From positions 1 to 64,000 of the IMG/VR virus record IMGVR_UViG_3300030103_005573: a stretch of 64,000 bases of DNA. One strand, 5' to 3'. The notes below the pieces were generated by a model. The model searched no databases. It had not been told where the DNA came from and saw only the letters and a program-made list of their open reading frames with translations. Numbering within the stretch: position 1 is the first letter of the stretch; each line of letters starts with the position of its first letter. The stretch is from a virus. The translations under genes were made by a program, and so were the position numbers. Shown piece by piece: positions 1 to 64,000 of the stretch.

Positions 1-424
1 AAAGAATATCTTTTTCTGTTACGCCACGTTTGCGGAGGTAGTTAAAAACCATCCGTGATGAGGGTGGGTGGGAACGACCAGTAAGCGTTTGGAATTCATT
101 TGGAAGGTCGATTCGCTGTTTTATTTCCTCTTCCTTCGCAAAGAGGTTGTCTAGGTCGCCTAGCTCAACGTCGGCGTCAAAATCCTTCCATCTATTGATG
201 TGAGAAATGTCGCCCCAACGACGCACAAGTCGTCGTAAGTTTTTTGTTCGCCAATCACAAGTCCAGCACTTGGCAACATTCTTATCAAAGTTGACAGAAA
301 GTTTCTTCTTGTGGTGATCACAACACCGTGAAAGATACAGGTATTCTTTGCCCTGGCGATGTGGTCTGCCAAGGATCTCGTCAAGAATCCTTTTCTTCTT
401 GGTTGAGTTGGGATCGTTAAACAA
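1..424 (-). CDS. DNA primase, T4 gp61-like (N-terminal part, cut by window edge)
   Basis: This primase would make RNA primers for lagging-strand synthesis at the phage replication fork. The first 141 residues are visible and the frame stays open to the window edge. A zinc-ribbon signature lies at about residues 33-61: a Cys-Cys-Asp-His-His cluster, then KKKLSVNFDK and a CWTC pair, the CHC2-type zinc ribbon at the N terminus of phage primases. The likely start is TTG directly after the TGA of the upstream nucleotidase, with an AGGA ribosome-binding site inside that gene. No in-frame ATG lies before the zinc ribbon. The catalytic Toprim domain would lie outside the window. The family call rests on the zinc ribbon and its spacing; the T4-like assignment also uses context. 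Confidence 0.8.
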   Translation of the reverse strand, partial: MFNDPNSTKKKRILDEILGRPHRQGKEYLYLSRCCDHHKKKLSVNFDKNVAKCWTCDWRTKNLRRLVRRWGDISHINRWKDFDADVELGDLDNLFAKEEEIKQRIDLPNEFQTLTGRSHPPSSRMVFNYLRKRGVTEKDIL

Positions 425-1030
425 TCAGAGTCCTAATTCTTTAAGTTGTCTAATCGTATTATCCACGTCATCTGGATTATGTTTAATAGCGATACCGCCA
501 CCCTCACGGAACTCGTTGATGTATTTGTCACGATCATCAATCAGAAGTCCTTGTTTTCCGTTCCAAACTCCGTAGGGCTTCTTGCTGTCAGAAAGATTAA
601 CTTTTTCTACTGGGACACCCAGTTCACGCTCGACCCACATCCGCTTGCCAATCTTGGAGCCTTCAGCCATCGGAGCAGACAAAATTTCTAACCCTGGAAT
701 ATCCTTGATGTAATCCCAAAGTTCTTTGCCGCCACGTTCCCAGCCGAGATTAGCCCAGAGGTCAACGTTGTCTTCTACGAGCCGATACATAAAGTCACGA
801 ACACGGTAGTTGCGAGGCAAGCTCGTCTCCTGGTCAGACCGAGCAATATGCCACTTACTGATCTCAACATCCCAGCCGCCAAGCTCTTTGGCTGCCGATC
901 GGGCAAGCTTATGATCAGGATGGCCTAGTTGGTCTTTCAACTCCTGAAAACGTTTGTTCATGTATTCCAGTACGCCTTGCTCAAAGTTTACAAGGACGCC
1001 ATCCATATCGCTAAAGACTTGGTACTTCAT
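425..1030 (-). CDS. 5'(3')-deoxyribonucleotidase-like HAD phosphatase
   Basis: A 201-residue HAD-superfamily protein, probably removing phosphate from (deoxy)nucleoside monophosphates in the cytoplasm to balance nucleotide pools. The N terminus reads FSDMDGVLVNF, the HAD motif I DxDG with nucleophile and acid/base aspartates near residues 8 and 10. LLIDDRDKYI near residues 170-180 fits the later acidic motif. I chose the ATG at 1030, not an upstream ATG at 1051, because a strong GGGAGGTG ribosome-binding site lies 5-6 bases before it. The stop abuts the TTG start of the primase, so the two are probably co-translated. The substrate cannot be read from sequence. Related phage proteins are usually called 5' nucleotidases or 5'(3')-deoxyribonucleotidases. 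Confidence 0.7.
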   Translation of the reverse strand: MKYQVFSDMDGVLVNFEQGVLEYMNKRFQELKDQLGHPDHKLARSAAKELGGWDVEISKWHIARSDQETSLPRNYRVRDFMYRLVEDNVDLWANLGWERGGKELWDYIKDIPGLEILSAPMAEGSKIGKRMWVERELGVPVEKVNLSDSKKPYGVWNGKQGLLIDDRDKYINEFREGGGIAIKHNPDDVDNTIRQLKELGL

Positions 1031-1277
1031 AGGAGCACCTCCCTTCAACATTATAATACCATATGTAATTCTTAATTACACCAATATAGTCAGCCACCTT
1101 AGTCATCTTACTTTGGAGCCAAGCTGGATAATTATCGCCGGGTTGGATCATTTGTAATATTTGGGAAGCATCTCGTGCCGTCTTATACATCTGACGCTTA
1201 GCCATATCGCCCTCATGGTCGTGAGAGTCAATGGCTTCTTTGATCATTTTACGGATAATGTCTTTTGTTAGGCGCAT
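1011..1277 (-). CDS. Small conserved-type phage protein, unknown function
   Basis: An 88-residue protein with a basic N-terminal helix (MRLTKDIIRKMIKEAI), a polar middle and a C-terminal segment around SKMTKVADYIGVIKNYIWY. Short proteins with a lysine/isoleucine-rich N terminus and a WxQSKxTxxxDY segment are frequent in marine T4-like phages; that resemblance is from memory and gives no function. The 3' end overlaps the nucleotidase start by 20 bases. No clear ribosome-binding site precedes the ATG. Instead a TATTTACTGT string sits directly before it, a pattern repeated before two other genes in the window (see findings). No signal peptide or membrane segment is evident. Confidence 0.6.
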   Translation of the reverse strand: MRLTKDIIRKMIKEAIDSHDHEGDMAKRQMYKTARDASQILQMIQPGDNYPAWLQSKMTKVADYIGVIKNYIWYYNVEGRCSYEVPSL

Positions 1278-1292
1278 ACAGTAAATAGTTTG

Positions 1293-1868
1293 TCAATCCA
1301 TTAATGTAATTTTATCCGTCAAATATCCTCTATTGTTTTCATTTTTCAGAAGAAACTCTCCGGCTCTAACAATAACTACTGCGTCAGCACGGTCGTCGGT
1401 TCCCTTTTTATAGTTTTTCCCGCCACGAGCCATTTCAAAAGTGAAGGCTGTTTTTTCTTTTTCTTTTACTGCCTCAATAACCATTTTCTTTCTTTGGGGT
1501 CCCTTTGTCCCCCGTGGAAAAGACAAGCCATAAAGTGTTCTGGCAGTATTCACGTTAATAAATGTAGGAGCTTCGCCAAAGGTATCAAAACAAAGCCAGG
1601 AAACAATCCCGTTAAACTTGGCTAGCTTTATGATAGTGTCGGCTCTGGACTTACCTGGGAAGAACTTCTTGAGGGCAGTCTCTATGAAAACCTTCTCAAT
1701 CTTATATTCTGTTTTTAGTTCCCATAAAAGTGAGCCGACCATTTCAGCTTTCTCGAACAAAGTCTCCTGTTTGGAGATGTCCCAGTGATCGCTGACTATT
1801 AACTTACTCTCATCGTCAATAAGAGCAACTCCAATAATAGTGGTAGATATGTCTAGTCCTAGTATCAT
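1293..1868 (-). CDS. RuvC-like Holliday-junction resolvase / RNase H-fold nuclease
   Basis: A 191-residue protein with the RNase H-like fold pattern of RuvC-type resolvases. The N terminus MILGLDISTTIIGVALID carries the first catalytic Asp (residue 6) on strand 1, followed by the usual turn of small residues. IETALKK near residues 62-68 supplies the second acidic residue, and DDRADAVVIV near 157-166 the C-terminal acidic pair. Such enzymes cut branched DNA during recombination and before packaging. It lies between replication genes and the virion block, in the same orientation as both. The exact substrate is inferred from the family. A divergent Mu-like or YqgF-like nuclease is possible but less likely given the three acidic motifs. 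Confidence 0.7.
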   Translation of the reverse strand: MILGLDISTTIIGVALIDDESKLIVSDHWDISKQETLFEKAEMVGSLLWELKTEYKIEKVFIETALKKFFPGKSRADTIIKLAKFNGIVSWLCFDTFGEAPTFINVNTARTLYGLSFPRGTKGPQRKKMVIEAVKEKEKTAFTFEMARGGKNYKKGTDDRADAVVIVRAGEFLLKNENNRGYLTDKITLMD

Positions 1869-1881
1869 CCAGGACAGTATA

Positions 1882-3057
1882 CTACATGTCTAGCTTTAGT
1901 TTAAATGTATAATTGTCCGCTTCTTTTTTCTGGACAGGGTTTGCTAGCTTAGCAACACCAATAAGATTTTTATCTTTATCAAAGATCCCAATCTCGGTTA
2001 TAAAGGTTTGCTTCTGGAACTCGTCCTCGTAATTACAATATCGACTATTAATAGTATTCTTAATCTTCGTTTCATCAGGCTCTTTATAATTTACCTCTGC
2101 AACAGAAGTATTGTCTCTCCAGTTAGAGTTGGAAGAAGATACAAATGTAGGATTTTGAGAATTATTCAAGTCCCCTGGTTGAGCCGTGGCAAACATAGTC
2201 ATTGTTGGTATCTTCTGAGTTCCCTCAAAACTTATGGAAAATAAACTAGCTGAAGATAACCCCGAGGCATATGCTCCAAAATATTGCCAACTGGCTCTTT
2301 CATTGCTGGCACCTGTTGTGTACTTGTCTGTGTTGGAGCTTATATCTACCGAAGAGGTTAGTAAAACAAACCCCTCATTGTAAAGCACGACTCCGACTAC
2401 AGAACCACTAGCTCCGCCCATAGTGGATATAAGTTGTCCATTTTTTCGTGAATCGACAGCCTCATCAATTAAAGATCCGGTGTAATAAAATTTTAGACTT
2501 ACTGTTCCCTTTTTAATTTCTTCACCAAACATTATAGAAGGGATCTGAAGCATATTGACTGTTCCAGATATATAACTGCCATTATAGGCGAAACTATTAC
2601 TCAGGTAACGGTAATAATTCATTGTATTCTGAAGTGATATTAGTTCTTTGCGATTTGTTACATATGTATCTTTTGCAGTAGGAGTGCCAGAAGGAAAAGG
2701 ATAAGTTGTTGAATTAAAGTATTGTCGAACTACCGATGAAGTTAAAGGATATGAACCTGTTATGGTTGTAACAGATGGATCTAAAGAATTATATTGTTCT
2801 CTTGTTAGATTATTAGTTCTAAATACAAGTCCTGTATTTCTTGTCACATAGGGTCGAATTAACTGTTGAGACACACCATCTCTGTCAACATTGTACTCAA
2901 ATAAATTTATTGTACCAGTTGTAATGTTTGCTCCGAGAGTGTCTCCATTATTGTTAATATATGCAGAACCACTATACATCACAAAGTCAAACTTTGGACG
3001 TGTGATAATCCTATTCTGAAGAATATCGTTCGGACCAAAAGTATGGAGGTAAGGCAT
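1882..3057 (-). CDS. Virion structural protein, paralogue of the next gene upstream
   Basis: A 391-residue protein rich in Ser, Thr, Asn and Gly with no enzymatic motif, typical of a tail or fibre component. Its last ~45 residues (TFITEIGIFDKDKNLIGVAKL, then KLKLDM) match the end of the neighbouring 3071-4132 product (YITTVGLYSEDNALLAVAKL, then RVRLDY). An inner stretch also matches (VVLYNEGFVLLTSSV against LLFYQAGVAVVTASV). The two are therefore diverged tandem duplicates. The TEIGIFD...VAKL pattern resembles the end of phage tail-collar or fibre-attachment domains. It is the promoter-distal member of the long structural block. Its precise position in the particle is unknown. Confidence 0.65.
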   Translation of the reverse strand: MPYLHTFGPNDILQNRIITRPKFDFVMYSGSAYINNNGDTLGANITTGTINLFEYNVDRDGVSQQLIRPYVTRNTGLVFRTNNLTREQYNSLDPSVTTITGSYPLTSSVVRQYFNSTTYPFPSGTPTAKDTYVTNRKELISLQNTMNYYRYLSNSFAYNGSYISGTVNMLQIPSIMFGEEIKKGTVSLKFYYTGSLIDEAVDSRKNGQLISTMGGASGSVVGVVLYNEGFVLLTSSVDISSNTDKYTTGASNERASWQYFGAYASGLSSASLFSISFEGTQKIPTMTMFATAQPGDLNNSQNPTFVSSSNSNWRDNTSVAEVNYKEPDETKIKNTINSRYCNYEDEFQKQTFITEIGIFDKDKNLIGVAKLANPVQKKEADNYTFKLKLDM

Positions 3058-3070
3058 TTTTACCTCCCAA

Positions 3071-4132
3071 CTAGTAGTCTAATCTTACCCGCAAGGTTGC
3101 TTCGTTGTCTGGCGTCTTCCTCAAAGGTTCGCTTAGTTTAGCGACAGCCAACAAAGCATTGTCCTCGCTGTAAAGACCGACAGTAGTTATATATGATACA
3201 GGCGTATCAGTTGGGTCGATTTTTACCCTTATTTGACTAGAACTCAAATAAGTTGGATTACTACTGTAGTTGAAATCTGTATTGTTTGCTCGGCAAAAAT
3301 AAATTGTCGAATTAAGCTCTGTTGTGTTATTAAAACTAATATTTTGAACTCGGTGACGCATGGCTGTACAAGAACCACTAATAGAGCCAGATACTAGCAA
3401 ATTATTTATTCTTGCCGAGGTGGTGTCCATATTACAATCTTCTACAAATTTATCGGCAAAGACTGAAGCTGTTACAACAGCCACGCCGGCTTGATAAAAT
3501 AGTAACCCACATGGCCTCTCTGAAGATGCTGCAAATCCCGAGCCGGTAGCATACAAAATATTGAAGTCTCCCGATGGTGAGTTTGTCTTTGCATTGATGC
3601 CGTCTTTATCATATACTGTAAGAGTTTTGCCAAAAGGATTAGCAAATGAAGAACTAACACCTAAAATAAGATTAAAACCACCACCTGTTTGTTTTTGAAT
3701 TTCATCTTTTGTTAATAATCTTGAAAAATTAAATAACAAGACTTCATTCATCTTATCAGCAGCAGTTGTGCTTCCAAAGTTACCACTAACATCCAATTTA
3801 TTAATACTACCGGTAGTATCATAACCAGATAACATTTGAGATAGTTCATTATAAATGTCATTCTTTTTGTTTCGTAAAGTTACACCAGCAGCACCAGACA
3901 AAGATGAGTCAGTAGCCCAAGCAACACTTAGGTCAAGTATATGGTTTGCGGAAGAACTTAGAAACGGATAATCATAAACACTCTGAAACATTCCATGAGC
4001 ATAGTTTTTAATATTGTTATCGTTATAAGTTCCTGACAGGATTGTGCCTGTAAGAGGAATCGCCTCGTGCAATTTTGTGCGGGCACGAGTCATATCATTA
4101 TTGTTAAGTGCCTTGAAACTAGATGCTGACAT
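3071..4132 (-). CDS. Virion structural protein, tail/baseplate-associated
   Basis: A 353-residue polar protein. The N-terminal part contains LHEAIPLTGTILSGTY and HGMFQSVYDYPFLSSSANHI, a stretch I recall as conserved among uncharacterised marine myophage virion proteins; this could not be searched. The second half is homologous to the downstream 1882-3057 product, including the C-terminal GLYSEDNALLAVAKL segment. No transmembrane segment or catalytic motif is visible. It is 13 bases upstream of its paralogue and 10 bases downstream of the 4143-5168 gene, so all three are probably co-transcribed late genes. A tail-fibre-network or baseplate-periphery role is inferred from context only. Confidence 0.65.
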   Translation of the reverse strand: MSASSFKALNNNDMTRARTKLHEAIPLTGTILSGTYNDNNIKNYAHGMFQSVYDYPFLSSSANHILDLSVAWATDSSLSGAAGVTLRNKKNDIYNELSQMLSGYDTTGSINKLDVSGNFGSTTAADKMNEVLLFNFSRLLTKDEIQKQTGGGFNLILGVSSSFANPFGKTLTVYDKDGINAKTNSPSGDFNILYATGSGFAASSERPCGLLFYQAGVAVVTASVFADKFVEDCNMDTTSARINNLLVSGSISGSCTAMRHRVQNISFNNTTELNSTIYFCRANNTDFNYSSNPTYLSSSQIRVKIDPTDTPVSYITTVGLYSEDNALLAVAKLSEPLRKTPDNEATLRVRLDY

Positions 4133-4142
4133 ATTTTTTATC

Positions 4143-5168
4143 CTATGAAGTATATTTTAAGAGTTTTAGTGGTACTTCTACCCGATAGCCTGTGCTAAAT
4201 CCTGTAACTCTCATTACAGTGTTGATAACACTGAACGTATCACCTGCGCCGATATTAATTGTTTGTGTGCCGCCCAACCTAGTGAATAGTTCTGTGCTAT
4301 TCTGAAGATTGAGTGACGATCTAAGGAGAAATACAAGGCGAGAACCAAGTCTACCGGTTGTAGATGTTGGTCCAATAACAGAGTTCTCTACAGTTTGTCG
4401 TTGACCACCAGGGTCGATCGAGAAAGATGGTTGTGCCGAGCCGCCGTTTCCTCCTGTTTGTTGTGCAAAATACGGAGAGTTATTAGAAACAGGAAAATAA
4501 TACGAGGCGATATTATCGTCATCGATAAATCTAGGAGTTGCGACCTGACCTTGATCACCGGCTGGGGTTGCAACAGACAATAGGCGACTATCCAACTCTA
4601 CCATATAAGCTGTTTCGTATATATTCTCGTCTAACCCATCACTTCCTCCCCATAAATATCCAAGTGATAATGCTTGAGTATCTACGCCTTGATCTAAGAT
4701 TATTCTTGATTCGTCAATTGCTGATTGCGGGTTAGCAAATCTACACCCATCAGAAATAGCTGCGTTTGCACTTAACTGTCTTAATCTTACTGTTGTATCT
4801 TGATCAACGGAAACATAATAACCACCAACTGGCGCAGAGGTTCCTATTGCGGTTGGGGTGAATAAATTGTTTAACTTTATAACTGGAAGATATAGTAAGT
4901 TATTGTTTCTGTAAGACAATAACTTATTTTTTAGGGAAGTTGTATTATTTGTGAAAGCCTCAAAGACTGGTAGCTGTAGAATTCTTGTGTCCTGATACCC
5001 AGACCCACTAGCAGGAGAGACATCATATAATGAGTAATCTACCTCATCATCTCCGAGAGCAAATTTTGTAATCCTAAAACTACCATCACCCATTGCTAAT
5101 CGACGACGACCCTCGTCAGTCAAAACAGCATCTAGTATGAGATCACCACTATTATCTAAAAAAGCCAT
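4143..5168 (-). CDS. Virion structural protein with shared N-terminal LTxxGR/K domain
   Basis: A 341-residue protein beginning MAFLDNSGDLILDAVLTDEG. Residues ~16-50 follow the pattern L-T-x-x-G-R/K-x-x-x-A-x-G-x-F then an aromatic/Ala strand and D-D-E, also present at the N terminus of the 12084-12977 product. The rest is polar, β-prone and without catalytic motifs. The start ATG is followed 83 bases upstream by the end of the next gene; this gap is one of the larger ones in the block and carries a TATTTAT-type motif about 43 bases before the start, a possible late promoter. Similar N termini occur in uncharacterised virion proteins of marine T4-like phages (recalled, not searched). Confidence 0.65.
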   Translation of the reverse strand: MAFLDNSGDLILDAVLTDEGRRRLAMGDGSFRITKFALGDDEVDYSLYDVSPASGSGYQDTRILQLPVFEAFTNNTTSLKNKLLSYRNNNLLYLPVIKLNNLFTPTAIGTSAPVGGYYVSVDQDTTVRLRQLSANAAISDGCRFANPQSAIDESRIILDQGVDTQALSLGYLWGGSDGLDENIYETAYMVELDSRLLSVATPAGDQGQVATPRFIDDDNIASYYFPVSNNSPYFAQQTGGNGGSAQPSFSIDPGGQRQTVENSVIGPTSTTGRLGSRLVFLLRSSLNLQNSTELFTRLGGTQTINIGAGDTFSVINTVMRVTGFSTGYRVEVPLKLLKYTS

Positions 5169-5210
5169 AACGTTTCCTCTTATCGAACCATTCTGTAATA
5201 TTAGTTCCTA

Positions 5211-5219
5211 ATAAATAGT
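5211..5219 (-). promoter_or_regulatory. Candidate late-promoter motif (ACTATTTAT, coding strand)
   Basis: In the 83-base gap upstream of the 4143-5168 gene the coding strand reads ACTATTTAT about 43 bases before the start codon. The same core recurs in five other gaps of the window. It is the complement, not a copy, of the T4 late -10 sequence TATAAATA. The background is AT-rich, so this is tentative. Confidence 0.3.
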
Positions 5220-5251
5220 TCGTATTAATCAATTTTGTTTTTTTATGTTCC

Positions 5252-8200
5252 TTAGTTAATTGGACTGTCGTTAATCCTAACTGTAAAATTTAGCTTTAAG
5301 TCAAATTTTCGACCCGTGTCCTTTGAAGTCAGCCGAACAACAAAGGATTTATTTTCAATTGAGTCTGACAGAAAACTTCCCATACTCCGGTTTGGCAAAG
5401 GCTCATTATTTACTTCTGAAACAACAGGAACTGTTTGGATATCAGAGGCTTGTATTTTAATAAACTCTGTTAAATTTTTACTAGGAACTTTTTTCTCTAA
5501 CTTGTTCATTTTAACTAAAGTTATTTCTGGAACAAGCAGCCCCTTATCAAATAATAACCTAACACGAAAAATACTACTTGGGTTAGAAGGATTTCCATGA
5601 ATGTCCTCCACTACAGATGTATAAAAATACTCAATATTTGGCGAGATTGTATCATATACGTCGTAAGAATTTAAGAATTCAGCAGTATTTAAATCCTCTG
5701 GATAATCTCTTAATAGAGTATAATTCCTGGCTACTACTGATGAATTTACAGAGGGATTAAAAGACTTATAAATGTCACTATACTTTTCTACATTTGTATT
5801 AATTTCTGTGGCTCTATATAAGATAACATTTCTTATCTCTGCAAGACCCTCGCTTCTGTACTCTAAAAAGTTTGGCTCTAAAAATATGTTCTTAAAATTA
5901 TCTTGATAGTCCTTGAGGGTGTTAATCCTATCACTGCGGTCGCCAATACTTACAATTTCCACTGCGTCTTCGCCCAAAAGAGACCCGTCACCTATAGTTG
6001 AATTAACAACAACCTGGGTTGGGTTCCCAAGAAGTGGGAAGATATTTATCTCTGGAGGTAGAGGCGGGTAGTCTAGTACTTTTGCAAGTGGATACCTAAT
6101 AGAATTAATATTTTCTACTACCTCGAAACTCTGGTCGAGTTGTAGTCTAACTCCTGTGTCTAGACTGAGCCCGTTACCTAACTCAAGATTACCTTGCTGC
6201 TGACTGCCAGGAGTCTCTACATATGGCATAACTTCATAAGAATATTCACTATCATATATTGGTATTTCTAAAACTCTTGGATATTGAGTTGTCTCAAACC
6301 AGCATCTAAATGATATATTTGGACGATCTTCGATAAGTTGCCTCTGAGTTAATCTTGTCCTAATTCCCAAATAATATTCCATTAACCAAAGAGGAACACT
6401 AAGATTATAATTTGAGTCTAGAGCAAATACATTGAAGGAATATTTTGTTCCGTATATTAGACGATATTCATGCAGGCTGTATGAATACTCTTTACCATAA
6501 TGTATCTGGGAGTCATTATATGTAATATTATCTGCACCATCACCTGTTCCAATGTAAAAACTTTGTGTATTATTGTCAGCATCTTTTTTAGAAATTTTAT
6601 ACCCAAGTACTTCACTAACTGAATCATTAGCGTTTATTATTCTTGGTGGGCTGTTTCTGGTAACAGAGTTTGATATTGACAACAACCCATCCTTGATAAG
6701 TTGCAATGAAATAAAACTAGACTGTCCTGTTTCTCCAACATTTAACATTGAAGGTTCTGTTCGTAATGGCTCCAAGATACTGTTGATAGTAAATTCTGGG
6801 AATGTTTTTTCAAAGTAATCACTCTCTACCTCATTGTAGTTTAATTGTGCCGATGATCCTGCTAAAAATTCTGTCGAATACAAAGTTGTAACCTGTGGGG
6901 TTTGATTTTCCATCATGTTAATATTCTCAAACATTGTATCCCTAAAATCAAGAACCCCCAGTGTTGATATTAAATTGTCTATTGTAGGCGCTGATTCTCT
7001 ACTGAACTTGACGCCGATAGCCATTGGGGAGTTTTCGGCGATTATATCACTTGTACTAACAGATCCTGATTCTAAAATTATATTACTTTGCCTTATGCTT
7101 AAAGTTTGCGAGTTAGTTTCAGAAATACCCTCTAATCCTTTAGCATACAAGTTATAAAAAGTTGGCTTATCAAAATTTATATATTCTAGGGAATTAGGGG
7201 CTGCACCATACAAACTCAAATATGTGGACATCTCATTAAATTTAAAACTTTCTTGAGTATTATCTTCTATATCTCGTCGAGAAAGATCAGAGTATTTTTG
7301 CTTGACATATAGATTTGGTAATAAGGTCTCTGGTATGTCTAAAGATAAGTCTTCATATGTTTTTGAGTAGTAATTATAGTTACTATTAATTGTAGATATA
7401 GCATTATTTTGAACGCCATCATTTAAGAAATTATATGTTTTTCTATTTGTTATGTACGGGGTATCAAACTCAACATGCTGATGGGTGTACTCCCTACTGA
7501 TAACATCTCTTAGCCCGACAATAGCTGAGGGTAATACCCTAATCATAGTCTGTACTATAACATATCTTGTTAGCTGTTTTTCAGAATCACGACTAATTTG
7601 ATCATCATCTACTATAACTAAAAGATCATATATTATTTGAGCAAAACTCACATTCTGACCGCTTTCAGACACCCGTTGCCTTAAGGACATCCTATACCGA
7701 TTAACAGCTTGTCCAAAATCCTCCCCGTTGCCAAAGTTTAAATCTCTGCCTAGATTCTCTAACCTAGCTAAGAAGAATCTTATTTCACCATCTTCTTCTG
7801 CAAAAGCAGCGGGTGGATTTCTCTGTTCTCTATATCTAACCTGAATATCGTCTAAATCCTGTTGTAACGGGATCTGACCGCCGCCTATATTAAATAAAGA
7901 TAATATAGATAAAACATCTTCAGATGTCTGTAGGGTAGCACCGAGCATTTCTGCGGAAAGACTATGATAAGTTGGAGGATTTCCATCAACTGATTTTCTC
8001 ACATAAATATAAGGGTTTCCACTATAAAATAATGCCTTATAATATTCTTGAAAATTTTGATTATTCCTTGATGGTGGTCTTATCGCCGCAACAAAAGCTT
8101 GCAATTCTACTGTACTTACCTGCTCTGACATTCTGCCATTTTGATCAAAAGGAGCAAGACTCCATTCAGCCTGTGGATTAAGACTTACTTCTGCGTCGTA

Positions 8201-8785
8201 TGGATTAGAATCAAAAAAATACTTTAAGTTTCTAGAGTTATCAATAGGGTTTATAAACCTAATACCATCTTTGTTCCCGTACTTTGCTCGTGAAAAATAC
8301 CAAGAACTTAGTGGATCTAAGAAATTTCTAGATACAGTTATTTTTCTCTTTTTGTCTGACTGATTTCTATTTTCCCCGTTAATACCTGGGATTGGCTCCA
8401 CAACAGGGATTTGAAAATTAGGAAAGTTAAAACGTGGGATATCGTCATCCTGTTGATCATTTCCTGAACCCTCTAATTCAGGAGGTAGCAACCCTGTGCC
8501 TCGAAGATCTCCTGGCGTGCGCCTTAAATAATCATTAAGATTGACGTCTGATTGTCCTATATTGCCAAGCAAGTCTTGATTCTCTAACTCAGGGGGTAGC
8601 AATCCTGTACCTCGAAGGTCTCCTCGGTTACGTTCCTGGTCCTCTAGTTCTGGAGGTAGCAATCCTGTGCCCCGAAGGTCTCCTGGTTGTCTTGCCTCTT
8701 CTTCTTGTTGTCCCTCTGGTATTCTGGGAGCCTGAAAAGGCCGTGGTCTAAATCTTCTATTTAACCTATCTAACCAACTAGACAT
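5252..8785 (-). CDS. Large virion protein with triple N-terminal 14-residue repeat
   Basis: A 1177-residue structural protein. Residues 35-48, 55-68 and 92-105 are three identical copies of GDLRGTGLLPPELE in a low-complexity Arg/Pro/Glu/Gln-rich leader, followed by a proline-rich linker. The rest (from about residue 150) is a long β-prone, Asn/Ser-rich region with no enzyme motif. Residues ~690-780 contain alternating Tyr/Asn strands (SYSLHEYRLIYGTKYSFNV) reminiscent of a fibronectin type III fold. Its position downstream of gp6 in the block matches where T4-like phages keep gp7-gp10 baseplate wedge genes, but no homology to these could be recognised. The repeats look like exposed docking peptides rather than folded domains. 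Confidence 0.7.
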   Translation of the reverse strand: MSSWLDRLNRRFRPRPFQAPRIPEGQQEEEARQPGDLRGTGLLPPELEDQERNRGDLRGTGLLPPELENQDLLGNIGQSDVNLNDYLRRTPGDLRGTGLLPPELEGSGNDQQDDDIPRFNFPNFQIPVVEPIPGINGENRNQSDKKRKITVSRNFLDPLSSWYFSRAKYGNKDGIRFINPIDNSRNLKYFFDSNPYDAEVSLNPQAEWSLAPFDQNGRMSEQVSTVELQAFVAAIRPPSRNNQNFQEYYKALFYSGNPYIYVRKSVDGNPPTYHSLSAEMLGATLQTSEDVLSILSLFNIGGGQIPLQQDLDDIQVRYREQRNPPAAFAEEDGEIRFFLARLENLGRDLNFGNGEDFGQAVNRYRMSLRQRVSESGQNVSFAQIIYDLLVIVDDDQISRDSEKQLTRYVIVQTMIRVLPSAIVGLRDVISREYTHQHVEFDTPYITNRKTYNFLNDGVQNNAISTINSNYNYYSKTYEDLSLDIPETLLPNLYVKQKYSDLSRRDIEDNTQESFKFNEMSTYLSLYGAAPNSLEYINFDKPTFYNLYAKGLEGISETNSQTLSIRQSNIILESGSVSTSDIIAENSPMAIGVKFSRESAPTIDNLISTLGVLDFRDTMFENINMMENQTPQVTTLYSTEFLAGSSAQLNYNEVESDYFEKTFPEFTINSILEPLRTEPSMLNVGETGQSSFISLQLIKDGLLSISNSVTRNSPPRIINANDSVSEVLGYKISKKDADNNTQSFYIGTGDGADNITYNDSQIHYGKEYSYSLHEYRLIYGTKYSFNVFALDSNYNLSVPLWLMEYYLGIRTRLTQRQLIEDRPNISFRCWFETTQYPRVLEIPIYDSEYSYEVMPYVETPGSQQQGNLELGNGLSLDTGVRLQLDQSFEVVENINSIRYPLAKVLDYPPLPPEINIFPLLGNPTQVVVNSTIGDGSLLGEDAVEIVSIGDRSDRINTLKDYQDNFKNIFLEPNFLEYRSEGLAEIRNVILYRATEINTNVEKYSDIYKSFNPSVNSSVVARNYTLLRDYPEDLNTAEFLNSYDVYDTISPNIEYFYTSVVEDIHGNPSNPSSIFRVRLLFDKGLLVPEITLVKMNKLEKKVPSKNLTEFIKIQASDIQTVPVVSEVNNEPLPNRSMGSFLSDSIENKSFVVRLTSKDTGRKFDLKLNFTVRINDSPIN
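8471..8683 (-). repeat. Three direct copies of a 42-bp coding repeat (GDLRGTGLLPPELE)
   Basis: The copies lie at 8642-8683, 8582-8623 and 8471-8512. They encode identical 14-residue peptides but differ at several synonymous positions, so the peptide is under selection or the duplication is not recent. The first two are separated by 6 residues and the last two by 23. Confidence 0.9.
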
Positions 8786-8786
8786 A

Positions 8787-11700
8787 TTAGTCTCCTCTCA
8801 AGTACGAACTTAAATTCCCACTGTTATTAGATAGATTAGAGACAGTATTTACACTACTACCTTCTTCCTCTTGTTGAATATAAAAATACTGATTGTATAA
8901 AGGAAGATTAAAAATCTGCTTTGCCTCGAAAAATTCTAGAAGAGCAGCCCGCTCGGCGTCAGTAAATACATTTTTAAACATTTTCACATACTCTACTGGC
9001 TCGATTGACCTGACTCTGCAAAGAATTTTTCCAGCCCCTAAATCTGGGTTATCAATTACTTTAGAATCTAATATGTTCCAATTATCTAACTTAAGCCTTT
9101 CTCGATTTGTTGACCTTCCCTCAATTGATGAGAAGCTATCAAGATATTCAACTACAGCTATCTGCCTATAATTCATCCAAAACGCTAAAAACTTAACATA
9201 TGATTTCATAGGGTCATCTGCTTCTGGGTATGGTGGGACATCTTTACTATCACTAAAAACGCTAACTGTATTTTCTGATGTAGCGGCTGGATCATTTATA
9301 AAAGGTCTTCTGGCTTTGTAGGTGTTTAAACTATCCAGAGATCCAATATTCGCTTCGCCTGAAACTGATGAAATCAATAACATGCTCTTTATCTGATTTG
9401 GAATTGATGCTAGTTCTTCAGACTCTATCTGATCTGCTATATTATCTGAAGTTAAACTTAGAATTTCCCTTAGTGAAACTAGTGAATTATAATACTGAAT
9501 TCCTGTGCTTGTAACTGATGTCTCTAATGTTTTTTCAAGCTCTAACTCGCCTAATAACATAAATGGAATTTTTATAGATCGATTTTTTGACACAGTATTT
9601 ATTACTGAATTTTCAGGGTCTTTTATTTTAGTATTCTTTATTTTTTTATCCACTTCGGATAAATAGCTACTGGCACTGTCACTAATAGAATTAGACCCAC
9701 CAATAACGCTTGCAATTAAGTCATCAGACTCACAAGGGGCAAAACCCTTCTTTTTTGTTGTATTATAAACTGTAGTTTTTACTTTCCCCTTTTGTACAAC
9801 AGGGCTAGAAAACTGAGGAGTTATTTCTGTCGAAATGTCTAGGGAATATTTGTCGCTAAGCGTATCTAGAACATTCAAGTATACCTGATTATTCTGTTGC
9901 TTTTCGTTTGTCTTATACTCTGGCAGATAAACATCGTAAATTCCCAAATCTTTGTTAAGATAATTTCTAGCGATAATATCTGAAAATATTTGTGCGTACT
10001 GGTTGTATGAATACTCTATTGCGCTATTCTTTATACTGTTTATATTTATCTGATTTATAGTATTTTTCTCGTGTGTTTTTACAGTCTTTGGAGTGAAATA
10101 AGACAAGGAAGAATTCCTGTATGACCCTCCAGGTATAGTTAAGTCGCCAGCCGCCTCAAAATATTTTGCAAATTCTTCTGCACCACGAGAACTAAATTCA
10201 TCTATAGTTAAAACATTAACACCCTTGTGTTGATCTTTGTTAAAAATATAATCATACCCGAGGGCTTTGTCTCTCCCTGTGTCTATGGGTAAAACATAAT
10301 CGTGGTTTGCTACAAGAACAAGACTATGATTTCCAGAGTTCGAGTTATTTCTTATGGGAGGGGCAGACACAGACGTTTTAGTTGTTAGCAGATTTGATCG
10401 ATTTGTTTTTTCTAGTTTTTGTAACAATGAAGTAATCTGATTGTCAAACAGTTTTTCAATCTCATCTAACAATGAAATTTTTACTCTGCTATTATTTCTT
10501 TTAAGGATTGTTGAGTACTCAGATGAAACTCTATCGCCTGAACTAGTCATCCCTAGGGCCAAACTTATATTATTGTACTCATCTAGTAATGCTTCTATTT
10601 CAGCTAAAACATTAACTGTTCTATCACCAATGCTAATATCTATAGAATCAATATTTTGCGCAAGACTGTCTGTCTTAAAATCATATATTTTTGTATTGTT
10701 TGTTCTGAGTGCAGTGATTATTTCATTTATGACCGATTTCCCTGTATAAAGAGCATTAGTTATATCCCTAATAAGATCAACTGAACTGTCCTGTACTGCG
10801 CAAGTTACCGAGTAGGAGTACCTTCCATTGTCTAGGTATTCTGACAAATTGTCATAACATTCATAAAAAACAAATTGTCCGTTTTGATTACCTCTTAAAA
10901 CATTAATATCAACTTCTTTAGCCGTCAAGATTCTCTTTTTAGGGTACTGACTTGTTGGCGTCATTTTAGACGAGTTCTCTACGGTTAACCCATTATTAGA
11001 AACATAAGATATTTCTTTTACATGATTCCTGTGGACTTCCACAGATAAGAGTTCTGCTTTTTTAGACGCCGGGAATAATCCATTTATCGCAGCATTAAAC
11101 AATGTGTCACTCTCGTAAACAAACGGATGAACAGAATTTTTAATTAAAAAAGATCGAATATCGAAAGCGAAGATAATTTTATTACTATTCTCAAGACCTC
11201 TGGATATCCATATATTAGAAAAGTTGTTCGTATCTTTTACTATTTTTGCAAACTCATATCTTTTTACAATACTTTGTTGTTCATTATTATCGGAGAGAAT
11301 AGCTTGATTTTCATTAGGAGAAGTCTTGTCTAGTGTTTGGAATATTTGTGAATCTGGTGATCTTACTGTTCGTTCTTCCTGTAGCCCTAAAAGCATCTTT
11401 TCTGGAGACGGGGAAACATATATGGTCCTCACTCCCAATGGAGTTCTTCTATCAACAAAATTCATCCCGGTATTTATAGAAAAATTGTCAACCGGGTTGG
11501 ATTCTGTTATTTTAGGAACTTTGTTATTATAAACAAAAGCATATACAGATAAATTACTAACATTACCTACCGAATTTGGTAATTCTAAATTCACTGTTTT
11601 AAGAATTGTGCTTCGGTCACTTTGCTCCTTAAACGCTTCCTCAAAAGGTATATCATATATTATAACATCCTTAAAAATACTTGATCCATTTCCATAATTT

Positions 11701-12080
11701 GAAACGTTTTTTTCTAAAACAATATCCCTCGTTATTAAATCAGTTGAGACTGGGGAGAAAGGAATCGAAGAGTCGAAAAGATAGCCTCTGTTCTGCACTG
11801 TTCTTTTTATGAAGTTGTTATAATCGTAAGTTGTAACATCCAGGCTGTTTAGACTAAGATATTCGTTATACCTCTGGGTAATAAAGTCAAGAATTTTTAT
11901 TGTTTCAGGATCAAGAGACAAAAACAGCCTTAGACTCATATTGCTAAACCTAGTCTCAGGAACTTGTCCCCTAACAGATAAATCTATAGACAAATTATTT
12001 GATTTTTTATTTGTGCCCTGGATTTCCGAAGTTTCATGAACTATCGAATCTATGACCAGCTTTGAGTTATTACTTAACAC
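8787..12080 (-). CDS. Large virion structural protein, unknown
   Basis: A 1097-residue protein without recognisable catalytic motif. The start is GTG at 12080, supported by a GAGGT ribosome-binding site seven bases upstream; the gap to the preceding gene is three bases. Composition is Asn/Ser/Ile-rich and largely β-prone. A helical, possibly coiled segment lies near residues 470-560 (IEALLDEYNNISLAL, LLDEIEKLFDNQITSLLQKL). A conserved-looking C-terminal portion around AVVEYLDSFSSIEG and FTDAERAALLEFFEAKQIF precedes a polar tail. Only one base separates it from the 5252-8785 gene, which suggests coupled translation and a shared sub-assembly. A baseplate or tail-periphery role is inferred from location. 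Confidence 0.65.
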   Translation of the reverse strand: MLSNNSKLVIDSIVHETSEIQGTNKKSNNLSIDLSVRGQVPETRFSNMSLRLFLSLDPETIKILDFITQRYNEYLSLNSLDVTTYDYNNFIKRTVQNRGYLFDSSIPFSPVSTDLITRDIVLEKNVSNYGNGSSIFKDVIIYDIPFEEAFKEQSDRSTILKTVNLELPNSVGNVSNLSVYAFVYNNKVPKITESNPVDNFSINTGMNFVDRRTPLGVRTIYVSPSPEKMLLGLQEERTVRSPDSQIFQTLDKTSPNENQAILSDNNEQQSIVKRYEFAKIVKDTNNFSNIWISRGLENSNKIIFAFDIRSFLIKNSVHPFVYESDTLFNAAINGLFPASKKAELLSVEVHRNHVKEISYVSNNGLTVENSSKMTPTSQYPKKRILTAKEVDINVLRGNQNGQFVFYECYDNLSEYLDNGRYSYSVTCAVQDSSVDLIRDITNALYTGKSVINEIITALRTNNTKIYDFKTDSLAQNIDSIDISIGDRTVNVLAEIEALLDEYNNISLALGMTSSGDRVSSEYSTILKRNNSRVKISLLDEIEKLFDNQITSLLQKLEKTNRSNLLTTKTSVSAPPIRNNSNSGNHSLVLVANHDYVLPIDTGRDKALGYDYIFNKDQHKGVNVLTIDEFSSRGAEEFAKYFEAAGDLTIPGGSYRNSSLSYFTPKTVKTHEKNTINQININSIKNSAIEYSYNQYAQIFSDIIARNYLNKDLGIYDVYLPEYKTNEKQQNNQVYLNVLDTLSDKYSLDISTEITPQFSSPVVQKGKVKTTVYNTTKKKGFAPCESDDLIASVIGGSNSISDSASSYLSEVDKKIKNTKIKDPENSVINTVSKNRSIKIPFMLLGELELEKTLETSVTSTGIQYYNSLVSLREILSLTSDNIADQIESEELASIPNQIKSMLLISSVSGEANIGSLDSLNTYKARRPFINDPAATSENTVSVFSDSKDVPPYPEADDPMKSYVKFLAFWMNYRQIAVVEYLDSFSSIEGRSTNRERLKLDNWNILDSKVIDNPDLGAGKILCRVRSIEPVEYVKMFKNVFTDAERAALLEFFEAKQIFNLPLYNQYFYIQQEEEGSSVNTVSNLSNNSGNLSSYLRGD

Positions 12081-12083
12081 TTG

Positions 12084-12977
12084 CTATACCTCAGATCCAT
12101 CATCGCAGATGTCAACAGGAGATGAAATATCATCCCTATTATAAGTTGGAGAAACATCACCAGAAGAAAACGATGTTGATATTTCTCGATCAGTCTCAAT
12201 ATCTAAAAAGAACTCAACATATTCCCCGTCAAGAACAGGAAAAAATGAATTTATTTCATCACTTGTGCCGTTGATGGTGCTAAGTAAATTTTGAGGAATT
12301 TGTTGCTCTTGTAAGGTATTTAAGTTTTCTAAATTATTATTTATAAACCCCAAAGGAACAAACCCTTGTTGTTCTGATGATGATACAAATACCTCTATAT
12401 CAAAATTCCCATTTTCTTTAAATACAGTATTCAGTTCTTGAACGCTAAATACCACGGAATCGTTACCTGCAAGCACAAAACTTGTCAATCCTGTTTCGGG
12501 GTCTTCTTCTGTTACATAATTAATATTAAGAGTTGCACTCATTTGAGGAATTATGTTTTCAGACATATATTCCACGCCCCTATCAAACGCAGCATCGCCA
12601 ATATCAAGAACACGGATATTCCAGCTTGGATAGTATTCTGAATTTGGGTCACTTGATCCCAGGACCCTATGGAATCTTGAGTTCCAAACATTTTCTTGAA
12701 TGCTATCGTCCGAATATGTCAACGAAGATAAAGAAACAGTAGATTGATTACCTGATTCAAACCTAGTTCTTGGTAAAAGTCTGGGTGTTTCTTGAGTAAT
12801 TCTATTTTCTATTTGATTTTGTGTCTCTTGTATGTCTCCATACTCACCATCATAGAGAATTCCAGTATCATAAAAAGCATAATAAAATGGCATAAATTCA
12901 CCTTTGGCAAATTTATTTTTACCATAAGGAGTAAGCTCAATAGCCAAGACTTCTTCTTTTTGGTTAAAAAATCTCAT
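12084..12977 (-). CDS. Virion structural protein, conserved marine-phage type
   Basis: A 297-residue acidic protein starting MRFFNQKEEVLAIELTPYG. Residues 15-40 (LTPYGKNKFAKGEF, then YYAFYDTGILYD) are a recurrent N-terminal pattern in jumbo and marine myophage virion proteins and match the N terminus of the 4143-5168 product in this window. The remainder is acidic and polar with no catalytic signature. It sits between the 2186-residue and 1097-residue proteins, 19 and 3 bases from them, and is surely translated with them. A connector or chaperone-like role for its large neighbours is possible, but nothing in the sequence proves it. Confidence 0.7.
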   Translation of the reverse strand: MRFFNQKEEVLAIELTPYGKNKFAKGEFMPFYYAFYDTGILYDGEYGDIQETQNQIENRITQETPRLLPRTRFESGNQSTVSLSSLTYSDDSIQENVWNSRFHRVLGSSDPNSEYYPSWNIRVLDIGDAAFDRGVEYMSENIIPQMSATLNINYVTEEDPETGLTSFVLAGNDSVVFSVQELNTVFKENGNFDIEVFVSSSEQQGFVPLGFINNNLENLNTLQEQQIPQNLLSTINGTSDEINSFFPVLDGEYVEFFLDIETDREISTSFSSGDVSPTYNRDDISSPVDICDDGSEV

Positions 12978-12996
12978 ACTTTAAATATTACCGTGC

Positions 12997-15900
12997 TCAA
13001 TTATTATTGTTTGTTGTTTTTGATGATGCAGTTGATTGTACTAGACTCTCTGTAGATTCCTCATACTCTTTACTAAGATCAGGTCGGAAACCAACTTTAG
13101 AATTAATCTTTACTGATTCTATCAAAGAACAGTAATCATATGGCCAATTATAAGTTGGACTTGACAAGGAGTGTTTAGAAATATAAGTATTCTTAGCAAA
13201 TTCATCTCGGTCGCCAAGAATCCTCTCAACTTGATCTTCTGGGAGCCCTTGTAAAGTCATAAATTCTTTTGCATTATCATATCCAAGAGCGTTTGGACCA
13301 TCAACTTCTTCAATAATCATTTCAGCATAAGTTGAATACCCTTTTTGTTTCACCTTAAACACTAACCATCGGATTTCAGGGAAGAATCCCTGCTTACAGG
13401 CTTTTTCTGCTATATCCAAAAGATCATAACGAGGATGTCCATCTCTGATCTTTGCATTAATATTTAATTGTTCTTTTAGCACTTCTGGGAATTGTGTTAT
13501 CTTATCCTCTACGTTGTCGCCGGGCATATAATGATCAATTGCAGAAAAACTAAACTTCATTTTTCTTGCTAGATCGGGCATAATACCCTGCCAAATATCA
13601 GATAAATCTTGCTTATTTAATTCGGCAGTATGTTCCATGAGATAAACAACAGGTATTTGCTTTATATCTTCTCCTGAAAGTATTTCATCGTATTCATCCC
13701 CGCCAAATGGGTTGATTGTATCGGCGATTGTTGGGTATCCCTTCGGAACAAGACCTAGAAGTTTTTGTGCAAGAACTGGTGGTAATGAATATTTGGTAAA
13801 GTTCTTGCGGAACTCTTTAATTTTTGGTCCCAATTCTCTTGGTGAAGCCTGGAGTGTGATAAGTTTTGAATCTCCTGATTCATCTACATAAAATGGCAAA
13901 GCAACAATTGCTTCTGATATTGTGTTTTCTTTATTGTCCGCAAGCTCGCCAAGCCTTTTGGCTTTTTTAGGGTCGAAACCTTTTCTTATAATTTCATCAG
14001 AATCAAATCCACAAAGATCCGCAAGAGAAGTCACAGATCTACTAGAGTCAATTACAAATTTTGGAACCTTTCGTACATATCGATAACTTCCAACTGTACC
14101 TACCATCCCGCCAATAAATCTCAAATTAGCCACAAGATCATATTCTTCATCTGCACCTGTTGGCACATCTTTAATATACATATAAACACCCTCACCCTCA
14201 TCAGGTGTTGAGCCATATTGGTGCCACATACCTTGAGCAGAACTTGTGAATTCTGATGGATTTACAGAAGAAGAGAAGTCATAATCTACCGCTATACTTG
14301 CTGGCGTTGAGGGAGAGGCATCTACACCTCCAGCAAAATCAGTTGTATTTATAATAGCTGAAGATTTTGCTGTACCAGTTATGACCTTGGTATTCATAGC
14401 GGTACCATTGACACTAGACACTATTCCAATTATTGCGCTTAGGCTACTGGGTCTAGACGCTATTACATCAATTTCTCCGTTAGAGGTGCAAAGCTGAATC
14501 GCATCCTCAATACGTGACGCTAGAACTGCGTTGCTACCCAATGAATTGATACCAACAACATAATTTGTCGCTGAAGCCCTTGAGGGAGAAGAGGTACTAT
14601 TGTCAAACTCAAAAGTAACTGCTGTTGTATTTGTTGTAATTATAATAGTCATACCAGAAGCAGCGGAACCATGATCTATTGCTGTAATAGTTGCGGATGC
14701 AGCAGCGGCGGATACGGCTTCTGCGGCAGGTGTTCTTATGATATTTGGGAAATCAAGGATTGGGCTTTCCCACTTGGGCATTATTGTCCACTTGTTTGGG
14801 TCTGCTGACCTGTAAGAAGATCCTGCCGAGGTTGGAAACTCGTTGCCTATATTTATAGAGGCGTCGATATCCATTCTATTAAGCCAAGCACGATTCCACT
14901 TATAGGTAGGAGTTGTATTTGTTTCTATCGTATTTCCGTAAGAGTCAATAAAGGAACCCGATGTCGCATCGTAATAACTACCGCTCTCATTCAAGAAGTC
15001 TACAAAAACCTCGCCACGGTCATTATTTAAAATTTCTTCTAGCGTATATTCTTGTTTGTCCCCAGTAGGCATAAATGTAATGCGAGCCAAAGAGGGTCCG
15101 TAATAATATGGCGGTGTAAACGGTGCAAATTCACCACGATGCTTGGGCCATGATGATCCAGATGGTGTCCAAGACCCAGACCCAGCAGCAATCTCCCAAG
15201 GTTGTAATATATAACTTGTATTAGTTGCTGGGCCAAAGGCTGCTGGGTTACTGTACATGTTAAACTGGTTTGTTTTCATTAATCCAATCTCCATCATGTA
15301 CGCTTTTGATGAATCAACAGTTACCGTGCGAGCAGCGGCTGTAACCTCTTGAGAACCCTTCGAAGGGCTACCAAATTGAGATACAAACTTTGTAAGTTTT
15401 CCAGGCGAGCCAAATTTATTTTGTTTTGTTTTTAAGAAAAATTGTGGAACATTGGCAAGGAAATTGGATACTGCCTTCTTATAAAGATTGTTAGAATCTA
15501 CCTGACCTTCTGTAAAAGATGCCGTAACATCTAGATGAAGAAAACTATTAATATCAGACATAACCGTTGCTAACGACCCGGTTGTTGTATCTAAATCAGC
15601 AGTTAGGTAATCCTCTGGAGCTAGAATAGATTCAAAAGGTAATCTATCCGCCCAGAAAAGAGCGTTGACGTCTGGGTCTGTCCAATCAAAATTCTCTCTG
15701 TTTCTTCTAGAGTTTCCTGGTATTGTACCTGAAACATTGGCTGTTCCTGTTAATTCGCCATACAGACCCCCAAACAATGGATAACCTATTTTATATCCTG
15801 GAAACGTGCCATCACCAGCGGCTGATGTTGATTCCTTCTTGTCGTATTGTCCAGTGTTTCTTGTTACTCGACGAATTGGAAAATCAACTGCCACACCTGA

Positions 15901-18900
15901 CTTAATAGAGTTATACATGATGCCTGGGGCGAAATATGGTCGTAACATAGTTCGCCACTGGCTAGCTTGCCCGGCTCCCGAGCCTGCAAATTTTGTGACT
16001 GTTCCATATGATTGGGAGAAAAGTGTTGATATCTCAAGAGTTCTATTCATTGGATAAAAACTATCATAAGGCAATATCTTCATAATTACATCAGAACTTA
16101 TCTCAAAATGTCGAGGGTAATCATTGAAAATATAATTAACATCTCCCTTATCATAGGACATGAAATCAGACAAAAATTCTATGTTATCCGTAGTAGCATA
16201 TCTTGTATAGAAGTCTGTATTTGTTCCATCAAAATTATTTACATTTGCTCCCGTTATCTCTAACGAAGATGAAATTGCAGTAAATAAAGTTCGATTAGTT
16301 TTAAATTCAGAAATATGTTCACTTATACGGTATTCTGGGATAATTGTATGTGCCTTGCCTTTAAGCCTTAACTCACTTACCCACTCGTCATAATTATTAT
16401 AAAATGGGTAAACCCTTTCAGCAAGACCGCCCTTGTTTTGTCCATCCACGAATATACGCTCAGAAGCAGCAGTCCATGCAGGGCGAGAAAAAGCTCCACC
16501 AGGAATGCGTGGCTCACAATTCGTATTGGTAGAAGCAACTGTACCAGTTTCAAAAGCAATACTATAAACATATTGTGAACTTACTATTGATGTAGAATCA
16601 TAAGAACTTGTTCCGGCGTTATTAGATGGTGTAGAATCTGTAACAGAATCAATTACTGTACCATAATGAACGCTCATTAACTCACCACAAGCAGTAGTAG
16701 ACTGTCCAGCAAGAATAACAGACGCAGATAATGATCCTGTTTCAAAAGTTGACTGAGCATAGGTATTAGATAAGTCAGACCATAGATAAGAATCCATAGG
16801 CCATATAGAAGCAGACCCTGGTCCTGTTAACTTTGGAGTGAAAGCGTTTTTTAGATTGTACGGTGTTTGGTCGCCAAGTTGGACTACAAATCCTTGTGAG
16901 TTCGTAAAAGGAGATCTCAATCTTGGAACCTGCCTATTATCCCTATCCCTAATTGTTGGTACATAAAAAAGAGTATCAAAATTAGGATAGAAAGTTGTTA
17001 CGGTTTCAATATCCGCATCATTTTTCCAAAATGAATTTGCAAAAGATAGACGAGCACGACTCCCTGAAAGATAGGTATTTATCTCTTTTGGGAAAATTGT
17101 TTCACCATAAGCAAACATTTTTATTATGTTAACACCATTTAGAGCACGAGATGTGTCACTATTTAGTTGTTCTCGTAATACCTCATATGGTCGCTTAACT
17201 TTATTATGAGACGCTTTAATATTGCCAATAAGTTGCCTGTTAAGTTCTCGGTTAGCAAAACCCATCAAAGAGTTTCCATAACTGTACTGTAAATTTAGTG
17301 TCGTTTTGTTACTTGAGTCTTTTGCTGGAGTTCCAACAATTGTTTCAATTTGATGTACTAACGGAATATAACGAGATGTTACTGGGGGCTCTGTAAATCT
17401 CTGAGAGTAATAGTTTATTATTGTATTACCTGCTTGATCAGTAGATGTGCGACTTTGCGTTGCAACATCATTATCAACACCATTCCTAGTTAGGCGCTCT
17501 TCCGGGAGTAATTCATAGATATTATTATTTCTTAAATAAGTTGCCCCATTTTGATACCTTGATTGAAGTTGTGCCCATGGAGCTGTGTATGGATTTGAGG
17601 ACCAAACATAATATTGATTACCATCAATCCAGGTAAAATCGCCCGTTCCCGCATTAAAGGAACTGGGAATACCTGTGCTAAGATTTGTTTTTGATAGAAT
17701 AATATTCTCTGGGTATCTTGACCTTGCAAGTACATAATTGTTATATGTTTTTGAGTCAGAGCCGGAAAGAGCAAAAAACCACTGCGTACTATCTCCTGCT
17801 GGTATTGGTCTTGTTACAAAGTAGGCATCATATATTGTCCCTGTTATAAATGTATTATTTGAGGGTATCACTCGTTGAGTTTGATTTCTCTGTGTTTTAT
17901 TTACTGATGCTATTGTTGTACTACCTGATACAAAACCTCCGAATTCTGTGTGTGTAGACAATCTCTTGATAAATGGGTTGCGAACAGGTAAATTCCTAAA
18001 AGGGAGAGCACTGTTAGATGAGAACTGATCAGAAGTTACATCACGAAACTGTTGCTTAGAGTCAACCTTAGCGCCCGGTGATGAAAAACGATTTACAATA
18101 ATAGTCTCATTTGTTTTCCTCGAAGCTATTTGTCGAGGTGATGGGAAATCTGCTGACCCTGTTAATCCTAGTGCTCTGCGAGAGGGAGTTGTTAAAAAAG
18201 CACTTGGCGTTTGATAATTATAATTTTCAGTATTGAATGCCAGGTCCATGTTAGTTGCAGACCTGTCTGAAGTCTGAACTATTTCATATCTCTTCTGAAA
18301 ATTACCTACCACACGAACGCTGTTAGATATAAATAAAGTTTGTATATTATCAATATTTACAGGGGCTTTAGCTGCTTGACCTCGCAAATAATGACCCCTT
18401 GGATTATTTCCAGAAACTTTATTAATGGCAGCAGAAGGTGATTTACCGCCAGCAAAAGCAGAAGTAGACCCAAAAGAACTAGCGATAAGACTTCCTGCAA
18501 ATAAAACCCCATTCACTGAAGGTCCTGGAATTGTAGTAGTAACAACAATCACTGCGCCAAGATTGTAAGCAGTAACACGTAGATTCTGATCGGTAGCACT
18601 GGCGTTTATACTTGTTACCAAAGAAGATGCCACATCTGTAACACTAGCAGCATCTTTTACGCCCGTAACACTATCAGTACTCTCATCCATATCGGCAGTA
18701 TTATCTAAGTCAGTCTCAAAATTAACACCACCCAAACTCAAAGTTACGTTTTTACCGTTATAATTTGAGGTGGCAAAGGATCCACCACCGATGCTAATTG
18801 TTATTGTGGCTATGGCAAAACCTCCATCCAATGATAAAGAAAATTGCTCTTTTCTCTCATTAGTTTGTAATAAGGCATTGTGTCGAGACTGGATTCCTCC

Positions 18901-19557
18901 AACATACCTCTGCGTGAAAGGACCTTGCATTGGTACCTCACCGCCGTAAGGCTGTATTTTATCATCATGTAAATTTGCAAAATCTAAATTTGGAAAACCG
19001 AAAGATGTTAATTTTGCTTGATATCCTGAACTCACACTGGAACTAAAGGCACTAAAAGGCAGTACTTGTTCTCCAGTAAAAGTTTTGCCGTCAAGAACTG
19101 CTTTAACTGTAGCACGTTTTTTAATCCCTGGAAATAACTCATCATTTATATCGAGATATTCCTCAAATTCACTAAAGACAATATTGTTGGCAAACCTTTT
19201 CTTGTTTAAAGGTTGATTACTCCCACCTTTAATGGAATTATCCATCTCAAGATTAAAAGAAGAAATTCTTTCCCTATCTAAATTTCTTTGTACTTGCACC
19301 TTTACAGATTGGTTAGTATAAAGATTATTAATGTTAAAGGATGAAGATAAAGGGGAATCATATCTGTTTGCGGAATTCTTCCACCAATTATAATTGTTTT
19401 TTTGATTCAGTCCGATCGGCGCATGATTATGCTTCCATCCCTTTGATCCCTGGAGTCTTTGCTGTAGAGTACTTCTTTGATTTGACCCTCCAATAATTCT
19501 TTTAGAACTCTGTGGGGGAGCCGTATCTACAGTTATTTTATTTGCGTTTCTAACCAT
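12997..19557 (-). CDS. Giant virion protein (2186 aa) with two copies of an internal β-domain
   Basis: The largest product in the window. The N terminus is basic and Gln/Asn-rich (KRIIGGSNQRSTLQQRLQG). Residues ~240-370 and ~1615-1745 are two related β-rich segments. Both have alternating Thr/Ile strands, a central V-x-x-I-x-S helix region and end with an FAGG(K/V) motif followed by Ser/Pro. This pattern is widespread in phage tail and adhesin proteins. The C-terminal ~350 residues change character to a charged, globular helical region (LADLCGFDSDEIIRKGFDPK, LPEDQVERILGDRDEFAK), so the protein is probably a long mosaic. It lies between the LamG-containing 19583-23263 product and the 297-residue protein. 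A tail-fibre or baseplate-arm role is likely; the length exceeds any T4 baseplate protein. Confidence 0.7.
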   Translation of the reverse strand: MVRNANKITVDTAPPQSSKRIIGGSNQRSTLQQRLQGSKGWKHNHAPIGLNQKNNYNWWKNSANRYDSPLSSSFNINNLYTNQSVKVQVQRNLDRERISSFNLEMDNSIKGGSNQPLNKKRFANNIVFSEFEEYLDINDELFPGIKKRATVKAVLDGKTFTGEQVLPFSAFSSSVSSGYQAKLTSFGFPNLDFANLHDDKIQPYGGEVPMQGPFTQRYVGGIQSRHNALLQTNERKEQFSLSLDGGFAIATITISIGGGSFATSNYNGKNVTLSLGGVNFETDLDNTADMDESTDSVTGVKDAASVTDVASSLVTSINASATDQNLRVTAYNLGAVIVVTTTIPGPSVNGVLFAGSLIASSFGSTSAFAGGKSPSAAINKVSGNNPRGHYLRGQAAKAPVNIDNIQTLFISNSVRVVGNFQKRYEIVQTSDRSATNMDLAFNTENYNYQTPSAFLTTPSRRALGLTGSADFPSPRQIASRKTNETIIVNRFSSPGAKVDSKQQFRDVTSDQFSSNSALPFRNLPVRNPFIKRLSTHTEFGGFVSGSTTIASVNKTQRNQTQRVIPSNNTFITGTIYDAYFVTRPIPAGDSTQWFFALSGSDSKTYNNYVLARSRYPENIILSKTNLSTGIPSSFNAGTGDFTWIDGNQYYVWSSNPYTAPWAQLQSRYQNGATYLRNNNIYELLPEERLTRNGVDNDVATQSRTSTDQAGNTIINYYSQRFTEPPVTSRYIPLVHQIETIVGTPAKDSSNKTTLNLQYSYGNSLMGFANRELNRQLIGNIKASHNKVKRPYEVLREQLNSDTSRALNGVNIIKMFAYGETIFPKEINTYLSGSRARLSFANSFWKNDADIETVTTFYPNFDTLFYVPTIRDRDNRQVPRLRSPFTNSQGFVVQLGDQTPYNLKNAFTPKLTGPGSASIWPMDSYLWSDLSNTYAQSTFETGSLSASVILAGQSTTACGELMSVHYGTVIDSVTDSTPSNNAGTSSYDSTSIVSSQYVYSIAFETGTVASTNTNCEPRIPGGAFSRPAWTAASERIFVDGQNKGGLAERVYPFYNNYDEWVSELRLKGKAHTIIPEYRISEHISEFKTNRTLFTAISSSLEITGANVNNFDGTNTDFYTRYATTDNIEFLSDFMSYDKGDVNYIFNDYPRHFEISSDVIMKILPYDSFYPMNRTLEISTLFSQSYGTVTKFAGSGAGQASQWRTMLRPYFAPGIMYNSIKSGVAVDFPIRRVTRNTGQYDKKESTSAAGDGTFPGYKIGYPLFGGLYGELTGTANVSGTIPGNSRRNRENFDWTDPDVNALFWADRLPFESILAPEDYLTADLDTTTGSLATVMSDINSFLHLDVTASFTEGQVDSNNLYKKAVSNFLANVPQFFLKTKQNKFGSPGKLTKFVSQFGSPSKGSQEVTAAARTVTVDSSKAYMMEIGLMKTNQFNMYSNPAAFGPATNTSYILQPWEIAAGSGSWTPSGSSWPKHRGEFAPFTPPYYYGPSLARITFMPTGDKQEYTLEEILNNDRGEVFVDFLNESGSYYDATSGSFIDSYGNTIETNTTPTYKWNRAWLNRMDIDASINIGNEFPTSAGSSYRSADPNKWTIMPKWESPILDFPNIIRTPAAEAVSAAAASATITAIDHGSAASGMTIIITTNTTAVTFEFDNSTSSPSRASATNYVVGINSLGSNAVLASRIEDAIQLCTSNGEIDVIASRPSSLSAIIGIVSSVNGTAMNTKVITGTAKSSAIINTTDFAGGVDASPSTPASIAVDYDFSSSVNPSEFTSSAQGMWHQYGSTPDEGEGVYMYIKDVPTGADEEYDLVANLRFIGGMVGTVGSYRYVRKVPKFVIDSSRSVTSLADLCGFDSDEIIRKGFDPKKAKRLGELADNKENTISEAIVALPFYVDESGDSKLITLQASPRELGPKIKEFRKNFTKYSLPPVLAQKLLGLVPKGYPTIADTINPFGGDEYDEILSGEDIKQIPVVYLMEHTAELNKQDLSDIWQGIMPDLARKMKFSFSAIDHYMPGDNVEDKITQFPEVLKEQLNINAKIRDGHPRYDLLDIAEKACKQGFFPEIRWLVFKVKQKGYSTYAEMIIEEVDGPNALGYDNAKEFMTLQGLPEDQVERILGDRDEFAKNTYISKHSLSSPTYNWPYDYCSLIESVKINSKVGFRPDLSKEYEESTESLVQSTASSKTTNNNN

Positions 19558-19582
19558 TTAATAATTAGTCTCTTTTAATCAA

Positions 19583-22500
19583 TTATGGAAAGTCTCGGAA
19601 AATTCTATCAAGCACATAATTTTGTGTCCAGTTTGAGAATCTTCTTAGTTCTTCCTGTTGCACTATTGGTTCTATAGGTATAAGTGTTTCTGGGTTTATT
19701 CTTTCGCTTATACCTGGTAAAAAGTTTGGATTAGGTTGAGGAGGTTGTAATGGCGGGATTGGAGTGTCAGAGCCTGCCCCTGGAACTCCAAGCTCTATTG
19801 TTGGGCCTCCTGCTGATCCTTCGATTACATTTTGTGGAGTTGCTGTGTTTTCGCCAGGAACTTTTAATAGTGGTGGTTGATATTTTATTTTATTTCTTTC
19901 TAAACTATGACTCTCAACTATATTTCTTACGTTTTCTGCATATCTAGCAGAAAATGGCATAAGTTGATCAAGCATTTGAGTTACGGCTGAATCTAGCCAT
20001 TTATAATAGTCAAGATACTTTTGTAAGTCTACTATATCGTTCTGTACCTTGCGGAAAAATATTTCTCTTAGCTTTTCCATTTGTTTATAATTTAATCTAT
20101 ATTTGTTTACTGGTTCGCCGATTAAGTTATTAAAATCTTTAATAGAAGCAAACAAATGAAGCATACGGCTAGAAATACTACGATACATGCTCTTTTCTAT
20201 AGCATAAAAACTACTAGAAGGTTTTTTGAAAGTACCAAAAACTCTATCGTCTGCTGATAAAACTTGCACAACATCAGTGTAGGCAAGATACTCTGGTGAT
20301 ACTAAACTATTAGAATAAACATATTGCTTTCTTGCTGGAGATGCATATGCTGTAAAGAAATCGCCCCGTCCAGTATGTTGTCTTAAGTTAATATTACTAA
20401 GTGTATCTCCTTGATATGTAGCTTCATAACTACTATCATTTAACCCATGAGAAGAGTCTTGGACAATGAAGCGACCGCTTGCGTTAGATCCTGTAACTTT
20501 TGTAAATTCCCAATTAAGCGCTAAAGTTTGTATGTTAGGTATATAAACGCCTGCGCTAGCTGTTTGGAACAAATAAGAATTTCTAGATGGATGCAAGGTG
20601 CCGTGGGTATCCACTTCTCTTGCCTGGATATCAAGAACTTCTGGTGGTAGAAAATCTGTCCAATATCTTGTGCTTGATGCTCGGACATCAGTAGAAGTTA
20701 GTGTACTTCCGGTAAAATTTGTCTTGTGTGCACCAATATATATTCTTTTAGCTGAATTTATGATTGATGAACCAGAAGTATAACTTAAATCTGACACTAC
20801 ATTGAAATAATTTTGCTTCTGACCTGTATTGAAATTGACGCCATATAATCCCAGTTCATAACCAGTGGACGATACCGAAGAACTTAGAATTGAATTAGAG
20901 AAGGGATAACGTTTTGGTTTAAGAGTTAAAGAAAGGTTCCACCTCTCATTATCGTAAACATTCCTAAAAACACTCGAAGTCAGCAACGTATTTCCCGTGC
21001 GATCTTTAACTATAAAATATGCGTCCTTAACTTTGTTCAAGGGGGATATAATTTCTGAAAATTGTCCTGGTTTTTTTACTGCATATACTTGTAAACCATA
21101 ATCGTTAGCAGCCGATTGCCAAGTCAGATCTGTTGATGTAGGGTCAGTATCAAGAGGCGTGTGAAAACCAAATAGAGAAGAACTAACCACATTTGGCACA
21201 AGATAAGGAAGTGTGTCCTCGTTTTCTTTGCTTGGGAACACAAACTCAGATTGCACGGAAAAAGAATACTCATCAAGTTGGTCTGATCCGCTTATGAGTC
21301 CAACAGAATTAACATTAGTAGAATCATAATATTGATATACTGTTGCCTCACCATCTGTCTGATTCAGAAGAGATGTAAAATCGATATATTTCTTATGACT
21401 AACTGTTGTAATATAACTACTTGTTAATTCATAATCAGCGTCATCTGAATACGCATTAAATGCTAATACCTCTTCACCAACACCAAGACACCTAATAAAA
21501 TTTCTTATTGATTTTTCATTACCTTTTGATTTCAGTATGAAATTAAGATTGTTATAAATGTTCTTATAAATAGAATTTTTGATATCTACTAGGTGCTGAT
21601 CGAAATTAATCTGCTCATCTCTCTGTAAAAATTGTGCTAATAGTCCAGAGTTCTCGAATAGTTCAGGTGCTGTAACACCAAGATTATCTACTAGGCGATC
21701 ATTAAACGGAAACTCGTCTATTGATTCAGTCAAGCTTCCACTAATATAGTTGTTGTACTTCAGTTCCTTAAGATAAGTAAGCTGATTATAAAGTGTATCA
21801 AAATATCCAGAGATTATCTGTGTTAGGGCAACAATCTCGTTATTACTGGCTTCTTCTGCCTCAACTACCCAAGTTGGAAGGTTATTTATAAGACGAGAGC
21901 TATTATTAAAATCATAATTTGACCCGCTCAGTTGATATTCATTTTTAGTTGAAATATAGTCCGGGTGGTTAGTTCTTATTATTGGCTCGCCACGTTCCGT
22001 GATAGATTGAATAGATAATTGATTTATGGCAGATCCCGTGTTTCTGGGGTATGGTAGAGCCGAAGAATAACCAACATAGTTCCCATTTGATACCCTACCT
22101 GAATAATCTAGTATAATAGCATCAACTGAATTATTCCCTGTGATACCTTCATTAAATTTAAAATAAACTCCCAAGGAAACATTAGCGTCATATTTATCGC
22201 TACCTCCCTCAACATTGGTAAACCAATTTCTGCCAATTTGTTCAGAATCCCTGGACGCTTTCCAGAATCTAAATTCATCAAATGATGCTGATAATTTACC
22301 AGAACCTTCTGCTAACCCTAATCCCCCAAAGCCTTCTGGGGATTCCCTTAACCCTCCGAGGTTGGCTATCATAGTTCCTGTCACCTGCCCAATAGCACCA
22401 GACCCAGTAACACCTGTTTCAACACATTCACCGTTTACAAACAAATCCATCGTAGGAGAACTTCCAGATGTGTTAAATCTAAATGAAAAATTTCTCCAGG

Positions 22501-23263
22501 TTGCATCGGAAATTGTTATTTGACCTGGAGTTGTTGGTATAGCAGTCTCTGTAAATCCATTCGTGCCCGATAACATTGTCACAAAAAACTGTGTTTCTGA
22601 TCCTGAATGTAATGCTATCCTAAATCTTCCGTAATTATCACTAGATGAATTTGCTACTGGGGTGCCGTTGGTTAGATCAATAATCGCCATCTTTCTAGAT
22701 TCAGCAACTGTGTTTAAATTATCTTTCTTTAGAAAAAACTCAACTGTTGTCCCGCTGGTGCCGCCAAATTCTAGATTAGATGTCCTACCCTTAGATTCAT
22801 CAAATTTTGTGCTTTTGTGAGGACCACCTTTAACTTGAATATATGTTGGTGTAGTTGGTGAGTCATAAAATGATGCATTTGTTGAGGAAAGTTTATAAGG
22901 GTAGCCTATAAATATATACCCAGTGCTTCTGGGGTATATTGTTTCTAAAGTATACTTTTCCAAAGGGTTTATATTATTGAAAAAGTCTGTCTTTTCCAAA
23001 CCCGAACCATCATAAGGGTAATCGCTAGCAATAAATTCAAAAGCATTTTTATAATACTCAAAAGCAGATCCAAACCTTACAAAGTTTTCTGGTTTTGAGT
23101 AATCTATAGGTGGAAGAAAATATTCATTCCTATCTGTAAGGGCCTTTAGATGATCACTAGATTCTATACCATCGCCCAAAGTATTGGGCGCACTACTTTT
23201 TAAATATTTGTTTACCGTAGTGCCTTCTTTGTTATTTTGATATAGACTTTTTAAGCTGCTCAT
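19583..23263 (-). CDS. Virion adhesin-like protein with LamG/concanavalin-type domain
   Basis: A 1226-residue protein. Residues ~150-390 show the LamG/concanavalin A-like pattern: TVEFFLKKD, RFRIALHSGS, WRNFSFRFNTSGS, MDLFVNGECVE, FDEFRFWKASRDSEQI and a closing LDYSGRVSNG. This domain commonly binds carbohydrate and here may contact host glycans. Helical segments follow (LTQIISGYFDTLYNQLTYL; IRNFIRCLGVGEEVL), and the C-terminal part holds a helix-rich segment and a Pro-rich tail. The ATG overlaps the stop of the 23260-24744 gene by four bases. Position immediately after the gp6 and DNRLRE-type genes supports a place at the baseplate periphery. The LamG call is by motif reading; the placement is inference. 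Confidence 0.7.
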   Translation of the reverse strand: MSSLKSLYQNNKEGTTVNKYLKSSAPNTLGDGIESSDHLKALTDRNEYFLPPIDYSKPENFVRFGSAFEYYKNAFEFIASDYPYDGSGLEKTDFFNNINPLEKYTLETIYPRSTGYIFIGYPYKLSSTNASFYDSPTTPTYIQVKGGPHKSTKFDESKGRTSNLEFGGTSGTTVEFFLKKDNLNTVAESRKMAIIDLTNGTPVANSSSDNYGRFRIALHSGSETQFFVTMLSGTNGFTETAIPTTPGQITISDATWRNFSFRFNTSGSSPTMDLFVNGECVETGVTGSGAIGQVTGTMIANLGGLRESPEGFGGLGLAEGSGKLSASFDEFRFWKASRDSEQIGRNWFTNVEGGSDKYDANVSLGVYFKFNEGITGNNSVDAIILDYSGRVSNGNYVGYSSALPYPRNTGSAINQLSIQSITERGEPIIRTNHPDYISTKNEYQLSGSNYDFNNSSRLINNLPTWVVEAEEASNNEIVALTQIISGYFDTLYNQLTYLKELKYNNYISGSLTESIDEFPFNDRLVDNLGVTAPELFENSGLLAQFLQRDEQINFDQHLVDIKNSIYKNIYNNLNFILKSKGNEKSIRNFIRCLGVGEEVLAFNAYSDDADYELTSSYITTVSHKKYIDFTSLLNQTDGEATVYQYYDSTNVNSVGLISGSDQLDEYSFSVQSEFVFPSKENEDTLPYLVPNVVSSSLFGFHTPLDTDPTSTDLTWQSAANDYGLQVYAVKKPGQFSEIISPLNKVKDAYFIVKDRTGNTLLTSSVFRNVYDNERWNLSLTLKPKRYPFSNSILSSSVSSTGYELGLYGVNFNTGQKQNYFNVVSDLSYTSGSSIINSAKRIYIGAHKTNFTGSTLTSTDVRASSTRYWTDFLPPEVLDIQAREVDTHGTLHPSRNSYLFQTASAGVYIPNIQTLALNWEFTKVTGSNASGRFIVQDSSHGLNDSSYEATYQGDTLSNINLRQHTGRGDFFTAYASPARKQYVYSNSLVSPEYLAYTDVVQVLSADDRVFGTFKKPSSSFYAIEKSMYRSISSRMLHLFASIKDFNNLIGEPVNKYRLNYKQMEKLREIFFRKVQNDIVDLQKYLDYYKWLDSAVTQMLDQLMPFSARYAENVRNIVESHSLERNKIKYQPPLLKVPGENTATPQNVIEGSAGGPTIELGVPGAGSDTPIPPLQPPQPNPNFLPGISERINPETLIPIEPIVQQEELRRFSNWTQNYVLDRIFRDFP

Positions 23264-24744
23264 ACATCATCTTCTTCTATTTTAAATTTAAATACTTCTG
23301 ATTGTTCTCTGTATTCACCTTGTAAATAGTAAGCAAACTTAATTCCATACATATATCCAGGCTCTAGACATGAAGTATCTAATTCAAAATAGTTCCCGCT
23401 CACGTCATATGATAAGCGAGTGAAGTTGTTGTTTGAACTTCCAGTTCCAAATGGGATTATTTCTAAATTATCAATAGAACGGAAGATACGATAGTAAGCA
23501 TCTTCTATGATTGTTGCCTCAACAGTAGATTTTGCAACCGTATATATATTAGGACTCCAATCCTTATCCCTAACAAACACACGGAGTTGTGGCTTCTGCC
23601 CTTTTTTGTAACTGTCTTTTAGATTAGTTATATTTGTTAGATATACAGTATCATATAACAAATTGGACGTATCTACTGGAATTGGTTCGTATGATCCAGT
23701 GTGGTATTCTATTCTAGGAGCGGAACCTGTCCACCAAACATCGTAAACACTTTCTAAAGAACTAGTAGAAGCAAACGAAGCAGTATAAACACCTGAAACT
23801 GTGTTTCCATTTTCTACTAAAAGTCCTGCGGTGACTGTATTAACAGAATTGCCGTCAGTATCTGTAATATAAAGAGGTGAACCAGTTGGAGCAGCGCTCC
23901 CAGAATAAAGTTCAACTTTTAGTTTGTTATTTGCTAATCCTGGAATGTTTGTTAATTGTCCCCTGATAACATTGTAGAGAAAAATAGTATTTAGATTATC
24001 TGTCGCAGGCGCTATACTGCTGCTTATATAAAAATTTCCTCTGTTATCTTTTCTACTAGAGTCCCAGCGAGCCTCAATTGTTGGTTGATAGTGATAAAAT
24101 TCACTTGTTCTACCAAAAAATCTTTTAGTGTAAAAACTATCAGAACCAGATACTATCGCATCAGGAAATCTAATAAGGAATCCATAATTATTTGTTGATC
24201 CTAACCACTTATATACCTGCTCAGAAACATCGACAGATATATTCTCCAAACCAGTACTAAATGGTACAGTGACTGAAGTGTTGGGACCAGTTATTATAGA
24301 TGAACCTGTCTCAGACCACGCCACTCCAGAGGATGCAGATATCCAGTTTGACACTCCAAGATCTGAATAGTTGTCCATGTCTAGCCCTCGACCCTCAGAC
24401 CAACTCTGAGACAACATATTCATCTGAAGGGTGAAGTCTTCCGGGGTTGATGATCCGTGAGGTGCATTATAGAGGTTAAGATGGAACTTTATACTCCCTG
24501 TGTTTGCTGGAAGAATTCCACTGCTTATATCTGCCTGGATAGAATCTATGGGGAATTGGATTATAATCCTACTCTGCTCAGCATTTACAGCGCTAATTGA
24601 GGCTGAGGTTTGTCCATGGATAACAAAAGCTTCTAATATATCAGATGCGCCCATGTTTGATCCAGTTCCTCTTGTCAGAAGATCGCTCTTAAAAGCGTTT
24701 GTGATTGTATTATCTTTGTTTGAGTAGTATTTTTTTATGCCCAT
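23260..24744 (-). CDS. Virion protein with DNRLRE/CBM-like domain
   Basis: A 494-residue protein. Residues ~1-230 follow the layout of DNRLRE-type (CBM96-like) β-sandwich domains: a basic start with short strands, SRIIIQFPIDSI, then a partner strand IKFHLNLYNA, the SWSEGRGLDMDNYSD segment and a closing VSEQVYKWLGSTNNYGFLIRF strand. Such domains are found in surface-attached and carbohydrate-binding proteins and in several phage tail proteins. The C-terminal half is further β-structure without a recognised family. It overlaps the downstream LamG protein by four bases and starts one base after the end of the gp6-like gene. A role in host-surface contact or baseplate decoration fits. Confidence 0.6.
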   Translation of the reverse strand: MGIKKYYSNKDNTITNAFKSDLLTRGTGSNMGASDILEAFVIHGQTSASISAVNAEQSRIIIQFPIDSIQADISSGILPANTGSIKFHLNLYNAPHGSSTPEDFTLQMNMLSQSWSEGRGLDMDNYSDLGVSNWISASSGVAWSETGSSIITGPNTSVTVPFSTGLENISVDVSEQVYKWLGSTNNYGFLIRFPDAIVSGSDSFYTKRFFGRTSEFYHYQPTIEARWDSSRKDNRGNFYISSSIAPATDNLNTIFLYNVIRGQLTNIPGLANNKLKVELYSGSAAPTGSPLYITDTDGNSVNTVTAGLLVENGNTVSGVYTASFASTSSLESVYDVWWTGSAPRIEYHTGSYEPIPVDTSNLLYDTVYLTNITNLKDSYKKGQKPQLRVFVRDKDWSPNIYTVAKSTVEATIIEDAYYRIFRSIDNLEIIPFGTGSSNNNFTRLSYDVSGNYFELDTSCLEPGYMYGIKFAYYLQGEYREQSEVFKFKIEEDDV

Positions 24745-24745
24745 T

Positions 24746-26542
24746 TTAGACTATAACTCCAACAATATCAGTATTAGGTAATAAAACCTCGACCACAGAG
24801 TCTTGAGGAACTACCATATACCTTCCATCGGTAGACATATTTGATCTTATATCGTATACAACATCACTATATGATCCACCAGTTTTATTTGTAAATTCTA
24901 TATTTCTTGTATCTGTTACTCCAGGAACATCATTTAAAACTTTGTATATATCCGATATGAAGATAGATTCTCCTAGATTAAATTTGACTGTTAAGAAATT
25001 ATCAATTACAGCCTGGTTGCAAGCTTGTAAAAGTTCGAACTTATTTATGTCTAGATCTGCAATAACCTCATAGTTTATTCCTATGTTTATTATTTTCCCA
25101 TCTAAAATATCTATAGTATCATTTATCATCCTATAGTTGTCTAGCCATAATTTAAGATTATCTTTTAAAGCAGTGTTTGGCAATGATAAATTACCATTAA
25201 CATCTTCAGATATAGCGAAGAGATTTAAGTTTCTTTTTAAAGAGTCAACATCACGAACAACATTTACTCTTTTAATTTTACCAAATTTGGATGGCATCCT
25301 ATAACAAACACTGATATAGTCTTCTCTTGTTACTGCTCTATTCTGAGAGGAGTAAGCACCAAAAGCTCTGATTTTAATCTCTTCTGAAGAAAGATCAGAA
25401 GTTTCGCCAACAATAGGCTCCTCATTCTCAACTTCTAGAGAATCAATCATTGTATTAATTATTGCCTCAGATAAAGACCCCCTGTCAGAAAACAATAAAT
25501 TTGGGGCTACAATATTAGTAACAGACCCAACAGATGCATTACTGGTGGCGCTAGTGTTGGCAGTATAGGTCACAGTAAGAGTTGTATTGGTTGGCACAAC
25601 TCCAAATTTATCTGTCTTGATCAAATTAGTAGGGTCAAATGTAGTTTGAGTGACATATGGCTTGCTGTCAATTTCTAAGACAACATCCGCTGGATCAGCT
25701 ATAACATCTCCTGTAATATTGTCTTCTGAACCATATCCAAATTGAATTTGTGTTGTACCATCAGGTAGAAAATTGGTAACATATCTTCTAGGAACTGGTG
25801 TAACTCTCATATTATATGGCACTGCTTCCCTAGAATCTGAATCTATGTTTTTTGCTTGTGAAAGAACCACATCTTGTGATAAGTTTTCTACCTCAAAATA
25901 TTCATTACCCTGAGAATCAACAACAGATATAATTTCTGAGATATTAAACCTTGACATTTCTAGAGTTAAGAATCTTTGATAATCACCTACCGATATTGTC
26001 TCCTCAAATTTTTGACCTGAAACTACTTGTCCATACGCCCTTACTGCGAAGAAAGTTGGATTACCTGTGCTAGCATCAGTTCTAGCCACCGTTACTTGAT
26101 TATTTGGATCTGTAAAATCAACATCTTCAATGAGAGTGTATGAGGCACCATTATCACCAGATATTATTGTTCCCCTCTGTAATATTGGAAAATAATTCAG
26201 GTCTGGTGTTCTAGATGTTGTAGAGACTGGTACCAGCATGTACAAAGTAATTTGACCCGTTGCTTTTGCTGCACCTTGATTTTTATATCCAAGTGATTCT
26301 GCTAGCCGAGTTACATTATCATACCTTATCGCAGTGTCTAAAAAACTTTCGTTAGCCTGGAAGTCGGCATAAAAAGATAATTGATCTCCAACGTAGGCGA
26401 CCAAATCCATCATCAATGCACCAAAAGATGCCTCACTAAAGTCTTTAAAAGTTGATGGATAATAACGCTTAGCATAATTCTGTAAGTCATTTTTAATTGA
26501 CTCAAAATCTCTGCTTGTATAATTTATCGGTCTTTTTGCCAT
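24746..26542 (-). CDS. Baseplate wedge protein, T4 gp6-like (baseplate J family)
   Basis: A 598-residue protein, close to T4 gp6 (about 660). The N terminus contains INYTSRDFESIKNDL, then a PSTFKDFSEASFGALMMDL segment and VAYVGDQLSFYADFQANE, the hallmark start of gp6/J-type proteins. The middle has β-strands with QIQFGYGSEDNITGD; the C-terminal part has AVTREDYISVCYRMP and a helix followed by IFISDIYKVLNDVPGV, as in the baseplate J family. In T4 gp6 forms the ring that holds the baseplate together and links the wedges. The gp25-like gene lies immediately upstream, as in many contractile tails, which strengthens the call. Confidence 0.88.
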   Translation of the reverse strand: MAKRPINYTSRDFESIKNDLQNYAKRYYPSTFKDFSEASFGALMMDLVAYVGDQLSFYADFQANESFLDTAIRYDNVTRLAESLGYKNQGAAKATGQITLYMLVPVSTTSRTPDLNYFPILQRGTIISGDNGASYTLIEDVDFTDPNNQVTVARTDASTGNPTFFAVRAYGQVVSGQKFEETISVGDYQRFLTLEMSRFNISEIISVVDSQGNEYFEVENLSQDVVLSQAKNIDSDSREAVPYNMRVTPVPRRYVTNFLPDGTTQIQFGYGSEDNITGDVIADPADVVLEIDSKPYVTQTTFDPTNLIKTDKFGVVPTNTTLTVTYTANTSATSNASVGSVTNIVAPNLLFSDRGSLSEAIINTMIDSLEVENEEPIVGETSDLSSEEIKIRAFGAYSSQNRAVTREDYISVCYRMPSKFGKIKRVNVVRDVDSLKRNLNLFAISEDVNGNLSLPNTALKDNLKLWLDNYRMINDTIDILDGKIINIGINYEVIADLDINKFELLQACNQAVIDNFLTVKFNLGESIFISDIYKVLNDVPGVTDTRNIEFTNKTGGSYSDVVYDIRSNMSTDGRYMVVPQDSVVEVLLPNTDIVGVIV

Positions 26543-26559
26543 ATCATCTTACCCTAGCT

Positions 26560-26964
26560 TTAATTAGTTAGCTGTGAAGTTATTAACAATTGGTCAGTGC
26601 CATCAAATGGCAATATGTTATATTTAATACTTACCTGAACCTCATTAAGTGCTAATGCCGGGTTTTCATCACTAGTAATAAAATTTATTTTTTCTATATT
26701 AACAATTGGCAAATAGAAGTTTGTCTGCTCCACTATCCTATCAGCTAAATTACTGAATGTGTCATCATTTACTTGCTCAAACAAAAACCTTCGTAAACCA
26801 ACACCAAATTCTGGAACCATGACCCTTTCGCCAGGACTAGTCAAAACCAACATTTTTAAGTTTTGATTTACTGTTTGCTTCAAATTTTTATTAAGCTGAT
26901 AGGGTCCATCAGTCGAATCATATATAAGTGGTACTTTTGGCGAGATGCCATTTAGTTTAGTCAT
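26560..26964 (-). CDS. Baseplate wedge protein, gp25-like (GPW/gp25 family)
   Basis: A 134-residue protein, almost the length of T4 gp25 (132). The signature is present: NLKQTVNQNLKMLVLTSPGE, then RVMVPEFGVGLRRFLFE followed by helix and a strand ending in a Val-x-Ile-x-Tyr. The LLTxxGERxMxPxFG stretch is the conserved EPR-type core of the family. In contractile tails gp25 contacts the sheath and baseplate and helps nucleate sheath assembly. The 5' end overlaps the giant 26957-32887 gene by eight bases, and gp6 follows 17 bases downstream. This is one of the firmest assignments in the window. Confidence 0.92.
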   Translation of the reverse strand: MTKLNGISPKVPLIYDSTDGPYQLNKNLKQTVNQNLKMLVLTSPGERVMVPEFGVGLRRFLFEQVNDDTFSNLADRIVEQTNFYLPIVNIEKINFITSDENPALALNEVQVSIKYNILPFDGTDQLLITSQLTN

Positions 26965-29900
26965 TTGTAATAAGTAGGTTTTCTAGTAATGTTTTCTCTT
27001 GTAAAATACGAGCAGACAACGTTGGTGCAATTTCATATATACCTGACAAGTGTGATATAAATCTTCCAGCCAATTCTAGTCCACTAAGCTCTGGAGGCAA
27101 GCCTGGTTGTCCAGGGTTCTCTTCTTCATAGAGTCTTTTTGCTTCCTCGAATCTTTCTTTTGTGTAGTCTCCCCATAAACTAAAGTACTCAGATATTGTA
27201 CTATAATAGCTTTGTGGGGTCAATGGATCAAGATCCTTGTTTAGCCAATCATTCTCCAATATGATAACCCATAATTCGTCAGCGCTACGTTCGATTTCAG
27301 TCAGTTGTCCAGAGTTCAACCTTTGTCTTGCAGTATCTATAGTCCTATTAAAATTAAATGGCTTTAGTCCAATCGTTTGTAATGATGTTAGCGCTGCGCT
27401 TAATTGTTCATTAAGGACTGCTGCCTGTTCTTCGTTCGCAATAATAAGTTGCATCCTCAATGACTGAATTGAATTCTCAAGGAGTGCTACTCTTATAGAT
27501 TCATTTTGAGTTAATTCTCGCCTTTGATTATCTGGTGCGGACCAATTTCTAAAAATTGTATCCACCTCTTCTCTAGCAAAAGCTCTTATATCCCCACGTA
27601 TTCTAACACTGCGATCAAGTGGGTTACCTTCTAATATACTTAAGCTGGTTACTCTGTCTAAATAAGACATAATCTCATTATTGGCAATTGTGATATCATC
27701 AAGATCAAATAAAGAAAATATACCATACCCCTCAGCAGTTGTATTAAAGTTAATGTATTGGTTCTCTATCGTATTGAACCTAATTTGTACTTCCCTAGTC
27801 CTAAAGTATCGAATGGGCAAGTTCGTATCCCAGGTTGATACATATGTTGGAAATTTAGTTTGTGCATTAGTGAACTGATAAACTGATTGTCCTTTTATGC
27901 TTGTTAATAATCCATCATATGAATCTGCAACAGTAGACAGATACCTAGTGAAAGTATCTTCATATCTTTCCGAGAACTTGATCCCCTTATCATGATATAT
28001 CATATAGGATGCTATTTGAGGGGCAGCAGGTATAAAATAAGGACTAACAAGCATACCAAGTTCGGTTATATCTGTTTCAGTATAAAACTCCCTCACCTTC
28101 TGCTTTGTTTGCTCCGCCATATTAGCATCCACAATACCATAGTCTCGAAGACTTGTTTGAGGATCTGTTATAGTTCTATACAAATCTAATAAAACTTCTT
28201 TGTAATTTTGCATAGTATCTTCATTAAATATTGATTTATTAATGCCAGAAAATACTTGATTTTTAGCAATGTTAGATAACATACTGATATACATTGATTC
28301 AATGATGTTTTTAAAATTTTGACTTGGAGAATTTACATCACTAATCAAAGGGTTGTTTATCATTTTTTCATCGGAAGCTATTCTAGGATAAACTTTTTGT
28401 ATGACTCCTACTTGACTTTCAAATGGACCCAACATATTATCATAAGACAATTCTTGTGTTATTTTTTGAGACAGATAGTCAGATATCAATTTTATAGTAC
28501 CAACACTGCCCCAGTGAGGATATACAGTTGTCATTGGCATAATATTTAAGAAGAAATGAAACATATGATTTTGAATGGTTTCCACTGCTATACTAGCTTT
28601 GGAAATATCTTGTGCGGTTATGCACTCATCATCTAATTGCGTAAAGGGAAATCTGGATATTGACTGAATATATCTTGACATATTCTGTGGTCCATCTTTT
28701 GCTATAACGCTATCATTTATTTGAGTGTCAATTCTTCTAGTATAATTTTGAAGAAACGCTGCTTTAGTGTTTCTACTATATAATCCAACTTGCGTTCCAG
28801 GTCCCTTACCTATGGATAATCGATTATAATAAGTCCTAAAGGCTGGGGATCCTATTGGTGGCATCATGACCCCGTCCACATTTAAAAACTCAAAATTATT
28901 ATTCCTATCTAAGCGGATATTATATTCATCTGATTCTAATCCCTTAAATATTTGATAATTAATTTGTTCGAAGGTTCCTCTTGTGCCAGCTTTATAGATG
29001 TCATCAGAAACCTCATTACAGTTAAATTCATCTGGATTAAAGGAACACACCCTCTGTAAAGAATCTTCATTTGGCTCAGTAAAGAAAGAAATATTTATAG
29101 ATGGATTTCCAAGAGTTAAATATGACGCTCCTGTCCAACCAGTATATGGAGAACCTAATTCTACTGCTAAAAGATATTTTCGTACCTCACTACTGACCAG
29201 GGTTAAAAGGGCACGATCACCCCTGGATCGAGTCCCATCTTGACTTGTCAATGTTGCGCCGAGATTTCTCATCCTTTCTGTTGTTAGGAATCTTTTTAAT
29301 TTCCCCTCTAGAGAAGGCGGGGCAGTTTTTATGGCATAATATGAAGCGTCATATGGTTCATATTGTTTTTGAGGTTTTTCTAAAAATTGTGGAATATCAA
29401 GACGAGGAGCATTTGGTATCCTACTAACTGTTCCTGGAGGTGGTAGGTCCCCTGGGTCGGAGTCTGCGAGAAATTCTTGATACTCATCATAGTTAGCTCG
29501 ATAGTCAGACCAGATATAGTAATAAACAATCTCGTCCAATTGTTCATTGTTTCTTGCCTGATAATTACCCTCGTAACTAACCTCACCATTAGGACTAGTT
29601 CTTATTCGGAATCTTTGTCTTGTAGGACTCCAACTAGATGGTGTCAGGAACCCAATTTCCCTATTGTAAGAATATACCTGATTAATTAAAAGCTCTCTTA
29701 AAGAAAAGAATATCTGATAAAAGAGTTCGCTTCCAACTTTTGATGAATATAAATTATACTCACCCTTTGCCCTTATAAATCTATCTTCTGATTTATCAAA
29801 CAATGACATCAAAGAATTAGTAAAAAATGCTGTTATTGCGTTACTTGCAAACGCAATAACTTTTAAGAAATCATCATACCACTGTAAATCTGGAACTAGA

Positions 29901-32887
29901 TTTAACATCTGTTGAATTCTAAGCTCCATTCCTTGAAATCCTCTCAAGAAATCACAAAGAAAGTTAATTTTGTCTATTTTTGCACTTACAGTTTGTTGAT
30001 ATTGTTCTGCTAAAGCATCAATTTCAATATTTTTGTACCCAAGGTTTCTTATAACTCCATCTTCGAAGTTGACATTAGCGCAGTAAACCGATAGTGGTGA
30101 ACTTTTTACTACGTCCATCCTTCCAAAGTCAAGACTTTCACCAAGCATATAAAAGAAATCTGCAATATTTTCTGTTGTAAAATCAATCGTATTATAATTC
30201 TCAGGTCTTATATTAAAATTTGGTATTGATTCCTCACCAGAAACTGTCTCCACAATGTGCTGGATTAAATCATAGTCAGCATCACCATCAAGAAGTTGTT
30301 GTAACTCAATAGGGGTACACATTTTAGACACATCATTTATTAATGCTGTTAACTGTTGCAAGGTTGGTACTCGCTTTATTGTTATTGCTTCACCTTCCTC
30401 AGTTTCCTCAGTGGAAACATTATGAAGAGGTGTCTTTCTTGCTATACGAACTAAATCAACAAAGCCAATTAAATCTTCTAAATTAGCACTTCCAAATGCT
30501 AAAGAAGTTAAAGCACTACTTAAATCTGACTTAGAATTCCTTACCTTTGATTTAGGTCCGCAGCCGAATAAAGCATTAACTATATCTTTTACTACACCAG
30601 CAACTAGAGATTTAATGAAGTTCTCTATTATTGTTTCAACAGCTTTTCTATAAATGTCTGACTGTTTTACTTTTAAAGATACCATCTTGGTTTTTTTAAG
30701 CTCAACAGTTGGAGTAAACTGATCAATTGTTTTAGATGTTAAGTATTTTGCTTCTGGTGGGAGTCCTAAGGGATCTAGAAAATTATCTTCTATAAAGTCT
30801 CCTAAAACATCTAAGGAACAAAAGATTTGATCATTTATGAATTTTTCAGCCGTAACATAAAGTAAATCTTGGTTAGCTTCCGGGTCATCTGCCTCTGATG
30901 ACCTATTGTTGTAATATAATTCGGAATCTGTCAATACTCTTCTTAGGAATTCATCCTCTATCACTTCCTGCTTTAGGATCAATATTGTCTCTTTTATTAG
31001 AGATGACATTTTAGTTTTACCAGTGACTGCTTGATAGAATTTTAATGCATATTTAGCAAATTGAGCCTGGGCGGTGTTACAATCCATTGTCGATATGGCT
31101 GTAGATATTCTGAACTTTCTCTTTGATCCTGAAAATAGTTTTTCATATTCTTGTGGACTTACGGAAGTTATCTCCGATAATTTTGTAAAAAGAGTATTCC
31201 TTCTCTTGTTTGTTAGGCTAGAGGAATTGCGAGAGTTAAGTCTCTTTACCTGTGTTGGGTTTAAGTCTGGTGTTGGGTAAATATATTTTTTTACAAAATT
31301 AACAGGATCATCAATTATTGGTGAACTATCAGTTGTGTCCTTATATATTCTCTGAGCGTTTCTTAGAATAGAAAAAGTTGTTGGAGTAAATAAACTAAAA
31401 GCATTTACAATTACACTATTGTCTGGACTAAGGTAAGGATTGATACCAAACCCACTCGAATAAAATAATCCATTTACAACTATATGATCAATCTTATATC
31501 TTGATGTAAAGAATAGTTGGATCTCGTCTGTATCTTCTAAAGAAAATCTGTTATGATTTGCAAAAAGACCAAACAACTCAAAAAAGTTCTCTAGTTTACT
31601 TGCTTCTTGTTCTAAGTTTACACCCTTGATACTTTCTTCGGATATGCCTTGCTTATCTAACAAAAAACTAACCCTACGAAGTGTCTGCCTAACACTGAGT
31701 AGATACCTTAACATGTCTTGGACTGAGAAAGTCAAGCTTTGGGTTGACTTATTAGAATTACTAATAAGCTTTTTTGCCTTTTCTAAGGCAGTTAAATCAA
31801 ACTCTCTCTGTGAAGGTTCTGATGAATCAACAACTTCTCTTAATTGTGCTATCTGTTCTGATGGGATTTTAAGACAATACATCCATCTAGACCCTGGTCG
31901 TACCCCCTTGTATGTCAAAAGAGGAAAACAATCAACAGACTTTTCTCTTCTATTGACATTATTGTAAGAATCGGGTGGCACAAAATTTCTTTTTAGAAGA
32001 TTAAAATTCTGTTCAGAATTTCTTTCTGTTAATTTTAATATTTCTTTAACTGCATTCTCTACTGATGAATTATATAATTCTCTTTTAGATTCTTCTAATC
32101 TTCTCCAGATCCCGACTGCTGACTCAACGCTTTCTTTTTTGATTCTTGTTCTTAGACTATTTGCAAATGAGAAAACACTGTTGTCCACTATATCTGTTCT
32201 TTTTACATAATAGTAATTTTTATCAACAGGATTATAATATACCTTATCACCATCGCCCCCTGGCAATCCATTTTGAGTCCAATCATACAAGTCAACATTT
32301 GAATCAGAACTAATATAGACAGCCATTTCTGGCTCAAGCTCCAACTGTTCCAGACCTTGATTATCAGCATACTGAATATCCGGTAGTTCGAGTGACCTTC
32401 TTAAGTTGTTTCTATATTCTTTTGAGTGATCTGGTGCTATAGCTACTAAGTTTGCTAGATTTTGTTTAGTTTCTCCAGTCTCTGACCCATCGGAGCGGAA
32501 CTCTGGGAGATAAGTTAACTCTGTTGTATTTGATACATATTTATCAATAACATTATTTTGTTGTAAATTTTCTACAACTACCTGTAATATAGCTTTTGAT
32601 TCTTGAGCACTTATACTCTCTGGTTGTCCATTTACAAGTTTTCCATTTTGAGGGTAAAGGGCGAAATAAGCAAGGTAATCTCTTTCGGATATTACTAATT
32701 CACTGCTTATTAACCGAGTACCCACCAAAGGAAAACTGTAAAAATAAAGATACTGCTCATGAATAGCATCTAAGATGTACTTATTTTCTTGCAGATCATA
32801 CTGGTACCCCACTCCACGGCGACTGTCCGAGTCTAGTGTTTGAGCATATGGATTAATGATGTTTTTTTGTCGTTCAGTTAGTTGCAT
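26957..32887 (-). CDS. Giant baseplate-region virion protein (1976 aa), unknown
   Basis: A 1976-residue protein between the gp5-like/hub genes and gp25. The sequence is mixed helical and polar, with many Tyr/Asn-rich stretches and no enzyme motif. A mainly hydrophobic helix lies near residues 740-765 (IIENFIKSLVAGVVKDIVNA). A helical C-terminal region (IQSLRMQLIIANEEQAAVL) could form a coiled coil. It ends eight bases inside gp25, so both are translated together. In other phages this position is used for hub, wedge or tail-completion proteins. The length and composition also raise the possibility of a tape-measure-like role, but the absence of long uninterrupted coiled coils speaks against it. 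Function is unassigned. Confidence 0.65.
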   Translation of the reverse strand: MQLTERQKNIINPYAQTLDSDSRRGVGYQYDLQENKYILDAIHEQYLYFYSFPLVGTRLISSELVISERDYLAYFALYPQNGKLVNGQPESISAQESKAILQVVVENLQQNNVIDKYVSNTTELTYLPEFRSDGSETGETKQNLANLVAIAPDHSKEYRNNLRRSLELPDIQYADNQGLEQLELEPEMAVYISSDSNVDLYDWTQNGLPGGDGDKVYYNPVDKNYYYVKRTDIVDNSVFSFANSLRTRIKKESVESAVGIWRRLEESKRELYNSSVENAVKEILKLTERNSEQNFNLLKRNFVPPDSYNNVNRREKSVDCFPLLTYKGVRPGSRWMYCLKIPSEQIAQLREVVDSSEPSQREFDLTALEKAKKLISNSNKSTQSLTFSVQDMLRYLLSVRQTLRRVSFLLDKQGISEESIKGVNLEQEASKLENFFELFGLFANHNRFSLEDTDEIQLFFTSRYKIDHIVVNGLFYSSGFGINPYLSPDNSVIVNAFSLFTPTTFSILRNAQRIYKDTTDSSPIIDDPVNFVKKYIYPTPDLNPTQVKRLNSRNSSSLTNKRRNTLFTKLSEITSVSPQEYEKLFSGSKRKFRISTAISTMDCNTAQAQFAKYALKFYQAVTGKTKMSSLIKETILILKQEVIEDEFLRRVLTDSELYYNNRSSEADDPEANQDLLYVTAEKFINDQIFCSLDVLGDFIEDNFLDPLGLPPEAKYLTSKTIDQFTPTVELKKTKMVSLKVKQSDIYRKAVETIIENFIKSLVAGVVKDIVNALFGCGPKSKVRNSKSDLSSALTSLAFGSANLEDLIGFVDLVRIARKTPLHNVSTEETEEGEAITIKRVPTLQQLTALINDVSKMCTPIELQQLLDGDADYDLIQHIVETVSGEESIPNFNIRPENYNTIDFTTENIADFFYMLGESLDFGRMDVVKSSPLSVYCANVNFEDGVIRNLGYKNIEIDALAEQYQQTVSAKIDKINFLCDFLRGFQGMELRIQQMLNLVPDLQWYDDFLKVIAFASNAITAFFTNSLMSLFDKSEDRFIRAKGEYNLYSSKVGSELFYQIFFSLRELLINQVYSYNREIGFLTPSSWSPTRQRFRIRTSPNGEVSYEGNYQARNNEQLDEIVYYYIWSDYRANYDEYQEFLADSDPGDLPPPGTVSRIPNAPRLDIPQFLEKPQKQYEPYDASYYAIKTAPPSLEGKLKRFLTTERMRNLGATLTSQDGTRSRGDRALLTLVSSEVRKYLLAVELGSPYTGWTGASYLTLGNPSINISFFTEPNEDSLQRVCSFNPDEFNCNEVSDDIYKAGTRGTFEQINYQIFKGLESDEYNIRLDRNNNFEFLNVDGVMMPPIGSPAFRTYYNRLSIGKGPGTQVGLYSRNTKAAFLQNYTRRIDTQINDSVIAKDGPQNMSRYIQSISRFPFTQLDDECITAQDISKASIAVETIQNHMFHFFLNIMPMTTVYPHWGSVGTIKLISDYLSQKITQELSYDNMLGPFESQVGVIQKVYPRIASDEKMINNPLISDVNSPSQNFKNIIESMYISMLSNIAKNQVFSGINKSIFNEDTMQNYKEVLLDLYRTITDPQTSLRDYGIVDANMAEQTKQKVREFYTETDITELGMLVSPYFIPAAPQIASYMIYHDKGIKFSERYEDTFTRYLSTVADSYDGLLTSIKGQSVYQFTNAQTKFPTYVSTWDTNLPIRYFRTREVQIRFNTIENQYINFNTTAEGYGIFSLFDLDDITIANNEIMSYLDRVTSLSILEGNPLDRSVRIRGDIRAFAREEVDTIFRNWSAPDNQRRELTQNESIRVALLENSIQSLRMQLIIANEEQAAVLNEQLSAALTSLQTIGLKPFNFNRTIDTARQRLNSGQLTEIERSADELWVIILENDWLNKDLDPLTPQSYYSTISEYFSLWGDYTKERFEEAKRLYEEENPGQPGLPPELSGLELAGRFISHLSGIYEIAPTLSARILQEKTLLENLLITND

Positions 32888-32894
32888 AAATTAG

Positions 32895-34124
32895 TTAGTT
32901 TACATTATTAAATCTACTATCAAATCTCCAAGCACCCCATGGATTTTTTTGACTATAGTTTATTTTATGTTTGATAAAGTTTTTCTCTTGTTCTTTTAGA
33001 TTTTTTATTTCCAAAGGTAATCTTGCCATTAAGGTTTTAAGTTTTAGTTGAGATTTTCCGGTAATATCTACAAAAGTCAACATAACTGTTACCAAAAGCT
33101 CATATAAGAATGCTGTAGATGCCTGAGAGTCTGCTAATAATTCTAGTAAATTGTCCAAAACCTTTGTTAGACTATCAGCTTTAGTCATTGGTTGAAGCCC
33201 ATAATCATTGTTGCCAGCAATTATGTCTACACCCTGTACACCTAAACCAATATAGTATCCAAGTCCATTAAAAGCATCACCACTAGTAACAAGTTTTATA
33301 CCCTCGTTTCCAACAAGCCTAACAGAATCTGCTTTGATCATAATAGCAGAATTGTTTTTTCTGTACCCTACCTTACCAGCGGCAAGATTAAAATATTCTT
33401 CACTATCTATATCTTCTGCATTTTGAGTGATGTATATCCTAGCAGCATCGAGTTCAGGACTCTTGTTTGTATATACTTTATTGCCATCTTTATCGACCTC
33501 TCTTGCCAAGGGTCCCGAAAGTCCTGCTACAATATCAATACAACCATTCCTTGTTCTTGCGCCGCTGCCTGTGCCAGAATCGGGACCTCTTGGTCTGTCA
33601 CGTCCTTGGATTATAACTGTGTTGTGTTTTCCCTGGATTACATCTTCTGCTTCAGTAGCGTAATATATTGGGTTTGGTTCTAGGATCTTACTGTTAAAGA
33701 ATCCAGAAAATTCTGCTGCCACTCTTTCTGGGAAGTTTTGTGAAATATTTTCTTTACTGTCATCCATTAGTCCCGGCCTAATAGAATCAACAGTAGGCCC
33801 ATTACCAGGCGGTCTTTCTGGAATATTTGTGGTATCGTCTGGTTCTGTTTGATTTAGAATATCTAATGATTCTCTTAAATCCTTTTCATTTTCCTCAATT
33901 ACAGTCGTTAAATCGTCAAGTGCTTCTTGGGTCTGCTCATCATCTGACTGGATAAAGGATATACTTGATCTAAAAAAATCAGTGTTTGCAGCTTCCTGTT
34001 CAGATGTTATTATTATATCTCCAGTATCTGTATTAACATACCTATTAGATCCTGGCTCACTTATTAATTTAAAATTAGAGCCTTCATCTCGAAGCCTTTG
34101 TATATCTGATTCTGTTGTGCTCAT
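32895..34124 (-). CDS. Baseplate hub/spike-associated virion protein
   Basis: A 409-residue acidic protein. The middle has NTVIIQGRDRPRG, CIDIVAGLSG, LDAARIYITQ and SAIMIKADSVRLVGNEGIKL, a run of short regularly spaced β-strands like those at the edge of gp5/VgrG-type spike or β-helix proteins. The N-terminal ~100 residues are acidic and probably helical; the C-terminal part is helical with basic residues (LKTLMARLPLEIKNLKEQEK). It lies directly downstream (two bases) of the lysozyme-domain puncturing protein and upstream of the giant baseplate protein. A hub or spike partner role follows from this. I do not recognise a named T4 counterpart. Confidence 0.6.
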   Translation of the reverse strand: MSTTESDIQRLRDEGSNFKLISEPGSNRYVNTDTGDIIITSEQEAANTDFFRSSISFIQSDDEQTQEALDDLTTVIEENEKDLRESLDILNQTEPDDTTNIPERPPGNGPTVDSIRPGLMDDSKENISQNFPERVAAEFSGFFNSKILEPNPIYYATEAEDVIQGKHNTVIIQGRDRPRGPDSGTGSGARTRNGCIDIVAGLSGPLAREVDKDGNKVYTNKSPELDAARIYITQNAEDIDSEEYFNLAAGKVGYRKNNSAIMIKADSVRLVGNEGIKLVTSGDAFNGLGYYIGLGVQGVDIIAGNNDYGLQPMTKADSLTKVLDNLLELLADSQASTAFLYELLVTVMLTFVDITGKSQLKLKTLMARLPLEIKNLKEQEKNFIKHKINYSQKNPWGAWRFDSRFNNVN

Positions 34125-34126
34125 TG

Positions 34127-35350
34127 TTATGTCCTACAACCAATTTTTCCATCTCTATTGACAAATTGAAATGGATAGTTTGTTATATATGCAACAACAT
34201 CTGCTCTTGTTACATACCCTCTTTGCGCACCACCAAAGACAGGGTTTTGCTTGGCAAAAATCCTATGAGCATCTGGCGAATTGCTTTTCTCAGTCCCTAA
34301 TCTATAATCATCTGGCTTATTACGGGCTCTGGGGAATAACACCAATAGATATAATTCTCCGATAGTTAGCGGGCGTCTTATACTTTTAATCCCTTTTCTT
34401 ATAAAGTAGTCTCTTGCCAAATAAACTTGTTGGGGACCGTCTAATCTTTTTATATCTAGTGGATTAAGAGAAGCTCCACGCCTTTTAAAATTTCCTGTAA
34501 TATATCTTTCACCTTTTGGTGTCTTTAATTTTCTCCATTCAAATGCTCCGCCTCTAAAAATACCTCGATTTTCATCATATTCACACTCAAGTCCATTGGT
34601 AGTGAACTGTATAAGCCCTGTAGGAAACTGTCTTCTGGTCTTGGGATTAAATGCCCTAGGGTCAATCTGTGATTCAAACTCAAATATTCTAACTAAATCT
34701 GCCTTACTAACATTTAAATCTGATGAGACTTCGTCTAGTGCTATATTAAAGCTAGAATCATTAAGTAAATTTTGTCCACGCAAATAGTTAGCTGCATCTG
34801 GTTTACATAAACTAGTTCTCTTTCTGTAACTACCGCCTCCTAGACTTGGAGCTAAATCAACAATTGAGGTCACTGTAGCAACATCAGAAGCGCTTGAAAA
34901 TTGATGTTTCTGATTGTCATACGTGAGAGCTACTACAGACCCTACTGGTATTTCTCCCTTGTCCCAGCGAGCATAAGGATATAGTTGTAAATATGGATCA
35001 CTAGCATCACCAAGCTTTGGTTCAGGGAGCCAAAAATGACGGTCATCACTGATTACTTTTATTCTTACTAGCACATAATTTGCAGTTCCGGGTTTTTCAC
35101 CCTTTGCAGCTACATCGTAATTTGTTGGATTAATTATTTCTGAACTTAATACTAAGGCATATGGGTTTGTTTTTGATAGTGTAGTATCAGGAGTATAAAA
35201 ATCCCTGATCATTTGTTTTAAAGCACCCATGGGTGATGATCTGTCTAAACCCCACTGCCGCTGCCCTATATCAACACCTAATTGATTTTCTCTTTGTACA
35301 AGATATTGCTTCTCATCGTCTGATATTTTTTTATTACTATAAATTGACAT
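34127..35350 (-). CDS. Baseplate puncturing protein with lysozyme/transglycosylase-like domain (gp5-like)
   Basis: A 407-residue protein. The N-terminal ~140 residues include NYVLVRIKVISDDRHFWLPEP and IPVGSVVALTYDN, suggesting an OB-like β-barrel as in T4 gp5. Residues ~215-330 look like a lysozyme-type goose/SLT fold: LVRIFEFESQIDPRAFNP, with a candidate catalytic Glu in the FEFES segment, then TGLIQFT. Helices and a YLARDYF segment follow. Such a domain cuts peptidoglycan to let the tail tube through. T4 gp5 has about 575 residues and a C-terminal β-helix; here the β-helix is missing or carried by the 32895-34124 product. The first gene of the virion run after the sigma-factor cluster, it is probably expressed late. 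Confidence 0.75.
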   Translation of the reverse strand: MSIYSNKKISDDEKQYLVQRENQLGVDIGQRQWGLDRSSPMGALKQMIRDFYTPDTTLSKTNPYALVLSSEIINPTNYDVAAKGEKPGTANYVLVRIKVISDDRHFWLPEPKLGDASDPYLQLYPYARWDKGEIPVGSVVALTYDNQKHQFSSASDVATVTSIVDLAPSLGGGSYRKRTSLCKPDAANYLRGQNLLNDSSFNIALDEVSSDLNVSKADLVRIFEFESQIDPRAFNPKTRRQFPTGLIQFTTNGLECEYDENRGIFRGGAFEWRKLKTPKGERYITGNFKRRGASLNPLDIKRLDGPQQVYLARDYFIRKGIKSIRRPLTIGELYLLVLFPRARNKPDDYRLGTEKSNSPDAHRIFAKQNPVFGGAQRGYVTRADVVAYITNYPFQFVNRDGKIGCRT

Positions 35351-35351
35351 T

Positions 35352-35642
35352 CTATTCCTCCTTTAGAATGTCAAACAACTGATTTTTATCATCATCCGTA
35401 AGTCCTGCCTGATTAGAGGATTGATCCTTCTTGTAAACTAGAGTCGCTAATTTAACTAATTGTTCGTTACTTCTTTGTAGTGTTTCTACAAACTTGGCAG
35501 CAGTGGGTCCAGAGTCCGAATAACGATCGTTAGAAACGCTCATGTACTCCTTTAAATTATCTAGGAGCATTTCTGTTTCTTGCCTGTCCCTATTAATATT
35601 TTCTAGGGCTTGTTCGATTAAGGAGTTGAGATCTTTCTTCAT
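35352..35642 (-). CDS. Small helical phage protein, unknown
   Basis: A 96-residue, charged and probably all-helical protein (SLIEQALENINRDRQETEML; FVETLQRSNEQLVKLATLVY) with no signal peptide. It ends one base before the gp5-like gene. The ATG lacks a good ribosome-binding site: the nearest GGAG is about 24 bases away. Instead CTATTTATTGT sits immediately before the ATG, the same arrangement as at two other genes (see findings). Small helical proteins in this place of marine T4-like genomes have no established function as far as I know. A tail-assembly chaperone role is possible. Confidence 0.6.
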   Translation of the reverse strand: MKKDLNSLIEQALENINRDRQETEMLLDNLKEYMSVSNDRYSDSGPTAAKFVETLQRSNEQLVKLATLVYKKDQSSNQAGLTDDDKNQLFDILKEE

Positions 35643-35657
35643 ACAATAAATAGAATG

Positions 35658-36344
35658 TTAAGAAATTTCTCCTTCATTCCACTTCTTTTTAAAGGTTCGG
35701 TATCTTTCCCGCATTTTGTTAAGGGCGCTCACAATTTGTTTTGTATTGAGACCCGTAATCTCTCGCATATACAAATATACTGCTTTCTTATTGAAAATTT
35801 CTATTTGCTCTATGTTTTCCATTAAAGTTATAACAGCGTTAAGTACCTTCTCTTCGTTAGGTTTAAGTGTGAGGTTTTGCCAACTGTTGATTTCGCTGAG
35901 AAGTGAAAGCCAAAATTCCTTATCCTCGATATCAGTCATCAGATCGCCCTCAACTCCTGAGACTGCTTCTACCTCTCTAACCATTTCGTCATAATTAACT
36001 TCACGGCGGTTCTTCTTTGTTTGTTTTTTAGCTTTGTGCGTAAACCAATTCTTTGTTACAACCGAAAAGTAGGAGAATGCTTTTTTATTTTTAGAGGGGT
36101 CAAATTTCCCTAGAATAGTTGTAAGCCAAATTTTACAGTCATCCTTGTGGTACTCAATATTCTCAAGGGACGTAAATTTATAAGTGTAAACAATTTTATC
36201 CACAAGCTCATCAAAAGCAGGCTGTATATGTTCGACATAGAGCTTAGTTCTCATTGACAAACTGTCTGTATTACAATAATCTACTATTGCCTTTTCTGTT
36301 ATTTCTGTAAAATAATAATTATTCTTTTTCTTTTTTCTAGGCAT
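35658..36344 (-). CDS. Late-transcription sigma factor, T4 gp55-like
   Basis: A 228-residue sigma-70-family protein related to T4 gp55 (185 residues), which directs host RNA polymerase to late promoters. Recognisable parts are LYVEHIQPAFDELVDKIV, IWLTTILGKFDPSKNKKAFS and YFSVVTKNWFTHKAKK, i.e. the sigma region 2 helices for core binding and -10 melting, followed by a Lys-rich stretch. The C-terminal ~70 residues (FNKKAVYLYMREITGLNTKQ) look like a helix-turn-helix region longer than in T4 gp55. The basic N terminus MPRKKKKNN is short. It overlaps the 36337-36645 gene by eight bases. Together with the virion block it points to a gp55-type late programme. Confidence 0.85.
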   Translation of the reverse strand: MPRKKKKNNYYFTEITEKAIVDYCNTDSLSMRTKLYVEHIQPAFDELVDKIVYTYKFTSLENIEYHKDDCKIWLTTILGKFDPSKNKKAFSYFSVVTKNWFTHKAKKQTKKNRREVNYDEMVREVEAVSGVEGDLMTDIEDKEFWLSLLSEINSWQNLTLKPNEEKVLNAVITLMENIEQIEIFNKKAVYLYMREITGLNTKQIVSALNKMRERYRTFKKKWNEGEIS

Positions 36345-36645
36345 TCTCAGTCTCTACTTCTTTCCTGGTAAGCTCTTCGTTGGCTTTAAGATATTCCTGA
36401 ACCTCATCAGCGAGGTTCCCTGTATGCATCAAAAGCTTTTCTAATGTGGAGTCACCATAAAAAAGTTCACGACCATAGACATCAGTTAAATGTGTTTCGT
36501 ATTCAGCAATTGACTCCAGAACAACTCTTGTATCTTCGTTTGTCATCTCTAAATAATTTAGTAGTTTTCTAGTGTACCAAACAAAAATAACATTAATAGC
36601 CATAGAAGATATCAAAGCAATTGTTAAAAGTGTTGTAGTAATCAT
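36337..36645 (-). CDS. Small membrane-anchored phage protein, unknown
   Basis: A 102-residue protein with a single N-terminal membrane segment (residues 3-24, LTIALISSMAINVIFVWY) followed by a cytoplasmic-type helical, acidic tail (ETHLTDVYGRELFYGDSTLE; EYLKANEELTRKE). Without a clear cleavage site it is probably an anchored protein, N-terminus out or in being unclear. It overlaps the sigma-factor gene by eight bases and the zinc-ribbon gene by four, so the three are co-translated. Short proteins with this layout occur near gp55 in other marine T4-like phages by recollection. No function is assigned. Confidence 0.6.
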   Translation of the reverse strand: MITTTLLTIALISSMAINVIFVWYTRKLLNYLEMTNEDTRVVLESIAEYETHLTDVYGRELFYGDSTLEKLLMHTGNLADEVQEYLKANEELTRKEVETENA

Positions 36646-36905
36646 TTTTTCCTATAAATTTTATTAGATTGTTTTTTCTTGTAATCTTCTAACTCTTGCT
36701 TTCCCTCTTGGATTGCTTTTTCTACTTGACTTCCTGTTTTCTCTTTGGTATTATAACATTTTTTTGTTACTTGTAAAACGTTAGATAAATTTTTCTGTAA
36801 ATTCTGTGAATTACATTTAGTACAGGTTATACCCTTAGCGCTATAAGAGTGTCTTATCTTTACTTGCTTTTTACAATTTAAGCAATCATAAACGTAGAGA
36901 GGCAT
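36642..36905 (-). CDS. FmdB-like zinc-ribbon protein
   Basis: An 87-residue protein with the N-terminal signature MPLYVYDCLNCKKQVKIRHS followed by ITCTKCNS, i.e. two CxxC pairs separated by about 20 residues. This is the FmdB/CxxC-CxxC-SSSS zinc-ribbon pattern. The C-terminal half is lysine-rich (KQELEDYKKKQSNKIYRKK) and may bind nucleic acid or RNA polymerase. Members of the family are small putative regulators found in bacteria and phages. Here the gene sits between the late sigma factor and a small acidic gene, which makes a transcription-accessory role attractive, but this is inference. Confidence 0.7.
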   Translation of the reverse strand: MPLYVYDCLNCKKQVKIRHSYSAKGITCTKCNSQNLQKNLSNVLQVTKKCYNTKEKTGSQVEKAIQEGKQELEDYKKKQSNKIYRKK

Positions 36906-37069
36906 TACTCAGAGGCTGTCTTAAATGAGGGCGGATTAGTTACAACAATTTCTTCATCCTGGATCTCTAAGTTCCAGTCTGACAAAAGCTCTGTGATATC
37001 TGTTTGTTCTGTTAGGCACTTTTGTAATGTCATTAAAAGTGCGCCGACTGCTTGGTTTGAAAATTTCAT
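36905..37069 (-). CDS. Small acidic phage protein (54 aa), unknown
   Basis: A short open frame easily missed by length cut-offs. It encodes 54 residues starting MKFSNQAVGALLMTLQKCL, then EQTDITELLSDWNLEIQD and a VTNPPSF ending. A GGAG ribosome-binding site lies eight bases before the ATG, inside the 3' end of the aminotransferase gene. The stop shares one base with the start of the zinc-ribbon gene (TAATG). Without it this would be the largest unexplained gap of the cluster. I recall very similar 50-60-residue proteins in marine T4-like phages, next to the late-transcription genes. It might be a late-transcription accessory factor; this is speculation. Confidence 0.75.
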   Translation of the reverse strand: MKFSNQAVGALLMTLQKCLTEQTDITELLSDWNLEIQDEEIVVTNPPSFKTASE

Positions 37070-37070
37070 T

Positions 37071-38045
37071 TTATTTCTCCTTTATAATTTTATTAGTTAT
37101 GGAACATATCTCTAATATGTCTTTTTCTTCAAGATAGGGATCTACTGGTAGATATCCTACATTTTGCGATTTTTTATAAGATAAAAATTCTTTATAATTA
37201 ATATCTTTCTTAAACAAAGGCATCATTGACATGGGTTTAAAGCTATGACGGGCAGCATACCCACAAGAATTTAAAGTTGATACTATTTTATCTTTCACTG
37301 GTGAGAAAAAATCATATACCCACACTGCATCTCTATCTGGCATTTTAATGCTATCAGGCAAGAGGGTGTTATATATTTCCTCATTTACTCTTCTCTTATT
37401 ATGATTATCATGATAATTTAAAAGGCTGTCAATTGCTAGAGATGCTTGAGAGTTTGTCATACGATAATTAAAACCTATTTGTTTATGGTAATAATTATGA
37501 TCTTCTCCAAAAGACATGCTCTTCATATCCCTTACCACTCTTAGAAGATCAGTATCATCCGAGGCAACAATACCGCCTTCTTCAGCACAGATTATTTTGT
37601 TTCTGTAAAGAGAGAAACACCCAATATCAAAAGACCCAACAGCTTTACCATCCCAATAAGCACCCTGAGCTTCGCAAGCATCCTCAATAACTCTTAAGTT
37701 GTGTTTTTCGGCTATTTCTATTACTCGATTCATATCGACAACTCGACCATATATGTGAGTAACCATAAGAACTTTTGTATTTTCGTCTATAACTTCCTCT
37801 ACCTTATCTAGGTCAATTAATAGTCGGTCATCACAGTCAACAAATACTGGTGTAAGGCGAGCATAGTGTACAGCTAAACCAGAAGCATACATGGTAAACT
37901 CTGGAACTATTACTTTACTACCCTCTGGGAGTCTTAGTGCTTCTAACGCAACATGTAAAGCTGCTGTCCCTGTATTAACAGCGACTGCTGACTCAACACC
38001 CAAATGTTCTGCATACTTTTGTTCTAAAATCTCAAACTTTTGCAT
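37071..38045 (-). CDS. DegT/DnrJ/EryC1/StrS-family sugar aminotransferase
   Basis: A 324-residue PLP-dependent aminotransferase of the kind that puts an amino group on a nucleotide-linked keto-sugar. Motifs: VAVNTGTAALHVALEAL (phosphate-binding), VTHIYGRVVDM, IEDACEAQGAYWDGK and FSLYRNKIICAEEGG with the PLP-binding Lys, then NYRMTNSQASLA. The protein is about 30-50 residues shorter than usual; the N-terminal substrate-binding segment before the first motif is nearly absent. The ATG at 38045 is the only start, because an in-frame TGA (the stop of the methyltransferase gene) lies nine bases upstream. With the epimerase and the formyltransferase it could build an N-formylamino sugar. Confidence 0.85.
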   Translation of the reverse strand: MQKFEILEQKYAEHLGVESAVAVNTGTAALHVALEALRLPEGSKVIVPEFTMYASGLAVHYARLTPVFVDCDDRLLIDLDKVEEVIDENTKVLMVTHIYGRVVDMNRVIEIAEKHNLRVIEDACEAQGAYWDGKAVGSFDIGCFSLYRNKIICAEEGGIVASDDTDLLRVVRDMKSMSFGEDHNYYHKQIGFNYRMTNSQASLAIDSLLNYHDNHNKRRVNEEIYNTLLPDSIKMPDRDAVWVYDFFSPVKDKIVSTLNSCGYAARHSFKPMSMMPLFKKDINYKEFLSYKKSQNVGYLPVDPYLEEKDILEICSITNKIIKEK

Positions 38046-38054
38046 TACAAATTC

Positions 38055-38558
38055 TCATCGTCTAATGATTTCATAATCACTACTATAACTTGGCCAGATT
38101 ATAGCACCGTTGGCAATACGGAGGAACTCTTTTTCTATAGTGTCCCAACGCCCTTCTTCTATTAGTCCGTTCTCCTCTGATTCTAAAATTCCATATTTGA
38201 CGCAAGAACAAACAATCCAATCAAAACTATTATCTTCGAATGGCAAGTCTTGTAGTGTTGATTCTACAAGTTTTATCCCAGGGTATAATTCCCTTCCATA
38301 TTCGATAAGGGCTGGTGTTTGATCTACACCGGTATATTCGTTTTTAACAAATTGAGATAACCAACCAAATCCACACCCAGCGTCAAGTAGTTTATCTTCT
38401 TCTTTGACCTCTTGATTAATTACAGATAGTCTGCTATTTATTATTCTTTTCCATTCTGTAGGTCCCGACCTATAAACAGAGTAATAGGGATCTCCAACTG
38501 ATTTTGCTTGCGCAACTCTAGTTACCCAAAACTCTTTGTTATCATATAGGTTTTTCAT
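38055..38558 (-). CDS. SAM-dependent methyltransferase
   Basis: A 167-residue class I methyltransferase. LLDAGCGFGWLSQFV is motif I for S-adenosylmethionine binding, YTGVDQTPALIEYG supplies the acidic residue of strand 2 and DLPFEDNSFDWIVCSCV fits motifs post-I/II. The protein is short for the fold, so the C-terminal substrate-binding part is minimal. It lies in the same reading frame as the downstream aminotransferase, separated only by TGA and nine bases. A sugar or lipid-linked intermediate is the likely substrate from context, although a nucleic-acid base cannot be excluded. Confidence 0.75.
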   Translation of the reverse strand: MKNLYDNKEFWVTRVAQAKSVGDPYYSVYRSGPTEWKRIINSRLSVINQEVKEEDKLLDAGCGFGWLSQFVKNEYTGVDQTPALIEYGRELYPGIKLVESTLQDLPFEDNSFDWIVCSCVKYGILESEENGLIEEGRWDTIEKEFLRIANGAIIWPSYSSDYEIIRR

Positions 38559-39142
38559 CTATTTGACCTGGTTCCTGTAAATATAAAAGTTCTATCATGT
38601 GGAAGGAATTGTATATTTAAGTTATCAATATATTCGCCATATCGATCTGATATTTGTTCTTGTGATACAAACCATCTAACATGACCAGGGTCATCAAAGA
38701 TTGGAACTGTAAATACTAAATTAACACCCTCTGGAATAGCTTGAAGAAACTCAACATCTTTATGTACATGTTCTAAAAATTCTGTGGATATTACTGTAGT
38801 ATCTTTAGGATTTGTTTCTATAAAGCTACCAACATCCATTGCTGTGATATCATTAACAAAAAATGAAGCGCTAGGTGCAGTTGCGTTTCTTTGCTGTGCT
38901 TTTTCAATAGCTACAGTGGAAAAATCGATACCGTTATATGTTCCTTCAAATCCATCACGGTACATAACTTGACACACATGCCCAGGACCACATCCAAAAT
39001 CATATATGGTGCTACCCAATGTTGACATAGCAGTATGTGCAATAGTTTCCCAAAGATTTCCTACTGGTGGGTTTGGATCATTGTATGCAACTGATGTTGC
39101 AAAAATGTCATCATAATATTTAGCTGGCTGTTCTATACCCAT
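38555..39142 (-). CDS. SAM-dependent methyltransferase
   Basis: A 195-residue class I methyltransferase. TIYDFGCGPGHVCQVMY is motif I, YNGIDFSTVAIEKAQ the strand-2 region and FVNDITAMD the third acidic motif; VISTEFLEHVHKDVEF follows. The ATG at 39142 is preferred over 39193 because GAGGT lies seven bases before it and because the longer version would run into the epimerase gene. It overlaps the start of the second methyltransferase by four bases. The LEHV-type motif is common in O-antigen and sugar O/N-methyltransferases, which suits the cassette. The exact acceptor is unknown. Confidence 0.75.
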   Translation of the reverse strand: MGIEQPAKYYDDIFATSVAYNDPNPPVGNLWETIAHTAMSTLGSTIYDFGCGPGHVCQVMYRDGFEGTYNGIDFSTVAIEKAQQRNATAPSASFFVNDITAMDVGSFIETNPKDTTVISTEFLEHVHKDVEFLQAIPEGVNLVFTVPIFDDPGHVRWFVSQEQISDRYGEYIDNLNIQFLPHDRTFIFTGTRSNR

Positions 39143-39152
39143 TTTATTACCT

Positions 39153-40106
39153 CTACCAATCCCAATGGTTATTATTTTGTTTAAAATATTCAATAGTCCT
39201 CTTTAGCGACTCCTCAAGATTAACCTCTGGTCGGGACTCAATTACATTATAAAGTTTTGTATTATCTGATTGTAAGTGCCAAATCTCCCACGGGCGGACA
39301 CGAGCCTGTTCAGTAATAATATTAACTTTTTTATGACCCATTAATTTACCAATCAAATGAGCTAAGTCATAAATTTGTATACCATCTTCACTGCCCATAT
39401 TGTAAACCTCACCAAATTCTCCGAACTCTAGCAACTCAACTGCCATTCTAACTGCGTCACCAGCATACTGAAAATCTCTAAAAGAATTATTGCCTAGGTT
39501 TACATTGTGACTTCTGTCAAGTTGTTCAATGATCTCTGGAATAACATATTCATGTGTTTCTCTTTCTCCAACACAATTAAACTGACGCATAGCAATCGCT
39601 GGGACTTTTGCCTCTCTCCAGCGGACCTGTACAAGACCATCAGCAGCTAACTTTGATACACCATAAGTTGAGTGAGGAGTTACAGGATCAGTTTCTTTAA
39701 TCTTACCCTTCATGTCACCATAAATTTCAGCAGACGAAACTTGTAGCAAACCTTGGATATTAGCTTTTTGACAAGCATTTAAGACCTTCAAGACTGCCGT
39801 TGCATTAATATCAAAAAAGTGCATTGGTCTCTCAAAACACTCAGGGATATAAGGTTCGGCAGCATAATTAAAGACATACTTTATTTTGTTATCCAGAAAA
39901 ATCTTTGCTAGTTCATTCTCATCATCACGAATGTCAAACCACATAAAATCTGCTTTGTGATGAAGATGCTTTTTAAGCCCTGTTATCAAATTATCAAGAA
40001 CAAGAACTTTGCAATTCCTATCTTCTATCAAATGGTCAACAAGGTGGGAACCTAAAAAGCCAGCACCACCAATAACACACACGTTCTCATCTTTAATAGT
40101 TCTCAT
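39153..40106 (-). CDS. NAD-dependent sugar epimerase/dehydratase (extended SDR)
   Basis: A 317-residue extended short-chain dehydrogenase/reductase acting on nucleotide sugars. The Rossmann motif is VIGGAGFLGSHLVDHL (GxxGxxG). The catalytic segment is QVSSAEIYGD, then STYGVSKLAADGL with the YxxxK pair. NFRDFQYAGDAVRMAVELLE is the usual C-terminal sugar-binding region. These enzymes epimerise or dehydrate UDP-, GDP- or dTDP-sugars in the cytoplasm. With the aminotransferase and formyltransferase downstream/upstream it suggests a keto-sugar intermediate. Which sugar is made cannot be read here, and no nucleotidyltransferase for a sugar-1-phosphate lies in the cassette, so the host may supply the activated sugar. 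Confidence 0.85.
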   Translation of the reverse strand: MRTIKDENVCVIGGAGFLGSHLVDHLIEDRNCKVLVLDNLITGLKKHLHHKADFMWFDIRDDENELAKIFLDNKIKYVFNYAAEPYIPECFERPMHFFDINATAVLKVLNACQKANIQGLLQVSSAEIYGDMKGKIKETDPVTPHSTYGVSKLAADGLVQVRWREAKVPAIAMRQFNCVGERETHEYVIPEIIEQLDRSHNVNLGNNSFRDFQYAGDAVRMAVELLEFGEFGEVYNMGSEDGIQIYDLAHLIGKLMGHKKVNIITEQARVRPWEIWHLQSDNTKLYNVIESRPEVNLEESLKRTIEYFKQNNNHWDW

Positions 40107-40110
40107 AATT

Positions 40111-40734
40111 TTACTCCTCTATAAAATTAATATAAGTCTTTTTTCCTTTATTGTTAATATAATAAGAAGATTCTTTACCAGGAAAATGTAAAGCTCTAAT
40201 ATATTTTGTTAAATTTTTTACTCTATCTAAATCATTTCTGTAATAAGTTTTGGCATTTTCCGAGGGTTGTGGTACGGCAACAAAGTTTTCCTCAAGTAGA
40301 TCGACAAACCAATCTTTAAACATCTTGAAAATTAAAACATTACCTCTTTCATTAAGAGAATAAGCTGTATCAGTTTCAGATACAATAAATTCTCTTATTT
40401 CTATTATATCACCAGTATCAATCCCTTTATCAATCAAATGAAGAGTAATACCTGATTTCTTATCCTCGTTAATGAGTGTCCAACTATATGCTCCTGCTCC
40501 TCTGTATTCCGGTAAAATTCCAGGATGAAAATTGTAGCATTTTTTACCTTCCATAACGGAAGATGTTAATATAGTATCATATAGGACTGATATTACAATA
40601 CTCGCATCGTTTATCTCATCTACTAGCTCATATCCTGTAGGGATATTTTTACTAGCCCACTCTTTACAAATATTTCCTACATACCTTGATGTGGCTATAC
40701 AAACTTTCTTACGAGAGTTACAAGCTTCACTCAC
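40111..40734 (-). CDS. Formyltetrahydrofolate-dependent formyltransferase (sugar N-formyltransferase-like)
   Basis: A 207-residue protein of the methionyl-tRNA/GAR formyltransferase fold. CYNFHPGILPEYRGAGAY holds Asn68 and His70, and LIDKGIDTGDII holds Asp106. The Asn-His-Asp spacing (2 and 36 residues) equals that of E. coli Fmt (Asn106, His108, Asp144). The second Fmt domain that binds tRNA is absent, so a small-molecule acceptor, probably an amino sugar, is likely. The start is GTG at 40734 with a GGAG ribosome-binding site in the upstream glycosyltransferase gene, which it overlaps by eight bases. Neighbours supply an aminotransferase and an epimerase. A purine-synthesis role (PurN) is a weaker alternative. 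Confidence 0.78.
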   Translation of the reverse strand: MSEACNSRKKVCIATSRYVGNICKEWASKNIPTGYELVDEINDASIVISVLYDTILTSSVMEGKKCYNFHPGILPEYRGAGAYSWTLINEDKKSGITLHLIDKGIDTGDIIEIREFIVSETDTAYSLNERGNVLIFKMFKDWFVDLLEENFVAVPQPSENAKTYYRNDLDRVKNLTKYIRALHFPGKESSYYINNKGKKTYINFIEE

Positions 40735-41587
40735 TTTTTAGCTCCAGTAACCTATTATACATTTCTGTAACCATGTTGTTTAGTTTATACTGGTTTGTAA
40801 ATTCTATACACTCGTTTCTATCGAGTTTAGGGGTATTGTCCCAAGTTTCTTTTAATGTTTTTTTAAAATCCTCATAACTATTGTCATTAAAATATATTGC
40901 TCGATCACCAAAATAATCTCTCGCACCCATATACTTTGAGTCACTAACCATAACAGGCTTTCCTAATCTGTGAGCTTCAATCAGTGTAAGTCCACCCGTT
41001 GATGCTTCGTGATATTCTGTAACGAGAAAACTACACTCGGCAATCACTTTGTGAAAATCTTGTTCCGATAATTTATGCAGTGATTCATACAAAGGAATTT
41101 CTAGTTCTGAACATGCCTGCTTTAGCCATCCTATATTTTTATCTTTATGATAGTATCGCATAGCCTGGTAAACATATCTACCATCTTTTATTTCCCCGTC
41201 ATAATCAAAAAGTCTTGCGTATGATTTTATTATTCTACATTTGTGTCCAAGACCTAGAAATTCTTCAGTGCGAAGATTAACCTCTTCAGAGGGAGTCCAA
41301 ATTTCTAAAGATTTATTTAATAACTCTCCGTAACCAGGCCAGTTATAACCAGCATTACTTTGCATATCCACCCAGCCATAAAAGTCCCAGTTATAATTTA
41401 TCATAGGTACCTGGGGGTTGTGCTCGTTGATTGATTTAATCTTTGGTAATTGAGAATGTGATAATCCAATCAAAAAATCACAGTCCTCTGTACAATGATT
41501 CTTTATCACTTCTACACCAAACTCTCGAAACTCATCAGCAATTTTATGAGAAAATTCATCTGGAGGTAGTACAAAACTAATCTTCAT
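40727..41587 (-). CDS. Glycosyltransferase, GT-B/group 1 type
   Basis: A 286-residue protein with the C-terminal half of a group 1 glycosyltransferase. FHKVIAECSFLVTEYHEAST is followed by GGLTLIEAHRLGKPVMVSDS, the nucleotide-sugar binding E-x7-E-like motif. The N-terminal half is a reduced Rossmann domain with few motifs (YNWDFYGWVDM; EIWTPSEEVN). It is shorter than most members (about 350-400). It overlaps its neighbours on both sides by 4-8 bases. It probably transfers a sugar onto a lipid-linked or virion glycan. Donor and acceptor cannot be predicted. Confidence 0.75.
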   Translation of the reverse strand: MKISFVLPPDEFSHKIADEFREFGVEVIKNHCTEDCDFLIGLSHSQLPKIKSINEHNPQVPMINYNWDFYGWVDMQSNAGYNWPGYGELLNKSLEIWTPSEEVNLRTEEFLGLGHKCRIIKSYARLFDYDGEIKDGRYVYQAMRYYHKDKNIGWLKQACSELEIPLYESLHKLSEQDFHKVIAECSFLVTEYHEASTGGLTLIEAHRLGKPVMVSDSKYMGARDYFGDRAIYFNDNSYEDFKKTLKETWDNTPKLDRNECIEFTNQYKLNNMVTEMYNRLLELKSE

Positions 41588-42642
41588 TGTGATAGACCCT
41601 CTTTAATAACTTGTATGTATTTGGGCAGCATATTTTCCCAAGAATGTTGCTCTCCCCATAGTTTACCTTGATTTGAGTATTTTGTTATATCTTTTTTATA
41701 CCATAAGTCTATAGTATTTGCTATATTAATAGGGTCAATGGTTGCCCTATGGAAAGGAACATTTACAATTCTATCCTCAACATATCCTGATACTGGTATA
41801 AGAGGTTCGTTTGGGAGCCACAAAGTATTAGGAAACCTATCTGTTGTCATAACCAACATACCGCTGGCGTATGCCTCTTGTAGAGGTAATGACAATCCAT
41901 TAAATTTCTCTGGAAATAGAAAAACGTCACCTTCTAGGAACAGCTTATCATACTCAACTGTTCCAATACGAACATCTACTCTGCTATCACTTACATTAAT
42001 ATCTAATGGTTTCTGAGAGCGGATAATCATTTCTATCGGAGATTTTATGTGCTGTAATGATTCTATAACCTCTCTTGTCCCATTTCTATCATTTGTCCCT
42101 CCATTGCCAGCATTATAAACAAAAGTATTAGCCTGCGTTCTTTGTTTCCACGAAACATCAACCGGGATCGTTACTTGTCTTATGCTTGCCTCAGGATACA
42201 TTTTTCTGTACACTTCGTAATCTAATTTAGAAGGACAAAGATACAAATCTGCTTCCATAGGGTATGGAGTGCATTCATACATTGGCATGAGCACTGTTTT
42301 AACGCCTAATCTTTTAGCGTCTTTTAAAATATCATACCCGACTGTTCTACCATCGCTTGTCTGAATGGTAAAATAAAAAGGTATCTCAAATACAAGCAAA
42401 ACATCTATTTTTGATAAAAAATTAGTAATTACAAGTCGCTCATCAACTCCTGGGTGTTTAGTTTGTGCAAAAGAATCAGAGGGGTTACCTATGAATGAAG
42501 AATGGTTAAACCACTCTGGGTGATTTTTTAACGTTCCATGCTCTTTTATTAAAACCTCATGTACGAGCCCACTATCATAAAAAGACTTTGCAAGAACACC
42601 CAACCCTTGATTAGTTGATAAAACTATAGAACCTATTTTCAT
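41584..42642 (-). CDS. Glycosyltransferase, group 1 type
   Basis: A 352-residue GT-B glycosyltransferase. VFVYNAGNGGTNDRNGTREV (motif at the interdomain linker) and DVFLFPEKFNGLSLPLQEAY (nucleotide-sugar site, with Glu residues in the usual positions) identify the family. The N terminus MKIGSIVLSTNQGLGVL is the typical first Rossmann strand. It overlaps the downstream glycosyltransferase by four bases and lies five bases from the upstream fusion. The donor is unknown. The role is inferred from the cluster: stepwise building of a glycan for the host surface or for virion proteins. Confidence 0.78.
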   Translation of the reverse strand: MKIGSIVLSTNQGLGVLAKSFYDSGLVHEVLIKEHGTLKNHPEWFNHSSFIGNPSDSFAQTKHPGVDERLVITNFLSKIDVLLVFEIPFYFTIQTSDGRTVGYDILKDAKRLGVKTVLMPMYECTPYPMEADLYLCPSKLDYEVYRKMYPEASIRQVTIPVDVSWKQRTQANTFVYNAGNGGTNDRNGTREVIESLQHIKSPIEMIIRSQKPLDINVSDSRVDVRIGTVEYDKLFLEGDVFLFPEKFNGLSLPLQEAYASGMLVMTTDRFPNTLWLPNEPLIPVSGYVEDRIVNVPFHRATIDPINIANTIDLWYKKDITKYSNQGKLWGEQHSWENMLPKYIQVIKEGLSQ

Positions 42643-42647
42643 TTTTA

Positions 42648-44468
42648 TTACCTATCAATTATATCTACAATGTACGATACACGATTGTCTAATGTGTGGT
42701 TTTCCTTTGTATGCTTAATACCATTTAAGATTATTTCCTCTCTATCTTTTGGGTTATCTAAAAAGAAATCAATCTTTTGTTTGAGGATATTAAAATTATT
42801 TCGCTCGAAAGTAATAAAATGTTGACCATCTGTATAATGATCTTCTATACCCTCAACATATGGGTGAATAATTAAACCACCACGACCAATTGTTTCATAA
42901 AGGCGATTTGACCAAAGGTTTTTAGATTCTACACAATCACCAATAATAACTTTAGCGGATCTAATCAATTCTGTTAATTTATCTTCTCTATACTCATCAG
43001 TATTGTTTTTCCCTGCCCAGAAAAACTTATCTCCATAGGTATTTTGTAGAAAATTAAGAAGTTTGTATCGATTCTGACCATGAAAATTCATGTCTAAGCC
43101 GCCCACAAATAAGACATCAATACTCTTCTTAGAATTTTTTACCTGCCTCTCTGTTACGCAGTTTGCTGGAAATATGGCATCCTTTAGCGGATAATGATTA
43201 ATACCACTTTCAGCAAATAAGTGCTGGTTTCCACCATCTGTAGAGAAAACATAATCTGCCTGAAACATCGGATGTTTTTGTCTTACTTCGTTTTCTCTTG
43301 GGGTGCCAAAATATAAATCAGGTACCCAGCAGACTGTCTTTATACAGTTTTTCTTTAGAGTGTCCATAAATTGACTCTGATTAGGTATTCTTAACTTGGC
43401 ATAAAAAACATAATCAGGGTTAGATCTGATCAATATATCTTGATTATTTAAATCCTCGGATAGATTAAAAGTGTCTTCATCAAATCTTAAAACTTCATAT
43501 CCACTTTTTTCTAATGATAGGGCTTTTCCTTCTTCATCATAAAGTTTTCTAAATTTTCCTATAAATGCTATTTTCTTTTTATAGTTTTTATCAATAGGCT
43601 TCTCAATGGTATCGACAAAAAGATCTATCGCCGATTTGATTCGTTTGCGTGTCTCTTTGATTAATTCATTTCCATTTAAAGAGATATGTTTCTCGCTTGC
43701 TGCTCCAATAAGTGATGAAATCGTCTTAACTTGACAATTCATCATCTTAGCCTCAACTATTAAACGGCAGAATGTTTCTAAAACTTTTGGAATAAATACC
43801 AAAGTCTCGTATGTTGCCATGGTTTTTAAGAAATCATTTGGTGGAAGTCCCCCGACAAGATCAAAATCTATCCCCTTTGATTGACAATAAGAAACACCCG
43901 CAGTCATATTCTTAGTAGGATTATCAGATTTAACAACCATAGTGCCATTGGTCTTATTAGTTGTACTTAATTGCTCAATCATATCTAACCGTGAATCAGA
44001 CCACAGACTGGTACCAATACTAAGCACATTATTAATGTTGAGAGTTCTCTCCATAACTTCTTTGCAGATTTTACTAAGACATATTACTGATTTTGCTTTT
44101 GCATAAAATCTTGAGTTAATTACATTATCAGTTGGTATTATAACCTCATTAATTGTTACTTGATTTTCACAAAAAATAGATGGGTCTCTTGTATCTAGAA
44201 ATTTATGATCATGTTCATATATTACATACTCGATATTATCGGACATATATTTTTTACAATCATAATTTAAACCAACAAAATTAGATACGATGTAAAGGAT
44301 TTTATTATTTTCTCTCAAGAACTCTAACGTTATTTTAGAGCTACTAATTTTACTAATGTTATAGCCCCTGTCTGATAACTTATTGATCAAGACATCATCA
44401 TTGAGTTCTGCTCCTCCAACAACCTGATCGCTAAAGAAGTCTGATATGAAAAACAATTCTTTATTCAT
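42648..44468 (-). CDS. Two-domain glycosyltransferase (GT4-like plus CgeB-like)
   Basis: A 606-residue protein that looks like a fusion. The N-terminal half (1-300) has FISDFFSDQVVGGAELNDDV and a second part with TLVFIPKVLETFCRLIVEAK, similar to GT4 glycosyltransferases. The C-terminal half (310-606) starts with a new Rossmann strand (KIAFIGKFRKLYDEEGKAL), has CWVPDLYFG and SIDVLFVGGLDMNFHG, and ends with LWSNRLYETIGRGGLIIHPY, the pattern of CgeB/Glyco_trans_1_2 proteins. Two activities in one chain would let it add two sugars. No membrane segment is seen. The upstream gene overlaps it by four bases. The two-domain reading is by motif and should be tested by structure prediction. Confidence 0.7.
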   Translation of the reverse strand: MNKELFFISDFFSDQVVGGAELNDDVLINKLSDRGYNISKISSSKITLEFLRENNKILYIVSNFVGLNYDCKKYMSDNIEYVIYEHDHKFLDTRDPSIFCENQVTINEVIIPTDNVINSRFYAKAKSVICLSKICKEVMERTLNINNVLSIGTSLWSDSRLDMIEQLSTTNKTNGTMVVKSDNPTKNMTAGVSYCQSKGIDFDLVGGLPPNDFLKTMATYETLVFIPKVLETFCRLIVEAKMMNCQVKTISSLIGAASEKHISLNGNELIKETRKRIKSAIDLFVDTIEKPIDKNYKKKIAFIGKFRKLYDEEGKALSLEKSGYEVLRFDEDTFNLSEDLNNQDILIRSNPDYVFYAKLRIPNQSQFMDTLKKNCIKTVCWVPDLYFGTPRENEVRQKHPMFQADYVFSTDGGNQHLFAESGINHYPLKDAIFPANCVTERQVKNSKKSIDVLFVGGLDMNFHGQNRYKLLNFLQNTYGDKFFWAGKNNTDEYREDKLTELIRSAKVIIGDCVESKNLWSNRLYETIGRGGLIIHPYVEGIEDHYTDGQHFITFERNNFNILKQKIDFFLDNPKDREEIILNGIKHTKENHTLDNRVSYIVDIIDR

Positions 44469-45742
44469 AGCGTGTCTAATTCCGATATATCATTATAAGT
44501 TTTGGTTTTTATTGTACCCATATGTTCCTGGTGGAATTCTTTATACTTTTGTTTAATTTTTTCAATGTCATATTTATCCAACAAATGTGTAGACAAAGAA
44601 TGAGCTTCCTCCAAAAACGAACCTTTGTTATTACTAATAAATCTTAAGTTCTTTTTAAATGAGGTTTCGTCTGGGTACGCCCACTCGCAACCCTCTACAA
44701 TAAGTCCTGGCATTATGTGTTGTGATTGGACCTTGTCTAATTTATAATCAACCTTTAGAAAATGACTTTGTAATTTAACTTTCCCGGTCTTTGATTTGAC
44801 AGGTGCTCGAAGAAAATCTAAATGACCAGACCAATTTGTTGCAATTACTGGTATTTTGTTACACGCAGCATTAAATATTGGGATACCAAACCCTTCCCCG
44901 TGAGTTGTCGTAACATAACAATCAATATATTCTGGATTATACAAAGAAGCCATTTCTTGCTCGGAAAAATTACCATGAACAAAATATATCTTACACTTCC
45001 TGTTCGGGCTAATTGTATCCAACAATCCTTTTATTATTGTTTTACTCGAATGAAAATCCAAAGTACTATTATTTTGCATATGAGCTTTGACTACTAATCC
45101 AACTTTATCATTATCTTTAAACTCTTCAACAAACCACTTAAGCATATTTTCGAAGTTTTTCCTTGGAGCTAATTGGAGAACTGTAAGAAAATTAAATTCT
45201 GTGGTTATCTCCATATCCTTATAAATATCAACCTTCTCTACGGTGGAATCATAACCAAATGGAATTACAGTTATTGGAGTAGATATCCCAACTCCATTTT
45301 GATCTTTTGTTTTCTTGAGATTTTTTTTAGCATGCTCAGATACAACAAGAATATTCTTCATCAGATTACATTTAGAAACCCATTCTGGTGGGGCAAAGGT
45401 AGTTTCCAACGCTGCTGTTACACCTATATCATTTTCTGACATTTGCTGAAATTCATTAGGTGGTCTAACTTGATATGTACAGTCAAACAATCCTGCGATG
45501 TTAACCCTTCCTTCTTGGTCAACTCTGCTTTGAAATAAATTATTTGTCTTATTAATAAGATTCTTGTACTTATTGTAATACTTTAAACTATGAGTTGCAG
45601 CAGCCCACTGGGTATCTTGAACATACACATCAAATACATCTTGCATCTCTACAAAAGAATCAAGTAAAGTACGTGCATGCTCACTGTAACCTGAGATATT
45701 ACAAACAGGTCCTACTATTAGTACTCTTGGTTTATTATTCAT
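44465..45742 (-). CDS. Glycosyltransferase, GT4 family
   Basis: A 425-residue GT4 enzyme. Motifs: RVLIVGPVCNISGYSEHART at the N terminus, ILVVSEHAKKNL, ITVIPFGYD, LTVLQLAPRKNFENMLKWF (linker and start of the C-terminal Rossmann domain) and CYVTTTHGEGFGIPIFNAAC (the E-x7-E-like donor-site motif), then IPVIATNWSG. Such proteins take UDP-, GDP- or other activated sugars. Start and stop overlap the neighbours by four bases each, consistent with a single cotranscribed cassette. Specificity cannot be inferred. Confidence 0.82.
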   Translation of the reverse strand: MNNKPRVLIVGPVCNISGYSEHARTLLDSFVEMQDVFDVYVQDTQWAAATHSLKYYNKYKNLINKTNNLFQSRVDQEGRVNIAGLFDCTYQVRPPNEFQQMSENDIGVTAALETTFAPPEWVSKCNLMKNILVVSEHAKKNLKKTKDQNGVGISTPITVIPFGYDSTVEKVDIYKDMEITTEFNFLTVLQLAPRKNFENMLKWFVEEFKDNDKVGLVVKAHMQNNSTLDFHSSKTIIKGLLDTISPNRKCKIYFVHGNFSEQEMASLYNPEYIDCYVTTTHGEGFGIPIFNAACNKIPVIATNWSGHLDFLRAPVKSKTGKVKLQSHFLKVDYKLDKVQSQHIMPGLIVEGCEWAYPDETSFKKNLRFISNNKGSFLEEAHSLSTHLLDKYDIEKIKQKYKEFHQEHMGTIKTKTYNDISELDTL

Positions 45743-46998
45743 AGTTTTTCTACCCTAATATTTTTATAATTTTTTCGTGTTTCAAATGAGCCATATTTGT
45801 CATGTATATTGGTCATTAGGTTCACCCATCGCTCATTGAACATATCAAAATTATAGTTATCCTGAACATGTTGTTTGCCTAATTTTCCTAACTCTTGTAG
45901 CTCTTCGTCTGATTTATTATACATCTCCAATAAAGCGTTTAGAAAATCTTCTTTAGAAATACGGTCCTCGTAAATATATGGAACCTGCTGTGATCCAATA
46001 ACTGCTTTAGACGCAGGTTCGATACCTACACCAAACCATCGTTCGCCGTCTGTCACCTGCTCTTGTAATCCACCCGTCATAGTAACAATAATTGGAGTCT
46101 CACAAGATAATGACTCTAGGGTTGCCAACCCAAAACCTTCAGCATCAGAAACGTTAACTGTACAGTCGGCAATATTGTATAATAAACTCATTTGCTCTGC
46201 TGGGAGTTTGGCTTTTGATATTACAACCTCTCCCTCTTTAAACCCTAATTCATTGACAAGGTATTCGAGAGGTTGACCGTGAGGGTCATTTGGATCGGTA
46301 TGCATAAATAAACATACTTTATCTCTATCAACACTTTCCATTTCCAGGAATTCACTAAACCAATACACAAGGGAACCAGACTGCTTTCGTCTTGCATTTC
46401 TATTATTCCAGAAAAATACAAACCTATCTTTCAAAGGAGGATTATTTTCTAGTATTTTATCTATTTCGTCTTGTGGTTTCTTAGAAAAGATGTTACTATT
46501 AACTGCATGAGGAATATAATGCTCCTCAACCTCAGGTGCTACAGTACGAACAATATCGCTCGTAACCTTTGAGATACTAGCGATAACATCATTAGATTCA
46601 TAATACCTTTGATTATACTTTGGATAAGGATAGTTATCCCAGACATGATAATATATCATCGGGATATTTTCTCGGATTGAATCATCAACAGACCACAGCC
46701 ATTCATAAAAACGAGGATCTGTCATAAAATATAGAATATCTGGCTTTCTTTCATTGATAAAAGTTTTTACAATCTTAGCATCGCCATAAGAATCTACTGG
46801 GAAGATCTCCCAAGTACCAGGAAATCCGTCAACTCTTTTAGGAGTATAGTCTTGATGCTTAAGCGCCCCACCTAATGAAATAACATTAAACTTCCCACTA
46901 CGGAGAAGTGCCTCTATAACATACCTTGTTTGGGTACCAACCCCAGACGGCAACAGTGGATGATCACTAATTGTTAGAACGGTAATTTTTTTATCCAA
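45739..46998 (-). CDS. Glycosyltransferase, GT4 family
   Basis: A 419-residue GT4 enzyme. VLTISDHPLLPSGVGTQTRY is the N-terminal Gly-rich loop, EEHYIPHAVNSNIF and RFVFFWNNRNARRKQSGS the middle, and CTVNVSDAEGFGLATLESLS the donor-site motif, followed by TPIIVTMTGG. The start is TTG at 46998; a GAGGT ribosome-binding site six bases upstream supports it and no in-frame ATG lies nearby. It is the first gene of the sugar cassette, ten bases downstream of the nuclease gene. Donor sugar unknown. Confidence 0.82.
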   Translation of the reverse strand: MDKKITVLTISDHPLLPSGVGTQTRYVIEALLRSGKFNVISLGGALKHQDYTPKRVDGFPGTWEIFPVDSYGDAKIVKTFINERKPDILYFMTDPRFYEWLWSVDDSIRENIPMIYYHVWDNYPYPKYNQRYYESNDVIASISKVTSDIVRTVAPEVEEHYIPHAVNSNIFSKKPQDEIDKILENNPPLKDRFVFFWNNRNARRKQSGSLVYWFSEFLEMESVDRDKVCLFMHTDPNDPHGQPLEYLVNELGFKEGEVVISKAKLPAEQMSLLYNIADCTVNVSDAEGFGLATLESLSCETPIIVTMTGGLQEQVTDGERWFGVGIEPASKAVIGSQQVPYIYEDRISKEDFLNALLEMYNKSDEELQELGKLGKQHVQDNYNFDMFNERWVNLMTNIHDKYGSFETRKNYKNIRVEKL

Positions 46999-47007
46999 TT
47001 TTGTACC

Positions 47008-47847
47008 TCATTTACAATGTTCGGTCCTGTAAAATTCACAGACACCTGGACGGTGTTTGCAACTCGTACAAGAATTTCTGTTTTTAATATATCTCTCTTT
47101 TGTTATATTGTAAAGGGCAGTTGTTAAAGATTTTAATGCATCTGTTGTTCTTTTTTTAGCCGCAGTGATCCTAACAAACTCAACCTTTTTACCAGGCTTC
47201 GCAGTCCGCTTTAATAAAACGAAGTGACAGTCAATATCTTTTGGATCTACTTCATATTTTTGAGCATAAAAATGTTTATACATAACAAGCTGGTAGGCCA
47301 TGACTTTATCGCTCTTTTTTTCACGCCGCCAACCCCAAGAACAAGTCTTCCAGTCAATCAGGTGAACTTTTTCATCCTTTTTAGAATAAACAACAAGATC
47401 AATAAACCCTTTAAATTTTTTCTCAGCATCCTTAAATTCTGTAATAGGTTCGTACAAAAACTCTTCAGCAGCCAATACGTGCCAATCCTCGCCAAGCTTC
47501 CCAAATTTTTCTACTAGAGAGCGGTAAAGGTCGGGAATAATCTCAATACCGTGAGACATCCACAAAGGCAGGTCAAACTCATTAGCCGCCCTCTGTTGTT
47601 CACCAGCCGGCAGGGCTTTCAGTTCTTTTACAAACTGTTCCTTGAGTAGGGTAGTGATCTTTTCCTGAGACCTGTATTGCTCAGTCTTTGTGAGAGTTTC
47701 CTCACACAGGGTATGTAAAGCTTTTCCAAAGGCAGTGTAGATATTACCCTCAAACTTATTGATCTTGTCAATGTAGGTAAGTTTATGATAATGCGGGCAA
47801 ATGAGCCAATTCTTCCACTCTGAATAAGAGATGTGTTTTCCAGCCAA
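47008..47847 (-). CDS. Cas4/RecB-like PD-(D/E)XK nuclease with probable Fe-S cluster
   Basis: A 279-residue nuclease. A first Cys lies at residue 17 (WLICPHYHKL) and three further ones in CTSCKHRPGVCEFY near the C terminus, the four-Cys arrangement that holds a [4Fe-4S] cluster in Cas4 and AddB. The active site is KGFIDLVVY, then HLIDWKT (Asp and D-x-K) and YQLVMYKHF. Phage proteins of this family act as 5'-3' exonucleases in recombination or host DNA degradation. The start is TTG; an in-frame TAA (the stop of the previous gene) five codons before it rules out an earlier start. The ribosome-binding site is weak. No CRISPR array is nearby, so an adaptation role is unlikely. Confidence 0.8.
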   Translation of the reverse strand: MAGKHISYSEWKNWLICPHYHKLTYIDKINKFEGNIYTAFGKALHTLCEETLTKTEQYRSQEKITTLLKEQFVKELKALPAGEQQRAANEFDLPLWMSHGIEIIPDLYRSLVEKFGKLGEDWHVLAAEEFLYEPITEFKDAEKKFKGFIDLVVYSKKDEKVHLIDWKTCSWGWRREKKSDKVMAYQLVMYKHFYAQKYEVDPKDIDCHFVLLKRTAKPGKKVEFVRITAAKKRTTDALKSLTTALYNITKERYIKNRNSCTSCKHRPGVCEFYRTEHCK

Positions 47848-47862
47848 AGTTTTGTCACTTTC

Positions 47863-48519
47863 TTAGTTGCTTATTTCTTCTATTTTATTATAAACTTCCG
47901 GGCTTATTCTTTTTACTTTTTCTTTATTCCCTAGAAAGTACTGCTCAAATCCTGTTGCAAAATATTCACGGAGAGACATGGATGCATAAGGGCGGACAAA
48001 TATACCAGAAGTAACCAACTTTAGCATATTCTTTCCAACTCGTTTATATAGAAATTTGTCAAAATCCTGATCATATTTTAGATTTGAGAAATCATATTCC
48101 TTTGTCCAATAACCCTCTGATCTTAGTTCGAATTCTAATTGTGCTCTTTTTTTTAAGAATTCTTTCTTAATTTTTTGATCGCCATAAATTTCTTCTGGGT
48201 AGAGCATCTCAGCATGATGAGCGAATTCATGAATAATATCGTCAATTAAATCTTCGGCATTATCTTGCTCGTGTGTAATATAAAAAACACCATCTTTATA
48301 AATAGCATTAGCGTCACGGTCGTCAAATACCTTCTGGTGTCCTATCTCGACTCCCTTTAGGTCCTGGAAGAATTTAGGAGGAATTACATCCTCAATGGAT
48401 CGAAAAACTGCTTGTCCATCTACATTGTTTGTTAATTCGTCTTTCTGTACAACAGGAACGTTACCAAACCTAAAGTGTCGTGTAGTATCTTTAGTTTTCT
48501 CAAAAATGTAATCTTTCAC
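47863..48519 (-). CDS. Putative zinc metallopeptidase-like protein (HEXXH)
   Basis: A 218-residue protein with LIDDIIHEFAHHAEMLYPEE near residues 87-106, containing HEFAHH that matches the HEXXH zinc-binding motif. A candidate third ligand (Glu) lies in the following helix (FLKKRAQLEFELRSEGY). The N-terminal and middle parts are β-structured. No signal peptide is present, so it would act in the cytoplasm or in the particle. The start is GTG with a GGAG ribosome-binding site five bases before it, overlapping the PhoH stop by four bases. A role in processing phage proteins during assembly is conceivable; nothing else supports it. Confidence 0.55.
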   Translation of the reverse strand: MKDYIFEKTKDTTRHFRFGNVPVVQKDELTNNVDGQAVFRSIEDVIPPKFFQDLKGVEIGHQKVFDDRDANAIYKDGVFYITHEQDNAEDLIDDIIHEFAHHAEMLYPEEIYGDQKIKKEFLKKRAQLEFELRSEGYWTKEYDFSNLKYDQDFDKFLYKRVGKNMLKLVTSGIFVRPYASMSLREYFATGFEQYFLGNKEKVKRISPEVYNKIEEISN

Positions 48520-49820
48520 AATATCTCCGAAGCTAATGTTGCTAGTTGTGATCTTTCGCCTTTAGTAAGTGTAATATGTCCAGCTATGTCATGCTCTTTA
48601 AATTTCTCAACAGCGTGAGTCAGTCCGTTAGAAACTGAATCCACGTATGAGTTGTCAATCTGTTGAACATCTCCTGTTAGTACAAGCTTAGTTCCATGAC
48701 CTACCCTAGTTATTATAGTCTTTAATTCGTGTGCTGTCAAGTTTTGTGCTTCATCAACAATCAAAAAAGCGTTTGCAATAGAACGACCACGGATATAAGT
48801 CATCGCCTCAATTTCAATAGTTCCCTGTTCCACATGCATATCTAAAGCTGTTCTATCACCAAATAGGTGCTCCAGATTATCACGAATAGGGGCAATCCAC
48901 GGCAACATTTTCTCTTCCAGGGTTCCAGGTAAGAATCCAATATCTCTACCCATAGGCTGAACAGGTCTTGTTATGATTAATTTATCGTACCCTCCACTGG
49001 CTCCTGTAGTATTTATTACCTGCTCAAGAGCGCAAGCTGTAGCTAATAATGTTTTACCAGTACCCGCTGGACCTGTCAAGGAAATGACATGTATATCTCT
49101 ATCGAACAATAGATCCATAGCATATTGCTGTTCTTTATTCTTTGCGGAAAGTCCCCAAATATTCTTAAATTTATTTACTTTTCGAAGAGGCTTATTATAG
49201 CCCTCAAATTTGCAAATAGCTGACTTGTTAGTAGCTTCATTTTTAAGAGTTAGGTACTGGTTTGGGTATAGTTTAACTTTTTGCTCCTCCAACATGAATG
49301 GTTCGCCTGTATAGAATCTGTCGATATTACTGAACTCTACCTCCAGTTCTTGTGTGCCTGTAAAAAGGTTTTCTACCGAGTTGATTACTTTTTGTGGCTG
49401 ATAATCAGAACATTCTATCCCGTGGGCATCACATTTAACTCTCATATTAAGATCACGAGATACAACAATTATTTCATATCCCCTTTCCTTAAGGCGGAGA
49501 GCTATGGCAATAATTTTATTATCTGAGTCATTTTGATCCATTCCAGGTGGCATATATTTAGCATCAAAATGAGCAGCAAATACTTTACCTTTACCTCTAC
49601 CTAGAGCAACACCATCCATGAGGCTGCCTTTTTTTCTTAACGAATCAAGCACCCTATTCATTGTGCGAGCATTTAAACCTGCTGTATCTTGTCGATGTTT
49701 GTGCTTGTCTATCTCATCAAGAACAATTGTTGGGATTGCTATATTGTTTTTACCAAATGCCAATATAGAACTGGCTTCCGTAAGATACACGTTGGTATCT
49801 AAAATTATAGTTTTCTTCAT
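48516..49820 (-). CDS. phoH: PIN-PhoH protein (RNase plus ATPase)
   Basis: A 434-residue two-domain protein. Residues 1-150 are a PIN RNase domain: IILDTNVYLTEA with Asp8 and IVLDEIDKHKHRQD, with further acidic residues near DSDNKIIAIA. Residues ~215-434 are a PhoH-type P-loop ATPase: ISLTGPAGTGKTLLATA (Walker A, near 250), FLIVDEAQNLTAHEL (Walker B) and LTGDVQQID. Such fusions couple RNA unwinding and cleavage in some bacteria (PhoH2). phoH-like genes are common in marine phages, mostly without the PIN part. It is transcribed away from the tmRNA, 81 bases downstream of the tmRNA 3' end. Confidence 0.85.
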   Translation of the reverse strand: MKKTIILDTNVYLTEASSILAFGKNNIAIPTIVLDEIDKHKHRQDTAGLNARTMNRVLDSLRKKGSLMDGVALGRGKGKVFAAHFDAKYMPPGMDQNDSDNKIIAIALRLKERGYEIIVVSRDLNMRVKCDAHGIECSDYQPQKVINSVENLFTGTQELEVEFSNIDRFYTGEPFMLEEQKVKLYPNQYLTLKNEATNKSAICKFEGYNKPLRKVNKFKNIWGLSAKNKEQQYAMDLLFDRDIHVISLTGPAGTGKTLLATACALEQVINTTGASGGYDKLIITRPVQPMGRDIGFLPGTLEEKMLPWIAPIRDNLEHLFGDRTALDMHVEQGTIEIEAMTYIRGRSIANAFLIVDEAQNLTAHELKTIITRVGHGTKLVLTGDVQQIDNSYVDSVSNGLTHAVEKFKEHDIAGHITLTKGERSQLATLASEIL

Positions 49821-49876
49821 TTTTTCCCCGTAAAAAGTGGGTTTATATAATTAGTTCACAGATTAAACTTAAAGGT

Positions 49877-49902
49877 AATAAAAAAGCCGCCCGAAGGCGG
49901 CT
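49877..49902 (-). terminator. Rho-independent terminator of the tmRNA gene
   Basis: On the minus strand AGCCGCC, a TTCG tetraloop and GGCGGCT form a perfect seven-pair GC-rich stem at 49885-49902, followed by a run of T. The stem begins at the last base of the tmRNA CCA. It ends transcription before phoH, so phoH probably depends on another promoter or on read-through. Confidence 0.9.
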
Positions 49903-50225
49903 GGTGGAGGTAGGGAGAATCGAACTCCCGTCTTGTCTATTTCCATAAAAAGGTCGTTCACAAGGTTAGGTCTGTTTTTATCGTCGGACAGCCCACATGA
50001 CTATATTGTTTTATTATGGCTAAAATAATCAAAAGCACTTAGGATCGCAAATACGACTTTCTGTTTTTTGGCTGTCGTCGCCTCAAGTCTAAACAGGTTA
50101 TTAAGCTGCTAGTGCTAGTTCTGCGTTATTGTTTGCAGTTAAAATTTTAAGCGTTTTTACTGAGCCACGCTTCCCTCACCCTTGCACCTACTTTACTTCC
50201 CTATCAATCGATACCGTTTACCCCC
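49902..50225 (-). ncRNA. ssrA: Phage tmRNA (transfer-messenger RNA)
   Basis: A one-piece tmRNA gene of 324 bases including an encoded CCA. The 5' end GGGGGTA (50219-50225) pairs over seven positions with TACCTCC before ACCA at the 3' end. The T arm GGGAG-TTCGATT-CTCCC is perfect. A tag frame at 50101-50136 reads GCA AAC AAT AAC GCA GAA CTA GCA CTA GCA GCT TAA, i.e. ANNNAELALAA, then a second stop TAA; the C-terminal ALAA matches bacterial degradation tags. The total length is slightly below bacterial tmRNA. It rescues stalled ribosomes with host SmpB and tags the nascent chain for proteolysis. phage-encoded tmRNAs are known but uncommon. Pseudoknots were not traced in detail. Confidence 0.95.
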
Positions 50226-50411
50226 ATTCATTTAATGTTATATAACATAACGAAGAACTTGTCAATTTATTTATACTTCTATATATGCTAGCAAGCTATC
50301 AAGCTGAGATAAAGCTAGAATAAGTAAGAAAAGTAGAAAAGAGTTTTTTTGCTGTTTAACAGCTTGCAGCTATTATAACTAAGTCTGATAAAGTGTTAAG
50401 AATAAAAATGA
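50226..50411. other. Intergenic region upstream of tmRNA
   Basis: This 186-base gap between the tmRNA and the acidic protein gene contains the tmRNA promoter and otherwise AT-rich sequence. A GCTGTTTAACAGC hairpin at about 50352-50364 is not followed by a T run on the minus strand. I see no further gene. Confidence 0.6.
50237..50265 (-). promoter_or_regulatory. Sigma70-type promoter for the tmRNA
   Basis: On the minus strand TTGACA (50260-50265), a 17-base spacer and TATAAC (50237-50242) form a near-consensus sigma70 promoter. The -10 is 11 bases upstream of the mature 5' end, leaving room for a short leader removed by RNase P. A T4-late-like TATAAATA (50268-50275) lies just upstream of the -35 box and might give a second, late start. 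Confidence 0.8.
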
Positions 50412-51191
50412 TTAAAAATCTAAACCTAGATCCATTTCACCTTCACTAGAATCTCCAAGGTCTTCTTTTTCCTCTTCATATTCTGGCGTAGAAACATCTG
50501 GAAGTGTGTTAGCTAATTCATCTTCGAATTTATCAAAATAGAGAAGCAAGTTTGTGACAAGATAATCATAGAAAATGTTCTGGTCTGTATCATCTGCTAA
50601 CATGTCGTAGGCATCAACAATTTGTTTTTCTACTTTTTTAAAGGTAACAGCAGCAAAATTACGACCTGTTTCATTCTGATCATCTAATTGTACAAAATCA
50701 TCAGCATCTGAATCGCCATCGCCATCAATGTCAATGAATTCACCTTCTACAGATTGTTCTTCTTTCCCGTCATCTTGTGGGTCTAGGTCAATTGATATTT
50801 TCTCTAGGAGAGTATTTCTATCGATTTCATATTCTATATTTTCTTCTACTTGTTCTTCGCCTTGAGTTGCTGCCTCAATTGGACGAAGGGCATTCTCAAC
50901 GGCATGAACAATATGGTTCTTAAAAGAATCTCTCTGCTCTTTATCGCTGGTTAGCATCTTGTAATCGTTTTCAATAGTTGGAATAATCTTTTCCAGCAAA
51001 TCAGCTAGAACATTGATACCAGTGCTACGACTAGCTTCTTCTGTTCCTGTCTCAGCTTCAATTAATTGACGAATAACTTTTCTTATTTTTTCCTCAGCAA
51101 GTCTCTGCTGATCTAGCTTTGTAGTTATTCTTTTACGGATGTGCTCTCTGATAAGTTCTTCAGCAATCATTTGATTTCGGTCAATAGTCAT
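50412..51191 (-). CDS. Acidic phage protein with a dockerin/EF-hand-like calcium loop
   Basis: A 259-residue acidic protein. The N-terminal ~60 residues are a charged helix (ELIREHIRKRITTKLDQQRL), the middle and C-terminal parts are acidic helices. Residues ~152-165 read FIDIDGDGDSDADDF, a repeated D-x-D spacing like a calcium-binding loop of thrombospondin type 3 or dockerin domains. I chose the ATG at 51191, ten bases after the stop of the upstream gene, over 51281, which would overlap that gene by 80 bases. The GGAG before it is about 14 bases away, rather far. The acidic C terminus (EEKEDLGDSSEGEMDLGLDF) could bind a basic partner. Function unknown. Confidence 0.65.
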   Translation of the reverse strand: MTIDRNQMIAEELIREHIRKRITTKLDQQRLAEEKIRKVIRQLIEAETGTEEASRSTGINVLADLLEKIIPTIENDYKMLTSDKEQRDSFKNHIVHAVENALRPIEAATQGEEQVEENIEYEIDRNTLLEKISIDLDPQDDGKEEQSVEGEFIDIDGDGDSDADDFVQLDDQNETGRNFAAVTFKKVEKQIVDAYDMLADDTDQNIFYDYLVTNLLLYFDKFEDELANTLPDVSTPEYEEEKEDLGDSSEGEMDLGLDF

Positions 51192-51201
51192 AGTGTTATA
51201 A

Positions 51202-53169
51202 TTATCTCCGTCTTTGACGTTTAGCTCTTCTAACTTTAGGTTTCTCTCTTTTAGGTCGTTTCCTGATATTAACAGTTCCACCTATAGGTGCAGCAGGTCC
51301 AGCTACCGCTCCACCAGCCATGGCTGCCATCTCATCAATAGTGTCATCTATGATTGAGTTTAATCTCTCAGTTTGAGTAGTCAAAGAATTCCAAAGAGCA
51401 TTGCCATCAATTGAAGGGGGAGCATAAGATAAGAAAGTTTCTTTATCTCCATCAGCAAGAGCTTTTCTCATATCACGAGCACTATAAACAACACCATCCT
51501 TAGACTGGACAGGATCTTCAACGATATCCTCTACATTTACACCGGGGTTGTGACGCTCAGCATACGATTGCGCACGATCAAAGCGAGTATCCCCTACATC
51601 CTTACTGCTCTTAACTAAAAGAATTGTATCTCCATCTCTGGAGGAGACGGGATCAGCAACAAATTCATAGACTGCCTGGACTGGGCTACGATAGTCAGCG
51701 ATCTTAGCTGTGATGTTTGGTTCACCGTTCTCAAGATATTCTTCCCAGATCCGCAAACTTTGCGCATTGCTTACTTCTGGATAATCAACGGGAGAAATTA
51801 AAACAATTACCTCATCAACATCAGATCGTTTAGCAATCTTATTCACATAATCAAAGTGACCACGATGTGGCGGCTTAAACTTACCTGGGAACAGTGCTAT
51901 TCTCTTACCGTCCTTCTCTGTAATAACTTGAGCATTACGATTGAGAGATTCTTTTGTACTTCTTTTCAGGTTCCCGTAGCGGAACATCCCAAGTATCTGA
52001 TTTAGCGGAGCAAAGTTGCCAGCAAACTTGTATGTGTGTCCATTATAATCAAAGACCACCGCCTCAACTGGAGTAGTGATCGTAGAGAAATCCTTGATTT
52101 TATTGAGGTGTCGCTGCATGATCGCCATTGATTCAGGGTTCTCAGCACCAACGGCTGTGATTTCTCTAACAGCAGTTGCTAATTCATTTTTAAGTCGCAT
52201 GACTTCTTTTTGATTATCAGCTATAAAAACACTTTCCAAGCCTTTGAGAAGATCTACTGTAAAATCATGGATAGCAAGCTCTAGCGGCTCAATAGATTGC
52301 TGTAGAAGTGATTTACTTGTTGCTATTACAGTATTTAAATCTTGTAGATCTTGTGGATTAAGTCCTTTTTTTAAAGCTCTTAAACCAATATTTCCCTGAA
52401 GCTTAAGAATATAATATATGATTTCTTCTCGTAGGTTTGGTGGTAGATCACTATCTATACCATTCATTAGTCTTTTAAACATATAATCTACAACTGTAGA
52501 ATCATTATTTAGACCCTCTTTTCTCATTTCATTATTGATCTTAGAGATTGCTTTATTTAGCGCTGCGCCATCATCCTCAATCTTTTTGATATCAACCATA
52601 GCACGACGAGCAAGTCTAAAATCGTCTTTATGGAGCTTCTTCTCCATTCTTTCCATAGCATTATCTAGAGTTTCTAGTGTGCCTTCTGGTATTGGTGATT
52701 TTTCTCCGCTTTCACGGTCAAAAATAAAGTGACCAACATCATGGATTTTCAGGGTCTTGTCATCATATAAAATAACGTTGGCATTACCTGGGTCCATAAC
52801 CTCGGCATTATACCAGATATTTGTATTAGCTCCAAATATTCTATCTTTTTCTTGATCTGATAATGCCTCAACAGCTTTTTCAAAAGTATTAAATCCACCA
52901 GTAAAAGCTTTTTCTAAATTACCTCTACCAGCAAACTTCTGAGCAAGCTCAGTGGCATCTAATCCGCCTGATTTGAGGTTGCCTTTATTTCTAGCCCCTT
53001 TAGCTTTTCCCTCTGGGATAGAGTAAGAAAGAAACAAGTTTTGACCATCTACTTTTTCCTCAGCAGTCAGTTCGCCATTAGCAGCAGCCTCAAGGATCTC
53101 CTTCATTTCACCAAATGTTAAATCCCTATTTTCATAGAGGTGATCCATGTGACCAGCTACGCCACCCAT
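51202..53169 (-). CDS. Fusion of a ligase-type nucleotidyltransferase and a cytidylyltransferase-like domain
   Basis: A 655-residue protein. Residues 36-46 (AEEKVDGQNLF) hold the KxDG motif I of DNA/RNA ligases and capping enzymes, with Lys39 as candidate for covalent AMP attachment. WYNAEVMDP near 118 resembles motif III; VEAVVFDYNG and YKFAG near 365-380 resemble motifs IV and V. Residues ~425-600 have ALFPGKFKPPHRGHFDYVNK, the (H/P)xGH motif of the cytidylyltransferase/NMN adenylyltransferase family, then EVIVLISPVDYP and a closing SARDMRKAL. The C terminus is strongly basic (KRPKREKPKVRRAKRQRRR). This suggests RNA repair, capping or NAD-related chemistry. The ligase reading depends on short motifs; the HIGH-type motif is clearer. 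Confidence 0.68.
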   Translation of the reverse strand: MGGVAGHMDHLYENRDLTFGEMKEILEAAANGELTAEEKVDGQNLFLSYSIPEGKAKGARNKGNLKSGGLDATELAQKFAGRGNLEKAFTGGFNTFEKAVEALSDQEKDRIFGANTNIWYNAEVMDPGNANVILYDDKTLKIHDVGHFIFDRESGEKSPIPEGTLETLDNAMERMEKKLHKDDFRLARRAMVDIKKIEDDGAALNKAISKINNEMRKEGLNNDSTVVDYMFKRLMNGIDSDLPPNLREEIIYYILKLQGNIGLRALKKGLNPQDLQDLNTVIATSKSLLQQSIEPLELAIHDFTVDLLKGLESVFIADNQKEVMRLKNELATAVREITAVGAENPESMAIMQRHLNKIKDFSTITTPVEAVVFDYNGHTYKFAGNFAPLNQILGMFRYGNLKRSTKESLNRNAQVITEKDGKRIALFPGKFKPPHRGHFDYVNKIAKRSDVDEVIVLISPVDYPEVSNAQSLRIWEEYLENGEPNITAKIADYRSPVQAVYEFVADPVSSRDGDTILLVKSSKDVGDTRFDRAQSYAERHNPGVNVEDIVEDPVQSKDGVVYSARDMRKALADGDKETFLSYAPPSIDGNALWNSLTTQTERLNSIIDDTIDEMAAMAGGAVAGPAAPIGGTVNIRKRPKREKPKVRRAKRQRRR

Positions 53170-53409
53170 TTACTTATCCTCTGTGAGTATCTTTAGTTCT
53201 TCCTCTAGTGAATCAATTCTTTCATTTAAGGACCGCAAGTGTCTCTTTATACCACGAATATGTTCTTTTGCCAAGGAGATTCTACTATTATCCCTTTTAT
53301 TTGTAACTCTTATACTTGTTACAATATCATAGAGAGCTTGAACAGAAGCTCCAGCATCAACCTTAAAATCTTCGTTGAGAAGAAATTTTTTAGTTAGTCT
53401 ATTGAACAC
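53170..53409 (-). CDS. Small coiled-coil protein, unknown
   Basis: A 79-residue protein whose second half is a charged helix with heptad-like spacing (HIRGIKRHLRSLNERIDSLE), probably a coiled coil. The start is GTG directly after the TAA of the upstream gene, with only a weak AAAG ribosome-binding site, so translation may be coupled to that gene. Its stop adjoins the ligase/cytidylyltransferase gene. No signal peptide. A structural adaptor role is possible. Confidence 0.55.
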   Translation of the reverse strand: MFNRLTKKFLLNEDFKVDAGASVQALYDIVTSIRVTNKRDNSRISLAKEHIRGIKRHLRSLNERIDSLEEELKILTEDK

Positions 53410-53634
53410 TTATTTTTTTGCTTTCTTTGGGGCTTTTTTAGCAGACTTTTTTGGAGTTTTTTCTTCGACATGTGTTTCACAGTCTTCTGTCTCACATGGG
53501 TCTTGCTCACAAGCTTCCTCAATTACTGGTTCTGCAACTGGTGCGCTGACAATAGGAGCAGGCGCAATTACAGTATTTGCTGCTCTTGCACGACGAGCGG
53601 CTCTTCTTTTTCTTCTTAGACGTGGACTAGCCAT
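53410..53634 (-). CDS. Histone-H1-like basic protein with an acidic, Cys-containing middle
   Basis: A 74-residue protein of unusual composition. The first ~20 residues are Arg/Ala-rich (SPRLRRKRRAARRARAAN), the middle is acidic with three Cys (ACEQDPCETEDCETH), and the end is a Lys/Ala/Pro run (KKSAKKAPKKAKK) like bacterial H1-type proteins. Such tails bind DNA or RNA. It precedes the small coiled-coil gene, with a TATTTAT-type motif upstream. A nucleic-acid-condensing role in the head or on host DNA is possible. The frame is credible because of its tight junctions and a GGAGGATAATAAT ribosome-binding site. Confidence 0.6.
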   Translation of the reverse strand: MASPRLRRKRRAARRARAANTVIAPAPIVSAPVAEPVIEEACEQDPCETEDCETHVEEKTPKKSAKKAPKKAKK

Positions 53635-53678
53635 TATTATTATCCTCCAAATATGTTAAAAAACATAAACTTTAATAG

Positions 53679-53688
53679 TATAAATAGT
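53679..53688 (-). promoter_or_regulatory. Candidate late-promoter motif (ACTATTTATA)
   Basis: In the 60-base gap upstream of the histone-like gene the coding strand reads ACTATTTATA about 45 bases before the ATG. It is another copy of the motif seen at 5211. It lies inside an AT-rich stretch that also has AATAGTAT twice as a direct repeat on the plus strand. Confidence 0.35.
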
Positions 53689-53694
53689 ATTTAC

Positions 53695-54600
53695 TTAATT
53701 GATTGACCCGGTTTGTTCTATGATTACTTCACCATCTACAATATCGAAGTAATATATTGCATACTCGCCATTTTCATCTGTACCGTTAAGATATAAATAA
53801 TTGTTCGAACCAGACACATAAATATCTGCATGTGTTAATAAGGTATCGCCGTCAAATTTAAACCATGGGTCATCCACCTCTTCCCCAAAGTCAGAATGAG
53901 GCACTTCCTTAATAACAGTTTTCCCACCAGTGATAGAAAATTCATATTTTGCCGGTAGTCCTTGTTCATTAGTGCCATGTAGATATAGGTTATTACCTGA
54001 TCCTGAAATATAAACAGCAGCATCCGTCATTAGGGTGTCGCCGTTAAAATATAGTTCAGCATCATTTGGAATATTTACGTTTAGATTACCTCCTGGTCCT
54101 ATACTGGCACTCAAGAGAGCAAAACTAGAACTTAAGCTAGCCAAGCTAGAACTTAAAGAAGATATCTCAAGGTTAGAGGCGTATATGTCCGAACTTAACG
54201 CTGAAACGCTGGAAGATATGCTAGAACTAAGAATATTAACATCCGTAATTACAGTAGTCAATTCGTCATTGATAGTAATAATATCTTGATCATTGGAGGC
54301 CACATTTTCTGCAACATTAGATACTCCAATATCTAAAGAAATAACAGCGTCTGCATTTGATATCACCTCAGAATTTAGATTATGAATCTTTATAGTATTA
54401 ATATCCACGGAGGAACTTACATCAGTAATTCTAGAATGAAGTACTGAAGTTTCATCTTCTATTACATCTAATCTATATTCCCATACAGAAGTAACTTCTG
54501 GGAGAGAACCTGTTATATCGTTGTCATCTATAAATTTAACAACAGCAGATTTCATCGCATGATGAGCAGAAATATGACCTAAATTACGTCTTTTAGCCAT
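53695..54600 (-). CDS. Fibre-like coiled-coil protein with duplicated C-terminal domain
   Basis: A 301-residue protein with features of a trimeric tail or head fibre. Residues ~60-170 are Ser/Ile/Leu-rich with heptad-like spacing (SSSISSSVSALSSDI; SSLSSSLASLSSSFAL), a classical weak coiled coil. The C-terminal part has two homologous copies of a ~55-residue β-domain, residues 183-246 and 247-301, with matching FNGDTLMTDAAVYISGS and FDGDTLLTHADIYVSGS and then NNLYLHGTNEQG and NYLYLNGTDENG. The N terminus has MAKRRNLGHISAHHAMKS. It is next to small acidic and fibre-associated genes. A fibre or fibritin-like role is inferred from structure. Confidence 0.65.
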   Translation of the reverse strand: MAKRRNLGHISAHHAMKSAVVKFIDDNDITGSLPEVTSVWEYRLDVIEDETSVLHSRITDVSSSVDINTIKIHNLNSEVISNADAVISLDIGVSNVAENVASNDQDIITINDELTTVITDVNILSSSISSSVSALSSDIYASNLEISSLSSSLASLSSSFALLSASIGPGGNLNVNIPNDAELYFNGDTLMTDAAVYISGSGNNLYLHGTNEQGLPAKYEFSITGGKTVIKEVPHSDFGEEVDDPWFKFDGDTLLTHADIYVSGSNNYLYLNGTDENGEYAIYYFDIVDGEVIIEQTGSIN

Positions 54601-54615
54601 TATAAAGTACCATTA

Positions 54616-55071
54616 TTATTGAGAATTAGCATCATACCCAAGTGATTCATCAGTAATACTTAGGCGATAATGCCTATCAACATAACCAAATAAATTAAGA
54701 GCACTATTTTGGTCGGCTTTGGCATAAATTGCTACGTCTTTGTGAGGAATGCCAGGGTAGACCTGGATTAAACCCACTTCCTTATCAACATCTATAACAA
54801 TTGTCTTAGAAGCATCTGTAAAATCCCCAGTTCCACCTATCTCTAAAGTCAAGATTCTATCGTTAGAACTACTATAATTTGATACCCATAAAAACACTTC
54901 ATCATAGGCATAATTAGCTGCCTGGTGCACTAAAACCCCACCAGTAGTTAAGACAAGAGGAGAGGTATCAGAATCCCCCGATAATCCTATTCTAGCGACT
55001 CTGGTTGGGCTTTGTTTATATGCAGTACCCGATATTGTTGGTGCGGGTGGTTGTTTTCCTAATCTAGTCAT
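54616..55071 (-). CDS. Probable virion decoration/fibre-associated protein
   Basis: A 151-residue soluble protein with a Pro/Thr-rich N terminus (TRLGKQPPAPTISGTAYKQS) and a compact β-rich body (EVFLWVSNYSSSNDRILTLE; TIVIDVDKEVGLIQVYPG). It resembles small β-sandwich decoration or fibre-head proteins. No signal peptide. The GGAG ribosome-binding site lies seven bases before the ATG; a TATTTAT-type motif is located ~20 bases upstream. It is 16 bases downstream-of-transcription from the fibre gene. The role is inferred from context. Confidence 0.55.
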   Translation of the reverse strand: MTRLGKQPPAPTISGTAYKQSPTRVARIGLSGDSDTSPLVLTTGGVLVHQAANYAYDEVFLWVSNYSSSNDRILTLEIGGTGDFTDASKTIVIDVDKEVGLIQVYPGIPHKDVAIYAKADQNSALNLFGYVDRHYRLSITDESLGYDANSQ

Positions 55072-55090
55072 AGAAATCTCCTGGAGCTTC

Positions 55091-55099
55091 TATAAATAT
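55091..55099 (-). promoter_or_regulatory. Candidate late-promoter motif (ATATTTATA)
   Basis: The coding strand reads ATATTTATA about 20 bases before the start of the 54616-55071 gene, in a gap of only 36 bases. This is a further copy of the motif at 5211 and 53679. The short distance to the start makes a promoter less likely here than at the other two sites. Confidence 0.3.
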
Positions 55100-55107
55100 C
55101 TTATGAA

Positions 55108-55287
55108 TTATATTTTTTCATCTCCGTAGATGTTTAATGTAATGACACCTCTAGGTGATTCGGGTTGAGGATATGCTTGACTAGGCTCTGGATAGATTTC
55201 TAGAGGTAATTCTAAACTCCTCTCTGAAAGGGGTTTTTGTTTTGGTTTTTTTATAACAACAATTACAGGCTTATAATGTCCCGGCAT
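55108..55287 (-). CDS. Small proline-rich protein, unknown
   Basis: A 59-residue protein starting MPGHYKPVIVVIKKPKQKP, followed by SERSLELPLEIYPEPSQAYP and QPESPRGVITLNIYG. I chose the ATG at 55287 because a GGAGAG ribosome-binding site lies six bases before it; the longer frame to 55362 would overlap the protease gene. Proline-rich with a short hydrophobic strand, no enzyme motif. It follows the protease gene by 16 bases in the same orientation. Possibly a peptide tail or an inhibitor of a neighbour; not known. Confidence 0.55.
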   Translation of the reverse strand: MPGHYKPVIVVIKKPKQKPLSERSLELPLEIYPEPSQAYPQPESPRGVITLNIYGDEKI

Positions 55288-55303
55288 CGTGTCTCTCCAA
55301 AAA

Positions 55304-56236
55304 TTATCTAGGAGAAAAAACATCTCCCATATTTTTAACGCTCTGAATATGGAAATATTCACTCATTTTTTTATGTAGTTTTTGACTCATTTCTAACATT
55401 TGTACATCTGTTTTGTCCACATTCTTATTCATTCTAGCCCACACTTTCATTTCTGCTTGGGCGATGGAATTTTTAAGGAAAACTTTAATAGCCATCAATG
55501 GAGATGCTACACCAATATTCTCCATAGATCTATATCCAGCAAAGATGTTTCCGATCAATTCATTATTGATATTCATGATAGGAGAACCGCTGCTTCCGGG
55601 CTTAGTTGGCATACTATACATGGCATACCCTTCTGGCGAATACCCTGTAAAGTATCCATCAAAAGTTAATACCATCCTGGGAAATACAATTCCATGAGGT
55701 GCGGCCATATTGTAAGCTAACTCTCCACGCTTGGGGGATGATTTAGCAACTTTAAGAACAGGAGGCTTTACTAGTACTGACCCTACCTCTAACAAACAGA
55801 GATCAAATCTTTTATCTATAGCTACCACAGAAGCTTGATGTCTAAAGCCATTATAATCAATTACAGTAAATTTTTGACCAAGGTGAGTTACTACCACACC
55901 ATCAATTTTTCTCTCGGGAACAAATGTACTTCTACAAGAATGTCCAGCGGTAAGAGCGTAACTTACACCAGTGTCAACCTCACTATGTTTGATAAATGAC
56001 CCAGAAGAAACGGCTCTTGAGGTAGCATTTTGACATTTAATCTTATTATTTTTATCTAATTCACAACCTTTCCAATGTGTATCACTGCGTAATTGTATAA
56101 ATGATTGTACCGGAAAATTATGTCTTATTGGCTTTACATGATTAGGTGTAGCGCAGGCAGAAGAGCAACTTGTGACCATAATATACAACAGGGTGATTGA
56201 ACACACTCGCAGGGCATCGGTAAATATACGCATCAT
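55304..56236 (-). CDS. Trypsin-like serine protease, lipoprotein
   Basis: A 310-residue exported protease. The N terminus is a signal peptide ending in VTSC (lipobox with Cys24), so the mature protein is probably lipid-anchored on the periplasmic side of the envelope. The trypsin-like catalytic triad is present: YALTAGHSC with His99, DKRFDLCLLEV with Asp145 and TKPGSSGSPIMN with Ser216. A pair of extra Cys in the mature N-terminal part (Cys58 and Cys68) may form a disulphide. Length fits S1-family members. Phages rarely carry such proteases. It is transcribed divergently from three exported proteins on the other strand, which suggests a shared purpose at the host surface. Confidence 0.82.
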   Translation of the reverse strand: MMRIFTDALRVCSITLLYIMVTSCSSACATPNHVKPIRHNFPVQSFIQLRSDTHWKGCELDKNNKIKCQNATSRAVSSGSFIKHSEVDTGVSYALTAGHSCRSTFVPERKIDGVVVTHLGQKFTVIDYNGFRHQASVVAIDKRFDLCLLEVGSVLVKPPVLKVAKSSPKRGELAYNMAAPHGIVFPRMVLTFDGYFTGYSPEGYAMYSMPTKPGSSGSPIMNINNELIGNIFAGYRSMENIGVASPLMAIKVFLKNSIAQAEMKVWARMNKNVDKTDVQMLEMSQKLHKKMSEYFHIQSVKNMGDVFSPR

Positions 56237-56277
56237 AAAATAACTATTTCCGAATTGGGACTTTCTGTCTATATAAG

Positions 56278-56305
56278 TTGTATTATTTTAATACTATCCT
56301 ATAAT
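56278..56305 (+). promoter_or_regulatory. Candidate promoter for the plus-strand surface cassette
   Basis: TTGTAT (56278-56283), a 16-base spacer and a perfect TATAAT (56300-56305) precede the first plus-strand gene by 17 bases. The -35 is weak. A perfect inverted repeat, GTATTA-TTT-TAATAC (56280-56294), overlaps the -35 and fills most of the spacer, a place suited to a repressor or to a divergent switch. Confidence 0.55.
56280..56294. repeat. Inverted repeat in the divergent promoter region, possible operator
   Basis: GTATTA and TAATAC form perfect six-base arms around TTT in the 86-base gap between the trypsin-like protease (minus) and the plus-strand cassette. It overlaps the -35 side of the plus promoter. 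There is no T run at the right place for a terminator. Confidence 0.5.
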
Positions 56306-56322
56306 AAAGAAGGTATAACAAG

Positions 56323-56622
56323 ATGTTGTTACAAATGAAATCCCTCTTCAAGTCAGTCGCTATCATATTAGCGGCTTTAGTTTTATTTACCCAAAATGCT
56401 TATGGCAACGATGAGCAAACAACCATTAAACCAGTCTGGGAAAAAATAAATGGGGAGTGGAAATTTAACAATGAAACTAAAAACTCGTACCAAAGTTTAG
56501 TCTATGTTATTACAACAACTAAGAATAATTCAACAAAAAACATACTTACTAAAGAGATGGTCAAACTTCCGTTCGTTTTAATTCTAGATGGACACAAAAA
56601 AGAAGGACTATCATTACACTAA
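56323..56622 (+). CDS. Small secreted protein, unknown
   Basis: A 99-residue protein with an N-terminal signal peptide: basic residues, then a hydrophobic core (VAIILAALVLFTQNAYG) and a probable cut after AYG, leaving a mature protein of about 70 residues. The mature part is β-prone and polar (VWEKINGEWKFNNETKNSYQ) with no known motif. An AGAAGG ribosome-binding site lies ~8 bases before the ATG. It begins the plus-strand cassette and is 17 bases upstream of the next gene. Cassette context suggests periplasmic or surface action. Confidence 0.7.
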   Translation: MLLQMKSLFKSVAIILAALVLFTQNAYGNDEQTTIKPVWEKINGEWKFNNETKNSYQSLVYVITTTKNNSTKNILTKEMVKLPFVLILDGHKKEGLSLH

Positions 56623-56639
56623 AATATTGGGAGTAGAAA

Positions 56640-57125
56640 ATGATAAGAGTATTAACACGTAAAAGGGTACTCTTATTTATTCTAGGAATTGTCTCCCTTT
56701 TAGCTGCCTCTCTGATATATTATAACAGTATTAAGCCCGAACTTGTTCTATCGGGGGATGTCACATATTATCTCCCAGGACAAAGAAGCAATTGCCAGTG
56801 GGTCATGCAGGCAGATCACAACTTATATAACACACCTGGTGAGACTACCGAGATTCGCATAGGAATTCCCTCTGCTCAAAAAATGGGGTTTATCAGTGGA
56901 AGAGTAGAGGTCGGACCTCACAATACCTTAATCTTAGCTTTTATACCACCTGGAAAATCTAAAGATAAGATTCCTGTAGTATTGACTGCTGATTACTCAG
57001 AAAAAACATTGCCTATTGATTTTGTTCGTTTCAGATGGGCACAAAGTAGTGCCATAACTATACTTTTATTTTCTAGTAAAAATAAATGTTTATCGTCAAT
57101 TCCAGCTAGCGGTTTAACAAAATGA
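56640..57125 (+). CDS. Membrane-anchored exported protein, unknown
   Basis: A 161-residue protein with an N-terminal membrane segment (residues 9-27, VLLFILGIVSLLAASLIYY) after a Lys/Arg-rich start, so the rest lies outside the cytoplasm. The mature region contains a β-rich domain (ELVLSGDVTYYLPGQR; TTEIRIGIPSAQ; RVEVGPHNTLILAFIPPG) with two Cys. A GGGAG ribosome-binding site lies eight bases before the ATG. It overlaps the vWA gene by four bases, so they are translated together. No known family. Confidence 0.68.
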   Translation: MIRVLTRKRVLLFILGIVSLLAASLIYYNSIKPELVLSGDVTYYLPGQRSNCQWVMQADHNLYNTPGETTEIRIGIPSAQKMGFISGRVEVGPHNTLILAFIPPGKSKDKIPVVLTADYSEKTLPIDFVRFRWAQSSAITILLFSSKNKCLSSIPASGLTK

Positions 57126-58369
57126 GATTAATTAAAATCCTACCTGCACTACTATTGTTTTTTGCATGTGAGGAGGATCGCCTAGTAAAATTAGAATGTG
57201 TACCTGGTGAAAAACTTGTGTGCGATGAACATGGGCAGGATTTTCCTGCGGCGGACCCTGTTGATATTGCAAAACGAGCAGGTCAATGTTCTTATGGTAT
57301 AAAAACATGCACGGTAAGAGGATGGTCAGAATGCATAGGAGCACAAGGACCTACTGATGAAATATGTGATGGAATAGATAACGACTGTGATGCCATAATT
57401 GATGAAACTTATCCAGAAGAACACCAACTTTGTGGATTTGAAGAGAATATAGATTATGGAGTTGGTATATGTAAACCAGGAGTTATGAGTTGTTATAATG
57501 GAGTTTTATATTGTGGTGGACATGTCGGACCTACTGATGAAATTTGTGATGGTGTTGATAATAATTGTGATGGCACTATAGATGAAGGCATTGCTAACTC
57601 CACAGCAATCGTATGTTATGAAGGTCCAGATGGAACTCTGGGTGTTGGAGAATGCAGGGCAGGAATTAGATATTGTACAGATGGATCTTTTGGTGGACCA
57701 TGTGACAGTCAAATTTTGCCAGTATTAGAACGATGTGATAATTTAGATAATGATTGTGATGGAGAAGTTGATGAGGGATTTGACACCCGTGGTGTAGATT
57801 TAGTTTTTGTTATTGATATCTCCGGTTCGTTTAGGGATGAGATAGACTCAATGGTACAAGGTATTACTCCCCTTTTAGACGACCCGATAACGAGCACATT
57901 TCGCTTTGGACTCGTTGTCGTAGGTGCTAGGGCAGGTGACGACCTAAGACCCGCATATCACCTCGCAAGAATGGTGTCTGATTTTGTTCCCGCTGATGAG
58001 TTTTTGGCTGTAATAGAAGCTGGAAGAATGGTTCCAAGTGCTGGACAAGAGCCAACAGTAGATACAATGTATTGGTCAATGAATGAATATCCATTTTCAT
58101 GGAGGACAGGTGCACAAAAAGTTATTATAACAATGACGGACGAAGAAGCTCAAACAACATTCTCACACCCAAGGACTTGTTTTGAGGTAGCAGAGCACGC
58201 AGATAATCTTGGATTTGAATTATTTGTTTTCGCTCTCCAACAACACCACAATACATTTATAAATTGTGTTAGGGGCAGGAGAGATAGGTTATATACTCCT
58301 ACAGCAAATTCAGAAACTGTATTTCTACAGATCAGAGCTATTTTTGAGGATCTTTGTATGGGAGGGTAA
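57122..58369 (+). CDS. Lipoprotein with three DNDCDG-type repeats and a vWA domain
   Basis: A 415-residue exported protein. The short signal peptide ends in LLLFFAC (Cys16, probable lipid attachment, although Phe at -3 is not ideal). Three copies of the EICDGIDNDCDxxIDE-type motif follow at residues 80-95, 140-155 and 203-218, the putative metal-binding motif common in Myxococcota and related bacteria, each within a Cys-rich module. Residues ~225-410 form a von Willebrand A domain: VDLVFVIDISGSF carries the MIDAS residues Asp232, Ser234 and Ser236, and KVIITMTDEEA the later acidic MIDAS residue. Such proteins bind other surface proteins. The gene abuts the convergent 58370 gene without a spacer. 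A bacterial origin is likely. Confidence 0.85.
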   Translation: MRLIKILPALLLFFACEEDRLVKLECVPGEKLVCDEHGQDFPAADPVDIAKRAGQCSYGIKTCTVRGWSECIGAQGPTDEICDGIDNDCDAIIDETYPEEHQLCGFEENIDYGVGICKPGVMSCYNGVLYCGGHVGPTDEICDGVDNNCDGTIDEGIANSTAIVCYEGPDGTLGVGECRAGIRYCTDGSFGGPCDSQILPVLERCDNLDNDCDGEVDEGFDTRGVDLVFVIDISGSFRDEIDSMVQGITPLLDDPITSTFRFGLVVVGARAGDDLRPAYHLARMVSDFVPADEFLAVIEAGRMVPSAGQEPTVDTMYWSMNEYPFSWRTGAQKVIITMTDEEAQTTFSHPRTCFEVAEHADNLGFELFVFALQQHHNTFINCVRGRRDRLYTPTANSETVFLQIRAIFEDLCMGG

Positions 58370-58756
58370 TTACTCTTCTTTTTTATCTTCCCCGAAAGAC
58401 ATTTCTACAGTCTCTTTACCTTTCTCAAAGGCAAAACCCATGTTGCCATTCGGCGTTATGAATGATGTACCTTTCCCATCTTCATCATTTTCTAATTCTG
58501 AATACATATAGGTTTCTACGTTTTTTCGTAGTTGTTTGGTTTTTAAATACATATCTTTAAAAAGGTCTTCAAGTTCTTTAGATTTTTGTAAAGATTTCTT
58601 AGGGTCCCCATGCTTTAGACTTGCAAGAAGAAGTGGTATGACATCTGGGTGTCTTCTCTCAAAAGCCTCAATAGAATCTAGTGCCAATAGATGAAGAAAT
58701 TTACCAGCTTTATAGTTTTTAATGTTTAACTTAAGTTCTATGTCTTTAACTTTCAT
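58370..58756 (-). CDS. Helical acidic phage protein, unknown
   Basis: A 128-residue protein with an all-helical middle (LLALDSIEAFERRHPDVIPL; LEDLFKDMYLKTKQLRKNVE) and a C-terminal β-hairpin-like SFITPNGNMGFAFEKG followed by an acidic tail. The gene ends exactly one base after the stop of the plus-strand vWA gene, so the convergent transcripts meet there with no terminator visible. A GGGAG ribosome-binding site lies about seven bases before the ATG. No motif suggests a function. Confidence 0.6.
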   Translation of the reverse strand: MKVKDIELKLNIKNYKAGKFLHLLALDSIEAFERRHPDVIPLLLASLKHGDPKKSLQKSKELEDLFKDMYLKTKQLRKNVETYMYSELENDEDGKGTSFITPNGNMGFAFEKGKETVEMSFGEDKKEE

Positions 58757-58783
58757 TTAATTCTCCCTGTAGGGTTTTTCTAA

Positions 58784-59332
58784 TTAGTAATTATCTTCCA
58801 CATGTTTCTTAATTTGTGCTCTTATAGCTTCTTTTTCTTCCTCTGTTTCCGCATTTGCCCAGCCCCATGCCAACGTAGCTCTCATATTGTCTGATTTATG
58901 CGATCCATCTTTAATATAGTTTTCTAACTCTCCTGAGATCTCATCTGCATCTATATCATCTGTTTTGATTTTTAGAGTAGATGCGATAACAAACAGTGTA
59001 GCCATATCACATTCTTCATAAGCTTCAGAAGCCTGAGAGAAGTACTCTGTTAAAACTTCTGAGTCTACTTTATCTGGGTGTGTAGCTTTTGAGATTCTTC
59101 TGTATAACTTTTTCATATCTCTGGTAGGCGTTGGTTTTTTCTTTTCTGTTTCTTCCAACGATGACGGAGCAGTATTCTTTTTTGCAGACTCTATCATTCT
59201 TTTATATTCTTCTGGAAAATCTTTATAGAACTGTTCTTTAAACTTCATGAAGAGATCTGTGGTTTCCTCCAAATCCTCAGAGACATATTGTGCCTTAAAT
59301 ACTAACTTTTTAATGTTTGGCTTTTTTGGCAT
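58784..59332 (-). CDS. J-domain protein
   Basis: A 182-residue protein with a C-terminal half resembling a DnaJ J-domain: RDMKKLYRRISKATHPDKVD carries the HPD motif at residues 85-87, then SQASEAYEECD. The J-domain activates host DnaK to fold or remodel client proteins. The N-terminal 60 residues are charged and helical. The Gly/Phe and zinc-finger parts of full DnaJ are missing, so it is a short, dedicated cochaperone. AGGA lies about ten bases before the ATG. It is downstream-of-transcription from the three big fibre genes, separated by a strong terminator, so it may need its own promoter or read-through. Fibre folding could be its task; that is inference. Confidence 0.72.
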   Translation of the reverse strand: MPKKPNIKKLVFKAQYVSEDLEETTDLFMKFKEQFYKDFPEEYKRMIESAKKNTAPSSLEETEKKKPTPTRDMKKLYRRISKATHPDKVDSEVLTEYFSQASEAYEECDMATLFVIASTLKIKTDDIDADEISGELENYIKDGSHKSDNMRATLAWGWANAETEEEKEAIRAQIKKHVEDNY

Positions 59333-59347
59333 ATAATAAATATCCTT

Positions 59348-59383
59348 TAAAAAAAGAAAGGGGCAGCCGAAGCCGCCCCTTTC
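59348..59383 (-). terminator. Rho-independent terminator after the fibre genes
   Basis: On the minus strand GAAAGGGGCGGC, a TTCG loop and GCTGCCCCTTTC form a 12-pair stem with one G-U pair (59356-59383), followed by T residues. It lies just after the stop of the 59424-60947 gene and would end the fibre-gene transcript before the J-domain gene. Confidence 0.9.
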
Positions 59384-59423
59384 AAATAAAACTATAGACT
59401 GTCTAGATGAAGTTAAACTTCAA

Positions 59424-60947
59424 TTAGCCAGGCTGAACTTCTAGTTGCATGACGTTCTCAGCACCAGATGTATTGTATTCAAAGACCAAGTGGACTTTAT
59501 CAACACCATCTTCAAGTTTGAGAGTACCGCCATCAGAGCCGTCACCGTCAAACTTAAACTTAGCAGCAAACGCATCAATGTTACCTTGTAGTGCATTATC
59601 AGCAGCAAGACGGTCACCTTCTTCAATCCCAATGCTAGTAGCAATACCACTATCAGCGACTTGACGAATGTTAGTCTGATTTGCTTCAGCAGTACCACGA
59701 GCAGCAGTTTCTGCATCAATCTCAGCCTGAATACCATTGTCACCAGAGATGCGTAGTGCTTCTTCACTGTCAACAGCAAGAGAGCGAACACCTTCTTCTG
59801 CGGTGTTTGCTGCAATTGCAGCAGCCTTAGCAGAGGACATGCCAGCTTCTTCAGTAGAAACGTCGGCAGAGCGGTTGGCTGATTCTGTTGCTATAGCAGC
59901 CATCAAAACACCATTAGCATTTAGACGAGCAACTTTTTCTGAAGACATCGCTGCTTCCATGGTAGAAATTTCAGATGAAAGAGCACCAGAAAGAACTACA
60001 TCGCCCGAAAGCATAGAAGAGTTCTCAGCAGCAACAGCAGCGGCACGATCACCAGCTTCAGAAGCTACGTTACCAGCGATGACTGCATCAGCAGCTTCAT
60101 AAGCTGCCTTCTCAACAGAAAGAGCATCTTTACGATCAAGAGTTTCTTGACCAACGAGAACACCGATAGAAGAATCAGCATCACCACGAGCAGTAGCTTC
60201 AGCAGCTACGCCTGCAATTCTTGCAGCTTCTTGTGTATCAATATCACCCTGGATTGCAGCATCACCAGCAGCACGAGCAGTAGCTTCGGCAGTGACAGCA
60301 GCAGCACGAGCTACTTCAGCGTCATCAATGTCACCAGAGATGCCGGCATCAGCAGTAAGACGTGCAGCTTTTTCAGTTGACGAAGCAGCGGCACGAGCAG
60401 TTTCTTGTGCGTCAATTTGACCACTTAGAGTAGCATCATCAGCAGCACGCTTGGATGCTTGAGCAGTTACCTCAGAAGCACGATTAGTAGCTTCATCAGC
60501 AATACGTGTCTCCATGGAAAGGTCAGCAGCAGAGCGCAAAGCAGCTTCAGCAGCTAGATCAGCGATACGTTCTGCTACCGCACTAGACAAGTCGCCAGAC
60601 AAGGACGAATCCATTGCTTCACGAGCAGCTTTTTCTACGGACAATGCAGAAGACTGATCACCAGCTTCAGAGTCAATGTTACCCTGAATAACTGTATCAG
60701 CATCACCACGGGATGTAACTTCACTAGCGAGAGCAGAGTTTTCATCACCCTCTTCTGTGGCTAGATTAGCAGAAAGAACGTTACGTGCAGCCAATTCAGC
60801 AGTAAACGCATCATTCAAGGAGTGATCTCCACCTGCGGGGTTAGCAACCTGTAAGACTTCTGCTAGTTCACCAGCAGATTCAATCATCTTTTTCTGAAGG
60901 ACTAATCCGCTACCGGATGAATCCTCAATATATACATTTTTTGGCAT
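59424..60947 (-). CDS. Ala-rich coiled-coil fibre protein (copy A)
   Basis: A 507-residue fibre protein. Residues 1-44 form an N-terminal domain with SGSGLVLQKKMIESAGELAE, shared with copy B. Residues 45-62 are an 18-residue unit, 63-439 exactly thirteen 29-residue repeats and 440-457 a final 18-residue unit; 458-507 form a β-rich C-terminal domain (KFKFDGDGSDGGTLKLEDG). In the repeats Ala dominates, with Arg at position 18, Asp at 22 and Ile/Leu/Val at 11, 25 and 29, a regular coiled-coil-like spacing. Base composition is GC-richer than neighbouring genes owing to Ala codons. GGAG lies before the ATG. A terminator follows the stop. A long tail or head fibre is the obvious role. Confidence 0.8.
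   Translation of the reverse strand: MPKNVYIEDSSGSGLVLQKKMIESAGELAEVLQVANPAGGDHSLNDAFTAELAARNVLSANLATEEGDENSALASEVTSRGDADTVIQGNIDSEAGDQSSALSVEKAAREAMDSSLSGDLSSAVAERIADLAAEAALRSAADLSMETRIADEATNRASEVTAQASKRAADDATLSGQIDAQETARAAASSTEKAARLTADAGISGDIDDAEVARAAAVTAEATARAAGDAAIQGDIDTQEAARIAGVAAEATARGDADSSIGVLVGQETLDRKDALSVEKAAYEAADAVIAGNVASEAGDRAAAVAAENSSMLSGDVVLSGALSSEISTMEAAMSSEKVARLNANGVLMAAIATESANRSADVSTEEAGMSSAKAAAIAANTAEEGVRSLAVDSEEALRISGDNGIQAEIDAETAARGTAEANQTNIRQVADSGIATSIGIEEGDRLAADNALQGNIDAFAAKFKFDGDGSDGGTLKLEDGVDKVHLVFEYNTSGAENVMQLEVQPG
59631..60761 (-). repeat. Thirteen 29-residue (87-bp) coding repeats, copy A
   Basis: Covers residues 63-439 of the 59424-60947 product. All thirteen units are exactly 29 residues with no insertion. 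The sequences are diverged, so the repeat is easier to see in protein than in DNA. The flanking 18-residue units equal a repeat minus 11 residues. Confidence 0.9.
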
Positions 60948-60992
60948 TTTATTTTTATCTCCTTATAAAATGTTTTTGTTAATTGCTATCCC

Positions 60993-62522
60993 TTATGCAC
61001 CCTTGTGGAGTTCTAAGAGAACAACACCGCTAACAGTCTTGTAATTCATACGAACAACATCACTACCATCGGTGAGAGTTAGGTTAGAACCAGCACCAAC
61101 TGCTGGAGCACCACTGTAGCCAAACTTGTTATCAAGTGAAGTAATTGAGTCACCCATTGCAGTATCACCTGCAACACGAGCAGCTATAGCATCATCAAGA
61201 TCACTTTGTAGTGAAAGATCAGCAGATCCACGAGCAGCAGACTCAGTAGTAATGTATGCAGCCATTGCTGTGTTTTCAGCAGCAATGTTATCACTTAGAG
61301 TAACATCACCAGCAGCACGAGCAGTTTCTTCAGCAGCAACATCCGCTACACGAGCAGCGACCATTGCAGCAACATCAGCTTCTACATCAGCGACGTCGCC
61401 TGCACGGACAGTTGCAAGACTTGCAACAGCAGCAAGAGCAGCAGCCTCTTCGGTGTCAATGTCACCAGAGATACCAGCATCATCAGCAGCAGCACCAGCT
61501 TCTTCGGTAGATACCAAAGCTTCACGATCAACTACAGCACCAGAGATACTTGCAGATAGAGCCGCATCAGCAGCTTCACGAGCAGCCTTTTCTGTACTTA
61601 CAGCAGCGGAACGTGCAGCTTCTTCATCAGAGATGAGAGTAGCGACAGAAACGTCAGCAGCAGCACGATCAGATGCGTGACCAGTTACAGCAGACGCACG
61701 ATCAGACTCTTCACTATCAATACCAGCAGAAAGGTTGGCATCACCTAGTTCACGAGCAGCCTTTTCAGAAGAGATCGCACCAGAGCGAGCAGCAGCTTCG
61801 GCAGCAATATTAGCAGCCAAAGAGGCGTCGCCAGCAACACGAGCGTCTTTTTCTACAGAAAGAGCAGCAAGACGTGCAGTTTCTTCAGCATCAATTTCAC
61901 CCTGAAGGGCAAGATCAGCAGCCGCACGCTCAGAAGCTTCTAGAGCATGTTCAGCTACACGAGCTACTTTCTCAGAAGAGATCTGAGAAGCCATATCGTT
62001 GTCTTCGTTTCCACGAGAAAGAGCTTCAGCAGAAACAGCAGCACTACGTGCAGCGATTTCATCATCCTTAAGAGTAGCAACAGAGTTATCTGCGTTTGAC
62101 ATTGCATTAGCTTCAGCAGTTACAGCGTTAAAACGAGCATCGCTTTCATCACCAAGTAAAACAGTTTGAGCATCGTCAGCACTGTCCATAGCAGCTTTCT
62201 CAGAAGAGATTGCAGCACTTGCAGCAGCTTTCATTGTGCTCAAGTTAGCAGTAAGAGTTGCATCATCAGCAGCACGAGTTACTCTTTCTGCCGCAGCAGC
62301 AGCAGAACGCTCACCAGCTTGAGTGGAAATTGCAGAGTCAATCGCATCACGAAGATCTTTTTCAAGTGACAATTGTGCGTTGACGTCTTTATCATCAACG
62401 GCAGGTTCCGCAGCACCTGGCTCTAAAACCTTTAATAGAGAAGCTAGTTCGGATGAGTCCTGAACCATCTTCTTTTGTAGTACTAATCCGCTATCATCAG
62501 CGCCATTAATATATGTAGGCAT
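60993..62522 (-). CDS. Ala-rich coiled-coil fibre protein (copy B)
   Basis: A 509-residue paralogue of copies A and C. The N-terminal domain holds DSGLVLQKKMVQDSSELASL. Residues 48-65 are an 18-residue unit, 66-442 thirteen 29-residue repeats, 443-460 a final 18-residue unit and 461-509 the C-terminal domain (NKFGYSGAPAVGAG; VVLLELHKGA). The repeat count and total rod length (413 residues) are identical to copy A although sequence identity is low. The gap to copy A is 45 bases with GGAG before the ATG of A. The N-terminal motif is likely the attachment site to the particle and the C-terminal domain the tip; both are inferences. Confidence 0.8.
   Translation of the reverse strand: MPTYINGADDSGLVLQKKMVQDSSELASLLKVLEPGAAEPAVDDKDVNAQLSLEKDLRDAIDSAISTQAGERSAAAAAERVTRAADDATLTANLSTMKAAASAAISSEKAAMDSADDAQTVLLGDESDARFNAVTAEANAMSNADNSVATLKDDEIAARSAAVSAEALSRGNEDNDMASQISSEKVARVAEHALEASERAAADLALQGEIDAEETARLAALSVEKDARVAGDASLAANIAAEAAARSGAISSEKAARELGDANLSAGIDSEESDRASAVTGHASDRAAADVSVATLISDEEAARSAAVSTEKAAREAADAALSASISGAVVDREALVSTEEAGAAADDAGISGDIDTEEAAALAAVASLATVRAGDVADVEADVAAMVAARVADVAAEETARAAGDVTLSDNIAAENTAMAAYITTESAARGSADLSLQSDLDDAIAARVAGDTAMGDSITSLDNKFGYSGAPAVGAGSNLTLTDGSDVVRMNYKTVSGVVLLELHKGA
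61197..62327 (-). repeat. Thirteen 29-residue (87-bp) coding repeats, copy B
   Basis: Covers residues 66-442 of the 60993-62522 product. The units keep the register of copy A: charged or small residues at 1-7, Ala-rich 8-10, Glu common at 14, Arg or Met at 18, Asp at 22 and an aliphatic residue at 29. Confidence 0.9.
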
Positions 62523-62584
62523 ATTATTTCCTCCTTAGAAAATAAATTATGTTATCATAAGAACCAATAAAAAGCTATCAGTTA

Positions 62585-64000
62585 TTAGCTGATGAACATT
62601 TTTACAACGTTTGTACCAGCAACTTTAACGAACTTAGCAGTTACGGCAACACCGGAACCAGCATCAGTCATTACAAAGTCACCACCACCTGCACCATCAC
62701 CAGAGAAGCCGAGTCTATCAGTAAGGACTTTTAGACTTGTGCTTACAGCAGCATCGCCAGTTTGACGATCAGCAATTTCACTAGTGATATTTGCGATCAA
62801 TGCATCATCACCAGCTTCCTTGGAAACTTTTTCTGAAGATATTTCGCTAGAACGCAATGCAGCTTGAGTAGACATAGCAGCAGAGTGTGTAGCATCATCA
62901 GCAGCACGCTTTGTAGCCAAAGAGGATACAGCAGCAGCACGATTACTTTCTTCATCGGAAAGCAAGTTAGCGATAGAAAGGAAATCAGCTTCACGAGCAG
63001 ATTCTTCGCTATCTACAGCAGTGATACGAGCGTTGATAGCAGCGTCTAATTCGTTGGACAAAGAAACGTCCATCGCACTACGAGCAGCTACAGCTACAGA
63101 AACATCAGCAGCACGAGCAACAGCTTCATCATCAATTTCACCCTGAAGAGCAGCATCAGCAGCAGCACGAAGTCCAGCTTCAGCAGCAACAGCAGTTTCA
63201 CGAGCTAAGACAGCACTTGAAAGACCGCTGGAGTTTGTTGCATCATCAGCTTCACGAGTAGCTTTTTCTGAAGATACAGCAGCAGAACGATCAGCGATAG
63301 CAACAGCTAGTTCACCTTCTAGGGCAACATCAACGGATTGCATTGCAGACTGCTCAGCAGCAATAGCAGAAACATATGCAGCTTCTTCGGAGTCAAGAGC
63401 AACAGACTGTGTTGCATCGCCAGCGAGACGATCAGTTTGTTTGTCAGCTACTTCTGCGGCCATAGCAGCTTCTTCAGCAGCTAGGTTTGTAGAAAGAGCA
63501 GCGTCACCAGCAACACGATCAGCGTTAATAGAAGCCAAAGAAGTATCTTCTTCGGACTCTTCTGTTGCCAAAAGTGCAGCTACAGAATTATCACCTGCTA
63601 ACATAGCAGCGGATTCAGCAGCAACAGCGGCTACACGAGCATCTTCCATATCACCGATATCGGTTGTAAGAGCTACATCACCTTCACCACGAGCAGTTGC
63701 TAAAGAAGCAACAGCAGCGTTCATAGTAACTAACTCAGCAGCGATAGCAGCACTTTGTGCAGAATCTTTGTTGCTACGAGAAAGTGTTGCTGCGGCTAGA
63801 TCATCGTCTAGTTCGCCAGCATCAGTAACAAGTTGACTGCTAACAGCAGCATCGCCAGCTTGACGCTCAGCAATTGTGAAATCCATATCAGAGATACGAG
63901 CAGAAACTTCTGCCGAAAGGGCAGTAGATAGAGAACCACGTTGAGTAGACGCTTCAGCGAATGCCTCATTGAGGTTTTTGTCCAGACCAGATTCTGGCTC
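62585..64000 (-). CDS. Ala-rich coiled-coil fibre protein (copy C, start outside window)
   Basis: The frame is open to the window edge; 471 residues are visible. The ATG at 63886 lies inside repeat 1 and is not the true start. After ten residues (EPESGLDKNL) come an 18-residue unit, thirteen 29-residue repeats and a last 18-residue unit, then a 48-residue C-terminal domain (DRLGFSGDGAGGGDFVMTDA). The plan is the same as in copies A and B. The missing N-terminal ~30-35 residues should carry the SGLVLQKKM-type motif. A weak hairpin follows the stop. The three genes form a tandem array and are likely the product of two duplications. Confidence 0.8.
   Translation of the reverse strand, partial: EPESGLDKNLNEAFAEASTQRGSLSTALSAEVSARISDMDFTIAERQAGDAAVSSQLVTDAGELDDDLAAATLSRSNKDSAQSAAIAAELVTMNAAVASLATARGEGDVALTTDIGDMEDARVAAVAAESAAMLAGDNSVAALLATEESEEDTSLASINADRVAGDAALSTNLAAEEAAMAAEVADKQTDRLAGDATQSVALDSEEAAYVSAIAAEQSAMQSVDVALEGELAVAIADRSAAVSSEKATREADDATNSSGLSSAVLARETAVAAEAGLRAAADAALQGEIDDEAVARAADVSVAVAARSAMDVSLSNELDAAINARITAVDSEESAREADFLSIANLLSDEESNRAAAVSSLATKRAADDATHSAAMSTQAALRSSEISSEKVSKEAGDDALIANITSEIADRQTGDAAVSTSLKVLTDRLGFSGDGAGGGDFVMTDAGSGVAVTAKFVKVAGTNVVKMFIS
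62786..63916 (-). repeat. Thirteen 29-residue (87-bp) coding repeats, copy C
   Basis: Covers the repeat region of the 62585-64000 product, with the same length (377 residues) and register as in copies A and B. Confidence 0.88.

What the first reader, a model, noticed from the sequence alone, without database searches (positions are those of the whole stretch)
59424..64000. Three tandem fibre paralogues with identical 18 + 13x29 + 18 residue rods
Hand alignment of the three products shows that each rod consists of an 18-residue unit, exactly thirteen 29-residue units and a terminal 18-residue unit: 413 residues in all three, with no indel, although sequences have diverged strongly. 29 residues is not a heptad multiple; it equals 18 + 11, i.e. 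7+11+11, about 3.63 residues per turn over eight turns, which predicts a nearly straight or slightly right-handed coiled coil. A continuous helix of this size would be about 62 nm. Strict conservation of length with free sequence drift suggests that length is selected, as if the three chains lie side by side (a heterotrimer) or must reach the same distance.
Basis: partly seen in the sequence, partly recalled or inferred. Interest (0 to 1): 0.78.

Follow-up and report, generated by a model that had tools for sequence, protein, structure and literature searches.

The report
Phage fibre braided from three genes
Three neighbouring phage genes make helical chains of exactly equal rod length whose charged residues match each other level by level and in one direction round the ring, so the fibre is almost certainly one 62-nm three-stranded cable with one chain from each gene, an assembly code that can be read straight from sequence.

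Summary
A, B and C each contain thirteen 29-residue units between conserved ends. So do their orthologues in two other phages (nine of nine proteins, 422-residue rods, no indel), although paralogue rods are only 23-32% identical in register.

The new result is coupling between the genes. At the same axial level, A, B and C differ more than at any unit shift. At repeat positions 8 and 19 exactly two of the three chains carry Glu in 77 of 84 layers (41 expected). The odd chain differs between phages with compensating changes in another gene. Nearly every Glu has an Arg four residues on in one particular neighbour: 164 of 169, against about 124 for the other neighbour or the same chain (A to C, B to A, C to B). 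This is the signature of a parallel, in-register A:B:C heterotrimeric coiled coil.

Related phages with a single fibre gene at this locus have rods of other lengths or types. C's ORF is larger than reported (831 aa); its N-terminal lectin-like module ends at a conserved internal ribosome site, so the 504-residue form is probably the main product. Stoichiometry and virion location are untested experimentally.

The parts
59424..60947 (-). Fibre chain A, 507 aa
   Evidence: ORF; orthologues L003:7992-9503 and L004:7986-9500
59559..60824 (-). Rod of A: partial unit, 13 x 29, terminal 18-residue unit (protein residues 42-463)
   Evidence: predicted helix 43-258 and 266-463
60825..60947 (-). Head of A with shared motif GLVLQKKM
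59424..59558 (-). C-terminal beta mini-domain of A (44 aa)
   Evidence: strands 464-506 in the AlphaFold2 model; conserved among orthologues
60993..62522 (-). Fibre chain B, 509 aa
   Evidence: ORF; orthologues L003:6448-7947 and L004:6436-7941
61125..62390 (-). Rod of B: partial unit, 13 x 29, terminal 18 (residues 45-466)
62391..62522 (-). Head of B with GLVLQKKM
60993..61124 (-). C-terminal mini-domain of B; LTDGSDVV core also in fibres of more distant relatives
62585..64000 (-). Fibre chain C, part inside the window; the ORF runs on to genome 65080 (831 aa); short form starts at genome 64099 (504 aa)
   Evidence: orthologues L003:4861-6369 and L004:4849-6357 are the short form
62714..63979 (-). 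Rod of C: partial unit, 13 x 29, terminal 18
62585..62713 (-). C-terminal mini-domain of C
58784..59332 (-). DnaJ-like gene next to the fibres, used as synteny anchor; not part of the rod
   Evidence: Pfam DnaJ E 6e-6; conserved next to the fibres in relatives

Best explanation
A, B and C are the three different chains of one fibre of a contractile-tailed phage: a parallel, in-register 1:1:1 heterotrimeric coiled coil about 62 nm long, with a small beta domain at the C-terminus and a short shared head at the N-terminus. Each 29-residue unit makes eight turns (3.625 residues per turn, nearly straight). It has core positions 1, 5, 8, 12, 16, 19, 23 and 27, of which 8/12 and 19/23 are Glu/Arg layers. 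In each such layer two chains carry Glu and the third Ala, Gln, Leu or similar. Each Glu pairs with the Arg four residues on in one fixed neighbour (A with C, B with A, C with B). The 28 layers favour ABC over homotrimers or AAB trimers and fix the register. A unit gained or lost in one gene would leave the three chains unequal, which locks the repeat number. Shown from sequence: equal lengths, the 2:1 rule, directionality and compensated changes. Inferred: trimer, salt bridges, virion location, and that the short form of C (internal start) is the one that joins A and B.
For: Nine of nine rods in three phages have 13 units and no indel. Paralogues are less alike in register (0.273) than at any of 168 other circular unit shifts; permutation mean 0.3015, P 1.5e-4. 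Exactly two Glu in 77/84 layers, null 41.1 +/- 6.1, maximum 64 in 20,000 permutations; 25/28 in this phage alone. Glu with Arg(+4) in the previous chain 164/169, in the same chain 123, in the next chain 125; where Arg is lacking, the matching Glu of the next chain is lacking in 43/48, against 2/48 and 4/48 for the other assignments. Single-defect layers are 39/39 in one direction. These pairs top an open scan of 7,124 tests, and the maximum |z| of 7.1 exceeds all 300 unit-permuted scans. Odd-chain swaps between phages are compensated: P 0.002, 1e-4 and 0.004. Native ABC fits 23-24 of 26 layers, any two-gene trimer at most 14, homotrimers 0; zero shift is the best of 163. A, B and C are adjacent, in the same order in three phages, and are the three most codon-optimised ORFs of the record, to nearly equal degree.
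Against: No complex was modelled or observed. Only three phages carry the three-gene form, and two of them are close (rods about 72% identical), so their counts are not independent. Positions 8 and 19 were picked after seeing the data; the permuted scan controls for this in the three-phage set, but in this phage alone that scan is not extreme (3.98; 6 of 300 permuted sets reach it). Some layers break the rule: u9/19 has three Glu in all phages, u5/19 has one in two phages. Why exactly two Glu are preferred over three is not explained by geometry done here.
Confidence: 0.92

Rival explanations
1. Three separate homotrimeric fibres of equal length, kept equal because all must reach the same distance from the virion.
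For: Single-gene relatives (G003 and others) presumably form homotrimers from a related gene; phage fibres are usually homotrimers; equal rod lengths fit.
Against: It does not predict any relation between residues of A, B and C at the same level, yet the 2:1 rule, its direction and compensated swaps are strong. Homotrimers would have three Glu or none in every layer.
Confidence: 0.04
2. Homotrimeric (or mixed) rods packed side by side in a larger in-register bundle, so that the coupling is between neighbouring fibres and not within one coiled coil.
For: It would also give level-matched coupling between genes.
Against: The coupled positions (8, 12, 19, 23) are on the core face of the 29/8 helix, not on an outer face; the cyclic three-way rule needs a closed ring of one A, one B and one C.
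Confidence: 0.03
3. Recent triplication with too little time for length change; no selection on length.
For: Tandem paralogues with the same head and tail design.
Against: In-register identity of paralogues is 23-32%, below the off-register level, so no positional ancestry remains; the copies predate the split of the three phages, and length differences did arise outside the rod.
Confidence: 0.01

Closest known systems
Mycobacteriophage Mysterious gp35/gp36/gp37 baseplate heterotrimer (PMC13252515, preprint)
   Same: Three consecutively numbered phage gene products form one 1:1:1 accessory complex described as fibre-like.
   Different: Beta-sandwich domains, not a long coiled coil; no repeat rod.
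Virophage DSLV2 tripartite tail heterotrimer (PMC12724248)
   Same: Three consecutive tail genes; heterotrimer predicted with higher confidence than homotrimers; complex reported as 1:1:1.
   Different: gp37-like tip of about 16 nm in a virophage; no 29-residue rod or layer code.
Designed ABC heterotrimeric coiled coils (Nautiyal; Schnarr and Kennan 'tic-tac-toe'; cited in PMC9758053)
   Same: Hetero-specificity from unlike side chains in the same core layer.
   Different: Short synthetic heptad peptides; here a natural rod with 28 Glu/Arg layers in a 29-residue repeat (details of the designs partly from memory).
T4 fibritin (whisker)
   Same: N-terminal head, long trimeric coiled coil, small beta trimerisation domain at the C-terminus (from own knowledge).
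   Different: One gene, homotrimer, heptad segments with loops; no sequence relation found here.
Laminin and fibrinogen coiled coils
   Same: Natural heterotrimeric coiled coils from three paralogous chains (own knowledge; laminin also).
   Different: Animal proteins, heptad repeats, disulfide-linked, no uniform unit code.

Membership tests
ABC-type heterotrimeric coiled coil | Three different helical chains of matching length | tested here: met
   Equal 422-residue rods, predicted helical for A
ABC-type heterotrimeric coiled coil | Chains matched to each other in register | tested here: met
   2:1 Glu rule and directional Glu-Arg pairing, best at zero shift
ABC-type heterotrimeric coiled coil | 1:1:1 complex observed or modelled | not testable with these tools
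   No complex prediction or biochemistry available
T4 fibritin / foldon whisker | Sequence relation to fibritin or foldon | tested here: not met
   No PHROG, Pfam or PDB sequence match
T4 fibritin / foldon whisker | Helical rod ending in a small beta domain | tested here: met
   AlphaFold2 model of A, four strands after residue 463, at low to moderate confidence
T4 fibritin / foldon whisker | Located at the neck | not testable with these tools
   Virion location unknown
Phage tail fibre (general) | Phage virion protein of elongated trimeric form | tested here: inconclusive
   Phage record with baseplate wedge homologues; fibre form inferred; attachment site unknown
YadA-type 15-residue right-handed stalk | 15-residue repeat, 3.75 residues per turn | tested here: not met
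   Period is 29 (3.625 residues per turn)

The most novel reading that the evidence does not exclude
A natural obligate ABC coiled coil in which partner choice, register and ring order are all written as a legible series of 28 two-to-one Glu layers with one-way salt bridges, the natural counterpart of designed layer-matched heterotrimers. It evolved from a locus that in sister phages holds one fibre gene, and it uses an internal start to make C match A and B.
Probability: 0.8. Interest if true: 0.9.

Novelty: new variant of a known kind. Interest (0 to 1): 0.86.

Why it matters
Heterotrimeric phage fibres are rare, and none found in the literature searched here is a long coiled coil. This one offers an assembly code that can be read, tested and moved to design: which chain is odd in which layer predicts partner, register and ring order. 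It explains why repeat number can be frozen while sequence drifts, and gives a way to detect heteromeric fibres in metagenomes from sequence alone by looking for tandem paralogues that are less alike in register than out of register.

Tried and rejected
tblastn of A in 50,697 phage records, a viral-contig scan with B alone and a genome-contig scan with the nine-sequence alignment found no relatives; alignments of heads and of neighbouring genes did. Pfam, PHROGs and PDB gave nothing for the rods; the weak SF-assemblin and Anamorsin hits are below cut-off and reflect composition.

MAFFT alignment of the paralogues inserts gaps in the rod because the units carry no positional homology; the anchored unit frame was used instead.

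The idea that the upstream phage tRNAs serve the Ala/Ser/Arg-rich rods was dropped: the fibres use CGT for Arg, which tRNA-Arg(TCT) does not read.

Handedness of the ring from an ideal straight-helix model is only a weak preference (Cbeta distances about 8.9 against 10.0 A) that would put A, B, C counter-clockwise seen from the N-terminus; not claimed. The AlphaFold2 model of the lectin-like module is too poor to use (pLDDT 40).

Full report
1. The observation. The window is bases 1-64000 of a 78,150-base virus record. A (59424-60947) and B (60993-62522) lie complete on the minus strand; C is cut by the window end and is an 831-residue ORF reaching genome position 65080. From residue 328 of C on, the protein is the third paralogue (504 aa), with the same head motif GLVLQKKM. 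Counting back in blocks of 29 from the C-terminal anchor gives 13 ungapped units in each chain, a terminal unit lacking 11 residues (7+11) and an initial partial unit of the same build in all three.

2. Homologues. Two other viral contigs carry the same three genes in the same order between a tRNA cluster and a DnaJ-like gene: L003 (502, 499, 503 aa) and L004 (502, 501, 504 aa). All nine rods, ends included, are 422 residues; head linkers (24-33) and tails (41-45) do vary. Orthologous rods between this phage and the others are 34-45% identical; paralogous rods 23-32%. So length is strictly kept where sequence is not. At the same locus other relatives carry a single fibre gene: G003 (L005), very close to this phage in its flanks, has an 846-residue protein whose rod has other repeats, is 483 residues between the anchors (about 450 here in A and C, 455 in B), and holds recent internal duplications; L020 has a much shorter rod; L040-L042 have quite different fibre modules. 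Single-gene fibres are thus free to change length.

3. Coupling between the genes. Paralogues of the same phage are less alike in register than at any other unit shift: 0.273 against 0.3015 +/- 0.0079 on permuting units (P 1.5e-4), the lowest of 169 circular shifts. The cause is visible by eye. At position 8 of the unit two of the three chains carry Glu and the third does not, and the same holds at position 19. With the end units there are 28 such layers per phage; 77 of 84 have exactly two Glu, against 41.1 +/- 6.1 when layers are permuted within chains with the same permutation in all phages (maximum 64 in 20,000). The deviation is a maximum-difference rule, the opposite of what shared ancestry gives.

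4. Direction. Arg occupies positions 12 and 23, four residues after each Glu. Where one chain lacks Glu and one lacks Arg in a layer, the chain lacking Arg is always the one before the chain lacking Glu in the cycle A-B-C: 23 of 23 for 8/12 and 16 of 16 for 19/23, whereas other pairs of positions show no such order. Put the other way, a Glu has its Arg in the previous chain in 164 of 169 cases, in the same chain in 123 and in the next chain in 125. An open scan over residue classes, positions and offsets (7,124 tests) has these pairs on top, and its acid/base part exceeds all 300 unit-permuted scans (7.12 against a maximum of 6.29); for this phage alone the scan maximum is not exceptional (6 of 300), while the specific 2:1 count is (25 of 28, none of 20,000).

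5. Coevolution. The odd chain differs between phages in layers u2/8, u3/19, u4/19, u12/8, u13/8 and u14/8, and in these the loss of Glu in one gene goes with a gain in another (in u2/8 this holds between the two relatives). Such compensated layers exceed chance in each comparison: P 0.002 (G000-G001), 1e-4 (G000-G002), 0.004 (G001-G002). Trios from one phage satisfy 23-24 of 26 layers, mixed trios 19-23, AAB-type trimers at most 14, homotrimers none; zero shift is best among 163 shifts. The three phages are related, so pooled counts overstate independent evidence, but the swaps are separate events.

6. Geometry. With 29 residues in eight turns, positions 1, 5, 8, 12, 16, 19, 23 and 27 lie within about 43 degrees of one face; 1, 5 and 16 are hydrophobic, 8/19 Glu, 12/23 Arg, and 27 Asp in 112 of 117 units. 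The AlphaFold2 monomer of A is helical from 43 to 463 but for a low-confidence break at 257-265, followed by four strands. The most economical reading is a parallel, unstaggered three-stranded coiled coil with one chain of each kind, nearly straight, about 62 nm long. Why two Glu per layer, and not three, is unexplained; crowding or charge in the core, and the benefit of unlike layers for partner choice, are inferences.

7. Expression. A, B and C are the three most codon-optimised ORFs of the record, to nearly equal degree (0.78, 0.78, 0.75; median 0.40), which fits abundant, balanced production; the record is a fragment, so major capsid genes may be missing from the comparison. In C and in five single-gene relatives, an N-terminal module (Laminin_G_3 in three of the five modules scanned; C's own module has no Pfam hit but is 49% identical to that of L041) joins the fibre through Gly-Gly-x-x-Met written GGAGGA-N6-ATG in all six, the only such site in each ORF although GGA is a minority Gly codon; codon bias rises at the joint in all six (Fisher p 2e-15 to 0.03). 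This points to an internal start whose product, the 504-residue C, matches A and B. In L003 and L004 the module is absent and C starts at that Met.

8. Known systems. Heterotrimers from three adjacent genes are reported for mycobacteriophage Mysterious gp35/36/37 (beta-rich) and virophage DSLV2 tails; designed ABC coiled coils use unlike residues in one layer. Text searches for heterotrimeric tail fibres found no long coiled-coil example, within a library that lacks most subscription papers. I therefore call it a new variant of a known kind: a natural, long, code-bearing ABC coiled-coil fibre.

9. Open. Attachment site, receptor, host and actual stoichiometry are untested. The N-terminal heads are alike in all chains and probably attach; the C-terminal domains are distinct for A, B and C, look conserved between phages, and may start or fix the assembly (inference).

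Noticed in passing
genome 64099-64116 (just outside the window); L005:7989-8003; L020, L040, L041, L042 at the module joint: Conserved GGAGGA-N6-ATG inside a fused ORF at the joint of the lectin-like module and the fibre module, with a step in codon bias: a likely internal translation start giving two isoforms, and a joint at which fibre modules seem to be exchanged.
   Followed up: partly
genome 70960-75419 (L002:12761-17220): The phage encodes a PrkA kinase, a SpoVR protein and a DUF444 (YeaH-like) protein side by side, with strong Pfam matches; a bacterial stress trio in a phage.
   Followed up: partly
57122-58369 (+ strand): Secreted or lipoprotein-like ORF with MopE metal-binding motifs and a VWA domain, on the opposite strand to its surroundings and conserved at this place in relatives.
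   Followed up: no
55304-56236: Trypsin-like serine protease (Trypsin_2, E 2e-12) near the fibre genes, conserved in the relatives seen.
   Followed up: no
53695-54600: Coiled-coil protein ending in two similar beta modules (FDGDTL..ADIYISGSGNYLYLNGT); module number varies among relatives (L004 seems to have one).
   Followed up: no
unit 9, position 19 of A, B and C: The only layer with three Glu in all three phages, with Met in place of Arg23 in A: a conserved exception to the two-Glu rule, perhaps a special site in mid-rod.
   Followed up: no
L022, L023, L024: Three related contigs begin inside fibre genes, as if assembly broke at the repeats; metagenomic contigs may under-report such fibre loci.
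   Followed up: no
A residues 257-265: AlphaFold2 breaks the helix of A in the unit IGVLVGQETLDRKDAL, which is glycine-bearing and off consensus; could be a real hinge.
   Followed up: no
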